Source: Cryobacterium psychrotolerans (GTDB lineage: Bacteria; Actinomycetota; Actinomycetes; Actinomycetales; Microbacteriaceae). From it: a stretch of 64,000 nt of DNA. The position numbers and the translations under genes were made by a program. The notes below the pieces were generated by a model, which was not told where the DNA came from, did not search any database, and was given only the letters and a program-made list of their open reading frames with translations. The stretch lies in the NCBI RefSeq assembly GCF_900101115.1, contig NZ_FNFU01000007.1, forward strand, positions 1-64,000. The letters run 5' to 3'. This document shows, piece after piece, positions 1 to 64,000 of this stretch; within the stretch, counting starts at the first letter, position 1; each line of letters begins with the position of its first letter.

Positions 1-158
1 ACGGAGGCGTTGTCGATCACCCGGTTGATCACCATCTCGGTGACCTCCGGGGTCACCTCTACCGGATCGGTTGCCACCTCGGCGATCTTCCAGGCCAGCT
101 GGCTTCCCCTGGCGAGATTCTCGTCGCTGCGGTGTACTCGTACGTTGTGGAGCTGCAC
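1..158 (-). CDS. prpD: 2-methylcitrate dehydratase PrpD, N-terminal part (cut by window edge)
   Basis: Reading the minus strand from a GTG at 158 gives 52 open codons up to the window edge. The peptide begins VQLHNVRVHRS and contains QLAWKIAEVA and TEMVINRVIDNAS, which I recognise as the N-terminus of the MmgE/PrpD family. These enzymes dehydrate 2-methylcitrate in the cytoplasmic methylcitrate cycle that disposes of propionyl-CoA. An AAAGGA ribosome site at 170-165 lies six bases before the GTG and decides the start. The gene follows the GntR regulator (stop at 174) on the same strand with a 15-bp gap, so the two are probably cotranscribed, and prpE diverges from them. Only the first ~10% of the protein is in the window, so catalytic residues cannot be checked. 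Confidence 0.85.
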   Translation of the reverse strand, partial: MQLHNVRVHRSDENLARGSQLAWKIAEVATDPVEVTPEVTEMVINRVIDNAS

Positions 159-173
159 GATGAATCCTTTCGG

Positions 174-896
174 TCAGTCGGCCCGGTTGGCCGTCTCCTC
201 ATCAATCGCCGCGAGGACGCTGGTGAGGCTCTGGTGGAGATGGACATGGGTCGCGTGGGCGGCCAGGTTGGCGTCGCCGGCGATGATCGCGTCGATGATC
301 AGGAGGTGTTCGGTCGCGGCCGCCCGCAGGCGGGCCTGGTTGCCCCTGGCCAGTCGGCGGATGCGGGAAAGGTGGGTGCGTACGGCATCGAGGGCGCCGA
401 CCAGGTACGGGTTGGCGCCGGCCGTGTCGATGGCCCGCTCGAGGTCGTCGATCAGGTCGTAGTAGCGGTGGATGCCGTCCTCGCCCTGGAGGAGCAGCTC
501 GGGAGCCGACACGAACTGTTCGCGGAGGGCCCGGAAGACGGCGGGGTCGCGGCGCAGTGCCGCGAGCCGGGCGGCCTGCTCTTCGAGCGCCTGGCGCAGC
601 TCGTACAGCTCGCGGATCCGCTCGATCGAGATCTCGGTGACCACAAACCCCCGACCGCTGCGCCCGGCCACGAGTCCGTCCGAAATGAGCCGGGCCACAG
701 CCGCCCGCAGCGGGGTGCGCGAGACGCCGATGCGCGCGGCCTGCTCCACCTCGAGCAGGCCCGTACCGGGCGGGAGGTCCCCATCGAGAATCTCGACGCG
801 CAGCTGCCGGTAGGCCCGTTCGCTGGCGGTGAGCGGCTCGCTCGCGGTGACAGGCTCGCGGACCCCAGAATCGGTTTGTGTATACACAACGGTCAT
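174..896 (-). CDS. GntR/FCD-family transcriptional regulator of the propionate locus
   Basis: A 240-residue repressor-type protein. Residues ~22-90 form the GntR winged helix-turn-helix (YRQLRVEILDGDLPPGTGL, then GVSRTPLRAAVARL). Residues ~95-235 form an all-helical FCD ligand domain with the spaced histidines of its metal site (RTHLSRIRR, ATEHLLIID, HVHLHQSL). I start it at the ATG at 896 (MTVVYTQTD). An upstream in-frame ATG at 959 would add 21 residues, but those would run through the divergent control region. The gene lies between prpD and divergent prpE, so its likely job is to sense propionate, propionyl-CoA or methylcitrate and control both directions. A perfect TTGTGTATACACAA palindrome lies inside its first codons, which suggests autoregulation. 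The ligand is inferred. Confidence 0.9.
   Translation of the reverse strand: MTVVYTQTDSGVREPVTASEPLTASERAYRQLRVEILDGDLPPGTGLLEVEQAARIGVSRTPLRAAVARLISDGLVAGRSGRGFVVTEISIERIRELYELRQALEEQAARLAALRRDPAVFRALREQFVSAPELLLQGEDGIHRYYDLIDDLERAIDTAGANPYLVGALDAVRTHLSRIRRLARGNQARLRAAATEHLLIIDAIIAGDANLAAHATHVHLHQSLTSVLAAIDEETANRAD
876..889. promoter_or_regulatory. Palindromic operator candidate 1 of the prp locus
   Basis: TTGTGTATACACAA is a perfect 14-bp palindrome sharing the TGTATACA core of the second site 66 bp away. FCD-type GntR regulators commonly bind short AT-rich palindromes of this kind. It overlaps codons 3-7 of the regulator when the ATG at 896 is used, so binding would block the regulator's own transcription. 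Confidence 0.6.
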
Positions 897-941
897 ACTA
901 TGCGCTTCAGGCGTCAATTGTGCAATACTTCGAGCATCCTT

Positions 942-949
942 TGTATACA
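942..949. promoter_or_regulatory. Palindromic operator candidate 2, overlapping the prpE promoter
   Basis: TGTATACA, the same core as the 876-889 palindrome, ends 24 bp before the prpE start. A TTGTGC hexamer at 918-923 with a -10-like TGTATA at 942-947 (18-bp spacing) would place this core inside the prpE -10 element. A bound repressor would then exclude RNA polymerase. Promoter assignment is by eye. Confidence 0.5.
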
Positions 950-973
950 GAGGGCTCAATGGAGAGGTTCAAC

Positions 974-2899
974 ATGACGGGCGAACCACACGCCGGCTAC
1001 CGCGAGACCTGGGCGCGGAGCATCGAATCGCCGGGCGAGTTCTGGCTCGATGCCGCGCGCGGAATCGACTGGGTCACTCCCCCGACCGTCGCCCTGGACG
1101 AGCGCGCCCCCGGCGCCGCGCACTGGTTTCCCGACGGGGAGCTGAACACGAGCTACAACGCCCTCGACCGGCATGTGCTCGCCGGCCGCGGCGACCAGGC
1201 CGCCCTGATCTACGACTCGGCCATGACCGGCACGAGGCTGTCGCTCAGCTACAGCGAGCTGCTCGAGCGCGTGGCCCGGTTCGCCGGAGTGCTCCGCGCC
1301 AACGGCGTGGACAAAGGCGACCGCGTGATCATCTACCTGCCGATGATCCCGGAGGCCATCGTCGCCATGCTGGCCTGCGCCCGCATCGGTGCCATTCACT
1401 CCGTCGTCTTCGGCGGCTTTGCCGCCAACGAACTGGCCGTGCGCATCGACGACGCCGGCCCCGGCGTCATCGTCACCGCCTCCGGCGGCCTCGAACCGGG
1501 TCGTGCGGTCGAATACCTCCCGCTCGTGCAGCGCGCCCTGAAGCTCAGCGCCGGATCGGTGAAGACCGTCATCGTGCGTGGCCGTGACGCGGTTCCCGGC
1601 AGCGCAGCCGACTACACCGACGACACCCACGCCACCTGGCTGGACTGGGCCGACGAGGAGGCGACGGCCACCCCGGCCGGGCCGGTCAGCCTGCGCTCAG
1701 GCGACCCGCTGTACATCCTCTACACCTCAGGAACCACCGGCAGCCCCAAGGGGATCGTGCGCGACAACGGCGGGCACGCCGTCGCCCTGGCCTGGTCGAT
1801 GCGCAACATTTACGACGTCGGTCCCGGCGACGTGTACTGGGCCGCCTCCGACGTCGGCTGGGTGGTCGGCCACTCCTACATCGTTTACGCCCCGCTTCTG
1901 GTCGGCGCCACCACGGTGATCTACGAGGGCAAGCCGATCGGCACACCGGATGCCGGGGCCTTCTGGCGTGTCGTCGAGGACTACAAGGTCAAGGTGCTGT
2001 TCACCGCCCCGACCGCGATCCGCGCCATCCGGCGGGTCGACCCGGGGCTGCGCGAGCTGGCGAAGCACGACGTGTCCAGCCTGGACAGCCTGTTCCTGGC
2101 CGGTGAGCGCCTCGACCCGGAAACGTTCCACTGGGCCAACAACGGCCTGCACTGCCCGGTCGTCGACCACTGGTGGCAGACCGAGACGGGCTGGGCGATC
2201 TGCGCGAACCCGCGCGGCATCGAGGCCCTCCCGACCAGGCCCGGGTCGGCCACCGTGCCCGTGCCCGGTTACGACATCGAGATCCTCGACTCGAAGGGCA
2301 AGCCGGTCAAGCGGGGGAAAGAAGGCAACATCGCCATCCGCCTGCCCCTGCCGCCGGGCACCCTGATGGGGGTCTGGGGCAGCGAGGACCGGTACACGAG
2401 CGCCTACCTGTCGGCCTTCCCTGGCTACTACGCGACCGGGGACTCCGGCCACTTCGACGAGGACGGTTACCTGTACGTGATGGGCCGCACTGACGATGTG
2501 ATCAACGTGGCCGGCCACCGTTTGTCGACCGGCTCCCTCGAGGAGGTGCTCACCCTGCATCCGGCCGTCGCGGAGTGCGCGGTCCTCGGCGTGCACGACG
2601 CGCTCAAGGGGCAGCGCGCTGCCGGTTTTGTCACGCTGAAGGCCGGCGAGCAGATCGACCACGACACCCTCGCCGCCGAACTCATCGGGCTGGTCAGGGA
2701 GCACGTCGGCCCGGTCGCGGCCTTCCGCGACGTGACCATCCTGGAACGGCTGCCGAAGACCCGCTCAGGCAAGATCCTGCGCAAGACGATCCGGCAGATC
2801 GTGGACGGCGAGCCGTACACGGTTCCGCCGACCATCGAGGATCCGACCGTGCTCGACGACCTGCAACGGGCCGTCCACGGCGCCGGCGAAGGCAGCTGA
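974..2899 (+). CDS. prpE: Propionyl-CoA synthetase (propionate-CoA ligase) PrpE
   Basis: A 641-residue AMP-forming acyl-CoA synthetase that activates propionate with ATP and CoA. The N-terminal acetyl/propionyl-CoA synthetase cap comes first (GYRETWARSIESPGEFW). The nucleotide loop YTSGTTGSPKG is at residues ~250-260, followed by the PrpE-type stretch VGWVVGHSYIVYAPLL. The C-terminal lid carries PKTRSGKILRKTIR, whose lysine near 600 is catalytic in the family and the usual acetylation site. The length fits PrpE. An in-frame ATG exists at 959, but GGAGAGG at 961-967, six bases before the ATG at 974, decides the start. It is divergent from the GntR-prpD operon and feeds propionyl-CoA to the methylcitrate cycle. 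Acetate use is possible, but context favours propionate. Confidence 0.92.
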   Translation: MTGEPHAGYRETWARSIESPGEFWLDAARGIDWVTPPTVALDERAPGAAHWFPDGELNTSYNALDRHVLAGRGDQAALIYDSAMTGTRLSLSYSELLERVARFAGVLRANGVDKGDRVIIYLPMIPEAIVAMLACARIGAIHSVVFGGFAANELAVRIDDAGPGVIVTASGGLEPGRAVEYLPLVQRALKLSAGSVKTVIVRGRDAVPGSAADYTDDTHATWLDWADEEATATPAGPVSLRSGDPLYILYTSGTTGSPKGIVRDNGGHAVALAWSMRNIYDVGPGDVYWAASDVGWVVGHSYIVYAPLLVGATTVIYEGKPIGTPDAGAFWRVVEDYKVKVLFTAPTAIRAIRRVDPGLRELAKHDVSSLDSLFLAGERLDPETFHWANNGLHCPVVDHWWQTETGWAICANPRGIEALPTRPGSATVPVPGYDIEILDSKGKPVKRGKEGNIAIRLPLPPGTLMGVWGSEDRYTSAYLSAFPGYYATGDSGHFDEDGYLYVMGRTDDVINVAGHRLSTGSLEEVLTLHPAVAECAVLGVHDALKGQRAAGFVTLKAGEQIDHDTLAAELIGLVREHVGPVAAFRDVTILERLPKTRSGKILRKTIRQIVDGEPYTVPPTIEDPTVLDDLQRAVHGAGEGS

Positions 2900-2909
2900 C
2901 AGCAGTCCT

Positions 2910-2944
2910 GGGTCGGTCAGTCCCGCATCCGCAGTTCGCCCCGG
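2910..2944. repeat. 35-bp direct repeat, left copy (upstream of the WD40 gene)
   Basis: An exact copy of 4252-4286. The minus strand of this copy still spells RGELRMRD plus stop, the tail of the SDR gene at 4259, although no SDR gene is attached here. With the right copy it brackets 1.34 kb containing only the WD40 gene, as in insertion or duplication at a gene's 3' end. Confidence 0.9.
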
Positions 2945-3085
2945 CCTTCGTCCACCCTCCGCGAGGGTGAGCTGGGTCCCACGACATGGTCCTGTGTCGG
3001 TGCGAGGGCTAGGTTGAACCTGTTGAGAGGCACATGCCGGTCACGCAGGGGCGAGGACTCCGGGCCAACGGGGCGGGAGGTGGCG

Positions 3086-4240
3086 ATGATGAGCGGTCTG
3101 CGCGCCAGGAAGGCCACCAGTGCCGTGGCGTGGAGGCTCGCCGGGATCGTGCTGACGTTCCTCGGTCTCGCCGTGATCGGGTACTGCTCCCTCTACCTCG
3201 TCAGGCACTTCACGACCGGCTGGAATCCCGAGGGAACCGACTTCGCGAACACCACGACGTCCTTGTGGTTGGCACTGTTTGTGTTCGGCGTGGGACCCAC
3301 CGCCTATGGCTTGAATGTGGTGATCTCGGGGACACGAACCGGTGAACCGCCCCCGGTTGAGGCATCGGCGAGGCTGATACGCACCCTTGCTCCCGGTGGC
3401 TCGTCCTCGGTGGCTGTGACGCCCGACGGGGCGTGCGCCCTGGGCTGCGGGAGCAACGGGCCAACCACGGTCTGGGACCTGTCAACGGGGCGCCCGCTTC
3501 GGACGCTTGACGCGCACGCCATGGTGTTCGCGCTCGCGGTGACACCCGATGGACAATCCGTTGTGTCAGGGTCCTCCGACACGACGGTGCGGGTGTGGGA
3601 TCTGACGTCCGGGCGCCTGCTTCACACCCTGGCGGGCCACAAGAAGCCAGTGCGCACGGTGGTTGTGACTCCCGACGGGCGCTGGGCTGTTTCCGGCTCC
3701 GAGGATTGGACGCTTCGAGTCTGGGATCTGGCATCGGGGGCGGCGGTGAGCACCTTGCCGGGCAACCGCTTTGTTGGGGGCGTCGCCGTGAGCCCCGACG
3801 GGCGCCTGGTTCTCTCCGGCTGCACCGACAGGACAGTGCGGGTGCTTGAGCTGGCCTCCGGGGCGACGGTGCAAACCCTGAAGGGTCACGCAGGTCCGGT
3901 CTGGGCGCTCGCTGTGACTCCCGACGGGCGAAGGGTTGTGTCCGGATCGTCCGACAAGACCCTGCGGGTGTGGGATCTGGCATCCGGGCGCCCAGTGCAG
4001 ACCCTGGCGGGCCACACCAAGAAGGTCTCGGCCATTGCGGTGACTCCCGACGGGCGCAGGGTAGTGTCCGGGTCCTCCGACAAGACCCTGCGGGTGTGGG
4101 ACCTGGCCTCCGGGCGCCTGCTCCACACCCTGGAAGGCCACCTCACCGCTGTCCAGGCCGTTGCAATCACCCCTGACGGCCGCTTCGCCGTCTCCGGCTC
4201 CTCCGACGGAACGCTCCGGGTCTGGGACATTGCTGACTGA
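3086..4240 (+). CDS. Membrane-anchored seven-repeat WD40 protein
   Basis: A 384-residue protein. Two hydrophobic segments near the N-terminus (RLAGIVLTFLGLAVIGYCSL at ~15-35 and LWLALFVFGVGPTAYGLNVV at ~50-70) precede about 290 residues made of seven WD40 units of ~42 residues. Each unit has the pattern VTPDG..VVSGSSD.TLRVWDLASG..(L/V).TL.GH. Seven units make a full beta-propeller, normally a protein-interaction platform; no enzymatic domain is attached. GGGAGG at 3075-3080 supports the ATG at 3086 or 3089. Units five and six are nearly identical in DNA, so the propeller grew recently by duplication. It has no operon partner and sits between exact 35-bp direct repeats, suggesting it arrived as a cassette. 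Function unknown. Confidence 0.85.
   Translation: MMSGLRARKATSAVAWRLAGIVLTFLGLAVIGYCSLYLVRHFTTGWNPEGTDFANTTTSLWLALFVFGVGPTAYGLNVVISGTRTGEPPPVEASARLIRTLAPGGSSSVAVTPDGACALGCGSNGPTTVWDLSTGRPLRTLDAHAMVFALAVTPDGQSVVSGSSDTTVRVWDLTSGRLLHTLAGHKKPVRTVVVTPDGRWAVSGSEDWTLRVWDLASGAAVSTLPGNRFVGGVAVSPDGRLVLSGCTDRTVRVLELASGATVQTLKGHAGPVWALAVTPDGRRVVSGSSDKTLRVWDLASGRPVQTLAGHTKKVSAIAVTPDGRRVVSGSSDKTLRVWDLASGRLLHTLEGHLTAVQAVAITPDGRFAVSGSSDGTLRVWDIAD
3914..4165 (+). repeat. Near-identical 126-bp tandem units inside the WD40 gene
   Basis: The units starting at 3914 and 4040 are spaced exactly 126 bp (42 codons) and share most of their first ~84 bases, including identical stretches through GACAAGACCCTGCGGGTGTG. 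Other WD units in the gene are more diverged. This indicates recent in-frame unit duplication. Confidence 0.75.
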
Positions 4241-4251
4241 GCCCGGATCCG

Positions 4252-4286
4252 GGGTCGGTCAGTCCCGCATCCGCAGTTCGCCCCGG
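4252..4286. repeat. 35-bp direct repeat, right copy (3' end of the SDR gene)
   Basis: Identical to 2910-2944. It includes the last codons and stop of the minus-strand SDR (RGELRMRD*) plus seven bases beyond. The SDR reads through this copy intact, so it is the probable parental copy and the left one the duplicate. Confidence 0.9.
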
Positions 4287-5038
4287 GCGATCCTCGTCGG
4301 CGCCGCCTGGGCGACCGGTTTGATCGTGATCAGGTCGAGGTTGACGTGTGCCGGGCGCTCCACGCTCGAGACGATCGTCTCGGCGATGTCCTCCGCAGTG
4401 AGCGGGTTCGGAATGTTCTCGTACGCCGCGACCGCCTTCTCCGCGTCGCCGCCGAAGCGCACGAGGCCGAATTCGTCGGTCTTGACCATGCCGGGGGCGA
4501 TCTCGATCACCCGGATGGGTTCGCCGTTCAGTTCAAGGCGAAGCACCTCCGTCATCGCGTGCGCGGCGGACTTTGCCGCGTTGTAGCCGCCGCCGCCGAG
4601 GTAATTGACGTGGCCGGCGATCGAGGTGATGGTCACGATGTCGGCCGAGCCGCCGCCCGACGAGATTCCGGCACGCAGGAGGGGCAGCAGGGCGCTGGTC
4701 ACCCGTTTCACGGCGAGCACGTTGATCTCGAACATCCAGGCCCAGTCCTCGATCTTCGAGTTCTCGACGCTGTCCAGGCCCAGGGCGCCGCCGGCGTTGT
4801 TGACCAGGGCGTGCACCGGGCCGGTCGCGGCCAGGAAATCGCGCAGCGCGTCGACGTCGGCCTGCCGGGTCAGGTCGGCCGTGAAGACCTGTGCGCCGGT
4901 CTCCTCGGCGAGCGCCGCGAGACGGTCGGCACGCCGCGCGACCCCGACGACGTCCCACCCTCGAAGCCGGAACAGGCGCACGCTGGCCGCCCCGATTCCC
5001 GAACTTGCACCGGTTACGACCACTCTGCGTGTACCCAT
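4259..5038 (-). CDS. SDR family NAD(P)-dependent oxidoreductase
   Basis: A 259-residue classical short-chain dehydrogenase/reductase. The cofactor motif TGASSGIG is at 9-16, NNAG at 80-83 and the catalytic set S139-Y152-x3-K156 (GYNAAK). An arginine pair after the second strand (GVARRADR) suggests NADP(H). The tail PTRIARGELRMRD lies in the 35-bp repeat also found on the far side of the WD40 gene. I start at MGTRRVVV (5038), because the longer reading frame adds a non-family extension overlapping the divergent acyltransferase. Only 29 bp separate the two divergent starts, so their promoters must overlap. It resembles broad-specificity hydroxy-acid or serine dehydrogenases; the substrate cannot be named. 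Confidence 0.88.
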   Translation of the reverse strand: MGTRRVVVTGASSGIGAASVRLFRLRGWDVVGVARRADRLAALAEETGAQVFTADLTRQADVDALRDFLAATGPVHALVNNAGGALGLDSVENSKIEDWAWMFEINVLAVKRVTSALLPLLRAGISSGGGSADIVTITSIAGHVNYLGGGGYNAAKSAAHAMTEVLRLELNGEPIRVIEIAPGMVKTDEFGLVRFGGDAEKAVAAYENIPNPLTAEDIAETIVSSVERPAHVNLDLITIKPVAQAAPTRIARGELRMRD

Positions 5039-5067
5039 TCTTCTATTCTGCAGGGAGAATGGGGCTA

Positions 5068-6168
5068 ATGAGCACCACAGGCGCAGCCGCAACGACAGCC
5101 CAGAAGAGGCGGGTCCCGATCTGGGACAACGCCCGCTGGATCGCGATCACCCTCATGGTGATGGGTCACGCCATCCTCAAACTCATTGCCGAGTCGGATG
5201 TCGCCTACGAGGCGTACCTGTTCATCTACGCGTTCCACGTGCCCCTGTTCGTGGCCGTGAGCGGGTATTTCGCCAAGTCGGGGCCGCCCGGCACCCGGCA
5301 GTTGCACCGGCTGCTGACCGACATCGTCTTCCCGTACCTGATCTTCGAAACGATCTGGACGCTCGTGCGCTGGCTGCTCGGCGGCAACTTCTGGCTCGAT
5401 TACGCGACTGCCTCCTGGACGCTGTGGTTCCTGATCGCGATCGCGATCTGGCGGATCTCGCTGCCCTACCTGGTGTTGCTCCGCTATCCGCTGCTGATCA
5501 GCATCCTCATCTCCGTCGGCGCCGGCTACATCGAGTCGCTCGACGCGACCTTCACCCTCACCCGAACCCTGGGCCTGCTGCCCTTCTTCGTCTTCGGCTG
5601 GCACCTGCGCCAGCGCCAGCTCACCGGCCGCTGGCTGGCCCTCGGCCCCCGGGTGGTGTGGCGCTGGCGCGCGGCCGCCCTGGCCCTGTTCACCGCCCTG
5701 GCGGTCGTCATCGTGCTGAGCATCGACCGGCTGCGCGAGCTGAAGGTTCGCCGCTTCCTGCTCTATGACGAGTCGTACGGCACGATCGGATACGACCAGG
5801 TCTGGGCCGGCGTCATCCGTCTCTGCCTCATCCTGCTCGCCTTCGGCCTGATCGTGGCGTTCCTGGTGCTCGTGCCCCGACGCCTCACCTGGTTCAGCAA
5901 GCTGGGCGCCGCCACCATGTACATTTACCTGCTGCACAGCTTCGTCTTGTTCCCGTTCCGCGAGTCGGGCGTGCTGGACGGCCCACAGCCGGCCTGGGTG
6001 CTCCCCGCCATGATGCTGCTCAGCGTGGGGATCTCGGTCCTGCTCTCGCAGGGCGTCGTGCGGAGGGTGTTCCGGCCGCTCGTCGAACCGCGTGCGCGCT
6101 GGCTGTTCCGCAGGGAACCGGCCACCCTCACCGGGACAATCGTGCTCCCCCCGGGCGAACCGCGCTGA
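5068..6168 (+). CDS. Acyltransferase 3 family membrane protein
   Basis: A 366-residue integral membrane protein with about ten hydrophobic segments. The family opening WDNARWIAITLMVMGHAI (residues ~19-36) carries the essential histidine, H34. Further family marks are FHVPLFVAVSGYFAKSG and, near the C-terminus, MYIYLLHSFVLFP. Members transfer acetyl or other acyl groups to cell-envelope sugars or small molecules across the membrane. AGGGAG at 5052-5057 fits the ATG at 5068 (MSTTG) better than the ATG at 5059. It is a single gene divergent from the SDR, and the acceptor is unknown. The N-terminus resembles the fucose-4-O-acetylase-like branch (YjcB/WcaF type). Confidence 0.85.
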   Translation: MSTTGAAATTAQKRRVPIWDNARWIAITLMVMGHAILKLIAESDVAYEAYLFIYAFHVPLFVAVSGYFAKSGPPGTRQLHRLLTDIVFPYLIFETIWTLVRWLLGGNFWLDYATASWTLWFLIAIAIWRISLPYLVLLRYPLLISILISVGAGYIESLDATFTLTRTLGLLPFFVFGWHLRQRQLTGRWLALGPRVVWRWRAAALALFTALAVVIVLSIDRLRELKVRRFLLYDESYGTIGYDQVWAGVIRLCLILLAFGLIVAFLVLVPRRLTWFSKLGAATMYIYLLHSFVLFPFRESGVLDGPQPAWVLPAMMLLSVGISVLLSQGVVRRVFRPLVEPRARWLFRREPATLTGTIVLPPGEPR

Positions 6169-6236
6169 TCGCAGCGGCGTCCGCCCCGGCAAATCGGTCG
6201 GTCCGGCGCAGATGTGACGCCGTGTTTCGGGCACCG

Positions 6237-6265
6237 TTGCCGGTGTGGACCTGCGTGTTTAGGCT
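6237..6265 (+). promoter_or_regulatory. Putative sigma-70-type promoter of metY
   Basis: TTGCCG (6237-6242), a 17-bp spacer and TAGGCT (6260-6265) fit the TTGnnn/TAnnnT pattern of actinobacterial housekeeping promoters. The metY ATG at 6322 follows with AAGGGAG at 6306-6312. I see no SAM-riboswitch fold in this leader. Confidence 0.45.
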
Positions 6266-6321
6266 CGCTGCAGAGCGATGGACGGTCCACGCCCGCCCCG
6301 GACCCAAGGGAGACCCACCTC

Positions 6322-7512
6322 ATGAGCGATAACACTTCAGCCTGGAAGTTCGAAACCAAGCAGGTTCACTCCGGCGCCAGGCCCGACCCGGTCACCAACG
6401 CGCGGGCCACGCCGATCTACCAGACCACCTCGTACGTGTTCAACTCCGCGCAGCACGCCCAGAACCTGTTCGCGCTGGCCGAGTTCGGCAACATTTACAC
6501 GCGCATCCAGAACCCCACGCAGGCGGTCGTCGAAGAGCGCGTCGCGGCCCTCGAGGGCGGCACCGCTGCGCTGCTGCTGGCGTCCGGCCAGTCGGCGACG
6601 ACGTTCGCGGTGCTCAACATCGCCCAGGCCGGCGACCACATCGTGTCGTCCAGCTCGATCTACGGCGGCACCTACAACCTCTTCAAGTACACGCTCGCCA
6701 AGCTCGGCATCGAGACGACGTTCGTGGAGAACCAGGACGACGCCGACGAGTGGCGCCGCGCGGTTCGCCCCAACACCAAGCTCTTCTTCGCGGAGACCAT
6801 CGGCAACCCGAAGATCAACGTGCTCGACATCTCCCTCGTGGCCGATGTCGCCCACGAATCGGGCGTGCCGCTGATCGTCGACAACACGATCGCCACCCCG
6901 TACCTGATCCGCCCGTTCGAGCATGGCGCGGACATCATCGTGCACTCCGCCACGAAGTTCCTCGGCGGGCACGGCGCGGTCATCGGCGGCATCGTCGTCG
7001 ACGGCGGAAAGTTCGCCTGGTCGAAGAACGTGGAGAAGTTCCCCGGACTCACCGAGCCCGACCCGTCGTACCACGGCGCCAGCTACACGGGCGCGGTCGG
7101 CGACGGGATCGCGTACATCATCAAGGCGCGCGTGCAGCTGCTGCGCGACCTCGGCGCCGCGATCGCGCCGGCCAGCGCCTGGCAGCTCATCCAGGGCATC
7201 GAGACCCTCAGCCTCCGGGTAGAGCGCCACACGCAGAACGCCCAGGAGATCGCCGAGTGGCTCGAGAACCACGCCGCGGCGTTCGGGCGTGTACACACTG
7301 GAACCGGCGAGCGAATCCACCCTCGGCAACACGCTCGAGTCGGTCAAACAGCGCTTCGGCCGGATGGGGCTGGAGGTGGACTGGCACGGCAGCGGGCAGG
7401 TCCTGCTGCCCAGCACGGTCCTCGATTCCTTCCTGCTCGCCCTCGGCGAGTGCCTGGAGAACGTGCGTCGCCACTCCGGCGTCAAACGTGCCGATGTGAC
7501 GATCACGGATGA
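6322..7512 (+). pseudogene. metY: O-acetylhomoserine sulfhydrylase MetY, missing its 3' third
   Basis: The first ~317 codons are a normal PLP-dependent O-acetylhomoserine/O-acetylserine sulfhydrylase: FETKQVHSG, YTRIQNPTQ, the PLP lysine in SATKFLGGHG (K212), and finally LSLRVERHTQNAQEIAEWLENH. The family then continues with PDV..V.YPGL and a ~110-residue C-terminal domain. Here homology stops at about 7272 and the frame runs 79 codons through the next gene's DNA in the wrong frame, ending at 7512. A normal protein is ~430-440 residues. The missing part holds much of the small domain and the active-site lid, so the product should be inactive. metX, the usual neighbour, is absent. Either a real deletion fused it to the kinase fragment or the contig is misjoined. 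Confidence 0.85.
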
Positions 7513-7696
7513 CGACACCACCGTCCGCGCGATGGTCACCGACGCCGGGGTCGGCTTCGACCTCGACGGAGTCGGCAGCGAACGCCTGGGCTTCACCGAG
7601 TCGGTCGTGGCCAGGCTCCGGGACGTCGGCGGCAACGCCCGCCTGTTCTCGTCGCCCGGGTCGGGCACGACGGTTGTGCTCGAGGTGCCCAAGTGA
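7289..7696 (+). pseudogene. Sensor histidine kinase, ATPase-domain remnant lacking its front
   Basis: This frame encodes only the C-terminal HATPase_c domain of a NarL-system (LiaS/DesK-like) histidine kinase: N box ECLENVRRHSG, G1 box DAGVGFD, then SERLGFTESVVARL and FSSPGSGTTVVLEVP. No dimerisation/phospho-acceptor histidine region or sensor domain precedes it. Reading upstream of GTG 7289 enters metY DNA in another frame. The stop overlaps the GTG of the next gene (GTGA at 7693-7696), so the original operon order kinase, membrane protein, regulator is intact downstream of the break. A 135-residue ATPase domain alone cannot autophosphorylate, so the two-component pathway looks disabled unless the break is an assembly artefact. 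Confidence 0.8.
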
Positions 7697-9015
7697 GCCG
7701 CCCGACCGTGGAACCGGGCGCGGTCATTCCGGGCGCGGTCGCTCCGGGCGCGGTCAGCCGTGCCGCCGTGACCCCCGGCGCCGCAGGCCAGGCCCCAGCG
7801 AGTCCCGGCGCCACACGCCCGGACGCGCGCCGGAGCCTGCGCCGGACGGGCCGCATCGTCAAGGCCGCCCGCGCCGACCCGAACGGCCTCGGCGGCCGGC
7901 ACCTGGGTGTCGGACTGGTCTTCAGCGGCGGATCGATCGCCGTCTTCCTGTTCTGGCGCTTCGTGGTGCAACTGCCCGGCACGCCGAGCCCGCTGCCGAG
8001 CCTGGCCGCCTGGCTGATCCTGCTCATCGCTACGGTCTTCACGGTCGCGGTCGTGCAGAGGTCGTCCACGCGGATGCCGCCCTGGCTGTTCACGTTCGCG
8101 CTCATCACCGGCGCGGTTGTCGTCATCCTCGACCTGGCCGGGTCGGCCGGCCGGTCCTACGCCGACGTCTACCCCACCGCTGCCCCGGCCGTCGGGGCGT
8201 TGCTCACCGGCCTGGTCACCCTGCGCGAGCCCCGCGATGTGCTCGCGGCAACGGGGGTGCTCGGTGTGCTGACGGCCGGTGCGGCACTCCTCGAGGACCG
8301 CGCCAGCCTGCTCACCCTGGCCCCCGAAATCCTCAGCATCGCCCTCGGCATCGTCCCGCCGGTGCTCGGCGTGATCATCGTGCGGTCGTTTCGGCGGATG
8401 GTGGAGCTGGAACTGGACCTGGTCCTGGTGCAGAGCACCGTCTCCCAGCCCCGCTACGCCGTCGGCATGCTCGCCTCGGAGGAGCTGGCCCGGCTCGACC
8501 TGGACGCCGAGACGCTCCTCGACGACGTCGCGCAGGGGCGCACTCCCCTGCCGCTGGCACCGGAGACCTCATCCACTGCGGCTTCCCTCGCGACGCAGCT
8601 GCGGCTCCACCTCATCAACGGCCGCACCGAGACCTGGCTGCACCACGCCGTCACCGAATCGGAGTTCCTCGGCCCGTCCGTGACGGTGCAGGACCCATCC
8701 GGGCTCGCCGGGCTGCTGGCGCCGAGCCAGCGCGATGCCCTCCTGCTCACGATCTGGCTGTTGATCAGCGACACCGCCCGGACCGCGTCGACGGTTTCGC
8801 TCACTTTGGGGCCGATATCGCCGACCCATGGCACGGTTTCTCGCAAGAAGGTCCGATTCCCGATCGAATTGATGACGACAGGTGTGCCACGCCGCCGAGT
8901 AGACCCCGAGACGTGGCAAGCTATCCGAATAGTCGGCCCTCACGTCGATACCATTCGGGACGGAAGTCTTCGAGTGGATATCGAATGCAGTGTCGACAAT
9001 CCCGCGGACGCCTAG
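7693..9015 (+). CDS. Six-TM protein of a two-component operon, unknown function
   Basis: A 440-residue protein I cannot assign to a family. Residues 5-40 are a low-complexity PGAV/PGA repeat, coded partly by three 15-bp units. Hydrophobic segments near 72-92, 104-122, 131-150, 163-179, 187-201 and 213-231 form a membrane domain. About 210 soluble residues follow, with a helical region (LELDLVLVQSTVSQPRYAVG) and a weakly conserved end. The position resembles histidine-kinase-like partner proteins that lost catalytic boxes: I see no H, N or G box. Its GTG overlaps the kinase-fragment stop, and the regulator starts 45 bp downstream. It probably senses a membrane or envelope cue for that pathway; this is inferred from context. 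Confidence 0.7.
   Translation: MSRPTVEPGAVIPGAVAPGAVSRAAVTPGAAGQAPASPGATRPDARRSLRRTGRIVKAARADPNGLGGRHLGVGLVFSGGSIAVFLFWRFVVQLPGTPSPLPSLAAWLILLIATVFTVAVVQRSSTRMPPWLFTFALITGAVVVILDLAGSAGRSYADVYPTAAPAVGALLTGLVTLREPRDVLAATGVLGVLTAGAALLEDRASLLTLAPEILSIALGIVPPVLGVIIVRSFRRMVELELDLVLVQSTVSQPRYAVGMLASEELARLDLDAETLLDDVAQGRTPLPLAPETSSTAASLATQLRLHLINGRTETWLHHAVTESEFLGPSVTVQDPSGLAGLLAPSQRDALLLTIWLLISDTARTASTVSLTLGPISPTHGTVSRKKVRFPIELMTTGVPRRRVDPETWQAIRIVGPHVDTIRDGSLRVDIECSVDNPADA
7714..7758 (+). repeat. Three 15-bp in-frame tandem units (PGAV repeat)
   Basis: Three consecutive units begin CCGGGCGCGGTC and differ only in their last three bases. They encode PGAVI, PGAVA and PGAVS near the N-terminus of the six-TM protein. 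Confidence 0.85.
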
Positions 9016-9060
9016 GATTCCCAAGTGGCCTACCGGGCTCAGAGGCAGTTGGAGGAAGCA

Positions 9061-9717
9061 GTGACGCACAGCAACGGTCCCATCCGCTTGGCCCTGGTCG
9101 ACGACCACCGAATGCTCCTGGGTGCCCTCACCGAGTGGATCCGCGGCGCTGCCGACGACATCGACATGGTGGCCGCCGTGACGACCTGGCCGGAGCTGCT
9201 CACCCACCCCGAGTTCCCGGTCGATGTCGTGCTGCTCGACCTCGACCTCAAGGACAACATCCCCGTGTCGCTGAAGATCTCGACACTGAAGACGACGGGC
9301 GTCAAGACCGTGCTCATGAGCACCTACTCCGAGCCGGCCCTGGTGCGGGAGGCACTCGCCGCCGGCGCGCTCGGCTACCTCGTCAAGAGCGAAGAGGCCG
9401 GCATGATCGTCGAGGCGATCCGCGCGGCCTACAACGGCGAATCGTACATCTCGGCCGAACTCGACCTCGCCCTCAACGCCGGCTCAGACGGGGACTCCCC
9501 TCGCCTGAGCGCGCAGGAGCGCCGCGTGATGGCACTCTACGGCGCCGGTGAGCCCGTGAAGGCCGTGGCCTACCAGCTGGGCATCTCCGAGGAAACGGCC
9601 AAGTCGTACCTCAAGCGCATCCGGGAGAAGTACCGCCTGGCCGGCCACGACGTCGGCACGAAGGTCGCCCTGCGCAAGCGCGCCATCCGCGACGGAATCC
9701 TGCTCCAGACCGACTAA
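9061..9717 (+). CDS. LuxR/NarL-type response regulator
   Basis: A 218-residue two-component regulator. The receiver domain covers ~8-125, with acidic pair D14-D15 (LVDDHRMLL), phospho-acceptor D60 (VDVVLLDLDL), and the switch threonine and lysine in STYSEPALV and GYLVKS. A LuxR helix-turn-helix follows at ~150-212 (LSAQERRVMALYGAGEP, LGISEETAKSYLKRIREKY). GGAGGA at 9051-9056 places the start at GTG 9061; an upstream in-frame GTG at 9025 lacks such a site. It follows the kinase remnant and the six-TM protein on the same strand. With the kinase front gone, its phosphate source is uncertain. Its stop overlaps the convergent MFS gene stop by four bases. Confidence 0.9.
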   Translation: MTHSNGPIRLALVDDHRMLLGALTEWIRGAADDIDMVAAVTTWPELLTHPEFPVDVVLLDLDLKDNIPVSLKISTLKTTGVKTVLMSTYSEPALVREALAAGALGYLVKSEEAGMIVEAIRAAYNGESYISAELDLALNAGSDGDSPRLSAQERRVMALYGAGEPVKAVAYQLGISEETAKSYLKRIREKYRLAGHDVGTKVALRKRAIRDGILLQTD

Positions 9718-11018
9718 CCGCCCGGCAAGTGTGCCCGTAACCAGGTGGCCGGCACGACCGTGATCGCCGCGGTTCCGTAGGGCACGTGCACGCCCAACCG
9801 CCGGCGTGAACGGTCGATGGCGAAGGTCACGACCGCGAGCAGGATGCCGAGCCCGCTGAGCCCAAGCCCGATCCACACCGGGGCGACGTACCCCAGGCCG
9901 GCCGCGATGGCGACGCCGCCGAGGTAGGCACCGAGGGCGTTTCCGACGTTGAGCGCCGAGTGGTGCAGTGCCGCGGCGATCGACTGGCTGTCGTGCGCGA
10001 CATCCATCAGCCGGGTCTGGATCGTCGGCCCCAGGGCCGCAGCCGCCGCGCCGACCAGGAACACGCCCGCCAGCAGCCCGGCCAGGAATCGCGCGGAGAG
10101 CGCCAGCGCGGAGAGCGCGACCACCAGGACGCCGAAGGCTCCGTACATCGTGCGCCGCACGCTGCGGTCGGCGAGCACGCCGCCGACCAGGTTGCCGATG
10201 GTCATGCCGGCGCCGATAACGACGAGCACGATCGGCACGGCCCAAGCGGCCAGGCCGGTGACGTCCATCACCAGCGGGGAGACGTAGGTGTACACGGCGA
10301 AGAGGCCGCCGAAACCGATGGCGCCGATCAGGAGCGCCAGCCAGACCTGCCGCCGGCCGAGCGCGCGCAGTTCTCTCCGGATGCTGCTGTGCGGGTTCCC
10401 TGGCTGGAAGGGGACGACCAGGGCGACGGCCAGGAAGGTGAGCGCGAAGATGCCCGCCACGGCGAGGTACGCCACGCGCCATCCGGCGACCTGGCCCAGC
10501 CAGGTGATCGCAGGGACGCCGATCACGTTGGCGATGGTCAGGCCGGAGAGCACCACGGCGATGCCCCTGGCCCGTTTGCCCGGCCCCATCAGGTCGGCCG
10601 CGACGAGGGAGGCGATACCGAAGTAGGCGCCGTGCGGGAGCGCCGCGACGAACCGAGCCGCGAGCACCAGCCCGAAGCTCGGCAGCAGGGCGGAGGCGAT
10701 GGTCCCGAGCGTGAAAGCGACGAGCAGGGCGAGCAGCAGTTTCTTCCGCGGCCAGCGGGTTGCGGCCGCGGCGATGGTCGGCGCCCCGACGACGACGCCC
10801 AGCGCGTAAGCGGTGATGAGCCAGCCCGCCTGCGCGTTGGCGACATCCGGCTGCGCCGCGTGAAGCCCCGGCAGCAGGTCCGCGGCGAGGTTGGGCAGCA
10901 GGCCCATGGCCACGAACTCGGTCGAGCCGATCGCGAAGCCGCCCAGGGCCAGGGCGAAGAGGGCAAGACGAATACGGGCCGGCGACAGCTGCGTCGGCCC
11001 GTGGGTGGAGGGGGGCAT
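9714..11018 (-). CDS. MFS transporter, DHA1-type drug/sugar efflux family
   Basis: A 434-residue twelve-helix major facilitator. The family opening GGFAIGSTEFVAMGLLPNLA (residues ~28-47) and LVAADLMGPGKRARGIAVV in the first half match the AraJ/YdhP/CmlR branch of proton-driven exporters for drugs or sugars. The central loop QPGNPHSSIRRELRALG separates two six-helix halves. GGAGGC lies just before the ATG at 11018. It ends by overlapping the stop of the convergent response regulator and is followed upstream (11028) by the thiamine-binding gene, ten bases away on the same strand, so the two could be cotranscribed. Substrate unknown. Confidence 0.85.
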   Translation of the reverse strand: MPPSTHGPTQLSPARIRLALFALALGGFAIGSTEFVAMGLLPNLAADLLPGLHAAQPDVANAQAGWLITAYALGVVVGAPTIAAAATRWPRKKLLLALLVAFTLGTIASALLPSFGLVLAARFVAALPHGAYFGIASLVAADLMGPGKRARGIAVVLSGLTIANVIGVPAITWLGQVAGWRVAYLAVAGIFALTFLAVALVVPFQPGNPHSSIRRELRALGRRQVWLALLIGAIGFGGLFAVYTYVSPLVMDVTGLAAWAVPIVLVVIGAGMTIGNLVGGVLADRSVRRTMYGAFGVLVVALSALALSARFLAGLLAGVFLVGAAAAALGPTIQTRLMDVAHDSQSIAAALHHSALNVGNALGAYLGGVAIAAGLGYVAPVWIGLGLSGLGILLAVVTFAIDRSRRRLGVHVPYGTAAITVVPATWLRAHLPGG

Positions 11019-11027
11019 GCCTCCAGC

Positions 11028-11348
11028 CTACGGCGTGGTGTCCCGGCCTTCCCTGAGCGCGGCTTCCAGGCGCTCGACCTTGCCGGTCAGCTCGCCGGTT
11101 CGGCCGGTTCGGATGTCTGCCTTGAGCACGAGGGACACCCTCGGCCCCCAGGCTGCGACGGCCTCGGTCGCGGCCTTGACTACCGCGAACACCTCGTCCC
11201 ACTCCCCCTCGATCGTCGTGAACATCGAGTCGGTGTGGTTGGGCAGGCCGGATTCGCGCACCACGCGCACCGCCGCGGCGACGGCGCTGTGCACCGATCC
11301 CTCCGCGTCGTTGGCACCGGACGGGGCTACTGAGAATGCGACCAACAT
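11028..11348 (-). CDS. Thiamine-binding protein, MTH1187/YqgV (UPF0045) family
   Basis: A 106-residue small alpha/beta protein starting MLVAFSVAPSG, with SGLPNHTDSMFTTIEGEWDEV in its middle, the signature region of the UPF0045 family. The fold binds thiamine or related pyrimidines in characterised members and forms oligomers in the cytoplasm. An AGGAG site at 11358-11354 fits the ATG at 11348. It lies two bases after the stop of the GT87-like membrane gene (11351), so it is probably translated from the same mRNA as nnrD and that gene. I see no thiamine riboswitch nearby. The biological role is poorly known. Confidence 0.85.
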   Translation of the reverse strand: MLVAFSVAPSGANDAEGSVHSAVAAAVRVVRESGLPNHTDSMFTTIEGEWDEVFAVVKAATEAVAAWGPRVSLVLKADIRTGRTGELTGKVERLEAALREGRDTTP

Positions 11349-11350
11349 GG

Positions 11351-12628
11351 TTACTCCTTCGGATCGGGGGTGAGCCGGCGTGCGCCGGTCCGGTAGTCGG
11401 GACGTGGGGATCGCCAGATCTCCCGGATCGCCCAGCCGAGCAGGACGACCTCGAGCAGGTTCCGCAGCGTGAGCAGCAGGACCATGGCGGGGTGCGCCAG
11501 AAGCAGCCAGTCGTAGAGGTGCGGGTAGATCAGCTGGGTCAGGCCGGCCAGGACGGCGACCAGCACAGCGGGCGTCCGCCAGGCGCCGGGGCGCACCAGC
11601 AGCCCGAAAATGACGGGGGCGACCAGCCAGCCCATGAACTGCGGCGACCCCACCTTGTTGAAGACGATCAGGGTCAGCACGAGGGCCAGCAGCAGCGGCG
11701 GATAGAGGCGGTCGAAACCGGCACCGTCCCGCATGGCGCGCCAGCCGAGCAGCAGCACGGCGACGACGGCGAGCGCCAGGAGGGGCGTCATCAGCACGAT
11801 GGCGAGATCGATGCCGGGCCCGGTCACCTGGTAGGTCAGGATCTCGTGGTCGTAGTAGAGGAAACTGCCCGGCAGCCCGGCGGCAGCCTGCCACATCCAG
11901 GCGAGCCCCACCGATGATTCGATCTGGATGCCGCGACCGGTCTGCTCGGTGACGAAGCTGAACACGGTGAGGCCGCTGCCGAGGATGAGGGCGATCAGCA
12001 CGATCACGGCGCTCGTTCCGGCGGCGGTTCCCAGCACCCGGCCGCGGTCCCTCGACGCGACGACCAGGGCGGCGACCGCCGCGAACGGCCACACCTTCAC
12101 CCAGGTTGCGATCGTGAGCAGCGCCGCCCCCCAGAGCGGGCGCGATTCGAGCAGGAGCAGGGCCACGATCACGATCGGCACGGTGACCGAGTCGATCCGG
12201 GCCAGGGCGACGGGCCCGAGCAGGAGCAGGAAGCCGAGCCACCACCAGGCCGCACGGGTCGCGGCCTCCCCCGGGCGACGGAGCAGCAGCGCGAAGGCGG
12301 CGGCATCCAGCAGCGTGACGATACCGAGCCAGGTGGCCGCGTACAGCGCCGGTCCGAAGGCGAGAGCGAGGATGATCGGCCCGAACGCCAGGATCGGGTA
12401 GACGAAGGGCGTGTCGATACCGACCTGGAAGCGCCCCGACGCGGCCCCTTCGGCCCAGGACCGGTACACCTGCTCCACGTCACCGAGCGGCCAGCCCGGG
12501 CTGACGAAACAGAGCAGGATCAGCAGCGCGTGCACGAGCCCGAATGCGCTCCAGAGCGCGGTCCGCCTCGCGCCGAAGGGCCGGCCGCGAACGACGGCGG
12601 CCGGGGCGTCCGGGGCGGTCACGTTCAC
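11351..12628 (-). CDS. GT87/DUF2029-like polytopic glycosyltransferase
   Basis: A 425-residue membrane protein with roughly ten to twelve hydrophobic helices. The first loop has GDVEQVYRSWAEGAASG and DTPFVYPILAFGP, typical of polyprenyl-phosphate-sugar-dependent GT-C enzymes (GT87, DUF2029), whose acidic first-loop residues are catalytic. In actinobacteria, related enzymes add mannose or arabinose to envelope glycolipids. The central motif TWVKVWPFAAVAAL is also family-like. Its start overlaps the nnrD stop by four bases (12625-12628), and the thiamine-binding gene follows directly, giving a three-gene operon. The acceptor is unknown. Confidence 0.75.
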   Translation of the reverse strand: MNVTAPDAPAAVVRGRPFGARRTALWSAFGLVHALLILLCFVSPGWPLGDVEQVYRSWAEGAASGRFQVGIDTPFVYPILAFGPIILALAFGPALYAATWLGIVTLLDAAAFALLLRRPGEAATRAAWWWLGFLLLLGPVALARIDSVTVPIVIVALLLLESRPLWGAALLTIATWVKVWPFAAVAALVVASRDRGRVLGTAAGTSAVIVLIALILGSGLTVFSFVTEQTGRGIQIESSVGLAWMWQAAAGLPGSFLYYDHEILTYQVTGPGIDLAIVLMTPLLALAVVAVLLLGWRAMRDGAGFDRLYPPLLLALVLTLIVFNKVGSPQFMGWLVAPVIFGLLVRPGAWRTPAVLVAVLAGLTQLIYPHLYDWLLLAHPAMVLLLTLRNLLEVVLLGWAIREIWRSPRPDYRTGARRLTPDPKE

Positions 12629-13482
12629 TCTCCCCCGCGCGCGCCCAGCAGCTCCGCGATCGCCCCGGGCACCGCCTCGGCCACATCGAGGGCGGCGATC
12701 GGCCCGCCGGCCGAGGCCCGGTCGGCGGCCAGCGCCTGGATCAGCGCTGCGGTCGCGGCCAGCGCGGCGATCGATTCGGCATCAGCCGCGATCCGGTCGG
12801 AGTGGGTCGCGAGCAGGGCTCCGAGGATGCCCCCGAGCACGTCGCCGGATCCGGCCGTCGCCAGCCAGGCCGGCGCGGTCGAGACGGTCAGGAGCGCGCC
12901 GGAGGGCGAGGCGACGTGGGTCACGGCGCCCTTGAGCAGCACCGTCACCCGCAGCGCCTCAGCCGCGCGGATGGCCCACTCGCCGGGGGCGGTCGCGATC
13001 TCGGCGGCGGTCACCGGGCTTCCGCCCGCGGTGAGCAGGCCGGCCAGTTCGCGGAAGTGCGGGGTGATCACCGTCGGCCCGGTCGCCCGGCCGGCCAGGG
13101 CCAGGGCCCCGGCGTCGCAGACGGTGGGCAGCCCCTCGGCGAGGGCGCGCTCGAGCGCCGCAGTGGCCCCGGCACCGCGCTCCCTGGGGTTCATGCCGGA
13201 GCCCAGCAGCCAGGCCTGAACCCGGCCCGGGACGGTGACGACCTCCGGCCGACGCTGGAGCACGAGGGTCGATGCGCGTTCGGGGCCGAGGTAGCGCACG
13301 AGGCCGACGCCGGTGCGCAGCGCCGCCTCGACGCCGAGGACCGCCGCGCCCGGGTAGTCATCGGAGCCCGTGTGAATCCCCAGGACCCCGCGGGAGTACT
13401 TGTCGTCGGTGCGCCCCGGCACGGCGATCCAGTCCCGAGCCTGCTCGGCTTCCCATTCCAGCCATCCCCGCCGTTTTGCCAT
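12625..13482 (-). CDS. nnrD: ADP-dependent NAD(P)H-hydrate dehydratase
   Basis: A 285-residue ribokinase-fold enzyme. It repairs hydrated NAD(P)H (NADHX/NADPHX) back to NAD(P)H using ADP in the cytoplasm. The YjeF C-terminal family marks are present: SRGVLGIHTGSDDYPGAAVL near residue 30, VITPHFRELAGLL at ~138, VLLKGAVTHVASPSG at ~182, and the ATP-binding and catalytic AGSGDVLGGILGALL at ~210. It lacks the N-terminal epimerase domain found in fused NnrE-NnrD proteins, so the epimerase must be elsewhere. It is the first gene of the nnrD/GT87/thiamine-binding operon and divergent from the OYE reductase. Confidence 0.92.
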   Translation of the reverse strand: MAKRRGWLEWEAEQARDWIAVPGRTDDKYSRGVLGIHTGSDDYPGAAVLGVEAALRTGVGLVRYLGPERASTLVLQRRPEVVTVPGRVQAWLLGSGMNPRERGAGATAALERALAEGLPTVCDAGALALAGRATGPTVITPHFRELAGLLTAGGSPVTAAEIATAPGEWAIRAAEALRVTVLLKGAVTHVASPSGALLTVSTAPAWLATAGSGDVLGGILGALLATHSDRIAADAESIAALAATAALIQALAADRASAGGPIAALDVAEAVPGAIAELLGARGGE

Positions 13483-13564
13483 GCCCCCACGATAGGTTGT
13501 TTCGAGATCGATTGGTCAGTCGCGCCCTGCGCCCGACCGTCACCCGCGCCCCCCAAGGATCCCA

Positions 13565-14680
13565 GTGACCACTGCCGCCCTGTTCGAACCGCTGAGCGTG
13601 CGCGGAGTCACCTTCCGAAATCGCCTGTGGGTCGCCCCGATGTGCCAGTACGCCATTGCCAAAAAGGACGGCGTCCCCGGAGACTGGCACCTGGTGCACC
13701 TCGGCTCGATGGCCGCCGGCGGCGCCGGCCTCGTCATTGCGGAGGCGAGCGCGGTCAGCCCCGAGGGTCGCATCTCCGACGTCGACACCGGCCTCTGGAA
13801 CGACGCGCAGGCCGAGGCCTGGACCCGGATCGTGCGCTTCATCCACTCGCAGGGAGCGGCAGCGGGCATCCAGCTCGCCCACGCCGGCCGTAAGGCATCG
13901 GTCTGGCCCGCGTGGGGCGCGGATCGACACGGGACGATGGCGGAGGAGGACGGCGGCTGGCAGACCGTGTCGGCCACGGCTGTGCCGTTCCCCGGATACG
14001 ACGCCCCGGTTGCCCTGGACGCGGCCGGGATCGACGCCGTCATCCGCGATTTCGCTGCCGCCGCCCGTCGAGCGGTGGGCGCCGGCTTCGACGTCGTCGA
14101 GATCCATGCCGCGCACGGCTACCTGCTGCACCAGTTCCTCTCCCCCCTGAGCAACCACCGCACCGACGAGTTCGGCGGGTCGCTGGAGAACCGCGCCCGG
14201 CTGCTCCTCAGCGTGGTCGAGGCGGTGCGCTCCGCGATCGCGGACACCGTTCCCCTGCTGGTGCGGTTCTCCGCGACCGACTACGCGCCGGGCGGATGGG
14301 ACGAGCGGCAGACCGCCACGGTGGCCGGCTGGGCGGCCGCGGCCGGGGCCGACTTCTTCGACATCTCCTCCGGAGGCAACGTCTCGGGCGTGCGCATCCC
14401 GCTCTCGCCCGGCTACCAGGTGCCGCTTGCGGCATCCGTCAAGGCCGAGGCGGATGTCAGGGTCAGCGCGGTCGGACTCATCACGACCGCGGCCCAGGCC
14501 GAACTGATCGTGGCGTCGGGCCAGGCCGACGCGGTGATGCTCGGCCGCGAGCTGATGCGCGACCCGCACTTCCCCCTGCGGGCCGCGCACGAACTCGGCG
14601 TCACCCTCGACTACTGGCCGCCGCAGTACCTTCGCGCCCAGTGGCCGGAACCGGAGGACCGGGCTACGTCTGCTGCGTGA
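13565..14680 (+). CDS. NADH:flavin oxidoreductase, Old Yellow Enzyme YqjM class
   Basis: A 371-residue FMN beta/alpha barrel that reduces activated carbon-carbon double bonds with NAD(P)H. The YqjM-class N-terminus is clear: FRNRLWVAPMCQY with the flavin-contacting Cys27 and Tyr29. Substrate-binding histidines lie in EIHAAHGYLLHQF, followed by NHRTDEFGGSLENRARL. The C-terminal phosphate-binding part has QADAVMLGRELMRDP. The start is GTG 13565, supported by AAGGAT at 13555-13560. Its 3' end overlaps the convergent VOC gene by 17 bp. It is probably a detoxifying or xenobiotic ene-reductase; the physiological substrate is unknown. Confidence 0.9.
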   Translation: MTTAALFEPLSVRGVTFRNRLWVAPMCQYAIAKKDGVPGDWHLVHLGSMAAGGAGLVIAEASAVSPEGRISDVDTGLWNDAQAEAWTRIVRFIHSQGAAAGIQLAHAGRKASVWPAWGADRHGTMAEEDGGWQTVSATAVPFPGYDAPVALDAAGIDAVIRDFAAAARRAVGAGFDVVEIHAAHGYLLHQFLSPLSNHRTDEFGGSLENRARLLLSVVEAVRSAIADTVPLLVRFSATDYAPGGWDERQTATVAGWAAAAGADFFDISSGGNVSGVRIPLSPGYQVPLAASVKAEADVRVSAVGLITTAAQAELIVASGQADAVMLGRELMRDPHFPLRAAHELGVTLDYWPPQYLRAQWPEPEDRATSAA

Positions 14681-15041
14681 GGCAGAGGGTGTTGCCCTCA
14701 CTGTCGATGAACCAGGAGCCGCGCTCGCCGTCCATCGTCGCGACCCCGTTCTCCGTCTTCAGCCCGGGCAGGTCGTACTCCTCGAAGACGACTCCGCGAC
14801 CGCGCAACTCCGCCATCTCGGCCTCGATATCGGCAGTTGTCCAGCACATCTGGGTGTTCCTGGCCGTGCCCGCGTTACTCGTTTCGTAGAGCAGGAACGC
14901 GGCCCCGGACGCCATCCGGTAGACGAGGCCGCCGGGAGTCTCCTCCGCAACCTCCAGTCCCAGCTTGTCGCGGTAGTACTCCCTGGCGCGTCCCAGGTCC
15001 TTGGCCGGGAGCACCGCGATGAGCTCAGAATTCTTCAGCAT
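14664..15041 (-). CDS. VOC (glyoxalase/bleomycin-resistance fold) family protein
   Basis: A 125-residue single VOC module (VLPAKDLGRAREYYRDKLG at the N-terminus, then ERGSWFIDSEGNTLCL at the C-terminus). The second-half glutamate or aspartate that often ligands metal is present in DSEGN. Family members include glyoxalases, dioxygenases and drug-binding resistance proteins, so function cannot be set from sequence. AAGGAGG directly upstream of the ATG at 15041 makes the start secure. Its stop lies inside the last codons of the convergent OYE gene. Confidence 0.85.
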   Translation of the reverse strand: MLKNSELIAVLPAKDLGRAREYYRDKLGLEVAEETPGGLVYRMASGAAFLLYETSNAGTARNTQMCWTTADIEAEMAELRGRGVVFEEYDLPGLKTENGVATMDGERGSWFIDSEGNTLCLTQQT

Positions 15042-15108
15042 GATTTGCCTCCTTCTTCAACCCCAGCGCACAGGCTACGCCGGGGTCGCGCCCGGCGCGA
15101 GGGGCCCG

Positions 15109-16170
15109 TTACTCTCGGCGGGTGGCATCCTGGACTTCGCCGACGAGCTCCTCGATGATGTCCTCGAGGAAGAGCACCCCGGTCGTCTCGCCGGCCGAGG
15201 TGAACGTCCTGGCCACGTGCGCCCCGGTGCGACGCATGGTCGCCAGCGCGTCCTCGAGTTCGGTGCCCTCGAAGATCGAGGCCAGCTGCCGGACGCGCTT
15301 GGCCGGGATCGGTTCGGCGTAGCTTCCCTGGCCGGCGCCGGCGGAGGCGTCGCCGTCGAGGTCGATGACGTCCTTGAGGTGGATGTACCCGGTGAGCTCC
15401 CGGCTCGGGTTGACCAGGACGTACCGGGAGAACCCGTGCTTGGAGACCGCCCTCTCCACGTCGGCGGGGCTGACCGGTTCCGGCAGGCTGACCAGCTTGG
15501 CCAGCGGCACCGCGACATCCTTCACCGTGCGGTTGGTGAATTCGAATGCGGCGCTGAGCGCGCCGCTGCCGTCGAACAGGAGGCCTTCCCTGGTCGACTG
15601 GCTGACGATGGTTGCGACCTCGTCCAGCGTGTAGGTGCTGGTCGCCTCGTCCTTGGGCTGCACGCCGAACAGTCGCAGCACCCCGTTCGCGGCCCAGTTG
15701 AGCGCGACGATCACAGGCTTCACGAGCCGCCCGAACAGCACGAGCGGCGGGGCGAAGATGAGCACGGCACGGTCCGGCACCGAGAACGACAGGTTCTTCG
15801 GCACCATCTCGCCCAGCACGACGTGCAGGTACGAGACCACCAGGAGCGTGATCGCGAAGGCGATCACCCCGATGGCCTCCTCCGGCAGCCCGGTCAGGGC
15901 AAGCGGGCCCTCGAGCAGGTGGTGGATCGCCGGCTCGGAGACGTTCAGGATCAGCAGCGAGCAGATCGTGATTCCCAGCTGCGTGGTGGCCAGCATCAGG
16001 GTGGCATTCTCCATCGCCCAGAGCGCGGTCTTGGCGCTCCGTTTCCCGGCTTCGGCGAGCGGTTCGATCTGGGATCGGCGCGCGGAGATCACGGCGAACT
16101 CGGCCGCGACGAAGAAGGCGTTGGCGGCGAGGAGCACCACCAGCCAGACGATTCCTGCCCAGTCGCTCAT
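15109..16170 (-). CDS. CNNM-transmembrane/CBS-pair protein (hemolysin C family), short paralogue
   Basis: A 353-residue protein. An N-terminal CNNM domain (~5-190) has three to four helices, with NAFFVAAEFAVISARRSQIEPL and VVLGEMVPKNL. A CBS pair follows at ~205-335 (NRTVKDVAVPLAKLV, GFSRYVLVNPSRELTGYIHLKD, LFLEDIIEELVGEV). Related CorB/CorC proteins move or regulate Mg2+ in the membrane, with CBS domains binding ATP-Mg. It lacks the C-terminal CorC_HlyC domain that its neighbour has. Its start overlaps the end of the longer paralogue by four bases (16167-16170), so the two are coupled and probably form a hetero-oligomer. Confidence 0.88.
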   Translation of the reverse strand: MSDWAGIVWLVVLLAANAFFVAAEFAVISARRSQIEPLAEAGKRSAKTALWAMENATLMLATTQLGITICSLLILNVSEPAIHHLLEGPLALTGLPEEAIGVIAFAITLLVVSYLHVVLGEMVPKNLSFSVPDRAVLIFAPPLVLFGRLVKPVIVALNWAANGVLRLFGVQPKDEATSTYTLDEVATIVSQSTREGLLFDGSGALSAAFEFTNRTVKDVAVPLAKLVSLPEPVSPADVERAVSKHGFSRYVLVNPSRELTGYIHLKDVIDLDGDASAGAGQGSYAEPIPAKRVRQLASIFEGTELEDALATMRRTGAHVARTFTSAGETTGVLFLEDIIEELVGEVQDATRRE

Positions 16171-17507
16171 GCCTTGCCCCCCGCGCGCTCGGTCTCGGTT
16201 GGTGCCCGGCCGTCCGGTGTGAACCGGAGCCGGTCTATTCGGCGCCCGTCGAGGCGTTCCACGGTCAACTCTCCCCCTGGGATCAGCACGGTGTCGCCGA
16301 CCACGGGCAGCCGGCCGAGTTCGCTCATCACGAAGCCGGCGACGGTTTCGTACGGCCCGTCCTCGGGCACGACGATGGCGGTGCGCTCGACCAGTTCGTC
16401 CGGGCGGAGCATGCCGGGGAAGGTGAGCGAATCCGGCGACCTGACCACCCCGGCGCGGGTGCGGTCGTGCTCGTCCGCCACCTCGCCGATGAGTTCTTCG
16501 ACCAGGTCTTCGAGCGTGGCGACGCCGGCGGTGCCGCCGTATTCGTCGACCACGACCGCCATCTGGTAGCCGCGGCCCCGCAACTCGGCGAGGAGCCCGT
16601 CGAGTTTCATCGTCTCGGGCACGCGGAGGGCATCCGACTGCAGCGCGGAGACGGGGACATCCGCCCGGCGTCGCCTGGGCACGGCCACGGCCTGCTTGAC
16701 GTGAACGATGCCGATCACGTCATCGACGCTCTCGTCGACGACCGGGAAGCGGGAGTAGCCGGTCTGCTTCGTCAGGTCGATGACGGCCTGGGCCGATGCG
16801 GTCCGCTGGATGCTGGCGACCCGCGGCCTCGGGGTCATCACGTCGGAGGCCGTGTGGCTCGAGAAGAGCAGGGTGCGGTGCAGCAGGGTCGCCGTGTCCT
16901 TCTTCAGCAGCCCGGCGCTGGCCGAACGGCGCAGCAGCGAGGACAGTTCCTCCGCCGTGCGCGCCCCGGAGAGCTCCTCCTTGGGTTCGATGCCGACCAT
17001 CCGCAGCAGGCCGTTCGCGCTGCCGTTGAGAAGGACCACGGCCGGCTTGAACACGGTCGTGAACACCGTCTGGAACGGAATCACCAGCTTCGCGGTGTGG
17101 ATCGGCAGGGCCAGGGCGAAGTTCTTCGGAACGAGCTCACCGATGATCATCGAGACCAGGGTGGCGATGACGATCGCGATGGTCGTCGCGATGACGGGCA
17201 CGGTGGCCTCGGCGAAGCCCAGGCCGGTCAGCGGCGGGGTGAGCAGCGAGCTGAGGGCGGGTTCCATGGTGAAACCGGTCAGCAGCGTGGTGAGCGTGAT
17301 GCCCAGCTGCGCGCTGGAGAGGTGGGTCGACGTGATCTTGAGCGCCGAGATGGTCAGGCCCAGACGCGTCTCGCCGCGGTCGCGCCTCGCCTCGAGCTCG
17401 GAGCGGTCGAGGTTGACCAGGGCGAACTCGCTGGCCACGAACAGGCCGGTGCCGACGGTCAGGAGCAGGCCGACGCCGAGCATCAGCCACTCAAACATGG
17501 CTTCCAC
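16167..17507 (-). CDS. CNNM/CBS/CorC_HlyC-domain protein (hemolysin C family), long paralogue
   Basis: A 446-residue protein. A CNNM membrane domain (~1-200) has GLFVASEFALVNLDRSELEA and IIGELVPKNFALALP. A CBS pair (~220-345) has DVMTPRPRVASIQ, GYSRFPVVDESVDDVIGIVH and VVDEYGGTAGVATLEDLVEE. A C-terminal CorC_HlyC domain (~360-435) has VPEDGPYETVAGFVMSELG. The architecture fits a Mg2+/Co2+ transporter-type protein. It is the upstream member of a two-gene operon with the shorter paralogue. The 139 bp between it and guaB1 hold no visible gene. Confidence 0.9.
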   Translation of the reverse strand: MEAMFEWLMLGVGLLLTVGTGLFVASEFALVNLDRSELEARRDRGETRLGLTISALKITSTHLSSAQLGITLTTLLTGFTMEPALSSLLTPPLTGLGFAEATVPVIATTIAIVIATLVSMIIGELVPKNFALALPIHTAKLVIPFQTVFTTVFKPAVVLLNGSANGLLRMVGIEPKEELSGARTAEELSSLLRRSASAGLLKKDTATLLHRTLLFSSHTASDVMTPRPRVASIQRTASAQAVIDLTKQTGYSRFPVVDESVDDVIGIVHVKQAVAVPRRRRADVPVSALQSDALRVPETMKLDGLLAELRGRGYQMAVVVDEYGGTAGVATLEDLVEELIGEVADEHDRTRAGVVRSPDSLTFPGMLRPDELVERTAIVVPEDGPYETVAGFVMSELGRLPVVGDTVLIPGGELTVERLDGRRIDRLRFTPDGRAPTETERAGGKA

Positions 17508-17646
17508 CGCACGTCAAGTGGGAAAGCCCGGCCCGCGAACGCGCGGGGTGAGGGGGTAACGGACAGGGGCTGGGCGAAGCTGCAGGGTGGGGGTCGTCCA
17601 TTATCTTTCAACTATACCGGCCGGGCACGAGCGGAGGTCGGCGCGC

Positions 17647-19086
17647 TCACCACGACACGTGCAGAGCCTTGCCCTCCTCGTAACCGGCCGCCGACTGCAC
17701 CCCGACGCGGGCCCGTTCGTGGAACTCCTCGATCGTCGTCGCCCCCGCGTAGGTGAACGAGCTGCGCACGCCGGAGGTGATCATGTCGAGCAGGTCCTCG
17801 ACCGATGGGCGGAGCGGGTCGAGGTAGATCTTCGAGCTGGAGATCCCCTCGGCGAACAGAGTCTTGCGGGCCAGCTCATAGGCGTCGAGGCGGTCGAAGC
17901 GCTGGCGGACGGCCTTGGTGGAGGCCATGCCCCAGCTTTCCTTGAACAGGGCTCCCGTGGCATCCGCGGACAGGGTGCCGGGCGCCTCGATCGTGCCGGC
18001 GAACCAGGAGCCGATCATGACGGATGCCGCCCCGGCCGCCAGCGCCAGGGCGACATCGCGGGGATAGCGCACCCCGCCGTCCGCCCAGACGTGGGCGCCG
18101 AGCTCCCGCGCGGCGGCGGCGGTCTCGAGCACCGCGGAGAACTGCGGGCGGCCGACCGCCGTCATCATGCGCGTCGTGCACATGGCCCCGGGACCGACAC
18201 CCACCTTGACGATGCTGGCGCCGGCCTTGACCAGGTCGACCACGCCTTCGGCGGTGACGACGTTGCCCGCCACGATCGGAATGCCGAGGTCCAGGTCCGC
18301 GACGGTCCGGATGGCCGTGACCATCCCGGCCTGGTGGCCGTGCGCGGTGTCGATCACGATCACGTCGACGCCGGCCGCGGCGAGCGCACGGGCCTTGGCC
18401 GCGATGTCGCCGTTGAGGCCGAGCGCGGCGGCCACCCGCAGGCGGCCCTGGGCGTCGACAGCGGGCTCGTAGAGGGTGGCGCGCAGTGCACTCTTGCGGC
18501 TGAGCGTGCCGACGATCTCACCGTGATGCAGCACGGGCGCGAAGTCGAGGTCGGCGGCCGTCATCAGGTCGAACGCGCCCCGCGGGCCGTCGAGGTCGTC
18601 GGCGTCGAGGGAGGCCAGCGCACCGTGCAGGAGGTCGCCGAGGCGCGCATCCGGCAACGCGGTCGCCAGCCGGGAAGCGACGATGCAGCCGACGTAGCCG
18701 CCCTGCGCGTCGTGGATCAGGATTCCCTGCCCGTCCGCCGGCGGCACCTGGCGCAGCGCCATCGCCACGGTGTCTTCCGGGGCGAAAACGAAGGGTGTGT
18801 CGAACCGCACCGACTGCGCCTTGACCCAGCGGATGGCGGCATCGAGGTCCTGCAGGGGCATGTCCTGGGGCAGCACCCCGAGCCCGCCGCGGCGAGCGAG
18901 CGTGGCGGCCAGGCGCGGTCCGGTGACGGAGTTCATGTTCGCGGCGACGATGGGCAGGGTGGCGCCCGTCCCGTCTCCCGGAGCGAGGGAGACGTCGAGG
19001 CGACTCCTGACCTCCGATTGGCTCGGCACGAGGAAGACATCGGAGTAGGTCAGGTCGTTGCTCGGAAACGCTCCATAGAACTGCAT
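17647..19086 (-). CDS. guaB1: GuaB1-family IMP dehydrogenase-related protein (probable GMP reductase)
   Basis: A 479-residue (beta/alpha)8 barrel with an inserted CBS pair at ~95-205. The N-terminal DLTYSDVFLVPSQSEV, the substrate loop GVGPGAMCTTRMMTAVG with catalytic Cys303, and GGVRYPRDVALALAAGA place it in the IMPDH/GMPR superfamily. TR directly after the active cysteine and the threonine-poor flap fit GuaB1 rather than the essential IMPDH GuaB2. Actinobacterial GuaB1 proteins act as GMP reductases, returning GMP to IMP with NADPH. A TAGCTT hexamer seven bases before the ATG suggests a leaderless transcript. It is divergent from kgd. Confidence 0.88.
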   Translation of the reverse strand: MQFYGAFPSNDLTYSDVFLVPSQSEVRSRLDVSLAPGDGTGATLPIVAANMNSVTGPRLAATLARRGGLGVLPQDMPLQDLDAAIRWVKAQSVRFDTPFVFAPEDTVAMALRQVPPADGQGILIHDAQGGYVGCIVASRLATALPDARLGDLLHGALASLDADDLDGPRGAFDLMTAADLDFAPVLHHGEIVGTLSRKSALRATLYEPAVDAQGRLRVAAALGLNGDIAAKARALAAAGVDVIVIDTAHGHQAGMVTAIRTVADLDLGIPIVAGNVVTAEGVVDLVKAGASIVKVGVGPGAMCTTRMMTAVGRPQFSAVLETAAAARELGAHVWADGGVRYPRDVALALAAGAASVMIGSWFAGTIEAPGTLSADATGALFKESWGMASTKAVRQRFDRLDAYELARKTLFAEGISSSKIYLDPLRPSVEDLLDMITSGVRSSFTYAGATTIEEFHERARVGVQSAAGYEEGKALHVSW

Positions 19087-19093
19087 GGAAATA

Positions 19094-19099
19094 AAGCTA
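19094..19099 (-). promoter_or_regulatory. guaB1: -10-like hexamer for leaderless guaB1 transcription
   Basis: TAGCTT on the minus strand is followed by seven bases and then the ATG at 19086. No ribosome site lies between them, as expected if transcription begins at the ATG. No convincing -35 hexamer is visible. Confidence 0.3.
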
Positions 19100-19220
19100 G
19101 CCCTCCACGCCGATGAACGCAGCCGCTCCCGAGGGGATTAGGCTGGACAGACAGCTTGACCCGGCGATTTTGTGATCGTGCGGGGGCATTCAGAATCAAC
19201 GAAGAGAGTGGGCGATCGGC

Positions 19221-22200
19221 TTGTCTAGCCAGTTGACCGGTGGTGGATCCGACGAGACTACGTCGGGTGAATTCGGAGCGAATGAGTGGCTCGTGGACGA
19301 GCTGTACGAAAGGTACCTCGTCGACAAGTCCCTCGTCGACGAGTCGTGGTGGCCGGTCCTGGAGAGCTACCACCAGACCGCGACCGGCGCAGGTGCGCAG
19401 ACCGCGGCCGAGCCCGCGGCCGAGACACCCGCTGCAGCGGCACCGGCACGGGCCGCGGAGAGCGCCCCGCCCGCCGCCGCTCCCGGCTCGCAGCCTCAGG
19501 CGCGCACCACATCCCTCGCCGCCAGGCCGCTCCCGGTCCCCGCCGACGCGCCGATCACGAGCCCTCAGGCCATCATCACCGACGGTGAAGCGGCGGAAGC
19601 CAAGGACGTCGTCACGCCCCTCCGCGGCATGTCGAAGAGCCTGGCCGCGAACATGGCCACCAGCCTCACCGTGCCGACGGCGACGAGCGTGCGCACCATT
19701 CCCGCCAAGCTTCTGATCGACAACCGCATCGTCATGAACAACCACATGAAGCGAGCCCGCGGCGGCAAGGTCTCCTTCACCCACCTCATCGGCTGGGCCC
19801 TGATCCGGGCGCTCAAGATGTTCCCGAGCCAGAACGTGTTTTACGACGAGGTCGACGGCAAGCCGTCGGTCGTCGCCCCGGCCCACGTCGGCCTCGGCAT
19901 CGCCATCGACCTGCCGAAGCCCGACGGCACCCGGTCACTGATGGTCCCCGCGGTCAAGCGTGCGGACACGATGACCTTCGGCGAGTACCTCTCCGCCTAC
20001 GAGGACCTCGTCACCCGGGCCCGCAAGGGCAAGCTGACCGCCGACGACTTCTCCGGCGCCACCGTGTCGCTCACCAACCCGGGCGGTATCGGCACCGTGC
20101 ACTCCGTGCCCCGCCTGATGAAGGGCCAGGGCTGCATCATCGGGGCCGGCGCCCTCGACTACCCGGCGGAGTTCCAGGGCGCGAGCGTCAAGACCCTCAC
20201 CGGCCTGGCCATCTCCAAGACCATCACGCTGACCAGCACCTACGACCACCGGGTCATCCAGGGTGCCGGCTCCGGCGAGTTCCTCAAGATCGTGCACGAG
20301 CTCCTGACCGGCCAGCACAACTTCTACGAGGACATCTTCTCGGCGCTGCGCATCCCGTACGACCCGATCCATTGGGCCCCGGACATCAGCGTCGACCTGG
20401 CCAGCGCCGTCGACAAGACCGCCCGGGTGCAGGAACTCATCAACGCCTACCGGGTCCGCGGCCACCTGATGGCCGACATCGACCCGCTGGAGTACAAGCA
20501 GCGCAGCCACCCCGACCTGGACATCGCCAACCACGGGCTCACCTTCTGGGACCTGGACCGCGAATTCGTCACCGGCGGTTTCGGTGACAAGCGCCTGATG
20601 CTCCTCCGCGACATCCTCGGCGTGCTCCGCGACTCCTACTGCCGCACGACCGGCATCGAGTACATGCACATCCAGGATCCCGGCCAGCGCAAGTGGGTCC
20701 AGGAGAAGATGGAGAAGTCCTACGTCAAGCCCACCCACGACGAGCAGATGCGCATCCTGGGCAAGCTGAACGAAGCAGAGGCCTTCGAGACCTTCCTCCA
20801 GACGAAGTACGTCGGCCAGAAGCGGTTCAGCCTCGAGGGCGGTGAATCGACCATCGCGCTGCTCGACTCGATCCTGCAGGGTGCGGCCGACCACAAGCTC
20901 GACGAGGTCGCGATCGGCATGGCCCACCGCGGCCGGCTGAACGTGCTGACCAACATCGCCGGCAAGACCTACGGCGAGATCTTCCGCGAGTTCGAGGGCA
21001 CCCAGGACCCCCGCACCGTCCAGGGCTCCGGCGACGTGAAGTACCACCTGGGCACCCAGGGTGTGTTCCGCGGCGCGGACGGCGAGGAGATCTCGGTCTA
21101 CCTGGCCGCGAACCCGTCGCACCTCGAGGCCGTCGACGGCGTGCTCGAGGGCATTGTGCGGGCCAAGCAGGACCGCAAGCCCATCGGCACGTTCTCCACG
21201 CTCCCGGTCCTCATCCACGGCGACGCCGCGATGGCCGGCCAGGGTGTCGTGCTGGAAACCCTCCAGATGTCGCAGCTGCGCGGATACCGCACCGGCGGCA
21301 CGATCCACCTCGTCGTCAACAACCAGGTCGGCTTCACCACGCCTCCCGGCGAGGGACGCACCTCGGTGTACTCGACGGACGTCGCCAAGACCATCCAGGC
21401 GCCGATCTTCCACGTCAACGGGGATGACCCGGAGGCCGTGGTCCGGGTCGCGGAGCTCGCCTTCGATTACCGCCAGGAATTCAAGCGCGACGTCATCATC
21501 GACCTGGTCTGCTACCGCCGACGCGGCCACAACGAGGGCGACGACCCGTCGATGACCCAGCCGCTGATGTACAACCTGATCGAGGCCAAGCGCTCGGTCC
21601 GGAAGCTGTACACGGAGGGCCTCGTCGGCCGTGGCGACATCACCCAGGAGGAGTACGAGGCCGCGCACCGCGACTTCCAGGACCGGCTCGAGCGCGCGTT
21701 CATGGAAACGCACGCCGCCCAGACGTCCTCGACGCCCATCCTCCCCGGAGGCTCGGATGCCGGCGCGCTCGGCGTGCCGGACGACTCGGCCGGAGAGCCG
21801 GAGAAGACCGGGGTCCCCGAGGGTGTCGTGCACCTGATCGGTGACGCGTTCAACAACAAGCCCGCCGGATTCACGGTGCACAACAAACTGCAGCAGCTGC
21901 TGCAGAAGCGCCTCGACATGAGCCGCAACGGCAACATCGACTGGAGCTTCGGCGAGCTGCTCGCCCTCGGCTCCCTGCTGCTGGAGGGCACCCCGGTGCG
22001 CTTCGCCGGCCAGGATGCCCGCCGAGGCACGTTCGTCCAGCGCCATGCGGTGCTGCACGACCGGGTCAACGGCCAGGAGTGGCTGCCGCTGGCCAACCTG
22101 AGCGAGAACCAGGGACAGTTCTGGATCTACGACTCCCTGCTCAGCGAATACGCGACCATGGGCTTCGAATACGGCTACTCGGTCGAGCGCGCGGACGCCC

Positions 22201-22955
22201 TCGTGCTCTGGGAGGCCCAGTTCGGCGACTTCGCCAACGGCGCCCAGACGATCATCGACGAGTTCATCTCGTCGGCCGAGCAGAAGTGGGGACAGCGTTC
22301 CTCCGTCGTGCTCCTGCTTCCGCACGGCTACGAGGGCCAGGGACCCGACCACTCCTCGGCGCGGATCGAGCGTTTCCTGCAGCTGTGCGCGGAGAACAAC
22401 ATGACCGTGGCCCGGCCGTCGACCCCGGCGTCGTACTTCCACCTGCTGCGCCGCCAGGCGTATATGCGTCCGCGCCGCCCGCTGATCGTGTTCACGCCGA
22501 AGTCGATGCTGAGACTGCGCGGCGCCACCAGCGGCGTGGCCGACTTCACCAACGGCAAGTTCGAACCGGTCATCGACGATGCGCGCATCACCGACCGCAA
22601 CGCGGTCAAGCGGGTGCTCTTCATGGCGGGCAAGCTCTACTACGACCTGCTGAACGAGCTGGAGAAGAACCCCAACCCCGAGATCGCACTGGTGCGGCTG
22701 GAGCAGTTCTACCCGCTGCCCTCCGTCGAACTCAAGCACGTGGCCGAGTTGTACCCGAATGCCGAGCTGGCGTGGGTGCAGGACGAGCCGGAGAACCAGG
22801 GCGCGTGGCCGTTCTTCTACCTCGAGACGAACAAGCTCGGCCCGCGGGCCATGCGGCTCTTCTCCCGGGCGGCATCCGCGTCACCCGCGGCCGGGTCGGC
22901 CAAGCGCCACGCCGCCGAGCAGGCCGACCTGCTGCGCCAGGCGCTGACGCTCTAA
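19221..22955 (+). CDS. kgd: Multifunctional 2-oxoglutarate decarboxylase/dehydrogenase E1-E2
   Basis: A 1244-residue fused enzyme (KGD/OdhA type) of the TCA cycle. Residues 1-55 carry the short helical tail (EWLVDELYERYLVDKSLVDE). A linker rich in Ala and Pro follows to ~115. The succinyltransferase-like E2 domain (~120-365) has catalytic TYDHRVIQGAGSGEF (H343). The thiamine-diphosphate E1 domain (~390-1240) includes IGMAHRGRLNVL (H569), GDAAMAGQGV and YRRRGHNEGDDPS. As in other actinobacteria there is no lipoyl domain, so it works with the E2 core and E3 of pyruvate dehydrogenase and is usually restrained by an FHA protein (GarA/OdhI). The start is an unusual TTG giving SSQLTGGG, as in family members. 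A hairpin follows the stop. Confidence 0.95.
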   Translation: MSSQLTGGGSDETTSGEFGANEWLVDELYERYLVDKSLVDESWWPVLESYHQTATGAGAQTAAEPAAETPAAAAPARAAESAPPAAAPGSQPQARTTSLAARPLPVPADAPITSPQAIITDGEAAEAKDVVTPLRGMSKSLAANMATSLTVPTATSVRTIPAKLLIDNRIVMNNHMKRARGGKVSFTHLIGWALIRALKMFPSQNVFYDEVDGKPSVVAPAHVGLGIAIDLPKPDGTRSLMVPAVKRADTMTFGEYLSAYEDLVTRARKGKLTADDFSGATVSLTNPGGIGTVHSVPRLMKGQGCIIGAGALDYPAEFQGASVKTLTGLAISKTITLTSTYDHRVIQGAGSGEFLKIVHELLTGQHNFYEDIFSALRIPYDPIHWAPDISVDLASAVDKTARVQELINAYRVRGHLMADIDPLEYKQRSHPDLDIANHGLTFWDLDREFVTGGFGDKRLMLLRDILGVLRDSYCRTTGIEYMHIQDPGQRKWVQEKMEKSYVKPTHDEQMRILGKLNEAEAFETFLQTKYVGQKRFSLEGGESTIALLDSILQGAADHKLDEVAIGMAHRGRLNVLTNIAGKTYGEIFREFEGTQDPRTVQGSGDVKYHLGTQGVFRGADGEEISVYLAANPSHLEAVDGVLEGIVRAKQDRKPIGTFSTLPVLIHGDAAMAGQGVVLETLQMSQLRGYRTGGTIHLVVNNQVGFTTPPGEGRTSVYSTDVAKTIQAPIFHVNGDDPEAVVRVAELAFDYRQEFKRDVIIDLVCYRRRGHNEGDDPSMTQPLMYNLIEAKRSVRKLYTEGLVGRGDITQEEYEAAHRDFQDRLERAFMETHAAQTSSTPILPGGSDAGALGVPDDSAGEPEKTGVPEGVVHLIGDAFNNKPAGFTVHNKLQQLLQKRLDMSRNGNIDWSFGELLALGSLLLEGTPVRFAGQDARRGTFVQRHAVLHDRVNGQEWLPLANLSENQGQFWIYDSLLSEYATMGFEYGYSVERADALVLWEAQFGDFANGAQTIIDEFISSAEQKWGQRSSVVLLLPHGYEGQGPDHSSARIERFLQLCAENNMTVARPSTPASYFHLLRRQAYMRPRRPLIVFTPKSMLRLRGATSGVADFTNGKFEPVIDDARITDRNAVKRVLFMAGKLYYDLLNELEKNPNPEIALVRLEQFYPLPSVELKHVAELYPNAELAWVQDEPENQGAWPFFYLETNKLGPRAMRLFSRAASASPAAGSAKRHAAEQADLLRQALTL

Positions 22956-22963
22956 CCGCTTCT

Positions 22964-23018
22964 CGCCGAGAGTCGCCGTTCCTGCCGAGAGTCGCCACTG
23001 GAACGGCGGTTCTCGGCA
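22964..23018. terminator. Inverted-repeat hairpin between convergent kgd and MMPL gene
   Basis: The 17-bp arms 22964-22980 and 23002-23018 are imperfect inverse copies. A direct copy of the left arm (TGCCGAGAGTCGCC at 22983-22996) lies in the loop. No T-run follows. Its place between two convergent stops suggests a bidirectional terminator or a small dispersed repeat. Confidence 0.45.
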
Positions 23019-23061
23019 GTTTCGGCGATTGTCGACGGCCGGGTGCGGCGGCGGCGCTGCG

Positions 23062-25254
23062 CTACGGGCGCCGAGCCAGCTTGCCGGGCCACCAGATCGC
23101 CGGGCCGATGTCGTAGGCGAGCGCCGGCACAAGCAGCGACCGCACCAGGAACGTGTCGAGCAGCACCCCGAACGCCACGATGAACGAGATCTGGGCGAGG
23201 AAGAGGATCGGCAGCACCCCCAGGGCCGCGAACGTCGCCGCGAGCACGATCCCGGCCGAGGTGATCACCCCGCCGGTGGCCACGAGCCCGCGCAGGATGC
23301 CCGGCCTGGTGCCGTGCAGGATGGACTCCTCCCGCACCCGCGTCATCAGGAAGATGTTGTAGTCGATTCCGAGCGCCACCAGGAAGACGAACCCGAACAG
23401 CGGCACCGACGGATCGGCCCCGGGGAAACCCAACAGGTCGTTGAACACCCAGGCCGACACACCGAGCGCCGCCCCGAATGAGAGCACGACCGTGAGGACG
23501 AGCAGCACCGGCGCCAGGATCGAACGCAGCAGCATCATCAGGATGAGCAGGATCACTCCGAGGATGACCGGGATGATCAGCGTGCGGTCGTGGATCGCGG
23601 TGTCGTTCGTGTCCACCGCGATCGCCGTCGTCCCGCCGACGAGCACGCCGGCGTCGACGTCGGCCAGGGCCGTGCGCAGCTCGCGCACGGTGGACTCGGC
23701 CGCCGCGGAATCCCCGACGTCGTCGAGCGTCGCCTGGAGCATCACGCGGCCGTCGATGACGGTCGGCTCGCCGACGGGGGTTCCGGGCGGCCCGACCGGC
23801 GCCAGCCCCTCCGTCGTGACCGGCAGCGAGCCGCTCACCGAATCCGCTGAGACAACGGCGACCGAGTCGACCCCCGCCGTGCCCAGGATGACGTCGGCCA
23901 GGTTCTGCAGCTCGCCCTCCGGCCCGATCACGATCGTCGGCGTTCCGGACCCGCCGGGGAAGTGTTCGGCGAGCACGGCCTGCCCGTCGCGGGCCTCCGA
24001 CGCTCCGAGCACGAAGTCGCTTTGCGGCACGCCGTCGGCCTTGAACTGGAGCACGCCGATCGACGCCACCGCGAGCAGCAGGGTGGAGGCGACCCAGACG
24101 AGGCGGGTGCGCCGGCTGACCAGGCGGGCGACCGCGGGCCAGAGCCCGCGGCCCGCGCCGGCGAGGTTCGGGTGGGCCGAGCCGACGGCCGGACGGAGGG
24201 GCCAGAACGCGGTGCGCCCGGCCCAGAGGAGCAGCGCGGGCAGCAGAGTCAGCGCCGCGAGCACGGCGAAGGCGATCCCGATCGCGGAGACCGGGCCGAG
24301 GGCCTTGTTGGAGTTCAGGTCGCTGAGCAGGAGGCAGAGCAGCCCTGCGATCACGGTCCCGCCGGAGGCGAGCACGGGCTCGAGCGATCCGCGCAGCGCC
24401 ACCAGCGTCGCGTCCCACTTGCGCTCGTGGTCGCGCAGCGCCTCGCGATACCGCGACACGTAGAGCAGGGAGTAGTCGGTCGCCGCGCCGATCACCAGGA
24501 TGAACAGGATGCCCTGGGTCTGCCCGGTCAGGATCAGCACGTCCGCCCCGGCGAGCGCCACGACGACGAGCACCGACGCGCAGAGCGCGGCGAGGCTCGT
24601 GCCGAGCACGATCAGCGGCAACAACGGCGACCGGTACACAATGATCAGGATCAGCAGCACGGCGGCGAGCGCGGTGAGCAGCAGGATGCCGTCGATGCCG
24701 GCGAAGGCGCCGGACAGGTCCGCGATCAGCCCGGCCGGACCGGTGGCGTACACGTCGACCCCGTCGATCGGGTGGGCGGCGAGGTAGTCGCGGATTTCGC
24801 CAACGGATTCGGCCGGCTTCACCGCGGTGTCGAGGGGCAGGAAGACCTCCGCGGCCTGACCGTCGTCAGAGACGATGACCGGGGAGACGGAACCCGGCAC
24901 CACCCCGTCGATGGTGGCGAGCTCTGCGACCTGGGCCTCGATGTCGGCCAGGTCCGCCTCGGTGAGGGCGCCGTCGCTCTGGTACACGAGCACGCCGGGC
25001 AGGGTGTCGCCGCCGCGGAACTCCGATTGCAGCGCCTGCACCCGGGTGGCATCCGCGCTGGCCGGCAGCTGCTGCGCCTGGTCGTTTGTGGCGACCTCGC
25101 TGATCTTGCCGAAGGAGGCGCCCCCAGCGCCGAACAGCCCGAACCAGACCAGGATGAGCGCAACCGGGATGAGGACGCGCAACCAGGTGGGCACTCCGGA
25201 GTCCGTCTTCCGGCTGGGGTCTTTCAGGGGCGCAGTCGCAGCAGTTTTGGTCAC
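23062..25254 (-). CDS. MMPL family RND-type transporter
   Basis: A 730-residue inner-membrane transporter with about twelve helices in two repeats and two large extracytoplasmic loops (~60-190 and ~400-530). MMPL features are visible: GLIADLSGAFAGIDGILLLT before helix 2, the proton-relay-type segment GAATDYSLLYVSRYREAL in helix 4, and its partner VALGIDYNIFLMTRVREES in helix 10. In mycobacteria relatives export lipids or siderophores; in Microbacteriaceae the cargo is unknown. It starts with GTG (MTKTAATAP). It converges with kgd and lies 95 bp downstream of rsrA on the same strand. Confidence 0.9.
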   Translation of the reverse strand: MTKTAATAPLKDPSRKTDSGVPTWLRVLIPVALILVWFGLFGAGGASFGKISEVATNDQAQQLPASADATRVQALQSEFRGGDTLPGVLVYQSDGALTEADLADIEAQVAELATIDGVVPGSVSPVIVSDDGQAAEVFLPLDTAVKPAESVGEIRDYLAAHPIDGVDVYATGPAGLIADLSGAFAGIDGILLLTALAAVLLILIIVYRSPLLPLIVLGTSLAALCASVLVVVALAGADVLILTGQTQGILFILVIGAATDYSLLYVSRYREALRDHERKWDATLVALRGSLEPVLASGGTVIAGLLCLLLSDLNSNKALGPVSAIGIAFAVLAALTLLPALLLWAGRTAFWPLRPAVGSAHPNLAGAGRGLWPAVARLVSRRTRLVWVASTLLLAVASIGVLQFKADGVPQSDFVLGASEARDGQAVLAEHFPGGSGTPTIVIGPEGELQNLADVILGTAGVDSVAVVSADSVSGSLPVTTEGLAPVGPPGTPVGEPTVIDGRVMLQATLDDVGDSAAAESTVRELRTALADVDAGVLVGGTTAIAVDTNDTAIHDRTLIIPVILGVILLILMMLLRSILAPVLLVLTVVLSFGAALGVSAWVFNDLLGFPGADPSVPLFGFVFLVALGIDYNIFLMTRVREESILHGTRPGILRGLVATGGVITSAGIVLAATFAALGVLPILFLAQISFIVAFGVLLDTFLVRSLLVPALAYDIGPAIWWPGKLARRP

Positions 25255-25349
25255 GGTACCGAGATTATCGACCCCGTTGCCCGCTCCGCGTCGTCCAAAA
25301 GGTTGAAACGGTCGCTGCGAATCGCTGCGGAAGGGTCAGTGCGGAACGG

Positions 25350-25592
25350 TCAGTGGCCGGACTGGATCGTGCGGAGCCGGAGGAGCACCTGGTCCCGGAG
25401 ATCCTCTGGCGCGATTTCCGTGCAGGCGCGCTGCACGGCCTCGGTGAGCGTCTTGCCCACCAGGTGCTCGTAGCTGCAGTCATCGCAGGCGGCGAGATGG
25501 TCGCGAATATCTGTCGCGTCTTCCCCGCAGAGTTCGTTGTGCAGGTATTCCTCGAGTTCGGCCTTGGCCTTCTCGCATCCACAGTCGGTCAT
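25350..25592 (-). CDS. rsrA: Mycothiol-system zinc anti-sigma factor RsrA
   Basis: An 80-residue ZAS-type anti-sigma factor. The redox-sensing zinc motif H-x3-C-x2-C is seen as DHLAACDDC, with an upstream Cys pair in TDCGCEKAK and ELCGED. In the family, disulfide formation between these cysteines releases the zinc and the sigma factor during thiol stress. The short length and the four-base overlap with the sigma gene (ATGA at 25589-25592) are typical of sigR-rsrA operons, which keep the two proteins in balance. Confidence 0.92.
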
Positions 25593-26224
25593 TTGATGCT
25601 CCCGGATTCCTTCCGGCTCCCTGTCACGGATTGCTGCGCGGCCTGGCCGGCGTCGAGACCCTGCTCGATCGCATAGCCGGTCAGGAGCTCACGGAGAAGT
25701 CGCCTGCCACGGTGCAGGCGGCTCATGACGGTGCCAATCGGTGTTTTCATGATGTCGGCGATCTCCTGGTAGGAGAACCCCTCGACGTCGGCGAAGTAGA
25801 CGGCCAGCCGGAAATCCTCCGGGATGGACTGCAACGCGTCTTTGACGGCGCTGTCCGGCAGGTGGTCGATGGCCTCGGCCTCGGCCGACCTGCTCGACAT
25901 CGCGGTCGTCGATTCCGCGCCGCCGAGCTGCCAGTCCTCGAGTTCGTCGATGGTTCCCTGGTAGGGCTCGCGCTGCTTCTTGCGGTAGGTATTGATGAAG
26001 GTATTGGTCAGGATGCGGTACAGCCAGGCCTTGAGGTTGGTGCCCTGCTCGAATTGCTTGAAGGCCGCGAACGCCTTCACGAACGTTTCCTGGACCAGGT
26101 CCTGTGCGTCGGACGGGTTGCGGGTCATCCGCATCGCCGCCGCGTAAAGCTGGTCGATGAACGGCAGGGCCTGCTCTTCGAAAAGGTCCCGCTTCTCAGC
26201 ACCGGCTGTCGCATCTGTTGTCAT
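25589..26224 (-). CDS. sigR: Thiol-oxidative-stress ECF sigma factor SigR/SigH
   Basis: A 211-residue group-4 sigma factor. Region 2 (~15-85) has [20 protein letters not shown] and [21 protein letters not shown] sequence ([19 protein letters not shown]). Region 4 (~130-190) has [20 protein letters not shown] and [15 protein letters not shown]. It should direct transcription of thioredoxin, mycothiol and protease genes when RsrA is oxidised. I start it at the ATG at 26224, with AGGA eight bases upstream. The frame stays open to 26305, which could allow a longer N-terminal form like the unstable Streptomyces variant. I could not find a clean GGAAT-N18-GTT autoregulatory promoter. It is divergent from aroA. 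Confidence 0.93.
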
Positions 26225-26332
26225 CACCGGCAATCCTAAGCCGTGGACCTCTGGGTTGACCGGTCGGGTCATCACCGGCCGGGTCATCAGCGCTGCGCCT
26301 GCCACTCGGACCTCCCTCGACTTCGTACCGAC

Positions 26333-26338
26333 TATTCT
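26333..26338 (+). promoter_or_regulatory. aroA: -10-like element for leaderless aroA
   Basis: TATTCT ends eight bases before the aroA ATG at 26347, which has no Shine-Dalgarno sequence. This arrangement fits a leaderless mRNA, common in actinobacteria. No clear -35 hexamer is present. Confidence 0.35.
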
Positions 26339-26346
26339 GATAACCG

Positions 26347-27705
26347 ATGCTGATCTCGAGATATTCCAAGCCGGAGTTCGATCCGTACGGCGACACCGCG
26401 CCGGCGGACGCTGAAGGCGCGTGGCCCGCCCCCACCGCGACCGGTCCGCTCGCCGCCACGCTGTCGCTTCCGGGCTCGAAATCGCTCACCAACCGCGAGC
26501 TGGTGTTGTCCGCGCTGGCCGATTCGCCCTCTCTCCTGCGCTCTCCGCTGCACTCCCGCGACAGCGACCTGATGGTCGCAGCGCTCCGCCAGCTGGGCAC
26601 CACGATCGAGTCCGTCGACGGCGGCGGGGACTACGGAACCGACCTCAGGGTGACCCCGGGCGAGCTGCTCGGCTCGACCACGATCGACTGCGGCCTGGCC
26701 GGCACCGTGATGCGGTTCCTCCCGCCGGTCGCCGCCCTCGCGCTCGGCCCGACGACATTCGACGGCGACGCCGGCGCCCGGCGCCGGCCGATGGCGACCA
26801 CGATCACCTCGCTGCGTGCCCTCGGCGCCGACATCAACGATGACGGCCGCCTCGCGCTGCCCTTCACCGTGCACGGCACGGGCAGCCTCGCCGGCGGGGA
26901 GATCACCATCGACGCGTCGACCTCGAGCCAGTTCGTCTCCGGGCTGCTCCTGGCCGCGCCGCGCTTCGAGCACGGGCTGCACCTTCGCCACTCCGGCGAG
27001 CGCCTGCCGAGCCTGCCGCACATCGAGATGACGATCGCGACCCTCGCCGGTCGCGGCGTGCGCGTCGAGAGCCCGGCCGCAGGCGTTTGGGTCGTCCGCC
27101 CCGGGCCGATCGGGGGCGCCGACGCCGACATCGAACCCGACCTGTCCAACGCCGCCCCGTTCCTCTGCGCCGCGCTGGTGGCCGGCGGCAGCGTGACCAT
27201 CACCGGCTGGCCGGCGCAGACCACCCAGGTCGGCGCGCACCTGGCCGAGCTTCTGCCGCTGTTCGGGGCGACCGTCAGCCGCGACGGCGACCGCCTCACC
27301 GTCACGGCCGGCGAGGGCATCCACGGCGTAGACCTCGACCTGTCGACCGGCGGTGAGCTCGTCCCGGCCCTCGTCGCCCTGGCCGCGCTCGCAGATTCTC
27401 CGAGCACGTTCATCGGGATCGGCCACATCCGCCACCACGAGACGGACCGCCTCGCCGCCCTCGCCGCCGAGATCAACGGCCTCGGCGGCGCCGTCACGGA
27501 ACTCGAGGACGGACTGCGCGTCGACCCGCGGCCGCTGCACGGGGGCCCGTGGAAGAGCTACGAGGACCACCGGATGGCCACCGCCGGCGCTATCATCGGC
27601 CTCGCCGTGCCCGGCGTCGAAATCGAGAACATCGGCACGACCGCCAAGACGCTCCCCCAGTTCCCCGAGCTGTGGCACGGCCTCCTCGCCGGGGCAGCGC
27701 ACTAG
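26347..27705 (+). CDS. aroA: 3-phosphoshikimate 1-carboxyvinyltransferase (EPSP synthase)
   Basis: A 452-residue enzyme of the shikimate pathway joining shikimate-3-phosphate and phosphoenolpyruvate. The active-site marks are [18 protein letters not shown] (~40), [13 protein letters not shown] (~117, the glyphosate-contact loop), [15 protein letters not shown] (~195) and [15 protein letters not shown] (~361). The two-domain length is normal. The LAGT(V)MRF loop carries the sensitive-type residue pattern seen in actinobacteria. rsgA begins on the base after its stop, so the pair is translationally coupled. It is divergent from sigR, an arrangement conserved in actinobacteria. Confidence 0.95.
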
Positions 27706-28758
27706 ATGACCACCTGGTGGTCGACCCCCGAGGACGACGAACCGGAGTTCGACGAATCCAGCGTGCGCGTGCGCCCGAACCGCAAGGGGAACAAGCCCCG
27801 CACCAAGACACGGCCGGGCCACGAGGATGCCCTGACCGGGCGCATCCTCTCGGTCGACCGCGGCCGGTACACCGTCATGCTCGACGAGAACCTGCCCACC
27901 GAGCGCCGGGTGACAGCGGCCCGGGCGAGCGAGCTGCGCAAACACGCCGTCGTCACCGGCGACCGGGTCGACATCGTCGGCGACACGACCGGCGCCGAGG
28001 GCAGCCTGGCCCGGATCGTGCGGATCGTGCCGCGCACGACCCTGCTGCGCCGCAGCGCCGACGACACGGACGCGGTGGAGCGCGTGATCGTCGCCAACGC
28101 CGACCAGATGCTCATCGTGGTGGCGGCGGCCAACCCGGAACCCCGGATCCGCCTGGTCGACCGGTACCTCGTGGCCGCCTACGACGCCGGCGTCTCGCCC
28201 ATCCTCTGCATCACCAAAACCGACCTGGCCGACCCCGCCGTGTTCCTCAGCAACTTCGCCGGCCTCGACCTGCCCGTCTTCCAGAGCCGCGACGACGCGA
28301 TGCCGCTCGAAGCGATCTCCGAGGCCCTGGTCGGGCACGACACGGTCTTTGTGGGGCACTCCGGCGTCGGCAAGTCCACCCTGGTCAATGCGCTGGTGCC
28401 CGACGCGAAACGCGCCGTCGGCGTCGTCAACCTGGTGACCGGCCGAGGCCGGCACACGTCGTCGTCGACGATCTCGCTCCGGCTGGAAACGGACGCCGGG
28501 CGGGGCTGGGTCATCGACACCCCCGGCGTGCGCTCGTTCGGCCTCGGGCACATCAACACCGACAACATCCTCAAGGCGTTCACCGACCTCGCCACCGTGG
28601 CGGAGAAATGCCCGAGGGGCTGCACGCACCTGCCGGACTCCCCCGATTGCGCGATCATCGAGACGGTCGAGGCCGGCAAACTCGGCGACACCGGCAAGGC
28701 GCGACTTGACTCGCTGCAGCGCCTGCTCGCCACGTTCGCCGCCGCCCCCTCCCACTGA
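27706..28758 (+). CDS. rsgA: Ribosome small-subunit GTPase A
   Basis: A 350-residue circularly permuted GTPase that helps mature the 30S subunit. An N-terminal OB-like region (~40-110) precedes the G domain with G4 LCITKTDLADP (~165), G1 GHSGVGKSTLVNAL (~220) and G3 IDTPGVRSFGL (~272). The C-terminal zinc knuckle is visible as KCPRGCTHLPDSPDCAI. The N-terminus (TTWWSTPEDDEPEFDESSVR) is acidic and longer than in E. coli. It starts on the base after the aroA stop without a separate promoter. Confidence 0.94.
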   Translation: MTTWWSTPEDDEPEFDESSVRVRPNRKGNKPRTKTRPGHEDALTGRILSVDRGRYTVMLDENLPTERRVTAARASELRKHAVVTGDRVDIVGDTTGAEGSLARIVRIVPRTTLLRRSADDTDAVERVIVANADQMLIVVAAANPEPRIRLVDRYLVAAYDAGVSPILCITKTDLADPAVFLSNFAGLDLPVFQSRDDAMPLEAISEALVGHDTVFVGHSGVGKSTLVNALVPDAKRAVGVVNLVTGRGRHTSSSTISLRLETDAGRGWVIDTPGVRSFGLGHINTDNILKAFTDLATVAEKCPRGCTHLPDSPDCAIIETVEAGKLGDTGKARLDSLQRLLATFAAAPSH

Positions 28759-28797
28759 CCGGGGTCGGGCGGGGCGGGGAGCCGCTAGCGTGAGGGG

Positions 28798-29277
28798 ATG
28801 ACCGATTCCACGCGCCTCGCCGCGGGCGACACCGCCCCGCAGTTCACCCTGACCGACCAGGACGGCAAAGCCGTCTCGCTCGCCGACTACGCCGGGCGCA
28901 AGGTCGTCGTCTACTTCTACCCGGCCGCCATGACGCCGGGCTGCACCACCCAGGCCTGCGACTTCCGCGACAACCTCGGCTCGCTCGCGGCGGCCGGCTA
29001 TCAGGTGCTGGGCCTGTCGAAGGATGCCCCGGCCAGGCTCAAGACCTTCCAGGAGCACGACGCCGTGAACTTCCCGCTGCTGAGCGATGAGAGCCTCGAC
29101 GTGCACAAGGCCTACGGCGCCTGGGGAGAGAAGAACCTGTACGGCAAGACCGTCACGGGCGTGCTCCGGTCGACGTTCGTGATCGACGAGTCGGGCCTGA
29201 TCCAGCTGGCGCTCTACAACGTGAAGGCGACCGGCCACGTCGCCGGCCTGCGGAAGAAGCTCGGCCTGGACGCCTAG
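28798..29277 (+). CDS. bcp: Thioredoxin-dependent thiol peroxidase (peroxiredoxin Q/Bcp)
   Basis: A 159-residue atypical two-cysteine peroxiredoxin that reduces peroxides with thioredoxin. The active site TPGCTTQACDFRD places the peroxidatic Cys49 and resolving Cys54 five residues apart, the standard PrxQ layout. FYPAAMTPGC replaces the more common FYPKANTPGC. The C-terminal part FVIDESGLIQLALYNVKATG is normal. It lies 39 bp after rsgA on the same strand and opposite the SigR/RsrA thiol-stress pair, which makes sense functionally. Confidence 0.94.
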   Translation: MTDSTRLAAGDTAPQFTLTDQDGKAVSLADYAGRKVVVYFYPAAMTPGCTTQACDFRDNLGSLAAAGYQVLGLSKDAPARLKTFQEHDAVNFPLLSDESLDVHKAYGAWGEKNLYGKTVTGVLRSTFVIDESGLIQLALYNVKATGHVAGLRKKLGLDA

Positions 29278-29308
29278 ACCGCCGCGACGGCGCATCCGCT
29301 CGGCCGGG

Positions 29309-29740
29309 CTAGACGGGCCTCGTCGCCGCCAGCACGCGCGGGGTGAAGAGCAGCACGATCACGGCGATCGAGGGCAGCAGCAGCGCCCAGCCGAGGTCAG
29401 GGCGGGCGTAGAGGCCCTGGAAGCAGCCGATGGCGACGAAGACCTGCAACAGCTGCCAGGTGAGGGCTGCGCCGCGGATCCACGGCCGCCCCTGCAGCGC
29501 GCCCCGGGCGATCGCGCTCACCCAGAGCGCAGCGATCAGGACGAGCACGAGGATGGCGACGGCGCTGGCCACGGACGCCGGCGTCTCCGTGAGCAGCTCG
29601 AACACGAGCCATCCGGCGGCCACCCAGAGAAGCAGCGCTTCGGCCGCCAGGAGGGCCGTGAGGGCCAGCAGGGAGGGCGGTCGCCGGGTCCCCGAAGGCT
29701 CGCTCGCGCCCTCCCGGCTCTGATCTGCGTGCTCGTTCAC
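29309..29740 (-). CDS. Small four-helix membrane protein, actinobacterial
   Basis: A 143-residue protein with hydrophobic segments near residues 22-45, 55-78, 90-108 and 115-135 and a polar N-terminus ([17 protein letters not shown]). Homologues next to the bcp and whiB genes are common in this group, but I know no function. It converges with bcp and is divergent from the whiB-like gene, with 185 bp of comparatively AT-rich DNA between their starts. Confidence 0.7.
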
Positions 29741-29767
29741 AGGACTATCCCATACAAAACTATTGAT

Positions 29768-29796
29768 TTGACTCCACCATTATGCGACCATATTTG
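29768..29796 (+). promoter_or_regulatory. Possible whiB promoter in an AT-rich spacer
   Basis: TTGACT at 29768-29773, a 17-bp spacer and TATTTG at 29791-29796 lie in the most AT-rich part of the 185-bp spacer. A second TTGACG at 29805-29810 has no good -10 partner. The implied leader is about 120 nt, with AAGGAG at 29913-29918 before the ATG. Confidence 0.35.
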
Positions 29797-29925
29797 AGGC
29801 CCGGTTGACGCTCACAGGGCGGTGAGCCGATCTCTATGCGTAGATCCGTACTTTTCCTGCGATCGGGCCCTGCATCTTCGGCCGATCTGGCCAGGCATCC
29901 CCATCTGCAATAAAGGAGCACCCCT

Positions 29926-30174
29926 ATGGACTGGCGCGACAAAGCTGCCTGCCTCACCGCCGACCCGGAACTTTTCTTCCCCGTTGGCAACACTGGCCCC
30001 GCCGTGGACCAGATCGAGAAGGCGAAGGCCGTCTGCGGCCGTTGCACCGTCACCGAGGTGTGCCTCCAGTACGCACTGGAGACCGGTCAGGACTCCGGAG
30101 TCTGGGGTGGCCTCAGCGAAGACGAGCGCCGCGCCCTCAAGCGCCGCGCCGCTCGCGCCCGCCGCGCTTCCTAA
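29926..30174 (+). CDS. whiB1: WhiB-family [4Fe-4S] transcriptional regulator (WhiB1/WblE type)
   Basis: An 82-residue protein with the four cluster cysteines C9, C37, C40 and C46 (AVCGRCTVTEVC) and the turn motif GVWGGLSEDERR at ~58, followed by a basic tail KRRAARARRAS for DNA binding. The short length and DWRDKAACLTADPELFFPV start match WhiB1. Mycobacterial WhiB1 is essential, binds sigma-A region 4 and reacts with nitric oxide. A convergent pdtaS gene follows, the same order as whiB1-pdtaS in mycobacteria, supporting the symbol. AAGGAG seven bases before the ATG fixes the start, and a strong terminator lies 20 bases after the stop. Confidence 0.93.
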   Translation: MDWRDKAACLTADPELFFPVGNTGPAVDQIEKAKAVCGRCTVTEVCLQYALETGQDSGVWGGLSEDERRALKRRAARARRAS

Positions 30175-30193
30175 GCGCCGCGCTTCGGCACAG

Positions 30194-30235
30194 AAAGCCG
30201 GGACCGCTCCTCAGGAGCGGTCCTGGCTTTCTTTC
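30194..30235. terminator. Strong bidirectional terminator between whiB1 and pdtaS
   Basis: A 17-bp stem (30194-30210 with 30214-30230, one G-T wobble, three-base loop) ends in CTTTC on the plus strand and has an AAAG start, giving a short U-run for minus-strand transcripts too. Its right arm codes the last residues of pdtaS. Confidence 0.85.
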
Positions 30236-31722
30236 ATGAAGCGCAGCGGAATCTCGATCGTCACTTCGGTTCCGCTGCCCATCATGGTGTGCCAGTCGAT
30301 GGTGCCGCTGAGTTCCCCCTGGATCAGGGTGCGCACAATCTGCGTTCCCAGCCCGGAGCCGACCTTGCCCTCCGGCATTCCGGCGCCATTGTCGCGCACG
30401 GTCACGGTGAGGGTCTCCTCGCTCCGCTCCGCCTGGATGGACACCTCACCCTCGCGCCCGGCGAGGCCGTGCTCGACCGCGTTCGTGACCAGTTCGGTCA
30501 GGGCCAGGGCCAGCGGTGTCGCGTAGGCACTCGGCAGGGTGCCGAAACTCCCGGATGATTTCGGATGCGCCGTCGTGTTGTGCGCGGAGGCGACCTCCGC
30601 GATGAGCAGCAGCACCCGGTCGAACACCGCGTCGAAGTCGACGATCTGGTTCAGCCCTTCCGACAGGGTGTCGTGCACGACGGCGATGGCCGCAACGCGG
30701 CGCATCGCCTGGTTGAGCGCCTCGCGGGCCGTGTCCGAGTGGGTTCGGCGGGCCTGGATGCGCAGCAGGGACGCCACCGTCTGCAGGTTGTTCTTCACCC
30801 GGTGGTGGATCTCCCGGATGGTGGCATCCTTCGTGATCAGCTCGCGCTCCTGGTGCCGCAGCTCCGTCACGTCTCGGCAGAGAACCATGGCGCCGATCCG
30901 CTCGCCGCGGTTGCGGATCGGTATGGCGCGAAGCGAGACCGTGACCCCGCGCGCCTCGACGTCGGTGCGCCACGGCGCCCGGCCGGTCACAACCAGCGGC
31001 AGCGACTCGTCGACGACGGCCGTTCCCGTGAGCAGGCGGGCCGTCACTTCGGCGAGGGACTCGCCTTCCAGCTCGTCGTCGAAGCCCATCCGGTTGAAGG
31101 CGGACAGTGCGTTGGGGCTGGCGAAGGTGGTCATCCCATCCACGTCGAGCCTGATCAGCCCGTCCGAGGCACGCGGGGCCCCGCGGCGCGGGCCCGTCGG
31201 CGCACCGAGGTCGGGGAAGTCCCCGGAGGCGATCATGGCGAAGAGGTCGTTGGCACAGTCGTTGAAGGTGAGCTCCTGGCGGCTGGGGCTGCGCGCCTCG
31301 CTCAGGTTGGTGTGCCGGGTGAGCACGGCGATCGGCGTGTCGGTGACCTGGGAACCGGTCGAGCTGAGCCGCCGCATGACCGGGATGGCCCGGACCCGGG
31401 TGGGGGTCTCCTCGTACCAGTCGGGGGCCGTGGTGTCGATGATCCTGGCCGTCTCGAACGCCTCCGTCACCTGTTTGCGCCACTCCCCCTTGATCTCCTG
31501 GCCGACGAAGTCGCGGTAGAACAGGGTCGCGGCGCTCGACGGCCGCTGGTGGGCGACCGCCACGAAGCTGCCGGTCGTCGTGGGCACCCAGGCGACCAGG
31601 TCGGCGAAGGCGAGGTCGGCGAGGAGCTGGCCGTCAGCGACGAGCATGTGGAGCCAGTCCACATCCTCCGCGCTGCTGCGGCCCTGGGCAAGTACGAGAT
31701 CACTGAGCGTCGACACCGTCAT
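30211..31722 (-). CDS. pdtaS: Cytosolic sensor histidine kinase PdtaS
   Basis: A 503-residue soluble kinase. An N-terminal GAF-like sensor (~10-150) is followed by a PAS domain (~175-290, LIRLDVDGMTTFASPNALSA), a HisKA_2 phospho-acceptor region (REIHHRVKNNLQTVASLLR, ~310) and an HATPase domain (ELVTNAVEHGL, DNGAGMPEGKVGSGLGTQIV). There are no membrane helices. In mycobacteria PdtaS signals to PdtaR, an ANTAR-domain RNA-binding antiterminator; that partner is not in the window. Its 3' end overlaps the terminator shared with whiB1. Confidence 0.9.
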   Translation of the reverse strand: MTVSTLSDLVLAQGRSSAEDVDWLHMLVADGQLLADLAFADLVAWVPTTTGSFVAVAHQRPSSAATLFYRDFVGQEIKGEWRKQVTEAFETARIIDTTAPDWYEETPTRVRAIPVMRRLSSTGSQVTDTPIAVLTRHTNLSEARSPSRQELTFNDCANDLFAMIASGDFPDLGAPTGPRRGAPRASDGLIRLDVDGMTTFASPNALSAFNRMGFDDELEGESLAEVTARLLTGTAVVDESLPLVVTGRAPWRTDVEARGVTVSLRAIPIRNRGERIGAMVLCRDVTELRHQERELITKDATIREIHHRVKNNLQTVASLLRIQARRTHSDTAREALNQAMRRVAAIAVVHDTLSEGLNQIVDFDAVFDRVLLLIAEVASAHNTTAHPKSSGSFGTLPSAYATPLALALTELVTNAVEHGLAGREGEVSIQAERSEETLTVTVRDNGAGMPEGKVGSGLGTQIVRTLIQGELSGTIDWHTMMGSGTEVTIEIPLRFMKESQDRS

Positions 31723-31792
31723 AGCCTACGGCCGACGACGCGCTCGGCCGGAATCATAGGCGGCAGGGGCGGAATCCGCCATGATGTGCACT

Positions 31793-32260
31793 ATGAACGC
31801 ATCGGAATCGGTCCGACCCGACCGCACACTCCTGATCATCCTGTCCGTCATCGGCGTCCTGGTGATTGTCGCCCTGGCGGTCGTGTTCTCGCGCGGCGAA
31901 CCCAGGCTCCTCGACGAGTCGACTCCGGCGGGTGTCGTGCAGCGGTATTCCGCGGCGGTCATCGCCGGCGATGAGTCCGCTGCCGTCGAGTACCTCACCC
32001 CCGAGGCGCGGGAGGCGTGCGAGAGGTTCGAGAACGCATCCACCGACAACGTCAGGGTCACCCTGGTCTCGACGACCGAACGGGAGGACTCGGCCGACGT
32101 GAAGGTCTCCCTCGTCACCTCCTATGAGGGCGGAGGCCCGTTCGACTCCTCGGAGTTCGAGACCGAGGAGGTCTTCGACCTCGTGAAGTCTGACGGAAAA
32201 TGGCTGATCGACCAGACCCCGTGGTCACTCACCGTCTGCACAAACACGGCGGTGAAGTGA
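31793..32260 (+). CDS. Single-pass protein with NTF2-like (DUF4878-type) domain
   Basis: A 155-residue protein with one hydrophobic segment at ~14-36 (LLIILSVIGVLVIVALAVVF) that can act as a membrane anchor. The exported remainder contains ESTPAGVVQRYSAAVIAGDE and KSDGKWLIDQTPWSL, the beginning and end pattern of NTF2-like domains that bind small ligands or peptides. I choose the ATG at 31793; another in-frame ATG lies at 31781 and neither has a clear ribosome site. Its stop overlaps the next ATG by one base, so it is coupled to the DUF5671-like gene. Role unknown. Confidence 0.7.
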   Translation: MNASESVRPDRTLLIILSVIGVLVIVALAVVFSRGEPRLLDESTPAGVVQRYSAAVIAGDESAAVEYLTPEAREACERFENASTDNVRVTLVSTTEREDSADVKVSLVTSYEGGGPFDSSEFETEEVFDLVKSDGKWLIDQTPWSLTVCTNTAVK

Positions 32261-33909
32261 TGAGCGACACCGCCACACCGCAGGCCCCGACCGCGGGCGG
32301 CGCCCAGCGCACCGTGCGTCGCCTGATCGTCTACGTGCTGCTGTTCGCCCTGGTGGCGATCGGCGCCACCGGCCTGAGCGGCCTGCTCTCGCGACTCCTC
32401 GAGGCGGGAACGGCGCTGGCGTCCGACGACGTCGCCGGCCTGGCGCGCTCGCTGGCCTTCACCCTGATCGGCGGACCGCTCGCGGCGCTCCTCTGGTGGG
32501 CGGTCTGGCGGAGGCTCGCCGACCCGGCCGAGCGGTCTTCCCTGGCGTGGGGCCTGTACCTGGCCGGCATGTACACGGTGGCCCTCATGCTTTCCGCCTC
32601 CGCCCTGCTGGGGGCTGCGCTGCAACTCATCGACGGCACCTGGCAGCCCTCCGACTTCTCCACCGGCCTGGTCTGGGCCGGCGTCTGGGCCTGGCACCGG
32701 TGGATGTGGCGACACGCGGCCAAGCGACCGGTGCGCCTGGCCACCCTGCCGATCGTCCTCGGGGCCCTCTACGGCCTGGTGATCGGAGTCGGCGGCGCCG
32801 TGAACGCCCTCGGCTCACTCCTCGACACCGCCATCCGCGCATCCGACCAGGCGTCGGTGGGCGAACCCTGGTGGGAGTCCCCGCTGCAGGCTCTGCTCTG
32901 GGCCGTTGTGGGCGCGGCGATCTGGTGGTGGCACTGGATCCACGACGATGCCCGCCGGTTGAAGACCGGGTTCGCCAATGTGGCGCTCGTCGTCATCGGA
33001 ATCCTCGGTGCGGGCGTCCTGACCCTCGGCGGGATCGGCGCGACCCTGTTCGTTCTTCTGCGACTGGCCTTCGACCGCGCCGACCCGATCGGCGACCTCC
33101 TGGACCCGCTGGGCGAGGCGATCGCCTCGGCGGCCATCGGCGCACTGGTCTGGTACTACCACGCGCTCATCTCCCGGGGCCGTCCGCACGACACTCGGCA
33201 GGCCGGCACCCTGGTCACCTCCGGGGTCGGCCTGGTGGCCGCAGCCACCGGCATCGGCATCATCGTGAACTCCCTCCTGGCGACCCTGAGCAGCCCGCTC
33301 GCGGGCGCGGACACCCGCACGCTGCTGCTCGGCGGCATCAGCGCCCTGGTGGTCGGCGGCCCGGTCTGGTGGCTGGTGTGGAAGCCCGCCGCCCCGGTCG
33401 CGGAGGCCGAGATGGCCTCCACCGGCCGCCGGGTGTACCTCATCGCGGTCTTCGGCCTCAGCGCGATAGTGGCGCTGGTCGCCCTGCTGGTGGTCGGCAA
33501 CGGGATCTTCGAGTTCGCCCTCGAATCGGCGTCGGCCGGGAGCCTGGTCGAGAAAATCCGCGCCCCGCTCGGGCTGCTCGTTGCGACCGCTCTGGTCTCC
33601 GCTTACCACTTCAGTGTCTGGCGGCGTGACCGTGCGGTCGTCGGAGCCCTGGCCCCGGCCGCCCGTGAACGACGCATCTCCCGCGTCTTCCTGGTCACCG
33701 GAGCGGACCCAGAGCCGCAGTCTCAGGCCATCGAGGCTGCCACCGGCGCCTCGGTGACCGTGTGGCCCCGCGCGGACACCGGCGAAGGGCCGGTCCCCGC
33801 GCCCGACGCCGCGCAGCTCGCCGCTGCCCTGGCCGGCGTGGCCGGCAAGCGCGTGCTGGTGGTCACCGGACCGGGCAACCGCATCGACGTGATTCCCCTG
33901 GCCGACTGA
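32260..33909 (+). CDS. DUF5671-domain polytopic membrane protein
   Basis: A 549-residue protein with about ten hydrophobic helices in repeated two-helix modules. Each module carries an aromatic/tryptophan pattern such as GLVWAGVWAWHRWMWR, AIWWWHWIHDD, ALVWYYHALISRG and PVWWLVWKP. This repeated W-rich pattern is what I associate with DUF5671. The C-terminal ~110 residues are soluble and have RRISRVFLVTGADPEPQSQA and KRVLVVTGPGNRIDVIPL. The ATG at 32260 overlaps the upstream stop (TGATG). No function is known for the family; the upstream NTF2-like protein is a likely partner. Confidence 0.8.
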   Translation: MSDTATPQAPTAGGAQRTVRRLIVYVLLFALVAIGATGLSGLLSRLLEAGTALASDDVAGLARSLAFTLIGGPLAALLWWAVWRRLADPAERSSLAWGLYLAGMYTVALMLSASALLGAALQLIDGTWQPSDFSTGLVWAGVWAWHRWMWRHAAKRPVRLATLPIVLGALYGLVIGVGGAVNALGSLLDTAIRASDQASVGEPWWESPLQALLWAVVGAAIWWWHWIHDDARRLKTGFANVALVVIGILGAGVLTLGGIGATLFVLLRLAFDRADPIGDLLDPLGEAIASAAIGALVWYYHALISRGRPHDTRQAGTLVTSGVGLVAAATGIGIIVNSLLATLSSPLAGADTRTLLLGGISALVVGGPVWWLVWKPAAPVAEAEMASTGRRVYLIAVFGLSAIVALVALLVVGNGIFEFALESASAGSLVEKIRAPLGLLVATALVSAYHFSVWRRDRAVVGALAPAARERRISRVFLVTGADPEPQSQAIEAATGASVTVWPRADTGEGPVPAPDAAQLAAALAGVAGKRVLVVTGPGNRIDVIPLAD

Positions 33910-33929
33910 GCCGTCCGCCCGGGCGTGTG

Positions 33930-35168
33930 TCAGCCGGGGATCAGCTTCCGCCACCGGAACCCGGCGCGGGGTTCCGGGACGGGCAGCAGCTCCGTGCACA
34001 CGAAACGACGGATGCTCGTCCGAGCCGGTGACTTCGGCGCGGCATCGCGGAGCGTGCGCCCGGTCAGCACGGCCGCATCCACCCCCTGTTGGTCGTGCGG
34101 CACGAGGATCGGCGACTCGATGCCGCCGAAGCGCAGAAGCGCCTGGGTGACCTGGCCGGCGGGGTCCAGCCCGACCGCGCTCGCGCGCACCCGGTTCATC
34201 ACCACGCTCACCCGGTCGGTCGTGAGCAGGTCCGCCAGTTCGACCCAGGCGCGCAGGAACCTGGCCATCCCGACCGGGTCGGCGAGGCCGCAGGCCACAA
34301 CCCGGTCGGCTGACCGGAGCGCCGTCAGCGTCGCGGCGTTGCGCCTGGGAGCGAACAGGTCGCTGGAGATTTCCTCGTCGCTCTCCAGGTTGAAGCCGGT
34401 GTCGAGCACGACGTAGTCCACCCACTGGCGCAGCGCGTCGATCGTGCGAGACACACGCTCGGAAGACAGTTCGGGCCAGCGGGAGGGCCGTCCGATGCCG
34501 GTGAGCACCCAGAACGCGCCCTGCGGCGAGTTGTACCGTTGCGCGATCCGCTCGAGCTCGGACTGGGTGAGGCTGTCCGACCCGGCCAGCCGGCATCCGG
34601 CAGCGAACCCGGGGGCCTCGTCGAGCATGCCCAGGCTCGGCGCGACCGACCCGCTGTAGGTGTCGACGTCGGCCAGCACGACGGTGTGCCCGGCGGCCGC
34701 GATCTCGGCGGCGATATTGATCGCCAGGGTCGTGCGTCCCGGCGCCCCGGCGGGACCCCAGACGGCGATGACCGAGCCTGCACTCAGGGCGCCGCCGGCG
34801 CCCGCCCGGCCGCCGATCCGCAACGGCACGACGATCCCGGCGACGAGCAGGGTCTCGACCTCGCTCCAGTCCGCTCCCGCATCCACCACCTCGTAGAGGC
34901 CGAGCGAGGCCGCGTGGCGCCGGTCGAGGTCGGATGCCGCGAGCGCGATCAACCGGATGCCGCGCCCGTCGCACGCCGCGATCAGCTCAGCGGTGAGCGT
35001 CGCCCGGCCGGCACCGACCACCACGGCCTCCGGCGGGCGCACGTCCAGCGCGACCAGGAGGTCCCGTGCGGTGCCGACCCGGGCGACGATGGAGTGCCCG
35101 TACTCCACGATGTCGGCCAGGAGCCGGTCTTCGGTGTCCCGGTCGAGGGCGAGCGCGAGCGTGGCCAC
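33930..35168 (-). CDS. CpaE/TadZ-like receiver-ParA ATPase, orphan
   Basis: A 412-residue protein. An N-terminal receiver-like region (~1-115) lacks a convincing phospho-aspartate. A MinD/ParA-type ATPase follows (~130-390), with the deviant Walker A VWGPAGAPGRTTLAINIAAE, the switch VLADVDTYSGS and DYVVLDTGFN. This is the CpaE/TadZ layout, which positions Tad pilus machines at the pole. However, no cpaF ATPase, TadB/C or pilin gene is nearby. The CpaB-like SAF gene ends two bases upstream, so the pair forms a small operon. A pilus system elsewhere or a repurposed ATPase are both possible. Confidence 0.8.
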   Translation of the reverse strand: MATLALALDRDTEDRLLADIVEYGHSIVARVGTARDLLVALDVRPPEAVVVGAGRATLTAELIAACDGRGIRLIALAASDLDRRHAASLGLYEVVDAGADWSEVETLLVAGIVVPLRIGGRAGAGGALSAGSVIAVWGPAGAPGRTTLAINIAAEIAAAGHTVVLADVDTYSGSVAPSLGMLDEAPGFAAGCRLAGSDSLTQSELERIAQRYNSPQGAFWVLTGIGRPSRWPELSSERVSRTIDALRQWVDYVVLDTGFNLESDEEISSDLFAPRRNAATLTALRSADRVVACGLADPVGMARFLRAWVELADLLTTDRVSVVMNRVRASAVGLDPAGQVTQALLRFGGIESPILVPHDQQGVDAAVLTGRTLRDAAPKSPARTSIRRFVCTELLPVPEPRAGFRWRKLIPG

Positions 35169-35170
35169 GG

Positions 35171-35842
35171 CTACTCCCCCAGCGCCGTGTTGACCGGCAC
35201 GATGGCGACCGCGTCTCCGTTGGCGACGGACTCAAGCACGGCGGCGATCTTTGATTTGGGCACGAGGATCTCCACCGACATCCCGCCGTCGGAGGCCATG
35301 AAGCCGACCGGTTCGATGAGTCGCACAATCGCCGCCTGCCCGACGAGCACGGCCGGGGGGCCGAAGACGCCGCGGTCGGTCTGCCGGGATGACCAGACAT
35401 CCACGACCGATCCCGGCCCGATCGCAGCGGCCGGCTTGCCGCTGAGCTCGACGACGATGTTCGTCACCGACTGCCCGGCCCTCGTGCCCACGGCGGAGGC
35501 GGGTACCAGTTCGCCTGCGGCGATGGTGCGCGTGACAATCATCCCGTCGGGCGGCAGTCCGCCCGGCGTGACGTACAGGTCGCCGGCGGAGCCGAGCCTG
35601 ACCTGGGTCGTCAGCAGGTCGGATCCGTCGATGTGGTCGCCGACCGCCAGCGCGACCCTGGCCGTGTAGACGGCGGTGGTGCGGTCCGCATTCGTGACGA
35701 TCGCGGACACACCCCCGACGGAGGCCGCCACGAGCGCCACGCCGATCGCGAACCGCGGATCGAATCTGAATCGGCGCCGGGAACCAGGCGCCCGGGTGCC
35801 TCGGGTGGGGGTGTCCTGTGTTTTCGCCGCCGTGCGTGCCAT
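35171..35842 (-). CDS. SAF-domain protein, CpaB/RcpC-like
   Basis: A 223-residue protein with a basic N-terminus, one membrane helix (FAIGVALVAASVGGVSAIVT, ~28-47) and an exported SAF domain (~55-125, VALAVGDHIDGSDLLTTQVRL, then GMIVTRTIAAGELVPASAV). CpaB/RcpC proteins bind peptidoglycan around the Tad secretin; actinobacteria lack an outer membrane, and here it may mark the wall exit. I start at the ATG at 35842 with GAGGTGGG upstream. It is the first gene of the two-gene operon with the CpaE-like ATPase. Confidence 0.8.
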   Translation of the reverse strand: MARTAAKTQDTPTRGTRAPGSRRRFRFDPRFAIGVALVAASVGGVSAIVTNADRTTAVYTARVALAVGDHIDGSDLLTTQVRLGSAGDLYVTPGGLPPDGMIVTRTIAAGELVPASAVGTRAGQSVTNIVVELSGKPAAAIGPGSVVDVWSSRQTDRGVFGPPAVLVGQAAIVRLIEPVGFMASDGGMSVEILVPKSKIAAVLESVANGDAVAIVPVNTALGE

Positions 35843-35911
35843 CCGCCCACCTCGCTGCCCGTGAAAGCCCTGACCCACTATCGTCGTCCCCCGGCGGCCC
35901 GGGCGCGGAAG

Positions 35912-35920
35912 TTATCCACA
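35912..35920 (+). other. Perfect DnaA-box 9-mer (first of two)
   Basis: TTATCCACA, the strict E. coli-type DnaA box, in the spacer between the SAF gene and the HTH gene. An identical 9-mer lies 1.24 kb away at 37148. Such AT-rich 9-mers should be rare in this DNA. It is not an origin by context. Confidence 0.5.
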
Positions 35921-35958
35921 GCCGCAGCCCGGCAGCCCCCGCGCCGGGGCCGAGGACG

Positions 35959-35964
35959 GATAAT
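35959..35964 (+). promoter_or_regulatory. -10 element for leaderless HTH gene
   Basis: GATAAT ends six bases before the ATG at 35971, so transcription would begin at or next to the start codon. No ribosome site at normal spacing and no good -35 is visible. Confidence 0.4.
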
Positions 35965-35970
35965 CGATTC

Positions 35971-36258
35971 ATGACGGATTCCGTGTCCTCCAACTCCGTA
36001 GGCCGATTCCTGACCCTCGCCGACACGGCCGAGATCCTCAACATCCCGGCCGCCGAGGCGCTCGAACTCGTTCGCGGCGGTGAGCTTCCCGCCATCAAAA
36101 TCGGCGCCCGCGGCGCCTGGCGGATCGAGCGGATCGTACTCGAGTCCTATATCGAAGCGCGCTACGAGGAAGCCCGGCGGATGTCGCTCTGGCAGCAGTC
36201 CGACTTCGCGAACATCCCCGAAATCTCCGGAAGCACGATCATCCGCCCGGAGACCTGA
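35971..36258 (+). CDS. Excisionase/MerR-like helix-turn-helix protein
   Basis: A 95-residue protein. Residues ~14-60 (LTLADTAEILNIPAAEALEL, ELPAIKIGARGAWRIERIVL) form the winged helix of the excisionase/DNA-binding family 17 type. A C-terminal tail of 30 residues (YEEARRMSLWQQSDFANIP) follows. Homologues in actinobacteria sit next to the CpaB/CpaE-like pair, as here, divergently. It likely regulates a few genes or shapes DNA; no phage or integrase genes are present to support true excisionase activity. Confidence 0.82.
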   Translation: MTDSVSSNSVGRFLTLADTAEILNIPAAEALELVRGGELPAIKIGARGAWRIERIVLESYIEARYEEARRMSLWQQSDFANIPEISGSTIIRPET

Positions 36259-36344
36259 GACAAGACGCGCCCAGCGCCCGCCTGCCCAGCACCCGCCGAG
36301 CTGACGCACGCGCACGGCACTCCCAATTGACGTGCGGAGTAACT

Positions 36345-36399
36345 GACTTGCGGAGAAACAACCTTCGTTGCGAAATTGAAGGGACTTTGTCCGCAAGTC
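36345..36399. repeat. Dispersed 55-bp palindromic repeat, copy A
   Basis: It is bounded by an 11-bp perfect inverted repeat (TGACTTGCGGA at 36344-36354 and its inverse at 36390-36400), with an inner CCTTC/GAAGG arm pair. It is the same length as copy B at 48939-48993 and matches it at about 41 of 55 bases. It lies between the convergent HTH and 214-residue genes, so it may serve as a terminator or REP-like element. A partial copy of the left arm (TGACGTGCGGAG) precedes it at 36328. Confidence 0.75.
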
Positions 36400-36464
36400 A
36401 ACTTGTGAGACGCCCCTGCGGCGGCGGGAAACACGAGGCTCCGAGACCCGTCCGCCGTCAGCCA

Positions 36465-37109
36465 TCAGTCCAGCTGCACCAGCTGGATCTGGGCGAGCGG
36501 GACGATTCGGTAGTGCTGAACCTCATTGGCGCGTCGTAGGGTTCCGGCCTCGTGCACGGCAACATCGATGTGGTCGCGGCCGACCCGGTCGATCGTGCCG
36601 GTGATCAGGCCGGCCGGGGTGTGGAGCAGGAGACTCTTCCGGCGCCGGCAGAGGTCGCGCAGCACGAAGGGCAGCCCGATACGGTCGACGACCCTGGCCG
36701 CCGATTCGGACTCGGCGGCGAGGGAGACGGCCACCTGGTCGTGGTGCAGGATCACGCCCGCTATCGCCGCGAGGGGAAGGACGCACTGGGCTCCGAAACG
36801 GCCGCCGTTCCGGTGGTCGGCGGCGCTGCGGTCGGCGGACAAGTGGTCGGCGGAGAGGAGGTCGGCGGCCAGCCAGTCCCGGCCGAAGGTGGTCGGTCGG
36901 ATGGTGATCGTCTCACCGGTTACCAGCGCAACCCTCAGGATTCCCGCCCCCACCGGGGCCGGCGCCCTGGTCAGGCTGACGAGCCGACTGCGCAGGGACA
37001 GCCGACCGAGGCGCAGCCGTTCCTCCTCCGCGCGGAGGTCGATTTCTTCGGCCTGGAGTTCATGCTCGAGCTGCCCCTCGAGGTCGTCGAACAGGTTGTC
37101 CCACCGCAC
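36465..37109 (-). CDS. Actinobacterial protein of unknown function with a pentapeptide-like stretch
   Basis: A 214-residue soluble protein with an acidic helical start (MRWDNLFDDLEGQLEHELQA). The middle is low-complexity (ADLLSADHLSADRSAADH, ~83-100), coded by four 15-bp units. The C-terminal half has CRRRKSLLLHTPAGLITG and VGRDHIDVAVHEAGTLRRA, resembling an Sm/LSM-like small beta-barrel. I recognise the whole protein as a conserved hypothetical in Microbacteriaceae, but no function is known. It converges with the HTH gene across the palindromic repeat and is divergent from the DUF6459 gene. Confidence 0.75.
   Translation of the reverse strand: MRWDNLFDDLEGQLEHELQAEEIDLRAEEERLRLGRLSLRSRLVSLTRAPAPVGAGILRVALVTGETITIRPTTFGRDWLAADLLSADHLSADRSAADHRNGGRFGAQCVLPLAAIAGVILHHDQVAVSLAAESESAARVVDRIGLPFVLRDLCRRRKSLLLHTPAGLITGTIDRVGRDHIDVAVHEAGTLRRANEVQHYRIVPLAQIQLVQLD
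36813..36872 (-). repeat. Four 15-bp in-frame tandem units
   Basis: Units with core GGTCGGCGG start at 36813, 36828, 36843 and 36858. On the minus strand they encode repeats of the LLSAD/HLSAD/RSAAD type within the 214-residue protein. Confidence 0.8.
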
Positions 37110-37147
37110 ACCCCGAAACTAGTCGGCCCAGCCGGGGTTCGCTCGTG

Positions 37148-37156
37148 TTATCCACA
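37148..37156 (+). other. Perfect DnaA-box 9-mer (second of two)
   Basis: TTATCCACA again, same orientation as 35912-35920, in the spacer between the divergent 214-residue and DUF6459 genes. Only the paired occurrence makes it notable. Confidence 0.5.
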
Positions 37157-37300
37157 GGCCCTATAAGCGCTAGACAGGGCCGCCCGTCCCCTGATTGAGT
37201 CTCTGCCACGGGCTCCCCCCGAACAGGGGCGGCCCCGTGATCCACCCGAACGCCAAGCACCCGTCGACGCGCCATCGGAATCACGCACATCGGAGGAGCC

Positions 37301-37744
37301 ATGAGCACCCCTCTCACCCCCGAAGAAGACTCGAGCGCCGAAGAGGAACGCAGCGGGTTCCAGTCGGAAGACTTCTTCGGGCACCAGCCCAGTCCGCGCA
37401 ACCAGCTCCCCGATCCGGAACCGCTTGTGATCAACCTCACGCGCTGTGTCATCGAGGTGCTCGCCGGCGCCCGGGAACTCGACCAGCTCGCGCGCTGGGT
37501 CACCGACGACGTCTACCGGCACCTGCTCAAGCGCGTGGTGCTCTCAGCGCGTGCGCGCGCGGTAAAAGGGCAGCGAGCCCAGAGGCCGACCATCACGATC
37601 GGGCGGGTCATCATTTCCGAGCCGCGCGACGGTGTCGTCGAGGCCGTCGTGATCGTGCACAGCCGGGTGCGGGTGCGCGCGGTGGCCCTCCGGCTGGAGG
37701 GCCTCGACCGTCGATGGCGGGCCAGCGCCATCAATGTTCTCTGA
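37301..37744 (+). CDS. Rv3235-family (DUF6459) protein
   Basis: A 147-residue protein with a disordered acidic N-terminus (1-45, SSAEEERSGFQSEDFF). The conserved family domain follows (~47-145): INLTRCVIEVLAGARELDQL and the C-terminal VVIVHSRVRVRAVALRLEG ending RRWRASAINVL. Its mycobacterial homologue Rv3235 lies in the secA-hpf-mtrAB region, and that neighbourhood is partly kept here (secA starts 9.5 kb away). An adaptor or secretion-related role has been suggested by context only. GGAGG at ~37291 precedes the ATG. Confidence 0.85.
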   Translation: MSTPLTPEEDSSAEEERSGFQSEDFFGHQPSPRNQLPDPEPLVINLTRCVIEVLAGARELDQLARWVTDDVYRHLLKRVVLSARARAVKGQRAQRPTITIGRVIISEPRDGVVEAVVIVHSRVRVRAVALRLEGLDRRWRASAINVL

Positions 37745-37887
37745 GCAAGCACGGTTCTCAGCGCCCGCAATGTTCTCTGAGCGGTGGATGCCGTCGTCGA
37801 CCGATGCAGGGCGATTCACGCTCCGGGAGCAGCCGGGCTGAGCGGCAGACTGGTCGACCTGCGGGGTGAGATCGTGCGCGACCGCGC

Positions 37888-38592
37888 CTAGGAGACCGCC
37901 CCGGCGACCAGGCTCACGCCGCCGACGAGCGAGATCACCAACACGACGGTGCGGAGCACCCGAGCCGACATCCGCCCGGACAGGAGAAGCCCGCAGATGG
38001 TGCCCGCGGCGAGCGCGGAGAGCTGCCACAACCCCGGCAGCACCACCCCGAGGATGAGCGCGGTCACAACGTTCTGGATGATGAAGAAACTGTGCATGTT
38101 GGCCCGCGTGGCCACCGGCGACCAGCCGGCATTCGCCGCGTAGATTCCGATCGGCGGCCCACCCACTCCCCCGACCACGTTCAGCAGTGCACTGGTCGCC
38201 CCCGTCGCCACCGCCCCCAGCGGATGCCCCAGCCACCCCCAGCGCACCCCACTGGCCAGGATCCCCACCGCCAGAATCACCCCTGCCCCCGCGCCCAAAG
38301 CCAGCCAGCGGGTGTCGATGCCCTGCAGCGCCCACGCGATGACCGGCGTGCACAGGAGGGTGGGGATCAGCAGTCGCGCCACCGCGCCCGGCTGGGCGTG
38401 GCGCCCGTCACGGATCAGCGGCACCACCGGCGACAACGCCGCAAGCACCACCGCCGCGCCGACACCCTCCCGCGGGCCGAGCGCCAGGATGAGCAGCGGC
38501 GCGGCCACGAGCGAGAATCCCATGCCCGTGGCCGCCTGAACAAGCGCGCCCACCGCAATGCCGCCCAGCGAGAGCGCGACAACCAGGTCCAT
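37888..38592 (-). CDS. TauE/SafE-family membrane permease
   Basis: A 234-residue protein with about eight helices. Both TauE/SafE repeats are visible: GALVQAATGMGFSLVAAPLL near residue 16 and NVVGGVGGPPIGIYAANAGW near 142. Family members move sulfonates, sulfite or other small organic anions across the membrane. I choose the ATG at 38592. It has only a weak ribosome site and lies 44 bases after the MFS stop, so it is probably the last gene of the monooxygenase operon. The 21-bp tandem repeat lies in this gap. Confidence 0.82.
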   Translation of the reverse strand: MDLVVALSLGGIAVGALVQAATGMGFSLVAAPLLILALGPREGVGAAVVLAALSPVVPLIRDGRHAQPGAVARLLIPTLLCTPVIAWALQGIDTRWLALGAGAGVILAVGILASGVRWGWLGHPLGAVATGATSALLNVVGGVGGPPIGIYAANAGWSPVATRANMHSFFIIQNVVTALILGVVLPGLWQLSALAAGTICGLLLSGRMSARVLRTVVLVISLVGGVSLVAGAVS

Positions 38593-38603
38593 CAGGAGAC
38601 AGG

Positions 38604-38641
38604 GTCCCGGCGCATCAGGAGGCTGTCCCGGCGCATCAGGA
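38604..38641. repeat. Two 21-bp tandem units at the MFS/TauE junction
   Basis: GTCCCGGCGCATCAGGA occurs at 38604-38620 and 38625-38641, period 21 bp. The second copy overlaps the MFS stop codon, so the duplication lengthened the leader of the TauE gene. Confidence 0.75.
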
Positions 38642-40024
38642 TGCGGTGTCCCGGTCCAGTCGGCAGCGCGCCTGGAACGCGATCGCCCCCACCATGAGCA
38701 CCGCGGGCACCACGGTGATGCCGACGACCAGCGCCGTCTGAGCGAACCCCGACTGCACCACATCTTGCCCCGCGGTCGTCGACACAAAGCCGCCGATCGC
38801 GAGCACCGCCGAGTATAGGTACGGGCCGATCGCCGTGCCGGTCGCCTCCGTCGCCGTCCACACGCCCGTGTACGCGCCCGCGCGGGACGTACCGCCGCGC
38901 TCGGCGACCGCCACCGCATCCGGCAGCATCGAGAACGCGAACAGTTGCAGGCCGGCGAACGACGTGCCGAGCAGCACGATGACGGCGGTGGTGATCGCAA
39001 TCCCGAGGGTGCCGCCGGCGGCGAGCGCGAGGGACCCGACGATGAAAATCAGCTGCGACAGCAACAGCCCGCGCTGCTTGCCGAGCCGGCGCGAAACGGC
39101 GAGCCACATCGGCCCAGCGAAGACCGCCGGGGCCAGGAACGCCCCCATGAACAGGGAGGTGAGTCCGGGGGCGCCGAACACGTACTGCGTGTAGAACGGC
39201 ACCGCCGCGAGGAACAGGTGCGTGGTGGTGCCCGTGAACAGGTAGGAGAGCACCAGCAGGCGGAAGTTGCGGTCGCGCCACGCGATCTTCAGGTCGCCGA
39301 GGAAGGTGTGCTCGCGATCATCCGGGGCACGGAAACCGCTGTGCTCGGTGAGCCGGCGCACGCCCACGATGCCGGCGAACCCAGTGACCACCATCACCCC
39401 CGAGAGGATGAGCGCCATCTGCGAATAGTCGCCGCGAGCCCCGGATGCCACCAGCGCGGGGGCCGCGACGCCGGCGCCGAGCAGGCCGATGGTGAGCAGC
39501 AGCAGCCGGAACATGAACACGCGGGTGCGTTCGTGGTAGCCGATCTTCAGGTCGGACGGCGTGGTCAGGTAGGGCACCTGGAAGCAGGCGAAGAGCATAT
39601 TTCCGGCGATGTACCAGCCGGCGATCCACAGCGCCGCGCCGCCACCGGTGAGCCCGGCCGGCACACTGAACATGGCCGTCATGGCGACGGCCAGCAGCAG
39701 GCCCCACCACAGCAGGCCGCGCCGGTGCCCCGAACGGCGGGCGTGCCGGTCGCTGATGGTGCCCAGCAGCGGATGCACCACGGCGTCCAGGATCTTCGGC
39801 AGCAGCAGGGTGAGTCCGGCCAGCAACGGGGTGACGCCGAGCACGTGGGTCATGAAGTAGAGCAGCAGCAGGCCGGGGACGGTGACCCACACACCCATGC
39901 CGAGGGACCCGCTCGAGTAGGCGAGCAGGTCACTCATGCGGGCGCGCAGGGTGGGGGCGCCGTCGCCGGATGCCCGGGGGGCGCCGTCGCTGGTCGGCAC
40001 GGCGCTGCCGGTGGCCCTGCTCAT
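38636..40024 (-). CDS. MFS transporter, glycoside-pentoside-hexuronide (GPH) type
   Basis: A 462-residue twelve-helix transporter. The GPH mark is AYSSGSLGMGVWVTVPGLLL at the first helix, followed by PKILDAVVHPLLGTISDRHA in the second to third helix loop, the region of the cation-binding aspartates in MelB relatives. A basic loop GHRRGLLWWG is also typical. The N-terminal 35 residues are polar. It starts at an ATG overlapping the SDR stop (40021-40024). Within the monooxygenase operon it probably imports the substrate or exports a product. Many GPH-like proteins in actinobacteria carry steroids or terpenoids rather than sugars, so the cargo is open. Confidence 0.82.
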   Translation of the reverse strand: MSRATGSAVPTSDGAPRASGDGAPTLRARMSDLLAYSSGSLGMGVWVTVPGLLLLYFMTHVLGVTPLLAGLTLLLPKILDAVVHPLLGTISDRHARRSGHRRGLLWWGLLLAVAMTAMFSVPAGLTGGGAALWIAGWYIAGNMLFACFQVPYLTTPSDLKIGYHERTRVFMFRLLLLTIGLLGAGVAAPALVASGARGDYSQMALILSGVMVVTGFAGIVGVRRLTEHSGFRAPDDREHTFLGDLKIAWRDRNFRLLVLSYLFTGTTTHLFLAAVPFYTQYVFGAPGLTSLFMGAFLAPAVFAGPMWLAVSRRLGKQRGLLLSQLIFIVGSLALAAGGTLGIAITTAVIVLLGTSFAGLQLFAFSMLPDAVAVAERGGTSRAGAYTGVWTATEATGTAIGPYLYSAVLAIGGFVSTTAGQDVVQSGFAQTALVVGITVVPAVLMVGAIAFQARCRLDRDTAS

Positions 40025-40857
40025 CGGGCTGCCCCGGAGACGACGGCCTCGTGGCGGGCGACGACGCCGGCGGCCAGCGGGGCGCCGGCGAAGGCCCCGG
40101 AACCGGCACGGCCGGCGAGAGTGCGGGCGACGATGCGGTCGGTGAGGGCCGGCACATGGCGCGCCAGGAAGAACTCCAGCGCACCCCGCGCTGAGGTGGG
40201 CAGGTCCCGCCGCGGACGACGGCTGAGGGCGGCGCGCATCACCGCATCGACGACGCCGTCGAGCGGCTCGTACCGGCTCATGCCCTCGAGCGAGAGCCCG
40301 GCCGCCGTGGTCGAGCTGTGGATGGGGCTGCGCACCGACGACGGGTACACGCAGGTGACGCCCACGTGGGTGCCCAGTTCCATCCGGAGGGCGTCGGCGT
40401 ACGCGACGAGGGCCCGCTTCGACGCCCCGTAGGCGGCGGCGAGCGGCAGCTGCAGGAGCGCCATGCGGGAGGCGAGCATGACGATGCGGCCGCGGGAGGC
40501 GACGAGGGCGTCCACGCAGGCCGCCGTCACCCGCCACGTCCCCAGCAGGTTCACCTCGAGCTGTCGGCGCACCTCTGCGCCGGGGGCGAACTCGGCCGGG
40601 GCCGGCCCGCCGATGCCCGCGTTGTTGATGAGGATGTCGAGGCCGCCGAGCATCCGGATGGCCTGGGCCACCGCATCTGTCACCTGCTCGTCGCTGGTGA
40701 TGTCACACGCCAGGATGTCGGCGCCCGGGTCGGCGTTCACGTCGAGCCCCACGACGACGGCGCCCTGCGCCTGCAGCCGGGCGGTGAAGGCCCGCCCGAA
40801 GGTTCCGGATGCCCCGGTGATGATGACCCTGAGGCCGTGTGCGTTTCGCAGGCTCAT
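40021..40857 (-). CDS. SDR family dehydrogenase of the monooxygenase operon (first)
   Basis: A 278-residue short-chain dehydrogenase. The cofactor motif is TGASGTFGRAF (~13-23), D at the end of strand two (GLDVNADPG) favours NAD, then NNAGIGG and the S-Y-K set with ASRMALLQLP and YGASKRALVAY. The C-terminus (SRRPRRDLPTSARGALEFFL) resembles SDRs found next to flavin monooxygenases in actinobacteria. AGGGAG eight bases before the ATG at 40857 fixes the start, which overlaps the monooxygenase stop as ATGA. It presumably oxidises or reduces an alcohol or ketone made in the same pathway. Confidence 0.87.
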   Translation of the reverse strand: MSLRNAHGLRVIITGASGTFGRAFTARLQAQGAVVVGLDVNADPGADILACDITSDEQVTDAVAQAIRMLGGLDILINNAGIGGPAPAEFAPGAEVRRQLEVNLLGTWRVTAACVDALVASRGRIVMLASRMALLQLPLAAAYGASKRALVAYADALRMELGTHVGVTCVYPSSVRSPIHSSTTAAGLSLEGMSRYEPLDGVVDAVMRAALSRRPRRDLPTSARGALEFFLARHVPALTDRIVARTLAGRAGSGAFAGAPLAAGVVARHEAVVSGAAR

Positions 40858-42239
40858 GCGGTGACTCCCTCGTGTGCGATGCTGAATGGTTTCGCGCCCC
40901 GGCGCAGGCGTTCCCGCCCGGCGGCGATCTCTTTGGGCAGCGCGGCGACGTACCCATCGAAGTCGATGCGCATGCGGGGCCGACGGTCGCCACCCCACCG
41001 GGCGGCGGAGTAGGCGAGATGTCTCGCCACGGCTTTCTGCTGGTCTTCTGCGCCGGGCAGGGCGTACCCGCCGGACAGGTGGGCGGCCACGAGTTTCGCC
41101 TGCACCTCGAGAACGGGCAGCGCCGCACCGGTGGACTGGATGAGTCCGATGAAGCTCAGGCTGGGGTCCTGCAGGTGGAACACGCGCTGGTAGAGGGGAA
41201 GTTCTTCGGCGTCCTCCCCCAGCCAGGCCGACGTGAGGAACGGGATGTTCACCCGGTACCCGGTCGCCCAGACGATCACGTCGACCGTCTCGGTGCTGCC
41301 GTCGGTGAATTCAACGCGGTCGCCGTCGAAGCGCGCGATGCCGGGCCTGGCCACCACCTCACCGTGGGTGAGCCGGTGCATGATGGTGTCGCTGATGGTG
41401 GGGTGGTTCTGGAACAACCCGCCGGCCGGCGCCGGCAGGCCATAGTCTTCCGGGCTGCCGACGGCGAGCCGCAGCAGGGTCTGGGCGATCGTCTGCCTGG
41501 CACGCCAGGGCAGCACCGAGAGGATGCCGTTCATCTTGTCGGAGGGTCGCCCGAAAATGTATTTGGGCACGATGTGCACGCCGTGCCGGGACGACAGCAG
41601 CACCGGGCCGCGCGACACGTAGGAGGCGTCGACGGTGATGTCCATGGCGGAGTTGCCCATGCCCACCACCAGTACCCGTTTGTCGCGGAACACCTCGGCG
41701 GTGCGGTAGTCGTGGGCGTGCATCGTGGTGCCGGTGAACGTGCCGAGGTAGGCGGGGCTGGGCCAGCGCGGGTCCCAGTTGTGCCCGTTGGCCACGACGA
41801 CCGCGTCGTAGCGTTCGCTGCTGCCGTCGTCAGCGCCGACGATCCAGCCCGCTCCGGCGGGCTCGGCTCCGCGCTCGCTGTCGCCGTCGCCTTCACGTTC
41901 GACGGAGGTGACCCCCGTGGAGAAGCGGATGTGCGGCGTCAGAGCGAACGCGGTGGCGTAGTCGGCCAGGTAGCCTGCGACATGGTCGGCAGACGGGTAG
42001 TCGGGCCAGTCCGCGGGCATGGGGTAGTCGGCGAATTCGGTGCGGCCCTTGCTCGTGTTGAGGTGGAGCGAGACGTAGGCGGGTGACAGCCCGCTGCTGT
42101 TGTCGCGGGCCCAGAGCCCGCCGGGTCGGTCGCCCTTCTCGTAGGTGACGACGTCGACCCCGGCATCGATCAGCGCCTTGGTAGCGGCGAGTCCGGCTGC
42201 GCCGGCGCCGATCACGGCGACGCGGGTGGGACCGGTCAT
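40854..42239 (-). CDS. Flavin-containing monooxygenase (class B)
   Basis: A 461-residue FAD/NADPH enzyme inserting one oxygen atom. FAD site VAVIGAGAAGLAATKALID (residues ~6-24), linked motif GGLWARDNSSGLSPAYVSL, the FMO mark FTGTTMHAHDY, and NADPH site VLVVGMGNSAMDI. The mark ends in Y rather than WP/WD, favouring an N/S-oxygenating FMO over a classical Baeyer-Villiger enzyme, though some FMOs do both. GGAGAG precedes the ATG at 42239. It is coupled by ATGA overlaps to both flanking SDR genes. The layout recalls the mycobacterial mymA operon. Confidence 0.9.
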   Translation of the reverse strand: MTGPTRVAVIGAGAAGLAATKALIDAGVDVVTYEKGDRPGGLWARDNSSGLSPAYVSLHLNTSKGRTEFADYPMPADWPDYPSADHVAGYLADYATAFALTPHIRFSTGVTSVEREGDGDSERGAEPAGAGWIVGADDGSSERYDAVVVANGHNWDPRWPSPAYLGTFTGTTMHAHDYRTAEVFRDKRVLVVGMGNSAMDITVDASYVSRGPVLLSSRHGVHIVPKYIFGRPSDKMNGILSVLPWRARQTIAQTLLRLAVGSPEDYGLPAPAGGLFQNHPTISDTIMHRLTHGEVVARPGIARFDGDRVEFTDGSTETVDVIVWATGYRVNIPFLTSAWLGEDAEELPLYQRVFHLQDPSLSFIGLIQSTGAALPVLEVQAKLVAAHLSGGYALPGAEDQQKAVARHLAYSAARWGGDRRPRMRIDFDGYVAALPKEIAAGRERLRRGAKPFSIAHEGVTA

Positions 42240-43042
42240 GATGTCTCTCCGTGCAGCGTGCGGTCCGTCACGGCGCGGTTCTTCGGCGTGCGGTTCTTCG
42301 GCGCGCGATTCATCAGGGCCCGATTCATCAGATACCCGAATCCGCGGGGCGAGATGCGGTGGCCCCACCAGGCGAGCTTCGCGGTCCTGCCGACCAGCAC
42401 GAGGTCGCGGCGGCGGCGCACGGCGCGCACGGCGGCCCTGGCGACGTCGTCCTGGCTGATCTCGGACCCGGTGGTGGTGCGCACGCTCAGATCGGTGCCG
42501 GACGCCTGCCCCATTCCGCCGGTCACGAAGGTGGGGTGAACCATGGTGACGGTGACCCCGGATGCGGCAAGCTCGTACCGCAGTGCGGTGAACAGGCCGG
42601 TGACGGCGTGCTTCGCGGCGACGTAGGCGGGGCGCCCGACGGTGGGGGCGAATCCGGTGACGGAGCTGGTGACGACGATGCGGCCCCGGGTGCGGTTGAG
42701 GGCGGGCAGTGCCGCCCTGGTGCAGATCAGCGCCCCGATGTAGTTGACCTCCATGACGCGGCGGTAGACGGATACGTCATGGTCGAGGAGGGCGCCGACG
42801 GCGGAGAGTCCGGCGTTGTTGACGAGCACGTCGATGCGGCCGTACCGGGCGACAATCCCCTCGAAGACGGCGTTCACCTGGGCCTCATCGGTGATGTCGC
42901 AGACCCGGTAGGAGGGGTCGTCCGGCGGGCAGGCTTCCGGCAGGTCAAGGCCGACGACCGTGTGGCCTGCCTCAGAGAAACGCAGCATCATCGCGCGGCC
43001 GATCCCCCCGGCTGCGCCGGTGATGACGGTTACCCCCTGCAT
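42236..43042 (-). CDS. SDR family dehydrogenase of the monooxygenase operon (second)
   Basis: A 268-residue short-chain dehydrogenase and the operon's first gene. It has TGAAGGIGRAMM (~8-19), D35 after strand two (GLDLPEACPP) for NAD, NNAGLS, and the catalytic S and YVAAK (TSSVTGFAPTVGRPAYVAAK). The C-terminal 30 residues contain NRALMNRAPKNRTPKNRAV, a five-residue tandem repeat unlike the family and coded by four 15-bp units. AGGGGGAG five bases before the ATG at 43042 decides the start over the ATG at 43057. Its stop overlaps the monooxygenase start. Substrate unknown. Confidence 0.87.
   Translation of the reverse strand: MQGVTVITGAAGGIGRAMMLRFSEAGHTVVGLDLPEACPPDDPSYRVCDITDEAQVNAVFEGIVARYGRIDVLVNNAGLSAVGALLDHDVSVYRRVMEVNYIGALICTRAALPALNRTRGRIVVTSSVTGFAPTVGRPAYVAAKHAVTGLFTALRYELAASGVTVTMVHPTFVTGGMGQASGTDLSVRTTTGSEISQDDVARAAVRAVRRRRDLVLVGRTAKLAWWGHRISPRGFGYLMNRALMNRAPKNRTPKNRAVTDRTLHGETS
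42275..42334 (-). repeat. Four 15-bp in-frame tandem units at an SDR C-terminus
   Basis: Units start at 42275, 42290, 42305 and 42320: two with GCGGTTCTTCG and two with CGATTCATCA cores. They encode NRAxx pentads at the SDR tail, so the tail probably varies between strains. Confidence 0.85.
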
Positions 43043-43077
43043 GTGACTCCCCCTCATCGCGGCACCTCGTCGAGCCG

Positions 43078-43093
43078 GGCACAACGTTGTGCC
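43078..43093. promoter_or_regulatory. 16-bp perfect palindrome, operator candidate of the SDR/PucR control region
   Basis: GGCACAACGTTGTGCC lies 36 bp from the SDR ATG in the 152-bp divergent spacer. A second, imperfect site with the same half (TTGTGC-TG-GCACA at 43160-43172) lies on the regulator side. Two similar sites suit a dimeric regulator acting on both promoters. Confidence 0.55.
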
Positions 43094-43194
43094 AGAATCC
43101 AACCTAGACGACGGATGCCCGGCTCGCGGTGGCCGGATTCACCGAATTTCTGCCCCGGGTTGTGCTGGCACACAATCACGGGAAGACTGTGCCG

Positions 43195-44343
43195 GTGAGA
43201 TCCAGCGCAGAGTGGGCCCCCGTCGTCTCCCTGATCGACCAGATCGCCGCCGACGAGCACCTGCTGCGCGGCGTCGTGGCTTCGGTGCGCACCCTGGTGC
43301 GCGAGTCCGCCGCCCTGACGACGGCCGACATCGTCGGCCACACCCGAGCGCTCATTTTCGCAGCGACGCGGGCCCTCGCCGACCGGCGCGGGCCCAGCGA
43401 AACCGAATTGTCGTTCGTCGAGGACTTCGCCGCCACCCGGGCCCGCCAGGGGGTGCCGCTCGAATCGGTGCTCGGGGCGGTGCACGTGTCGGAGCGCACC
43501 ATCTGGGCCCGCGCGCGGGAACTGGCCGGGCCGTCCGGGGTCAGCGCGGAGCTCTTGTTCGACGTCAGGGAGCTCTACGACGACTGGGCCGAGACGGTGC
43601 GGGCGCGGCTGATCGTGGCGCACCGCGCCGCGTCGGCCGGGCCGTCGCCCTCCGCCCAGGACCTGGACGCGTCGATGCTGCGTCGGCTGTTCGAGGGCGG
43701 CGGCGTCGCGGCGCTGGCGGCGAGCGAGGCCGGGCTGCCGGTCGACCGGGGGCTGTGGGTGGTGGTCGGCCACGCCGAGGACGCCGCGGAATGGCAACGT
43801 GAGCTGGCGGTTTCCGGGCCGGGCGCTTCCGGTCGGGTCGTTTCCGCCCGGGTCGACGGGTGGTTCTGGGCCGTCACCAGCGGAGAGCCGAGCGGCGGCT
43901 TCGCGGGCCGGGCCGACAGGCTCGGACCCGCGGGCGGATACGCGGGACCCACCGACCCCGAGGGGCTGGCGGCAGCGCGACGCCTGGCGTCCGCCGCGCT
44001 TGGCGCCGCCCAGTCGATGGGGCGCCCGGGCCTCGTGCACGTCGCCGAGGTGGCCACACAGGCCGCCATGAGCGACCGGCACGACATCGCCGCGATGCTC
44101 GCCAACCACTACGCCCCCGCGTGGCGGGAGCTCGGCACCAGCGCGGAACCCGTCGCCCGGGCGGTCGTCGCCTGGCTCGACGCCGGCCAAGACGTCACGA
44201 CGGCGGCCGCACACCTGTTCGTGCACCCCAACACGGTGCGCAATCGCCTGGCGCGATTCGCGGAGGCCACCGGAATCGACCCCGCGTCGGCGTTCGGCGC
44301 CCCCGACGCGTGGTGGCTGTGCACGACGTGGCTGGCGCTCTGA
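43195..44343 (+). CDS. PucR/CdaR-type transcriptional regulator
   Basis: A 382-residue regulator. A helical N-terminal domain (~5-135) is followed by a GGDEF-like degenerate central region and the PucR C-terminal HTH (~320-372) with DVTTAAAHLFVHPNTVRNRL. The frame is open from 43129, but codons 43129-43194 have many A/T third positions, unlike the rest of the gene, and contain the second palindrome. GGGAAG at 43180-43185 supports the GTG at 43195. It is divergent from the monooxygenase operon and presumably controls it. Ligand unknown. Confidence 0.82.
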   Translation: MRSSAEWAPVVSLIDQIAADEHLLRGVVASVRTLVRESAALTTADIVGHTRALIFAATRALADRRGPSETELSFVEDFAATRARQGVPLESVLGAVHVSERTIWARARELAGPSGVSAELLFDVRELYDDWAETVRARLIVAHRAASAGPSPSAQDLDASMLRRLFEGGGVAALAASEAGLPVDRGLWVVVGHAEDAAEWQRELAVSGPGASGRVVSARVDGWFWAVTSGEPSGGFAGRADRLGPAGGYAGPTDPEGLAAARRLASAALGAAQSMGRPGLVHVAEVATQAAMSDRHDIAAMLANHYAPAWRELGTSAEPVARAVVAWLDAGQDVTTAAAHLFVHPNTVRNRLARFAEATGIDPASAFGAPDAWWLCTTWLAL

Positions 44344-44416
44344 CCCGACACGCGGATGCCGGCACCCCGGACACGATCTACACCGGGACGTCGACGACCG
44401 CGGCCGGGTCGGCGGG

Positions 44417-47206
<2,790 letters not shown>

Positions 47207-47270
47207 GAATGCACTCCACTAGTCGTCACGGCGCGCGGACGCGCCTGTCGTCCGGTCGGACGCACGTAGC

Positions 47271-47323
47271 GCCGACCCAGCCGGCAACTATAGCAATGCT
47301 AGTTGGTCACAGGCTGGGTCGGC
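47271..47323. terminator. Extended hairpin between hpf and secA
   Basis: A perfect 12-bp GC-rich stem (47271-47282 with 47312-47323) encloses a nested CAACTA/TAGTTG arm pair. No T-run follows on the minus strand. It may slow or terminate hpf transcripts before secA, or be a processing site. Confidence 0.5.
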
Positions 47324-47333
47324 TGGCAGCGGC

Positions 47334-48017
47334 CTACGCCTCGCGCAATTCTTCCGCTTTGTCGTCAAGTTCGATGACGCCGTAGTCCCAGCCCTTGCGC
47401 CGGTAGACGACGCTCGGACGCTTGGTTTCCGCGTCCTGGAAGAGGTAGAAGTCGTGGCCGACGAGCTCCATGAAGTAGAGGGCGTCGTCCACGGTCATCG
47501 GCGCCGCGGCGAAGACCTTGCGCCTGATCACGACCGGGCAGTACTCCTCTTCGGCCGGCTCGGCCGGGTGTTCCTCGGTGACGATCGGGATCCCTCCCGT
47601 GCGCACGCGTTCGAGCGTTTCCACATCCGCCGGGGTGATGTCGACGACGCTGAAGCCCCCGGCGGTGGCCTCCTGCAGCGAGGTGGGGCGGTGGGCGCCG
47701 CCGCGGTGCACCTTTTTACGGTCCTTCGCCCGGCGGACGCGCTCCAGGAGCCGGCCGAGGGCGACGTCGAACGCCGCGTACTTGTCGGAGCCGTCGGCCT
47801 CGGCACGCACGATGGGCCCCTTGCCGATCAGGGTCAGTTCGACTCGGTCCTTGCCGGCGGCACCGGTGCGCTCGTTCTTCTCGCGATGGCGGCTCACCCT
47901 GATCTCGAGGGCGAGGGCCTTGTCGGCGAGGGCCGCGATCTTCTCGGACTTGTCGAGGGCGTATTGCCGGAACCGATCTGTGATGCCCAGGTTACGTCCA
48001 ACGATATTAGTTTCCAT
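47334..48017 (-). CDS. hpf: Long-form ribosome hibernation promoting factor
   Basis: A 227-residue protein. The N-terminal S30AE domain (~1-105, VGRNLGITDRFRQYALDKSE, then KYAAFDVALGRLLERVRRAK) sits in the decoding centre. A linker and the C-terminal dimerisation domain (~160-225, VIRRKVFAAAPMTVDDALYF, FYLFQDAETKRPSVVYRRK) follow. Long HPF joins two 70S ribosomes into 100S dimers at rest. The hpf-secA order is conserved in actinobacteria. Confidence 0.95.
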   Translation of the reverse strand: METNIVGRNLGITDRFRQYALDKSEKIAALADKALALEIRVSRHREKNERTGAAGKDRVELTLIGKGPIVRAEADGSDKYAAFDVALGRLLERVRRAKDRKKVHRGGAHRPTSLQEATAGGFSVVDITPADVETLERVRTGGIPIVTEEHPAEPAEEEYCPVVIRRKVFAAAPMTVDDALYFMELVGHDFYLFQDAETKRPSVVYRRKGWDYGVIELDDKAEELREA

Positions 48018-48113
48018 GACGACCTCCAGATCCGGCGGACCGCCCTGATTCTGGGCGATCGTTGCGCGCCGTTAACAACACCGTAGCCCGGTGTGCGGGA
48101 TAAGTCACCCGTT

Positions 48114-48815
48114 TCACCTGCCAGTTCCCGGGGAGTGTCCAGCGGCCGGGAAAAGCCGCCGCGTTTCCGCGAGGGTGGCCAGTCCGAGCACCTCGCCGCC
48201 CGCCTCGAGCACGGCGCGCCGGGCCTCCAGGATCGTCGCGCCGGTGGTCAGGATGTCGTCGACGACGACGCAGCGGAAGCCCCCCAGCGGCCTCCGCGCG
48301 AGCAACGAGCCGTGCCTGTTCCGGGCGCGGGCCTCGCGTCCGAGACCGACCTGGTCCGTGGTGCCGCCGACCTGCCGGAGCACGGGCGTCCCGGCGAGGC
48401 CGGCCCTGGCCAGCAGCAGTTCGACGGGATGGAAGCCCCGGGCTCGCCAGGCCTTCCGGGACGCCGGGATGGTCACCAGGTGCACGCCGCGGTCGTCCGG
48501 AACACGGCCGCCCGCGGCGGATGCCGCGAGCGCGGCTGCGACGGCCAGCCGGAGGGGCACCGCGAGCGTGGCCGCCGCGTCGGTGCGGCCGCCGTCCTTG
48601 AATGCGCCCAGGACTCGCCTGGCCACCCCGGAGTAGTCCAGGCCCGACCAGACCGGCACGTCGTCCCGGCTGCACGGGTGCACCGCGGGGCGGAGCGCCA
48701 TGCGGCATTCCTCGCAGAGCGACCGGTCGGGCGCTCCGCAGCCGCTGCACTCGGTGGGGAGCACCACGCCCCAGGCGTCGAGTCCGGCGCGGCGGACGGC
48801 GTCGAGGTGGCTCAT
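48114..48815 (-). CDS. ComF-family phosphoribosyltransferase-fold protein
   Basis: A 233-residue protein with an N-terminal zinc ribbon (CSGCGAPDRSLCEEC, ~23-37) and a type-I PRTase domain whose PRPP loop is VVVDDILTTGATILEA (~180). This is the ComF/GntX architecture; in naturally competent bacteria ComF helps DNA uptake. The actinobacterial homologue (Rv3242c) sits in this same neighbourhood. AGGATGG precedes the ATG at 48815. It lies between hpf and lpqB, all on the minus strand. Confidence 0.9.
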   Translation of the reverse strand: MSHLDAVRRAGLDAWGVVLPTECSGCGAPDRSLCEECRMALRPAVHPCSRDDVPVWSGLDYSGVARRVLGAFKDGGRTDAAATLAVPLRLAVAAALAASAAGGRVPDDRGVHLVTIPASRKAWRARGFHPVELLLARAGLAGTPVLRQVGGTTDQVGLGREARARNRHGSLLARRPLGGFRCVVVDDILTTGATILEARRAVLEAGGEVLGLATLAETRRLFPAAGHSPGTGR

Positions 48816-48938
48816 GCGGCCATCCTGCGCTCGGCCGGCCCCCCGGCCACAGGCGAAGCCCCGGTCGGTGCGGTCCCTTCGCCAGATCGTGCTGTTCAGG
48901 ATTGGCCGCAGCGCGCGCATCCCCGGCGTCGTCCGGTT

Positions 48939-48993
48939 GAGTTGCGGACAACGAACCTTCCTCGTGAAGCTGAGGGTGCTTTGTCCGCATCTC
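48939..48993. repeat. Dispersed 55-bp palindromic repeat, copy B
   Basis: It is bounded by TGAGTTGCGGA (48938-48948) and its near inverse (48984-48994). Same length as copy A at 36345. At the third stem position copy A has a C-G pair and copy B a G-C pair, a compensatory change. It lies between the lpqB stop and the comF-like start. Confidence 0.75.
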
Positions 48994-49041
48994 AGCCTGG
49001 ACGAGCGCGTGCCAGGAGGGAGGCATCTCGGGAGGGAGGCC

Positions 49042-50748
49042 CTAGCCGGCAATACCCTGCTGCGTGGCGATGAGCACGACCTCGTCGATGCGCTCCTGCC
49101 AGCCGACCCCCCGCTGCACCTGGAGGGCTCCCCCCGCCGACAGGGCGCGCAGCTCCCGCACGGTGTTGCTTCCGGCGATGGAGACGCTGCCGGGCGCCGA
49201 CTCGAGCACAGTGGTCCCGCCGCCGATCTGCTGGGCGACGATGCGTTCCTCCCCGCTGGGCAACCGGATGAGCGACCCCACGGTCAGCTCGTCGATCCAG
49301 GTCGCGTCGAGCGGGAGGCCCGCGCCCGAAGACAGCACGACGGGCTCGCCGAGGCCGACCGGAACCGCGTTGTTGTCGCGCTTGATCGCCGCGACGACGA
49401 AAAGGGAGTCTGTCCCCGATCGCAACAGGGCCAGCAGCCGGGTACCGTCGCGGGACACGTCCAGCGACACGATCGACGAGGCCTCCTGCCAGGGCGCCGG
49501 AACGGCGATCGCCTTGCCGGCGAGGGTGTACACGAACAGTTCGCCGGGCCGCGCCGACGGCACCGACCAGACGTAGCCGTCGGAGTCGATGGAGGGAGCG
49601 ATCAGGCCCGAGCGGGGATCGAGTCGCACCGGGTCGTCGCCGACCCGGACGCCGTACACGCCGGCATCCGTCAGCACGGCGGCCATGGCCTGGCCGGGAG
49701 AGAGCGTGACGGCCCTCGGCTTCAGGGCGGCGACCGGCTCCGAGATACCGGCAATCGGCGTGAGGGCTGCCCCGCTGGCCGCCAGGAATCCGAACTTCCC
49801 GTCCCGCAGCAGCAGGGCCCGGGCGTCGACGCGTGGATTCGCGATCGGGGCGTTCGAGCCCATCTCGCCGATGTCCTGTGAGTTCTGGTTGATGGTGATC
49901 GTTGCGGTCAGACCGGGTGGGAGGCTGCGGGAAAGCTGCGCCTCCATGCGTTGCAGGGAGACCCGATCGGCGTTCAGGGCCTCGCTGTTGAGGTCGACCT
50001 TGGCGTCCCGGGCCACCACCCGCACCGCGTCCGCGGTGAGTTTCGTTCCCTCGGGAAACGCCGTCGCAACCGCACCGGAGAGCCAGGGGCTGGGACCGGC
50101 GAGCACTCCCTTGACGATCTTCGTGGGGGCCGAAGCCCCGCGCGGGAACCACCTCAGGTCCGGCACCAGGTATCGGAAGCTCGGATCGAAGAAGTACAGC
50201 GCCTGCGCACTGAACACCTCGCGGAACGTGTTGCGGTCGATCACCGTGCCGTCGGGCGCCTCGCTGATCCGCCACTGCCCGCCGACCCGTGCGAATTCGT
50301 AGCGCAGGGGCACCGGGGAGGAGGAATCAACGGTGCTGTACTGGCCCCTGGCATCGACCTCGGCGACCGGCGTGACCGAGAACTGCATCGTGGTCTCGTC
50401 GACGACCGTCGTGCTGCGCCCGGACCCGTCGTCGACCGTGACGCCCGCGTCGGGCTCCCAGGTGCTGCTGTAGTCCGGGGTCAGGAACTCCCGGGCGATG
50501 GCGTAGTTGCCCTCCGGGCTTGACGCCGCCTCGATGAAGCCACGCAGGATGGCATCCGTGCTGCCGTCCTTGAGCGGCTTGGACGGCAGGAACACGGGCG
50601 CCGGGTTGTCGTCCGGCAGGGCGGACTGACCGGCCTCCACTGCCCCGTCTCGCGGGATTCCCGAGCAGCCCGTGAGCAGGACGGCGGCGGCCGCGAGCAC
50701 CGCCAGGGCGCCGGAGCCGATCCGGTGGCGGCATCTCCGGTTACGCAT
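49042..50748 (-). CDS. lpqB: Lipoprotein LpqB, partner of MtrB
   Basis: A 568-residue lipoprotein. The signal peptide (ALAVLAAAAVLLTGCSG, lipid Cys near 28) precedes a GerMN-like domain (~60-330, TDAILRGFIEAAS, LRGLVPDLRWFP-type region) and a beta-propeller-like C-terminal half (~340-565). LpqB in mycobacteria and Streptomyces acts outside the membrane and affects MtrB signalling and cell-wall growth. GGAGG eight bases before the ATG at 50748 fixes the start, which overlaps the mtrB stop by eight bases. Downstream is palindromic repeat copy B. Confidence 0.94.
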   Translation of the reverse strand: MRNRRCRHRIGSGALAVLAAAAVLLTGCSGIPRDGAVEAGQSALPDDNPAPVFLPSKPLKDGSTDAILRGFIEAASSPEGNYAIAREFLTPDYSSTWEPDAGVTVDDGSGRSTTVVDETTMQFSVTPVAEVDARGQYSTVDSSSPVPLRYEFARVGGQWRISEAPDGTVIDRNTFREVFSAQALYFFDPSFRYLVPDLRWFPRGASAPTKIVKGVLAGPSPWLSGAVATAFPEGTKLTADAVRVVARDAKVDLNSEALNADRVSLQRMEAQLSRSLPPGLTATITINQNSQDIGEMGSNAPIANPRVDARALLLRDGKFGFLAASGAALTPIAGISEPVAALKPRAVTLSPGQAMAAVLTDAGVYGVRVGDDPVRLDPRSGLIAPSIDSDGYVWSVPSARPGELFVYTLAGKAIAVPAPWQEASSIVSLDVSRDGTRLLALLRSGTDSLFVVAAIKRDNNAVPVGLGEPVVLSSGAGLPLDATWIDELTVGSLIRLPSGEERIVAQQIGGGTTVLESAPGSVSIAGSNTVRELRALSAGGALQVQRGVGWQERIDEVVLIATQQGIAG

Positions 50749-52390
50749 AGTGGCCCTCCGTTGTGCCGGGGGCGAAGCCGGCGACGACGGGGTGGGCATC
50801 CGCGGGCGGCAGTGGCAGCGGCGAACTCACGAGTTCTCCGTTCGTGCCCCGCGGCAGCGTCAGCCGGAAGCAGGACCCCTGGCCCGGCGCGGACCAGACC
50901 TGCAGCAGACCGCGGTGCGCGGTCGCATCCTCGAGCGAGATCGCCAGCCCCAGGCCGGTCCCGCCGATCGTGCGCCGGCGCGACGGGTCGGCCCGCCAGA
51001 ACCGGTCGAACACATGCGCGACCTCCGCCTCCGTCATCCCCAGGCCGTAGTCCCGCACCGACAGGGCGACCGCACCGGCGTTGCTGTCGACCGACACGAC
51101 GACGGGTTTCCCCTCGCCATGCTCGATCGCGTTGCCGATCAGGTTGTTCAGGATGCGACGGATCCGGCGCGGGTCGACGTCGGCGTCGAGGTGGCCGCCC
51201 GGCGCGACGAGCCGGAGGTCGGTGCCCTTGGACTCGCCGAGGGAGCGCATCCCCTCGATCGTGTCCTGAACGAGGTGCACGAGGTTCGTCGGCTCCGACT
51301 CGAGTTGGACGGATCCGGCGTCGTACCGGCTGATCTCCAGCAGGTCGCTGAGCAGGAGCTCGAACCGCTCGACCTGGGTGTGCAGCAGCTCCGCGGTGCG
51401 CTCGGTCGCCGGAGGGAAGCTCGCACGCTGGTCGTACAGCACGTCGCCGGCCAGCCTGATCGTCGTCAGCGGGGTGCGGAGCTCATGCGACACGTCGGAG
51501 ACGAACCGCTGCTGCATCTCCGAGAGGTCGGCGAGCTCCTTGATCTGGCTCTGCAGGCTGTCCGCCATTCCGTTGAACGACCGGGCCAGGGTGGCGATGA
51601 CATCCTCGCCCTTCTCCGGGATCCGAACGGCGAGGTCGCCGGAGGCCAGCTTCTGGCTCGTTTCCGCGGCGACCCGGAGCGGGGTGACGACGAAACGCAC
51701 GACGATCCAGGTGACGGCGCCGATCAACAGCATCAGCGCAATTCCCGCCACGCCGAGGGTCTGCTGCACGAACAGCAGGGTGGCCTCCGCGTCCTGGAAG
51801 CTGTAGCCGATGTAGAGCTCGTACTGGCCGGCGACGGGCACGGTGAGCTGGGAGCCGACGACGACGCCGGGGAACTGCATGCCCTCATCCGTCGAGAGCG
51901 TCACGGACTGCCAGAACTGTTCGCCGGAGTTGCCTCGCACCGCCCCGCGCAGGTCGCTGGAGATGACACCGGTCGAGGCACCGAAGGTCGAGAAGTCCTG
52001 CGGAGCCACCGTCGACGCCTCCTGCCCCGGCACGCGGAACACGGCAATCAGGCGGCTCGACGAGGCTGCGGTCACCTGCGTGCGCGCGGAGCCGAGCAGG
52101 GTCTGCACCTGCACCCGGTCGGCGGCGTCGGAGGAATTCAGGATGCCCTGGGCCGCGGTGGTCGCCCGGTTCGACTCGAGCAGCACCTGGTTCAGCCTGG
52201 ACTGGAACAGGTCATTGCCGATACTGACGGACATGTACACGCCGACCAGGGCGATGGCCACGCCGGAGAGCAGCACCGTGATGCCCACCGTGCGGAATTG
52301 CAGGGATGAGCGCCACGTGGAGACGATCTGGCGGGGCCAGGACCGCCAGGACCGCCAGCCGAAGCCGGTCACGCCCGACCGAGCAGCCAC
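50741..52390 (-). CDS. mtrB: Sensor histidine kinase MtrB
   Basis: A 549-residue membrane kinase. TM1 (~33-55, TVGITVLLSGVAIALVGVYM) and TM2 (~208-232, LGVAGIALMLLIGAVTWIVV) frame an external domain of ~150 residues. HAMP (RVAAETSQKLASGDLAVRIP), the phospho-acceptor box SDVSHELRTPLTT, the N box NNLIGNAIEHG and the G boxes RDYGLGM and GGTGLGLAI follow. With MtrA and LpqB it couples cell-wall synthesis and division to envelope state. The mtrA stop lies seven bases upstream. Confidence 0.96.
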   Translation of the reverse strand: MAARSGVTGFGWRSWRSWPRQIVSTWRSSLQFRTVGITVLLSGVAIALVGVYMSVSIGNDLFQSRLNQVLLESNRATTAAQGILNSSDAADRVQVQTLLGSARTQVTAASSSRLIAVFRVPGQEASTVAPQDFSTFGASTGVISSDLRGAVRGNSGEQFWQSVTLSTDEGMQFPGVVVGSQLTVPVAGQYELYIGYSFQDAEATLLFVQQTLGVAGIALMLLIGAVTWIVVRFVVTPLRVAAETSQKLASGDLAVRIPEKGEDVIATLARSFNGMADSLQSQIKELADLSEMQQRFVSDVSHELRTPLTTIRLAGDVLYDQRASFPPATERTAELLHTQVERFELLLSDLLEISRYDAGSVQLESEPTNLVHLVQDTIEGMRSLGESKGTDLRLVAPGGHLDADVDPRRIRRILNNLIGNAIEHGEGKPVVVSVDSNAGAVALSVRDYGLGMTEAEVAHVFDRFWRADPSRRRTIGGTGLGLAISLEDATAHRGLLQVWSAPGQGSCFRLTLPRGTNGELVSSPLPLPPADAHPVVAGFAPGTTEGHYA

Positions 52391-52397
52391 GAGGGAC

Positions 52398-53078
52398 CTA
52401 CCCCGCCGCGCCGGCCCGGTAGCCCACGCCGCGCACCGTCATCACGATGCGAGGGTTGTCCGGGTCGTCTTCCACCTTGGCGCGCAGTCGCTGCACGTGC
52501 ACGTTGACGAGACGCGTGTCGGCCTTGTAGTGGTAGCCCCACACCTGCTCCAGGAGCATCTCCCGGGTGAACACCTGCTGCGGTTTCGACGCGAGCGCGA
52601 GGAGCAGGTCGAATTCGAGCGGGGTGAGGTTGATCCGTTGTTCGCCGCGCCTGACCTCGTGGCCGGCCGCATCCACGACGAGGTCGCCGATCTGCAGGCT
52701 GCCCGAGGCGCCCGCCGGGGTCGGGCGGAGGCGCGTCTTGATCCGGGCCACCAGCTCTTTCGGATTGAAGGGCTTGACCATGTAGTCGTCGGCGCCCGAC
52801 TCGAGGCCCTTGACGACGTCGGTCGTGTCGGACTTGGCGGTCAGCATGATGATGGGAGTGCCGGATTCGGCGCGGATGAGACGGCACACCTCGATTCCGT
52901 CGAGACCCGGCAGCATCAGGTCAAGCAGAACAAGGTCGGGCTTGCCGTCATGGAACGCGTCGAGCGCCAGGGCGCCGTCGGCACAGAACGAGGGCTCGAA
53001 ACCCTCGCCGTGCAGCACGATGCCAATCATCTCGGCCAGCGCAATGTCGTCATCGACGACCAAAATGCGTGCGTTCAT
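52398..53078 (-). CDS. mtrA: Response regulator MtrA
   Basis: A 226-residue OmpR-type regulator. The receiver domain has VVDDDIALAEM and phospho-acceptor D in DLVLLDLMLPGLDG (~54), with the switch lysine in DYMVKPFNPKEL. The winged-helix domain has INLTPLEFDLLLALASKPQQ and VWGYHYKADTRLVNVHVQRL. It is the first gene of the mtrA-mtrB-lpqB operon, which controls cell-wall hydrolases and replication-linked genes. It is divergent from the GDPD-like membrane gene, with 131 bp between starts. Confidence 0.97.
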   Translation of the reverse strand: MNARILVVDDDIALAEMIGIVLHGEGFEPSFCADGALALDAFHDGKPDLVLLDLMLPGLDGIEVCRLIRAESGTPIIMLTAKSDTTDVVKGLESGADDYMVKPFNPKELVARIKTRLRPTPAGASGSLQIGDLVVDAAGHEVRRGEQRINLTPLEFDLLLALASKPQQVFTREMLLEQVWGYHYKADTRLVNVHVQRLRAKVEDDPDNPRIVMTVRGVGYRAGAAG

Positions 53079-53209
53079 ACGTCCGTTCCGCTCAGCTCGC
53101 CCGTGGATTCCAGGCCGAGTCGTACAATCTCTGGCACAAGAGTAGCGGAGGGTGCCGCAAGTAGCCTGATCCTCGTGATTTCGGCGGCCGGGTATGCCAG
53201 CATGATGGG

Positions 53210-54337
53210 GTGACGGACCCCCAGAACTGGCTCCCCCCGACGAACGCCGACCGTCCGGCGCCGCCCTTCGGTGCGTACGGCCCGCCCCAGCCCGGCGGCG
53301 GACCGCCGTCCGGCTGGACTCCCCCGCCGAAGCCCGGTCTCATCCCGCTGCGTCCGCTCGGCTTCGGCACACTGCTCTGGGCGCCGTTCCAGGTGCTGCG
53401 CCGGAACCCTCGCGCCACCTTCGGCAGCGCCCTGATCGTGCAGGCCGTCATCACCCTGGTCACCCTGGTGGTCGTCGGCGTCGTCACGTTCCTCGCCCTC
53501 GGCCGGATTGAGAGCGCGTCCCTGGCCGAGCGCGATGCGGTCGAGGCGGGCTCTGCCGTGGCGATCGTGCTGTCGGCCATCGTGCCCATCGCGCTGTCGG
53601 TGATCGCATCCGCCCTGCTGCAGGGCATCATCGTGGTCGAGGTGGCCAGGGGGACGCTCGGTGAGAAACTCCGCCTCGGCCGGCTCTGGCGGGCGGCCGG
53701 CGGCCGCCTGTGGCCGCTCGTTCTCTGGGCCGTCCTGCTCAGCACCGCGGCGCTCCTGGCCGGGGGCGTCATGGTCGCCGGCGTTGCGCTCCTCGTCACG
53801 CTGGGCGGGGCGTGGGTGGCGCTGGGGGTGGCCCTCGGCGTCGTGGGCGGCCTGGCCCTGCTGGCGCTGGGCACCTGGCTGTTCACGAAGACCTCGCTCG
53901 TGCCGAGCCTGATCGTGCTCGAACGGCTCGGAATCCGGGCGGCGGCGCGCAGGTCCTGGTCGTTGACCGACGGCTATTTCTGGCGCACCCTCGGGGTGCA
54001 GTTCCTGGTCGCCACGATGGTCAACGTCGTCGCCCAGATCGTGACCACCCCCCTGGGCATCCTGTTCGGAGTCGCCGTTTCCCTGGTCGATCCGAACGAC
54101 GCGTTCGAGGCCTGGATTCCGTCCATCGTCTTGTACGTGCTGATCATTTTCACCGCGCTGGTGCTCGGCGCCGTGACCGCGGTCATCCAATCCGCCACAA
54201 CCGCCCTGATCTACATCGACCTGCGGATGCGCAAGGAGGGCCTGGACCTGGACCTTCAGCGCTTCGTCGAATCGGCCGGGGCGGATGACCCGTACCTCGT
54301 GGCACCCGGCCGGGACACGGGCGCCCCCCGGGCATGA
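53210..54337 (+). CDS. Glycerophosphodiester-phosphodiesterase-type membrane domain protein
   Basis: A 375-residue protein with a Pro-rich cytoplasmic N-terminus (~1-45, PPFGAYGPPQPGGGPPSG) and about six to seven helices. The pattern LWAPFQVLRRNPRATFGSAL and WSLTDGYFWRTLGVQFLVA matches the GDPD-associated membrane domain/DUF7847 family of actinobacteria. No GDPD catalytic domain is attached, so an enzymatic role is unlikely. It starts with GTG at 53210 and overlaps the DUF4129 start by four bases, making it the first gene of the DUF4129-DUF4350-MoxR-DUF58 operon. Confidence 0.78.
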   Translation: MTDPQNWLPPTNADRPAPPFGAYGPPQPGGGPPSGWTPPPKPGLIPLRPLGFGTLLWAPFQVLRRNPRATFGSALIVQAVITLVTLVVVGVVTFLALGRIESASLAERDAVEAGSAVAIVLSAIVPIALSVIASALLQGIIVVEVARGTLGEKLRLGRLWRAAGGRLWPLVLWAVLLSTAALLAGGVMVAGVALLVTLGGAWVALGVALGVVGGLALLALGTWLFTKTSLVPSLIVLERLGIRAAARRSWSLTDGYFWRTLGVQFLVATMVNVVAQIVTTPLGILFGVAVSLVDPNDAFEAWIPSIVLYVLIIFTALVLGAVTAVIQSATTALIYIDLRMRKEGLDLDLQRFVESAGADDPYLVAPGRDTGAPRA

Positions 54338-54969
54338 TCGATCCCGACGCGCCGGAAGCCCGGCAGTGGCTGCGCGAAGAGCTGGCGAAGGGCGCCTACC
54401 AGGCCGCCAGGCCGACCTGGTTCGACCGGCTGTCGAAGGCCGTCCTCGACTGGTTCGGCTCGCTCACCGCCCCCTCCGACAGCCTGTTGGCACCCTGGGT
54501 TCCGCTCGTCCTGACGGTGCTGCTCGGGGCGGCCCTGGTGGCCGCGTACCTCATTTTCGGCCCGCCGCGGCGGGCTCGGCGCAGCACCACCGCCGCGGAA
54601 CTGTTCGGCGCGGACGACCGGCGCAGCTCCGAAGACCTCCGCCGTGCGGCCGCCGCCGCGGCCGCCGGCGGGGACTGGACCCTCGCGGCCCAGGAAACGT
54701 TCCGGGCCCTGGCCCGGGGGCTCATCGAGCGCTCCGTGCTGCTGGTGACGCCCGGCACGACCGCGCACGCCTTCGCCGACCGCGCGGCAGGAGCCTTCCC
54801 GGAGCACGCCGCGGGCCTGGCCGAGGCCGCCCGGCGCTTCGACCGCCTGCGCTATCTCGGCGACCAGGGAACGGAGCCCGACTACCTGCAGGTCCGGGCC
54901 CTGGAACTGGCCCTGCGCGCCGCGCGCCCGCGCCGCCTGGACGTTCTGTTCGAGTCGGCAGCGCCGTGA
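54334..54969 (+). CDS. DUF4129-domain membrane protein
   Basis: A 211-residue protein. The N-terminal segment (PEARQWLREELAKGAYQAAR) is the DUF4129 lead, followed by one helix (~52-73, WVPLVLTVLLGAALVAAYLI) and a cytoplasmic helical domain whose conserved part is RSVLLVTPGTTAHAFADRAA and FDRLRYLGDQGTEPDYLQV. Domains like this occur in transglutaminase-linked proteins next to MoxR/DUF58. It overlaps both neighbours by four bases. Confidence 0.85.
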   Translation: MIDPDAPEARQWLREELAKGAYQAARPTWFDRLSKAVLDWFGSLTAPSDSLLAPWVPLVLTVLLGAALVAAYLIFGPPRRARRSTTAAELFGADDRRSSEDLRRAAAAAAAGGDWTLAAQETFRALARGLIERSVLLVTPGTTAHAFADRAAGAFPEHAAGLAEAARRFDRLRYLGDQGTEPDYLQVRALELALRAARPRRLDVLFESAAP

Positions 54970-56206
54970 CGGCCACGCTGCGGGAGCGGCCGGACGGCAC
55001 GAACGCGCCCGCGCTGACCCCGACCCTCGGGGTTTCGGCTCGGCGGTGGCTGTTCTGGATCCTGGCCGGGGCCGGCGCCATCCTCGTCTCGGTCGCTGCC
55101 GCGCTGCTGGCCGGCGGCAGCACGGCCGGCGGGACACCGCTCGCCGCCGACAACGCGGGCGAGGCGGGCGGCCGCGCCCTGGTCGAGGTGCTGCGCGACC
55201 GGGGCGTGAGCGTGACCCTGGCCGACACCCTCGGCCAGGCCCGCCGCGCGACCCGGTCGGCGGCCGACCCGACCGTGTTCTTCTCGGATGCCGCGGGCTA
55301 CCTGGACGCCGCCGGGCTCGCGGAGATGGCGGCGCTCGCGCCGCGTACCGTCCTGACCGATCCGCACTTCGCCGCCCTGCAGGCGCTGGCGCCAGGCGTC
55401 GGGTTCGGCGGCGTCTCCGGGGCGGACTCCCTCCCGGCCGAATGCGACCTGACGGCCGCGGTGAAGGCGGGCGAACTCTCCCCCGGCGGCACCACCCTCA
55501 CGCTCATCGGGCAGGACGGGCCGGGCCGGGCGACGCTCACCGGCTGCTTCCCCAGCGACGGGGACCGGTATTCGCTGATCGAGCGCACTGTGGGCGACCA
55601 TGCGCTCACCCTGCTCGCCGACGGCTCGAAGCTGAGCAATGGATCGATCGGCACCTTCGGCAACGCGGCGCTCGCGCTGAACCTGCTCGGCCAGGGCGAC
55701 ACGGTCGTCTGGTACCTGCCCACGCTCGCCGACGTCGCCGAAACCGGACCGCCCTCGCTCGGCGAGCTGACCCCGGGCTGGGTCACGCCGACACTCGTCC
55801 TCGGTGCGCTCACCGCCCTGGCCGCCTTCGTCTGGCGTGGCCGCCGGTTCGGCCCCCTGGTCGCCGAGAACCTGCCCGTGACGGTTCGGGCCAGGGAAAC
55901 CATGGAGGGCAGGGCGCGGCTGTACGCGCGCGGTGACGCCCGCCTGCACGCCATCGACGCCCTGCGAATGGGCGCGCTCCAGCGACTGGCCACCCGCCTC
56001 GGCCTGCCCCGGACCGCCGGGGCCGACGAGATCGTGCTCGCCGTCGCGGCGATCACCGGCCGGCCGACGGACCAGGTCGGAACGGTCCTGATCGGGGCGA
56101 TTCCGGCCAGCGACCGCGAGCTCGTCAGGCTGTCCGACCAGATCGAAGATCTCGAACGCCGGGCGATCCGCCAGGCCACGCCCCCGTCACACGGAAGAAT
56201 GAGCCC

Positions 56207-56210
<4 letters not shown>
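54966..56210 (+). CDS. DUF4350-domain membrane protein
   Basis: A 414-residue protein with helices near 30-52 (LFWILAGAGAILVSVAAALL) and ~265-285. The external part between them (~60-255) contains AGGRALVEVLRDRGVSVTL, the DUF4350 beginning, and NGSIGTFGNAALALNLLGQ. This resembles a GldG/ABC-associated periplasmic fold. The cytoplasmic tail is helical. The GTG at 54966 overlaps the DUF4129 stop (GTGA). It probably works with MoxR and DUF58 in an envelope assembly or chaperone complex; the target is unknown. Confidence 0.85.
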
Positions 56211-57178
<968 letters not shown>

Positions 57179-57185
57179 CCCGTCG

Positions 57186-58493
57186 ATGGCCCTCACCGGA
57201 CGGTTCGTCGCACTCGTCGCCCTCGGCGCCGTGCCGATCGTGCTGTTCGGCCGGACCGCGCCGGAGGCCCTCGGCGTGCTCGGGTGGTGGCTCGGGGTGG
57301 TGCTCGCGCTCGGCCTGCTCGACCTGACCCTGGCGGCCTCCCCCCGGAGCGTCTCGCTCGAGCGAGGCCTCCCCGGCCGGGTGCGGCTGGGCGAATCGGC
57401 GACCAGCCGCCTCGCCCTGACCAACACCGGCCGGCGCACGCTGCACGGCGTCGTGCGGGATGCCTGGCAGCCGTCCGCGGGAGCCGGCAACAACCGCACT
57501 CCGGTCACCATCCCGCCCGGGGAGCGCCGCCTGGTCTCCCTCACGCTGACGCCGTTCCGCCGCGGCGAGCGCCGGGCCCTGCACGTGACCGTGCGGTCGT
57601 TCGGGCCGCTCGGCCTGTGGGCGCGTCAGGCGACCCTGGACGCGCCGGGGCGCATCCGGGTGCTGCCGCCGTTCGCCTCCGCCAAGCACCTGCCGTCCCG
57701 GCTGACCCGGTTGAAGGAACTCGACGGGCGGACCAGCCTGCTCGTGCGCGGGCAGGGCACGGAATTCGATTCCCTGCGCGAGTACGTCCGCGGCGACGAC
57801 GTGCGATCCATCGACTGGCGTGCGACGGCCCGCCGGAACGATGTGATGGTGCGCACCTGGCGGCCGGAGCGTGACCGCCGGGTGGTCATCGTCATCGACA
57901 CCGGGCGCACATCGGCGGCGCGCGTCGACACCGAGCCGCGCCTCGACACCGCCTTCGAGGCCGCACTGCTGCTGGCCGCGCTGGCCTCGCGGGCCGGCGA
58001 CCGCGTCGACGTGCTCGCGTGGGACCGGCGCGTTCGGGGCCGGGTGCACGGGGCCCAGGGCGCGGAGCTGCTCTCCCGGATGGTCGACGCCATGGCGCTG
58101 ATCGAGCCGGAGCTGATCGAGGTGGACTGGGCGGCGGTGCCCGGGCAGGTTCGTGCGCTGACCAGCCAGCGTGCCCTCGTCGTGCTGCTCACCTCGATCG
58201 ATGCGGCCGGGGCGACGTCGGGCCTGCTGTCGGTGCTGCCCGAGCTGACCCGGCGGCACACCGTGCTGGTCGCCTCCGTCACCGACCCGGCCGTGGCCGA
58301 AGCCGTGGGGGAACGCGGCAACCGCGAAGCGGTGTACCGCGCTGCGGCGGCCGAGCGGGCGCTCCTGGACATCGGACGCGTCTCCGCGGCGATCCGCCAG
58401 CTGGGCGCCGACGTCGTCACGGGCTCCCCCGCGGCGCTGCCTCCCGCCCTGGCCGACCGCTACATCGCCCTCAAGGCGGCCGGCCGGCTCTAG
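57186..58493 (+). CDS. DUF58 (VWA-like) domain protein
   Basis: A 435-residue protein with two N-terminal helices (~5-50) and a cytoplasmic region containing the DUF58 core EFDSLREYVRGDDVRSIDWR (~195) and WRPERDRRVVIVIDTGR, the strand carrying a degenerate MIDAS-like motif. DUF58 proteins are standard MoxR partners. It is the last gene of the operon and is followed by convergent manB, with no clear terminator in the 46-bp gap. Confidence 0.92.
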   Translation: MALTGRFVALVALGAVPIVLFGRTAPEALGVLGWWLGVVLALGLLDLTLAASPRSVSLERGLPGRVRLGESATSRLALTNTGRRTLHGVVRDAWQPSAGAGNNRTPVTIPPGERRLVSLTLTPFRRGERRALHVTVRSFGPLGLWARQATLDAPGRIRVLPPFASAKHLPSRLTRLKELDGRTSLLVRGQGTEFDSLREYVRGDDVRSIDWRATARRNDVMVRTWRPERDRRVVIVIDTGRTSAARVDTEPRLDTAFEAALLLAALASRAGDRVDVLAWDRRVRGRVHGAQGAELLSRMVDAMALIEPELIEVDWAAVPGQVRALTSQRALVVLLTSIDAAGATSGLLSVLPELTRRHTVLVASVTDPAVAEAVGERGNREAVYRAAAAERALLDIGRVSAAIRQLGADVVTGSPAALPPALADRYIALKAAGRL

Positions 58494-58539
58494 CCCGCGG
58501 TATTGCGGGCCTGTTCCGCCCGGCGCGTTCGGACCCGGC

Positions 58540-59976
58540 CTACCCGCGGATGAGCTCGAGGACCTCGTCGCGCACCCGGGCCATCACGGCGGGGGTCGCC
58601 GCCTCGACGTTCAGGCGCAGCAGCGGCTCGGTGTTCGACGGGCGGACGCTGAACCACCAGAACGGTTCATCCGTGCTGGTCATGCCGGTGACGGTGAGCC
58701 CGTCGAACTCGTCGAAATCGGCCTTGCCGGTGTAGGCCTTGACGATGCGCGAGTACGCGGCCGGCACGTCCTCGACGGTCGAGTTGATTTCGCCGGACAA
58801 CGCATACGGCGTGAAACGGGCCGACAGCTCCGACAACGGGCGGTCCTGGTGCCCGTACTCGGCGAGCACGTGCATCGCGGCGAGCATGCCGTTGTCGGCG
58901 CCCCAGAAGTCCCGGAAGTAGTAGTGGGCGGAGTGCTCTCCGCCGAAGATCGCCCCGGTCTCACGCATTTCGTCCTTGATCAGCGAGTGGCCGACCCGCG
59001 TGCGCACCGGGATGGCACCGGCCGCCGCGATCGTCTCCTCGACGATGCGGGAGGTGATCAGGTTGTGGATGACGAAGATCTCCCCGTCCGGCTGGGCTGC
59101 GCGGACGCGGGTGATCTCGCGCAGGGCCACAATCGCGGCGACGGCGGAGGGGTTGACCGCCTGGCCGGTCTCGTCGACGACGAAGCAGCGGTCGGCGTCG
59201 CCGTCGAATGCGAGGCCGAGGTCGGCCCCGTGCAGGACGACGGCCTTCTGCAGGTCGACGATGTTCGCCGGGTCGAGGGGGTTGGCCTCGTGGTTGGGGA
59301 ACGTGCCGTCGAGCTCGAAGAAGAGGGGAATGATCTCGATCGGTAGTTTCGCCAGGCCGACGGCCTCGCCGAGCACGGCCGGGACGGTCAGCCCGCCCAT
59401 CCCGTTGCCGGCGTCGACCACGATCTTGATCGGCCGGATGCCGGTCAGGTCGACGAGCCGGCGCAGGTACGCCGCGTAGTCGGCGAGCACGTCGAGGTCG
59501 CGGCTGCCGCCGGGCACGGCCACCTCCGGGATGCCCTCGGCCAGGTAGACCGCCGCCCGGTCGCGGATGGCGCCGAGCCCGGTGTCCATGCTGATGCCCT
59601 GCGCGCCGGCACGGGAGAACTTGATGCCGTTGTACTCGGCCGGGTTGTGGCTGGCGGTGAACATGGCTGCGGGTGCATTCAGGCTGCCGGAGGCGAAGTA
59701 GCTTTCATCGGTGGAGCAGAGGCCGATCGAGACGACCGTGGCTCCGCGGGCCCGGGCGCCGCGGGCGAAGGCGGCCGCGAACCCAGGGGAGGAATCGCGC
59801 ATATCGTGCCCGACGACGACCTCGGTCCCGGCCGCGCCGACCTCGTCGACGAACCCGGCCGCCAGGGCGGCGACGATGTCGGCGGTCAGCGTGCTGCCGA
59901 CCAGGCCGCGAACGTCATACGCCTTGACGATGGTGTTGAGGTGGGCAATGGCATCGTCGTTCAGGGCGGAACTCAT
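58540..59976 (-). CDS. manB: Phosphomannomutase/phosphoglucomutase
   Basis: A 478-residue alpha-D-phosphohexomutase interconverting 6- and 1-phosphosugars, feeding GDP-mannose for envelope mannosides. The phosphoserine loop is FTASHNPAEYNGIKFSR (~107), the metal loop DGDADRCFV (~255), the sugar-specificity loop GGEHSAHYYFRDFWG (~347) and the phosphate-binding loop RPSNTEPLLRLNVEA (~450). GEHSAHYYF fits dual PMM/PGM activity. It is divergent from the zincin-fold gene and lies 15 bases after DUF3499. Confidence 0.94.
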   Translation of the reverse strand: MSSALNDDAIAHLNTIVKAYDVRGLVGSTLTADIVAALAAGFVDEVGAAGTEVVVGHDMRDSSPGFAAAFARGARARGATVVSIGLCSTDESYFASGSLNAPAAMFTASHNPAEYNGIKFSRAGAQGISMDTGLGAIRDRAAVYLAEGIPEVAVPGGSRDLDVLADYAAYLRRLVDLTGIRPIKIVVDAGNGMGGLTVPAVLGEAVGLAKLPIEIIPLFFELDGTFPNHEANPLDPANIVDLQKAVVLHGADLGLAFDGDADRCFVVDETGQAVNPSAVAAIVALREITRVRAAQPDGEIFVIHNLITSRIVEETIAAAGAIPVRTRVGHSLIKDEMRETGAIFGGEHSAHYYFRDFWGADNGMLAAMHVLAEYGHQDRPLSELSARFTPYALSGEINSTVEDVPAAYSRIVKAYTGKADFDEFDGLTVTGMTSTDEPFWWFSVRPSNTEPLLRLNVEAATPAVMARVRDEVLELIRG

Positions 59977-59991
59977 GCCCCAAAATCTACC

Positions 59992-60207
59992 TCACCCCGC
60001 CGCGTCCCCCATCACGCGGTGGCGCACGACCTGCCAGCCCTTTGGCGCGGAGGTGCGGGCGGCGTGCCGCTCGCAGAGGTCATAGGCGTGCGGTTCGTGC
60101 GCGGCCGAGAGGGGACCGAGCACGGCCATGGAGTCGGCGTAGACGAAGGTCAACGTGGCCACGGCCGGATCGCCGCAGGTGATTCGGGAACACGGCCGGT
60201 TTGACAT
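59992..60207 (-). CDS. DUF3499 family protein
   Basis: A 71-residue actinobacterial protein. The family pattern is complete: NRPCSRITCGDPAVATLTFV with two cysteines, ADSMAVLGPL, and YDLCERHAART ending in WQVVRH. The Cys/His spacing suggests zinc binding. The mycobacterial homologue Rv3258c sits next to manB (Rv3257c) as here, so the order is conserved. The function is unknown. It is divergent from the metallopeptidase-fold gene with 45 bp between starts. Confidence 0.9.
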   Translation of the reverse strand: MSNRPCSRITCGDPAVATLTFVYADSMAVLGPLSAAHEPHAYDLCERHAARTSAPKGWQVVRHRVMGDAAG

Positions 60208-60252
60208 AGTGCTTCAGGCTACCGCCGGCGGAGCCGGAAGTAGGATGGCAAC

Positions 60253-60702
60253 ATGCCCCGATCACGCCGTTCCGCAGAACCGGCACCGGCGCCCACCGCT
60301 CGCGGGCGCGGCCGGGACCGGCACGGACGCGGAATCCGCAGCTCCGCGACCGGGCCGTACCTGCCCCCGCTGCGCACGCGCATCGACCTGTTCGATATGA
60401 CCATCGCCTCCTCCGTGGACTACCTGCGCGGCGTCTGGCCCGAGTTGGCCGACGTGGTCTTCGAGGTCGCCGCCGGTCCGCGCTCCGTCATCCCGGGGGT
60501 CGGCGTCGAGCGCTGGTGGGTGAACGCCGCGGAGCGCCGCATCGTCTTCTACCGCCTGCCGATCCAGCGACTGACCCGGCTGCACCGCAATGACGAATTC
60601 CACCAGCGGATGGTGATCGAGAGTTGCGTGTTCCGCGCCATCGCCGAGCTTCTCGGCAAGGACCCCTGGGACCTCGCGCCCGACCGGTTCCGCCACCTCT
60701 GA
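60253..60702 (+). CDS. Zincin-fold (PF06262-type) metallopeptidase-family protein without HExxH
   Basis: A 149-residue protein with a basic, disordered N-terminus (~1-40) and the family core IASSVDYLRGVWPELADVVF and RIVFYRLPIQRLTRLHRND. In active relatives the C-terminal helix carries HExGHxxG. Here that position reads MVIESCVFRAIAELLG, so the zinc histidines are replaced, apparently without damage to the fold. It matches the actinobacterial Rv3259 subgroup next to DUF3499. It is more likely a binding or scaffold protein than a protease. Confidence 0.85.
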   Translation: MPRSRRSAEPAPAPTARGRGRDRHGRGIRSSATGPYLPPLRTRIDLFDMTIASSVDYLRGVWPELADVVFEVAAGPRSVIPGVGVERWWVNAAERRIVFYRLPIQRLTRLHRNDEFHQRMVIESCVFRAIAELLGKDPWDLAPDRFRHL

Positions 60703-60726
60703 CCCGGATGCTGCGGCGCCGGCGAC

Positions 60727-62172
60727 TCAGCGCGGGTAGACCCGGATCGGTGTCGCCAGCGGCCCGGAGGGGTTGAGCGGGAAACCGGACAGCATCCCGG
60801 CTCCCGCATAGCTCACCGAGGCCACCAGCGATGTGCCTCCGGAGACCACGTAGCGCTCACCGCCGGCCAGCCGCCGGGCCGCCGTAGCGCCGGGGCCGAC
60901 CATGAGGGTGGTTGATTTGCCGGTGTCGTCCGTGAGCGTCGCCTCGGCCTCGCCCTGGCCGGTGTTCACCAGGTGCAGGGTGGGTGCCGGGCCGCGCGCG
61001 ACGCTGACCATGAAGTCGCCGGGGAACGGGGCCGAGGCCGCGAACCAGGCGAAGTCTTTGCCGTCGGCGCCGTCCGCCGAGGCGCGCGCGGCGATCACGA
61101 CGGGCCGGTCGGAAACGAGTCGTACGGCGTAGTTGCCGGCGGCCAGGCCCGGCAGCGGGATCTCGGCGACGATGCCCGGCTGCACGTCGACCTTGATCGG
61201 GGCGCCCGGCCCGTCGGAGCCGATGACGACGACCTCCACCTGCGCCGACTCCTCGCCGGGCGCGAGAATGCGCACGGAGGGGATCTCGTCGGACACGTGG
61301 TCGGCGTCGGTCTCCGCGGCCGGCGGCGCTTGCGTCGTGACGACCAGCCCGGAGATGACCTGGGTGAGGGACGGGGCGGCCGACGGTGCGATCAGTTCGA
61401 CGCCGGACGGCTCGATTCCCTGGATGAGACTCTGCTCGAGGGATGCGACGACCTGCCCGCCATGTGCCTCGACGTGCACGACGGGCGACTGGAGGTTCGG
61501 GGCAAGGCCGGCCAGCGAGACGATCCGTTGCGCGCCGGGCTGCACCAGGATTCCGTTTGCGCCGGGCGCATCCACGATGCCGGTCTCGCCGATGACGGTC
61601 AGGTCCACGCTCGCGACCACGGTGGTCGGGTTGCTCAGCAGCACGAGGCTGGTGCGCCCGACGTCGGTCGATCCGCCCACGAGCCACGCGTCGGCGCCGG
61701 CCTCGCCGCAGGCGGCGGCCGCAAACCCGCCGACGGATTCGCCCCGGGCGGTCTGCGACTGGCTTCCGGCCACGAGCGAGGGCACCGTGGCGCCCTCGGG
61801 CGCGGGAACGCGCAGGAGCAAGGGGCCGCCGTCGCGTTCGCTGCGCGGGTTGTCGGCGGCGGCGAGCTCGGTGACATCGTCGATGTCCGTGGGCGCATTC
61901 GCCCCGTAGGTGCTCCCGTAGACGGCGGACGCCCGGCCGACGGATGTCGCCGCCTGCGCCTGGCCCGAGTCCTCGGCGAGGGTCAGCAGCGGGCCGGGGC
62001 ACACCCTCAGCTGCTCGGCCGGGATGGGCGCGACCAGGGCGGAGGGCGGGGTGCGGGTCGCGGTCGGCCAGGGGATGATCGCCGCTGCACCCGCGGCGCT
62101 GACGGCCAGGGTGAGGCCGAGGAGGCCGGCGGCGATTCGGGAGCCCGTTTGGACTGCGCGATTACCGGTCAC
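60727..62172 (-). CDS. DUF5719 family exported protein
   Basis: A 481-residue protein with a signal or anchor helix (~12-34, IAAGLLGLTLAVSAAGAAAI). Repeated beta-rich segments follow: TSLVLLSNPTTVVASVDLTV, PTLHLVNTGQGEAEATLTDD and VSGGTSLVASVSYAGAGML. This matches DUF5719, which follows the large glycosyltransferase gene in many actinobacteria and may help its work outside the membrane. It starts with GTG at 62172 and overlaps the glycosyltransferase stop by 11 bases. Confidence 0.85.
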   Translation of the reverse strand: MTGNRAVQTGSRIAAGLLGLTLAVSAAGAAAIIPWPTATRTPPSALVAPIPAEQLRVCPGPLLTLAEDSGQAQAATSVGRASAVYGSTYGANAPTDIDDVTELAAADNPRSERDGGPLLLRVPAPEGATVPSLVAGSQSQTARGESVGGFAAAACGEAGADAWLVGGSTDVGRTSLVLLSNPTTVVASVDLTVIGETGIVDAPGANGILVQPGAQRIVSLAGLAPNLQSPVVHVEAHGGQVVASLEQSLIQGIEPSGVELIAPSAAPSLTQVISGLVVTTQAPPAAETDADHVSDEIPSVRILAPGEESAQVEVVVIGSDGPGAPIKVDVQPGIVAEIPLPGLAAGNYAVRLVSDRPVVIAARASADGADGKDFAWFAASAPFPGDFMVSVARGPAPTLHLVNTGQGEAEATLTDDTGKSTTLMVGPGATAARRLAGGERYVVSGGTSLVASVSYAGAGMLSGFPLNPSGPLATPIRVYPR

Positions 62173-64000
62173 GGTCGTCCTCCTGCTGCTGGGTCGGGGC
62201 GTCGGCCGGCGTGGGTGTGACGGCCGGATCTGGAGTTTCGGCCGGCGTGGGTGTTACGGCCGGCGTGGGGGCGCCGCCCCGAGCCCTTTGGGCGCCCGGT
62301 TTTGCCCCGCGGACGGATCTGCCGGCGCGCGCAGCCCTCGGCGCCCGCTCCGGCCTGGCCCTGGCCCTGGCGAGGCGCTTCTGCTTGGTTTTCTCCCTCG
62401 CCGTGCGCCGGATCGCGTCGCGGTTGGCCTGGCGGACGGCCTCGGGTCCCGCTCCGGTGGGGATGGACAGCAGCACGGTCGCTCCGATGACCACCGCCGC
62501 GACGAGGAAGGCGATCAGGCCCAGCGCTCCCCCGGCGTTCGCCGGAATCGCCACGTCGCCCAGGGCATCCGCCGGGGCGTCGTGCCGCCACAGGCGGCCG
62601 AAGGTCGTGTCGCCCACCGGCGCCAGGGCTGCGTTGCCGTCGAGCGCCGTCGTCGTTCGAGTGAGCGTCTCCGCGGCCACCGGGGTGACCGGGGCGACGC
62701 GCGCCGTGCCGATCGGAGTGACCGCGGCCGGGCGCAGCAGCACGAAGCGGATCCCGAATTCGTTCAGGCCCGCCGAAGCGTCCAGGCCGCTGCGGGAGAC
62801 GAGGTTGCCGGCCAGCGCGGCCAGTTCGCGCTCGTGCGCGTCCAGGCTCCGGTCGGTGCTCGACAGTGTGGATTGCTTGTCGAGGGTGACGCCGGCACCG
62901 CGAACCACCGTGGCCCGGATGCCGCCGTCGGGCTGCGGGGTGATCTGCAGCGTGCCCTGACGCGCGTTCGTCTGCGCCTCTGCGGTGACGATTGCGGGCT
63001 GGGTGCGGTCGCCGCCCGCGGAAACGACGGACGAGCCGAGGTAGAGCGACCCCACCAGCGGTGCGACCACGATGAGCAGGGCGATGCCTGCCGTCACCGC
63101 CGGCGCGATGGCGTACATCCGCAGGCCGCGAAGGGCGCAGAGGACGGCTCCGGCAAGACCCAGCCAATAGAGGCTGAGCCCGGGCCCTGCCCACACGCCC
63201 ACCGGCTGCGCCCCGAGCGAAGCGAAGAAGAGCTGGCCGGCCCAGATGGCGGTCGCCAGCCCGAGGACGGCGGTGAGCACGGAGAAGCCGGCCGCCCTGG
63301 CCCCGTGCAGGAACAGCGAGACCGCGGCCAGGACGGCCAGCGGCGCGAGCAGGATCGGCACGAGCAGCTCGGCGTCGACGCCGGGGATCCCGAGGGTGTC
63401 GAGGAGGGGGGTCCAGCCGCCGAATTCGCCGGAGGGGAAGCCCAGGACCAGCTGCCATCCGGATACCGGGTGGCTCGGGAGCGGGACCCCGGGGTCGGCG
63501 AGCAGCGACAGCCAGGCGCCGCGGAGCCCCTGGTCCCAGATCAGGGGCGCGGCCAGGGCGAGGGCGGGGAGCGGGATGCCGATGAAGCGCGTGACGCTGC
63601 GTCCGCTCACCGCGACCGACACGATCCAGCCGATCAGCAGTGCCGGAGCGAGGGAGGGAGCGCAGGCGACGACGGCCGCGAAGAGGAGGGCGGCCGACGC
63701 CGAGGCCGACCATGAGCGGGCCGCGGCGTAACCGGCGAAGAAGAGCCACGGCAGGAGCAGGTGCACGAGGATGGCGGCGGGGCGTCCGGCCGCCAGTGCG
63801 GTCAGGAAGGGGGGTGACAAAACCCAGAGTGCGGCCGTGACCGCGCGCAGCGATCCGCGTTCGGTCAGGCGCGATGCGGCCATCCAGGCGCCGAAGGCGG
63901 CGAGCGGAAGCGCGAGGAAGTACAGGGCGACGAGGGCGAAGGACGGCGCCCAGAAGAAGATCGACCCGAGCATGGCGAGGACGGCGGCGAACGGGTCGGC
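62162..64000 (-). CDS. Large membrane glycosyltransferase, C-terminal part (cut by window edge)
   Basis: 612 residues are visible and the frame stays open to the window end. About ten hydrophobic helices occupy the first ~320 residues. An external domain with GGIRATVVRGAGVTLDKQ and GIRFVLLRPAAVTPIG follows, then a final helix (~470-495, ALGLIAFLVAAVVIGATVLL) and a basic, Pro/Thr-rich tail. In actinobacteria the gene before DUF5719 is a GT2 glycosyltransferase of over 1000 residues. The GT2 catalytic domain would lie outside the window, so this assignment rests on the neighbourhood and the membrane part. Confidence 0.75.
   Translation of the reverse strand, partial: ADPFAAVLAMLGSIFFWAPSFALVALYFLALPLAAFGAWMAASRLTERGSLRAVTAALWVLSPPFLTALAAGRPAAILVHLLLPWLFFAGYAAARSWSASASAALLFAAVVACAPSLAPALLIGWIVSVAVSGRSVTRFIGIPLPALALAAPLIWDQGLRGAWLSLLADPGVPLPSHPVSGWQLVLGFPSGEFGGWTPLLDTLGIPGVDAELLVPILLAPLAVLAAVSLFLHGARAAGFSVLTAVLGLATAIWAGQLFFASLGAQPVGVWAGPGLSLYWLGLAGAVLCALRGLRMYAIAPAVTAGIALLIVVAPLVGSLYLGSSVVSAGGDRTQPAIVTAEAQTNARQGTLQITPQPDGGIRATVVRGAGVTLDKQSTLSSTDRSLDAHERELAALAGNLVSRSGLDASAGLNEFGIRFVLLRPAAVTPIGTARVAPVTPVAAETLTRTTTALDGNAALAPVGDTTFGRLWRHDAPADALGDVAIPANAGGALGLIAFLVAAVVIGATVLLSIPTGAGPEAVRQANRDAIRRTAREKTKQKRLARARARPERAPRAARAGRSVRGAKPGAQRARGGAPTPAVTPTPAETPDPAVTPTPADAPTQQQEDDRDR
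62205..62276 (-). repeat. Four 18-bp tandem units in the glycosyltransferase tail
   Basis: Units start at 62205, 62223, 62241 and 62259; three have the core GCCGGCGTGGG. They encode six-residue TPAxTP repeats (TPAVTPTPAETPDP), a flexible tail likely to vary in length between strains. Confidence 0.8.

Follow-up and report, generated by a model that had tools for sequence, protein, structure and literature searches.

The metY-metX gene pair is known from the acetylhomoserine sulfhydrylation route to homocysteine. Deletions between short repeats are also well described, and these microhomology-mediated events proceed by Ku/LigD or alternative end joining or by replication slippage. When a structural difference of this sort exists within one culture, it leaves a bubble in the graph of a de Bruijn-type assembler. 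The locus analysed here, from a Cryobacterium genome assembly of 45 contigs and 3.25 Mb, shares features with each of these systems. It lies in a window of 64,000 nucleotides, the whole stretch of DNA under analysis, which represents bases 1-64000 of contig C31 (167,874 bp). As in the described metY-metX pair, the MetY half encoded in the window matches PRK07812 and TIGR01326, the MetX product of the same assembly scores above the cut-off of the NCBIfam model MetX_acetyl_MTB, and the gene order is the same in all 41 loci of relatives that could be read. Unlike the described pair, the genes are split here over two contigs, C31 and the much shorter C7. The likeness to an assembly-graph bubble consists in two paths that run between the same branch words and overlap by 95 bp at either end; the longer of them is left as a stand-alone contig (C7). 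The likeness to a microhomology-mediated deletion, for which the locus is a candidate, consists in an 8-bp direct repeat at the breakpoints of which one copy is kept, together with the presence of a Ku gene.

The features around the junction are collected in Table 1. Specifically, an open reading frame at positions 6214 to 7512 includes MetY, and from the ATG at 6322 the metY gene is normal up to residue 317. The preliminary description of this DNA had MetY homology stopping near position 7272, and this holds exactly, with H317 as the last MetY residue and its codon ending at that base. The MetY piece (window positions 6322-7509) matches the Cys_Met_Meta_PP profile over the first 272 of its 381 positions and nothing beyond, and the best eight NCBIfam models end at positions 307-325 of 418-439. 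In each of the 25 NCBIfam rows shown, out of 45, the score of this half stays under the curated cut-off, as a quarter of the protein is missing. On the other side, the junction is followed by an open kinase frame, with a GTG at 7289 as the first listed start and a stop codon that ends at 7696, giving an open reading frame of 135 aa. Its only domain is HATPase_c, and the related HATPase_c_2 model scores below its cut-off. This profile match bears out the earlier view of the kinase remnant as an ATPase domain that lacks the phospho-acceptor box and is read in a different frame from MetY. The sharp break between the two genes likewise stands, but the spacing of about 15 bases that had been proposed does not, as the end of MetY identity and the start of kinase identity fall within one and the same 8-bp span.

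Table 1. Features at and beside the metY-kinase junction (window coordinates).
Feature	Position	Strand	Evidence or remark
5' part of metY, 317 of 443 residues	6322..7272	+	PF01053 positions 1-272 of 381; remaining 126 residues on contig C7
Out-of-frame fusion ORF, 396 aa from ATG 6322	6322..7512	+	MetY residues 1-317 plus 79 residues of the kinase gene in the wrong frame
95 bp equal to the C7 end on the metY side (left branch word in the assembly graph)	7182..7276	+	exact match
Microhomology CCACGCCG, 8 bp, once per end of the missing 4,864 bp	7269..7276	+	
95 bp equal to the kinase-side end of C7 (right branch word)	7269..7363	+	exact match
3' part of the sensor kinase gene (HATPase domain)	7269..7696	+	PF02518, 9.1e-08; front on C7
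440-aa protein, no Pfam match, immediately behind the kinase	7693..9015	+	relatives cover residues 1-440 or a large part
LuxR-type response regulator	9025..9717	+	PF00072 and PF00196 above cut-off

The DNA that is missing at this junction is present elsewhere in the same assembly. A search of the genome with the MetY piece returned paralogues and, in addition, a 100% match of residues 288-317 at one end of C7, a contig of 5,046 bp. Read on its minus strand, C7 carries in order the end of MetY, metX, a DUF4389 protein of 514 aa, a small membrane-type protein of 227 aa without a Pfam match, and the front of the kinase. The MetY part runs from residue 288 to the end and covers PF01053 positions 241-380, and the kinase part represents the first 286 residues. 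These include LLHDTVLATL with its H at residue 213; Pfam assigns the piece no domain, and we read the LLHDTV motif as a putative phospho-acceptor box from its letters. On this strand the first 95 bases of C7 are identical to window positions 7182-7276 and the last 95 to positions 7269-7363, with zero mismatches and in the same orientation, so that the missing length is 5,046 - 182 = 4,864 bp. In a search with the whole of C7, for which 40 of the 391 first-look candidates were scored, the list of 5 matches contained no further long one. Both alternative forms of the locus, with exact ends in common, thus coexist in one assembly, where C31 follows the path that lacks 4,864 bp and C7 the intact one.

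The junction is therefore what had been supposed of it, the product expected of a deletion that joins neighbouring genes, given that metY and the kinase lie in one syntenic stretch in relatives; and the lost stretch does include metX and the front of the sensor, both of which are located on C7. What fails is the prediction that the strain lacks this route to homocysteine and has a blind two-component pathway. Rather than a fixed loss, we find metX at C7:3212-4408 and both the kinase front and the MetY tail on the same contig, and a genome-wide loss is not supported because the missing DNA is present in the same assembly. Loss of the homocysteine route and a blind pathway would concern at most part of the sequenced cells, unless C7 is a contaminant, which is unlikely. 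Under that explanation the deletion would be fixed in the strain and C7 would derive from a contaminating intact relative, as would be in keeping with the deletion being carried by C31 and with the contamination of 0.16% listed for this genome. However, C7 ends exactly at both breakpoints, its pieces and the window flanks diverge alike from the nearest relative (83-91% and 86-93%, respectively), more contigs of that kind would be expected and none is found among C5, C6 and C8, and the genome would otherwise be without metX. We consider a fixed deletion with a contaminant C7 highly improbable.

When both ends of all 45 contigs were compared (C1-C4 are N throughout, and hits among them were ignored), exact 95-bp overlaps were also observed for C5/C34, C5/C28, C8/C9 and C8/C36. 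Given this recurrence, the assembly graph most likely had a word length of 95. The count of word-length overlaps left out identical or overlapping contig ends of other sizes, which are also present (42, 238, 248, 287, 300 or more bases), end-in-contig matches of 49-58, 94, 100, 261, 296 and 300 bases, and the 93-94 bp matches from the whole-contig search with C8 (C19, C9:207-300, C44, C39). In de Bruijn-type assemblers, a contig whose two ends both overlap their neighbours by one word length stops at branch points, and without words across the direct metY-kinase junction the branch would be absent and C7 would be merged into its neighbours. Since the ends of C7 are branch points, the way such assemblers work makes it very likely that sequence of the deleted form was in the read data and that this path was chosen for C31. 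The assembler may have been SOAPdenovo-like, a weak guess from the record names. When the four small contigs C5-C8 were each searched over their full length, C7 alone was seen to link a contig to itself: the overlaps of C5 and C8 are with different contigs, and C6 terminates in a repeat. The ends of C6 (L115, positions 1-323 and 4659-4981) are inverted copies, 97% identical, of a roughly 320-bp sequence that is also found at the ends of C16, C23, C29, C33, C34 and C38, and is thus a repeat that breaks the assembly. The same contig contains, at L115:4498-4624, a repeat some 67 bp long, near-palindromic and REP-like in appearance, which has a few dozen scattered matches in many G000 contigs at 79-92% identity, mostly on both strands, with none listed in the window.

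These observations bear directly on whether the direct junction is an artefact, arising either as a library chimera, through a template switch at the 8-bp repeat, or as an error of the assembler or scaffolder, in which case all cells would be intact and C7 would belong between the two halves of C31. The preliminary description had already cautioned that a misjoin would look the same, and we accept this as right. The existence of C7 itself is in line with an artefact, a few chimeric reads could have produced the direct path, and the contig-end overlaps other than 95 bp indicate that the assembly included steps beyond the plain word graph, which could have produced a false join. Yet a single rare chimera should lose to the true path, whereas C31 runs through the deletion and omits C7. 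There is also no second such bubble among C5, C6 and C8, which were searched whole, and the left-to-right orientation differs from that expected of a mate-pair circularisation product. An artefact of one of these kinds is quite possible, but we hold it somewhat doubtful.

The breakpoints themselves are compatible with either origin. The repeat CCACGCCG stands at both ends of the missing stretch with one copy kept, and identity of at least 8 bp was observed at 109 of 176,203 random point pairs of the locus, a frequency of 0.0006. There is no further homology in the flanks of the repeat, where 6 and 4 of 20 flanking bases match. Ku is encoded in the genome, so end joining is available to the cell. 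The microhomology fits joining within the cell and equally template switching in the tube, and in the latter respect it favours an artefact too. A mobile element at the junction was considered and rejected, as homology is limited to 8 bp and no transposase family was recognised in the five C7 proteins scanned, two of which gave no family at all.

The arrangement in relatives was read from 42 named loci that contain a relative of the 440-aa protein, 41 of them from Cryobacterium and one from Glaciibacter superstes. All but one of these loci reach over metY, and comparison with relatives, as had been suggested, shows that the order metY, metX, kinase, 440-aa protein and the strand are identical in 41 of 41, the usual order of the genus being metY-metX-kinase-440-aa protein-response regulator. 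The metY gene is a single open frame in each of these 41 loci and the kinase in 40. In L034 (the C. breve chromosome) the kinase front and tail are in different frames at about 8690-9854, possibly owing to a frameshift or a base error. In L032, L034 and L037 about 2 kb of extra DNA separates metY from metX. In 19 of the 41 loci (L026-L066) we detected a DUF4389 gene that lies between metX and the kinase, indicating that the deleted stretch includes a naturally variable part; the gene was not detected in the other 22, where metX ends 74-130 bp ahead of the kinase match. The 42nd locus, L025 from C. tagatosivorans, is truncated, as its contig begins within the DUF4389 gene. In G006, which we take to be that same C. 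tagatosivorans genome, the metY-metX side stands at the end of another contig and the join is not shown there.

Among same-genus genomes, the kinase is matched in 35 of 36, with open frames of 391-482 aa. Proteins of exactly the short shapes seen at the junction had been raised as something that relatives might carry, but the short MetY occurs in none of the 41 readable named loci and the short kinase in none of these 35 genomes. A naturally short MetY or kinase was rejected accordingly, as the relatives are full length, and so was a deletion already present in relatives, as it is absent from all 41 readable named loci. A protein search with the C7 kinase piece returned three kinases of 396 aa (P0121-P0123) that differ from it at 1 to 3 of 286 residues. 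The first of these, P0121, differs from C7 at 1 of 286 residues and from the window tail at 0 of 134. The contigs that encode the three kinases (3,270, 13,807 and up to 368,717 bp) correspond in length to none of those of the present assembly. With the 135-aa kinase tail as query, no protein above 91% identity stood among the best 120 of 122 matches, and neither that search nor the 36 same-genus genomes yielded a second record of the truncated form. This absence of a second record in the searches made argues against a mixed culture and for an artefact, as do, on the artefact side, the intact order in all 41 readable loci and the near-identical intact kinases in other records. The listings and opening parts of abstracts returned by a literature search contained nothing on this locus.

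We also searched the genome for other components of the methionine route. The earlier suggestion that a second complete metY and metX be sought is answered in part: a second full-length MetY-like protein is encoded on C32, and the only copy of metX found is the one on C7. The C32 protein scores above the TIGR01326 (OAH/OAS sulfhydrylase) cut-off and is 51% identical over residues 8-315. A C22 protein scores above the cut-off of PRK07811 (cystathionine gamma-synthase), and its neighbour looks to us, by our own reading of the sequence, like a cystathionine beta-synthase. Weaker MetY-like matches were found on C30 and C35, and no match to a metA-type gene (PF04204) was found in this genome. Enzymes of the C32 and C22 types still require acylated homoserine. 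The second MetY on C32 was therefore rejected as a replacement, with metX present only on C7 and no PF04204 match.

Taken with the graph structure, we think it probable that part of the culture carried a real deletion beside intact cells. Of two alternative forms of this locus, the window would then show the deleted one, and the stretch would have been lost in part of the sequenced culture by end joining or by slippage between the two copies of CCACGCCG. In deleted cells the MetY fusion would be dead, MetX would be absent and the kinase would be reduced to a fragment that lacks the phospho-acceptor part; their response regulator is predicted to have a partner kinase that lacks its front. Such cells are predicted to need methionine, since C7 is the only place where metX was found and a metA-type gene was not detected, and external methionine or homocysteine would have to be supplied. 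On rich medium the cost of the deletion would be small. A stronger version, in which a standing polymorphism exists such that a large share of the cells lost metX, MetY function and the neighbouring sensor in a single microhomology event and obtain their methionine from intact sister cells or the medium, seems to us unlikely.

Neither a real deletion in part of the culture nor an artefact should surprise a specialist, and the case is an ordinary one. It illustrates how a draft genome can show a ‘broken operon’ while a small contig elsewhere in that assembly contains the missing piece. Annotation from the window alone would mispredict a blind kinase and an auxotrophy for methionine in this strain. 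Should the deletion be real, the locus would be an example of the loss of a biosynthetic gene within a stock.
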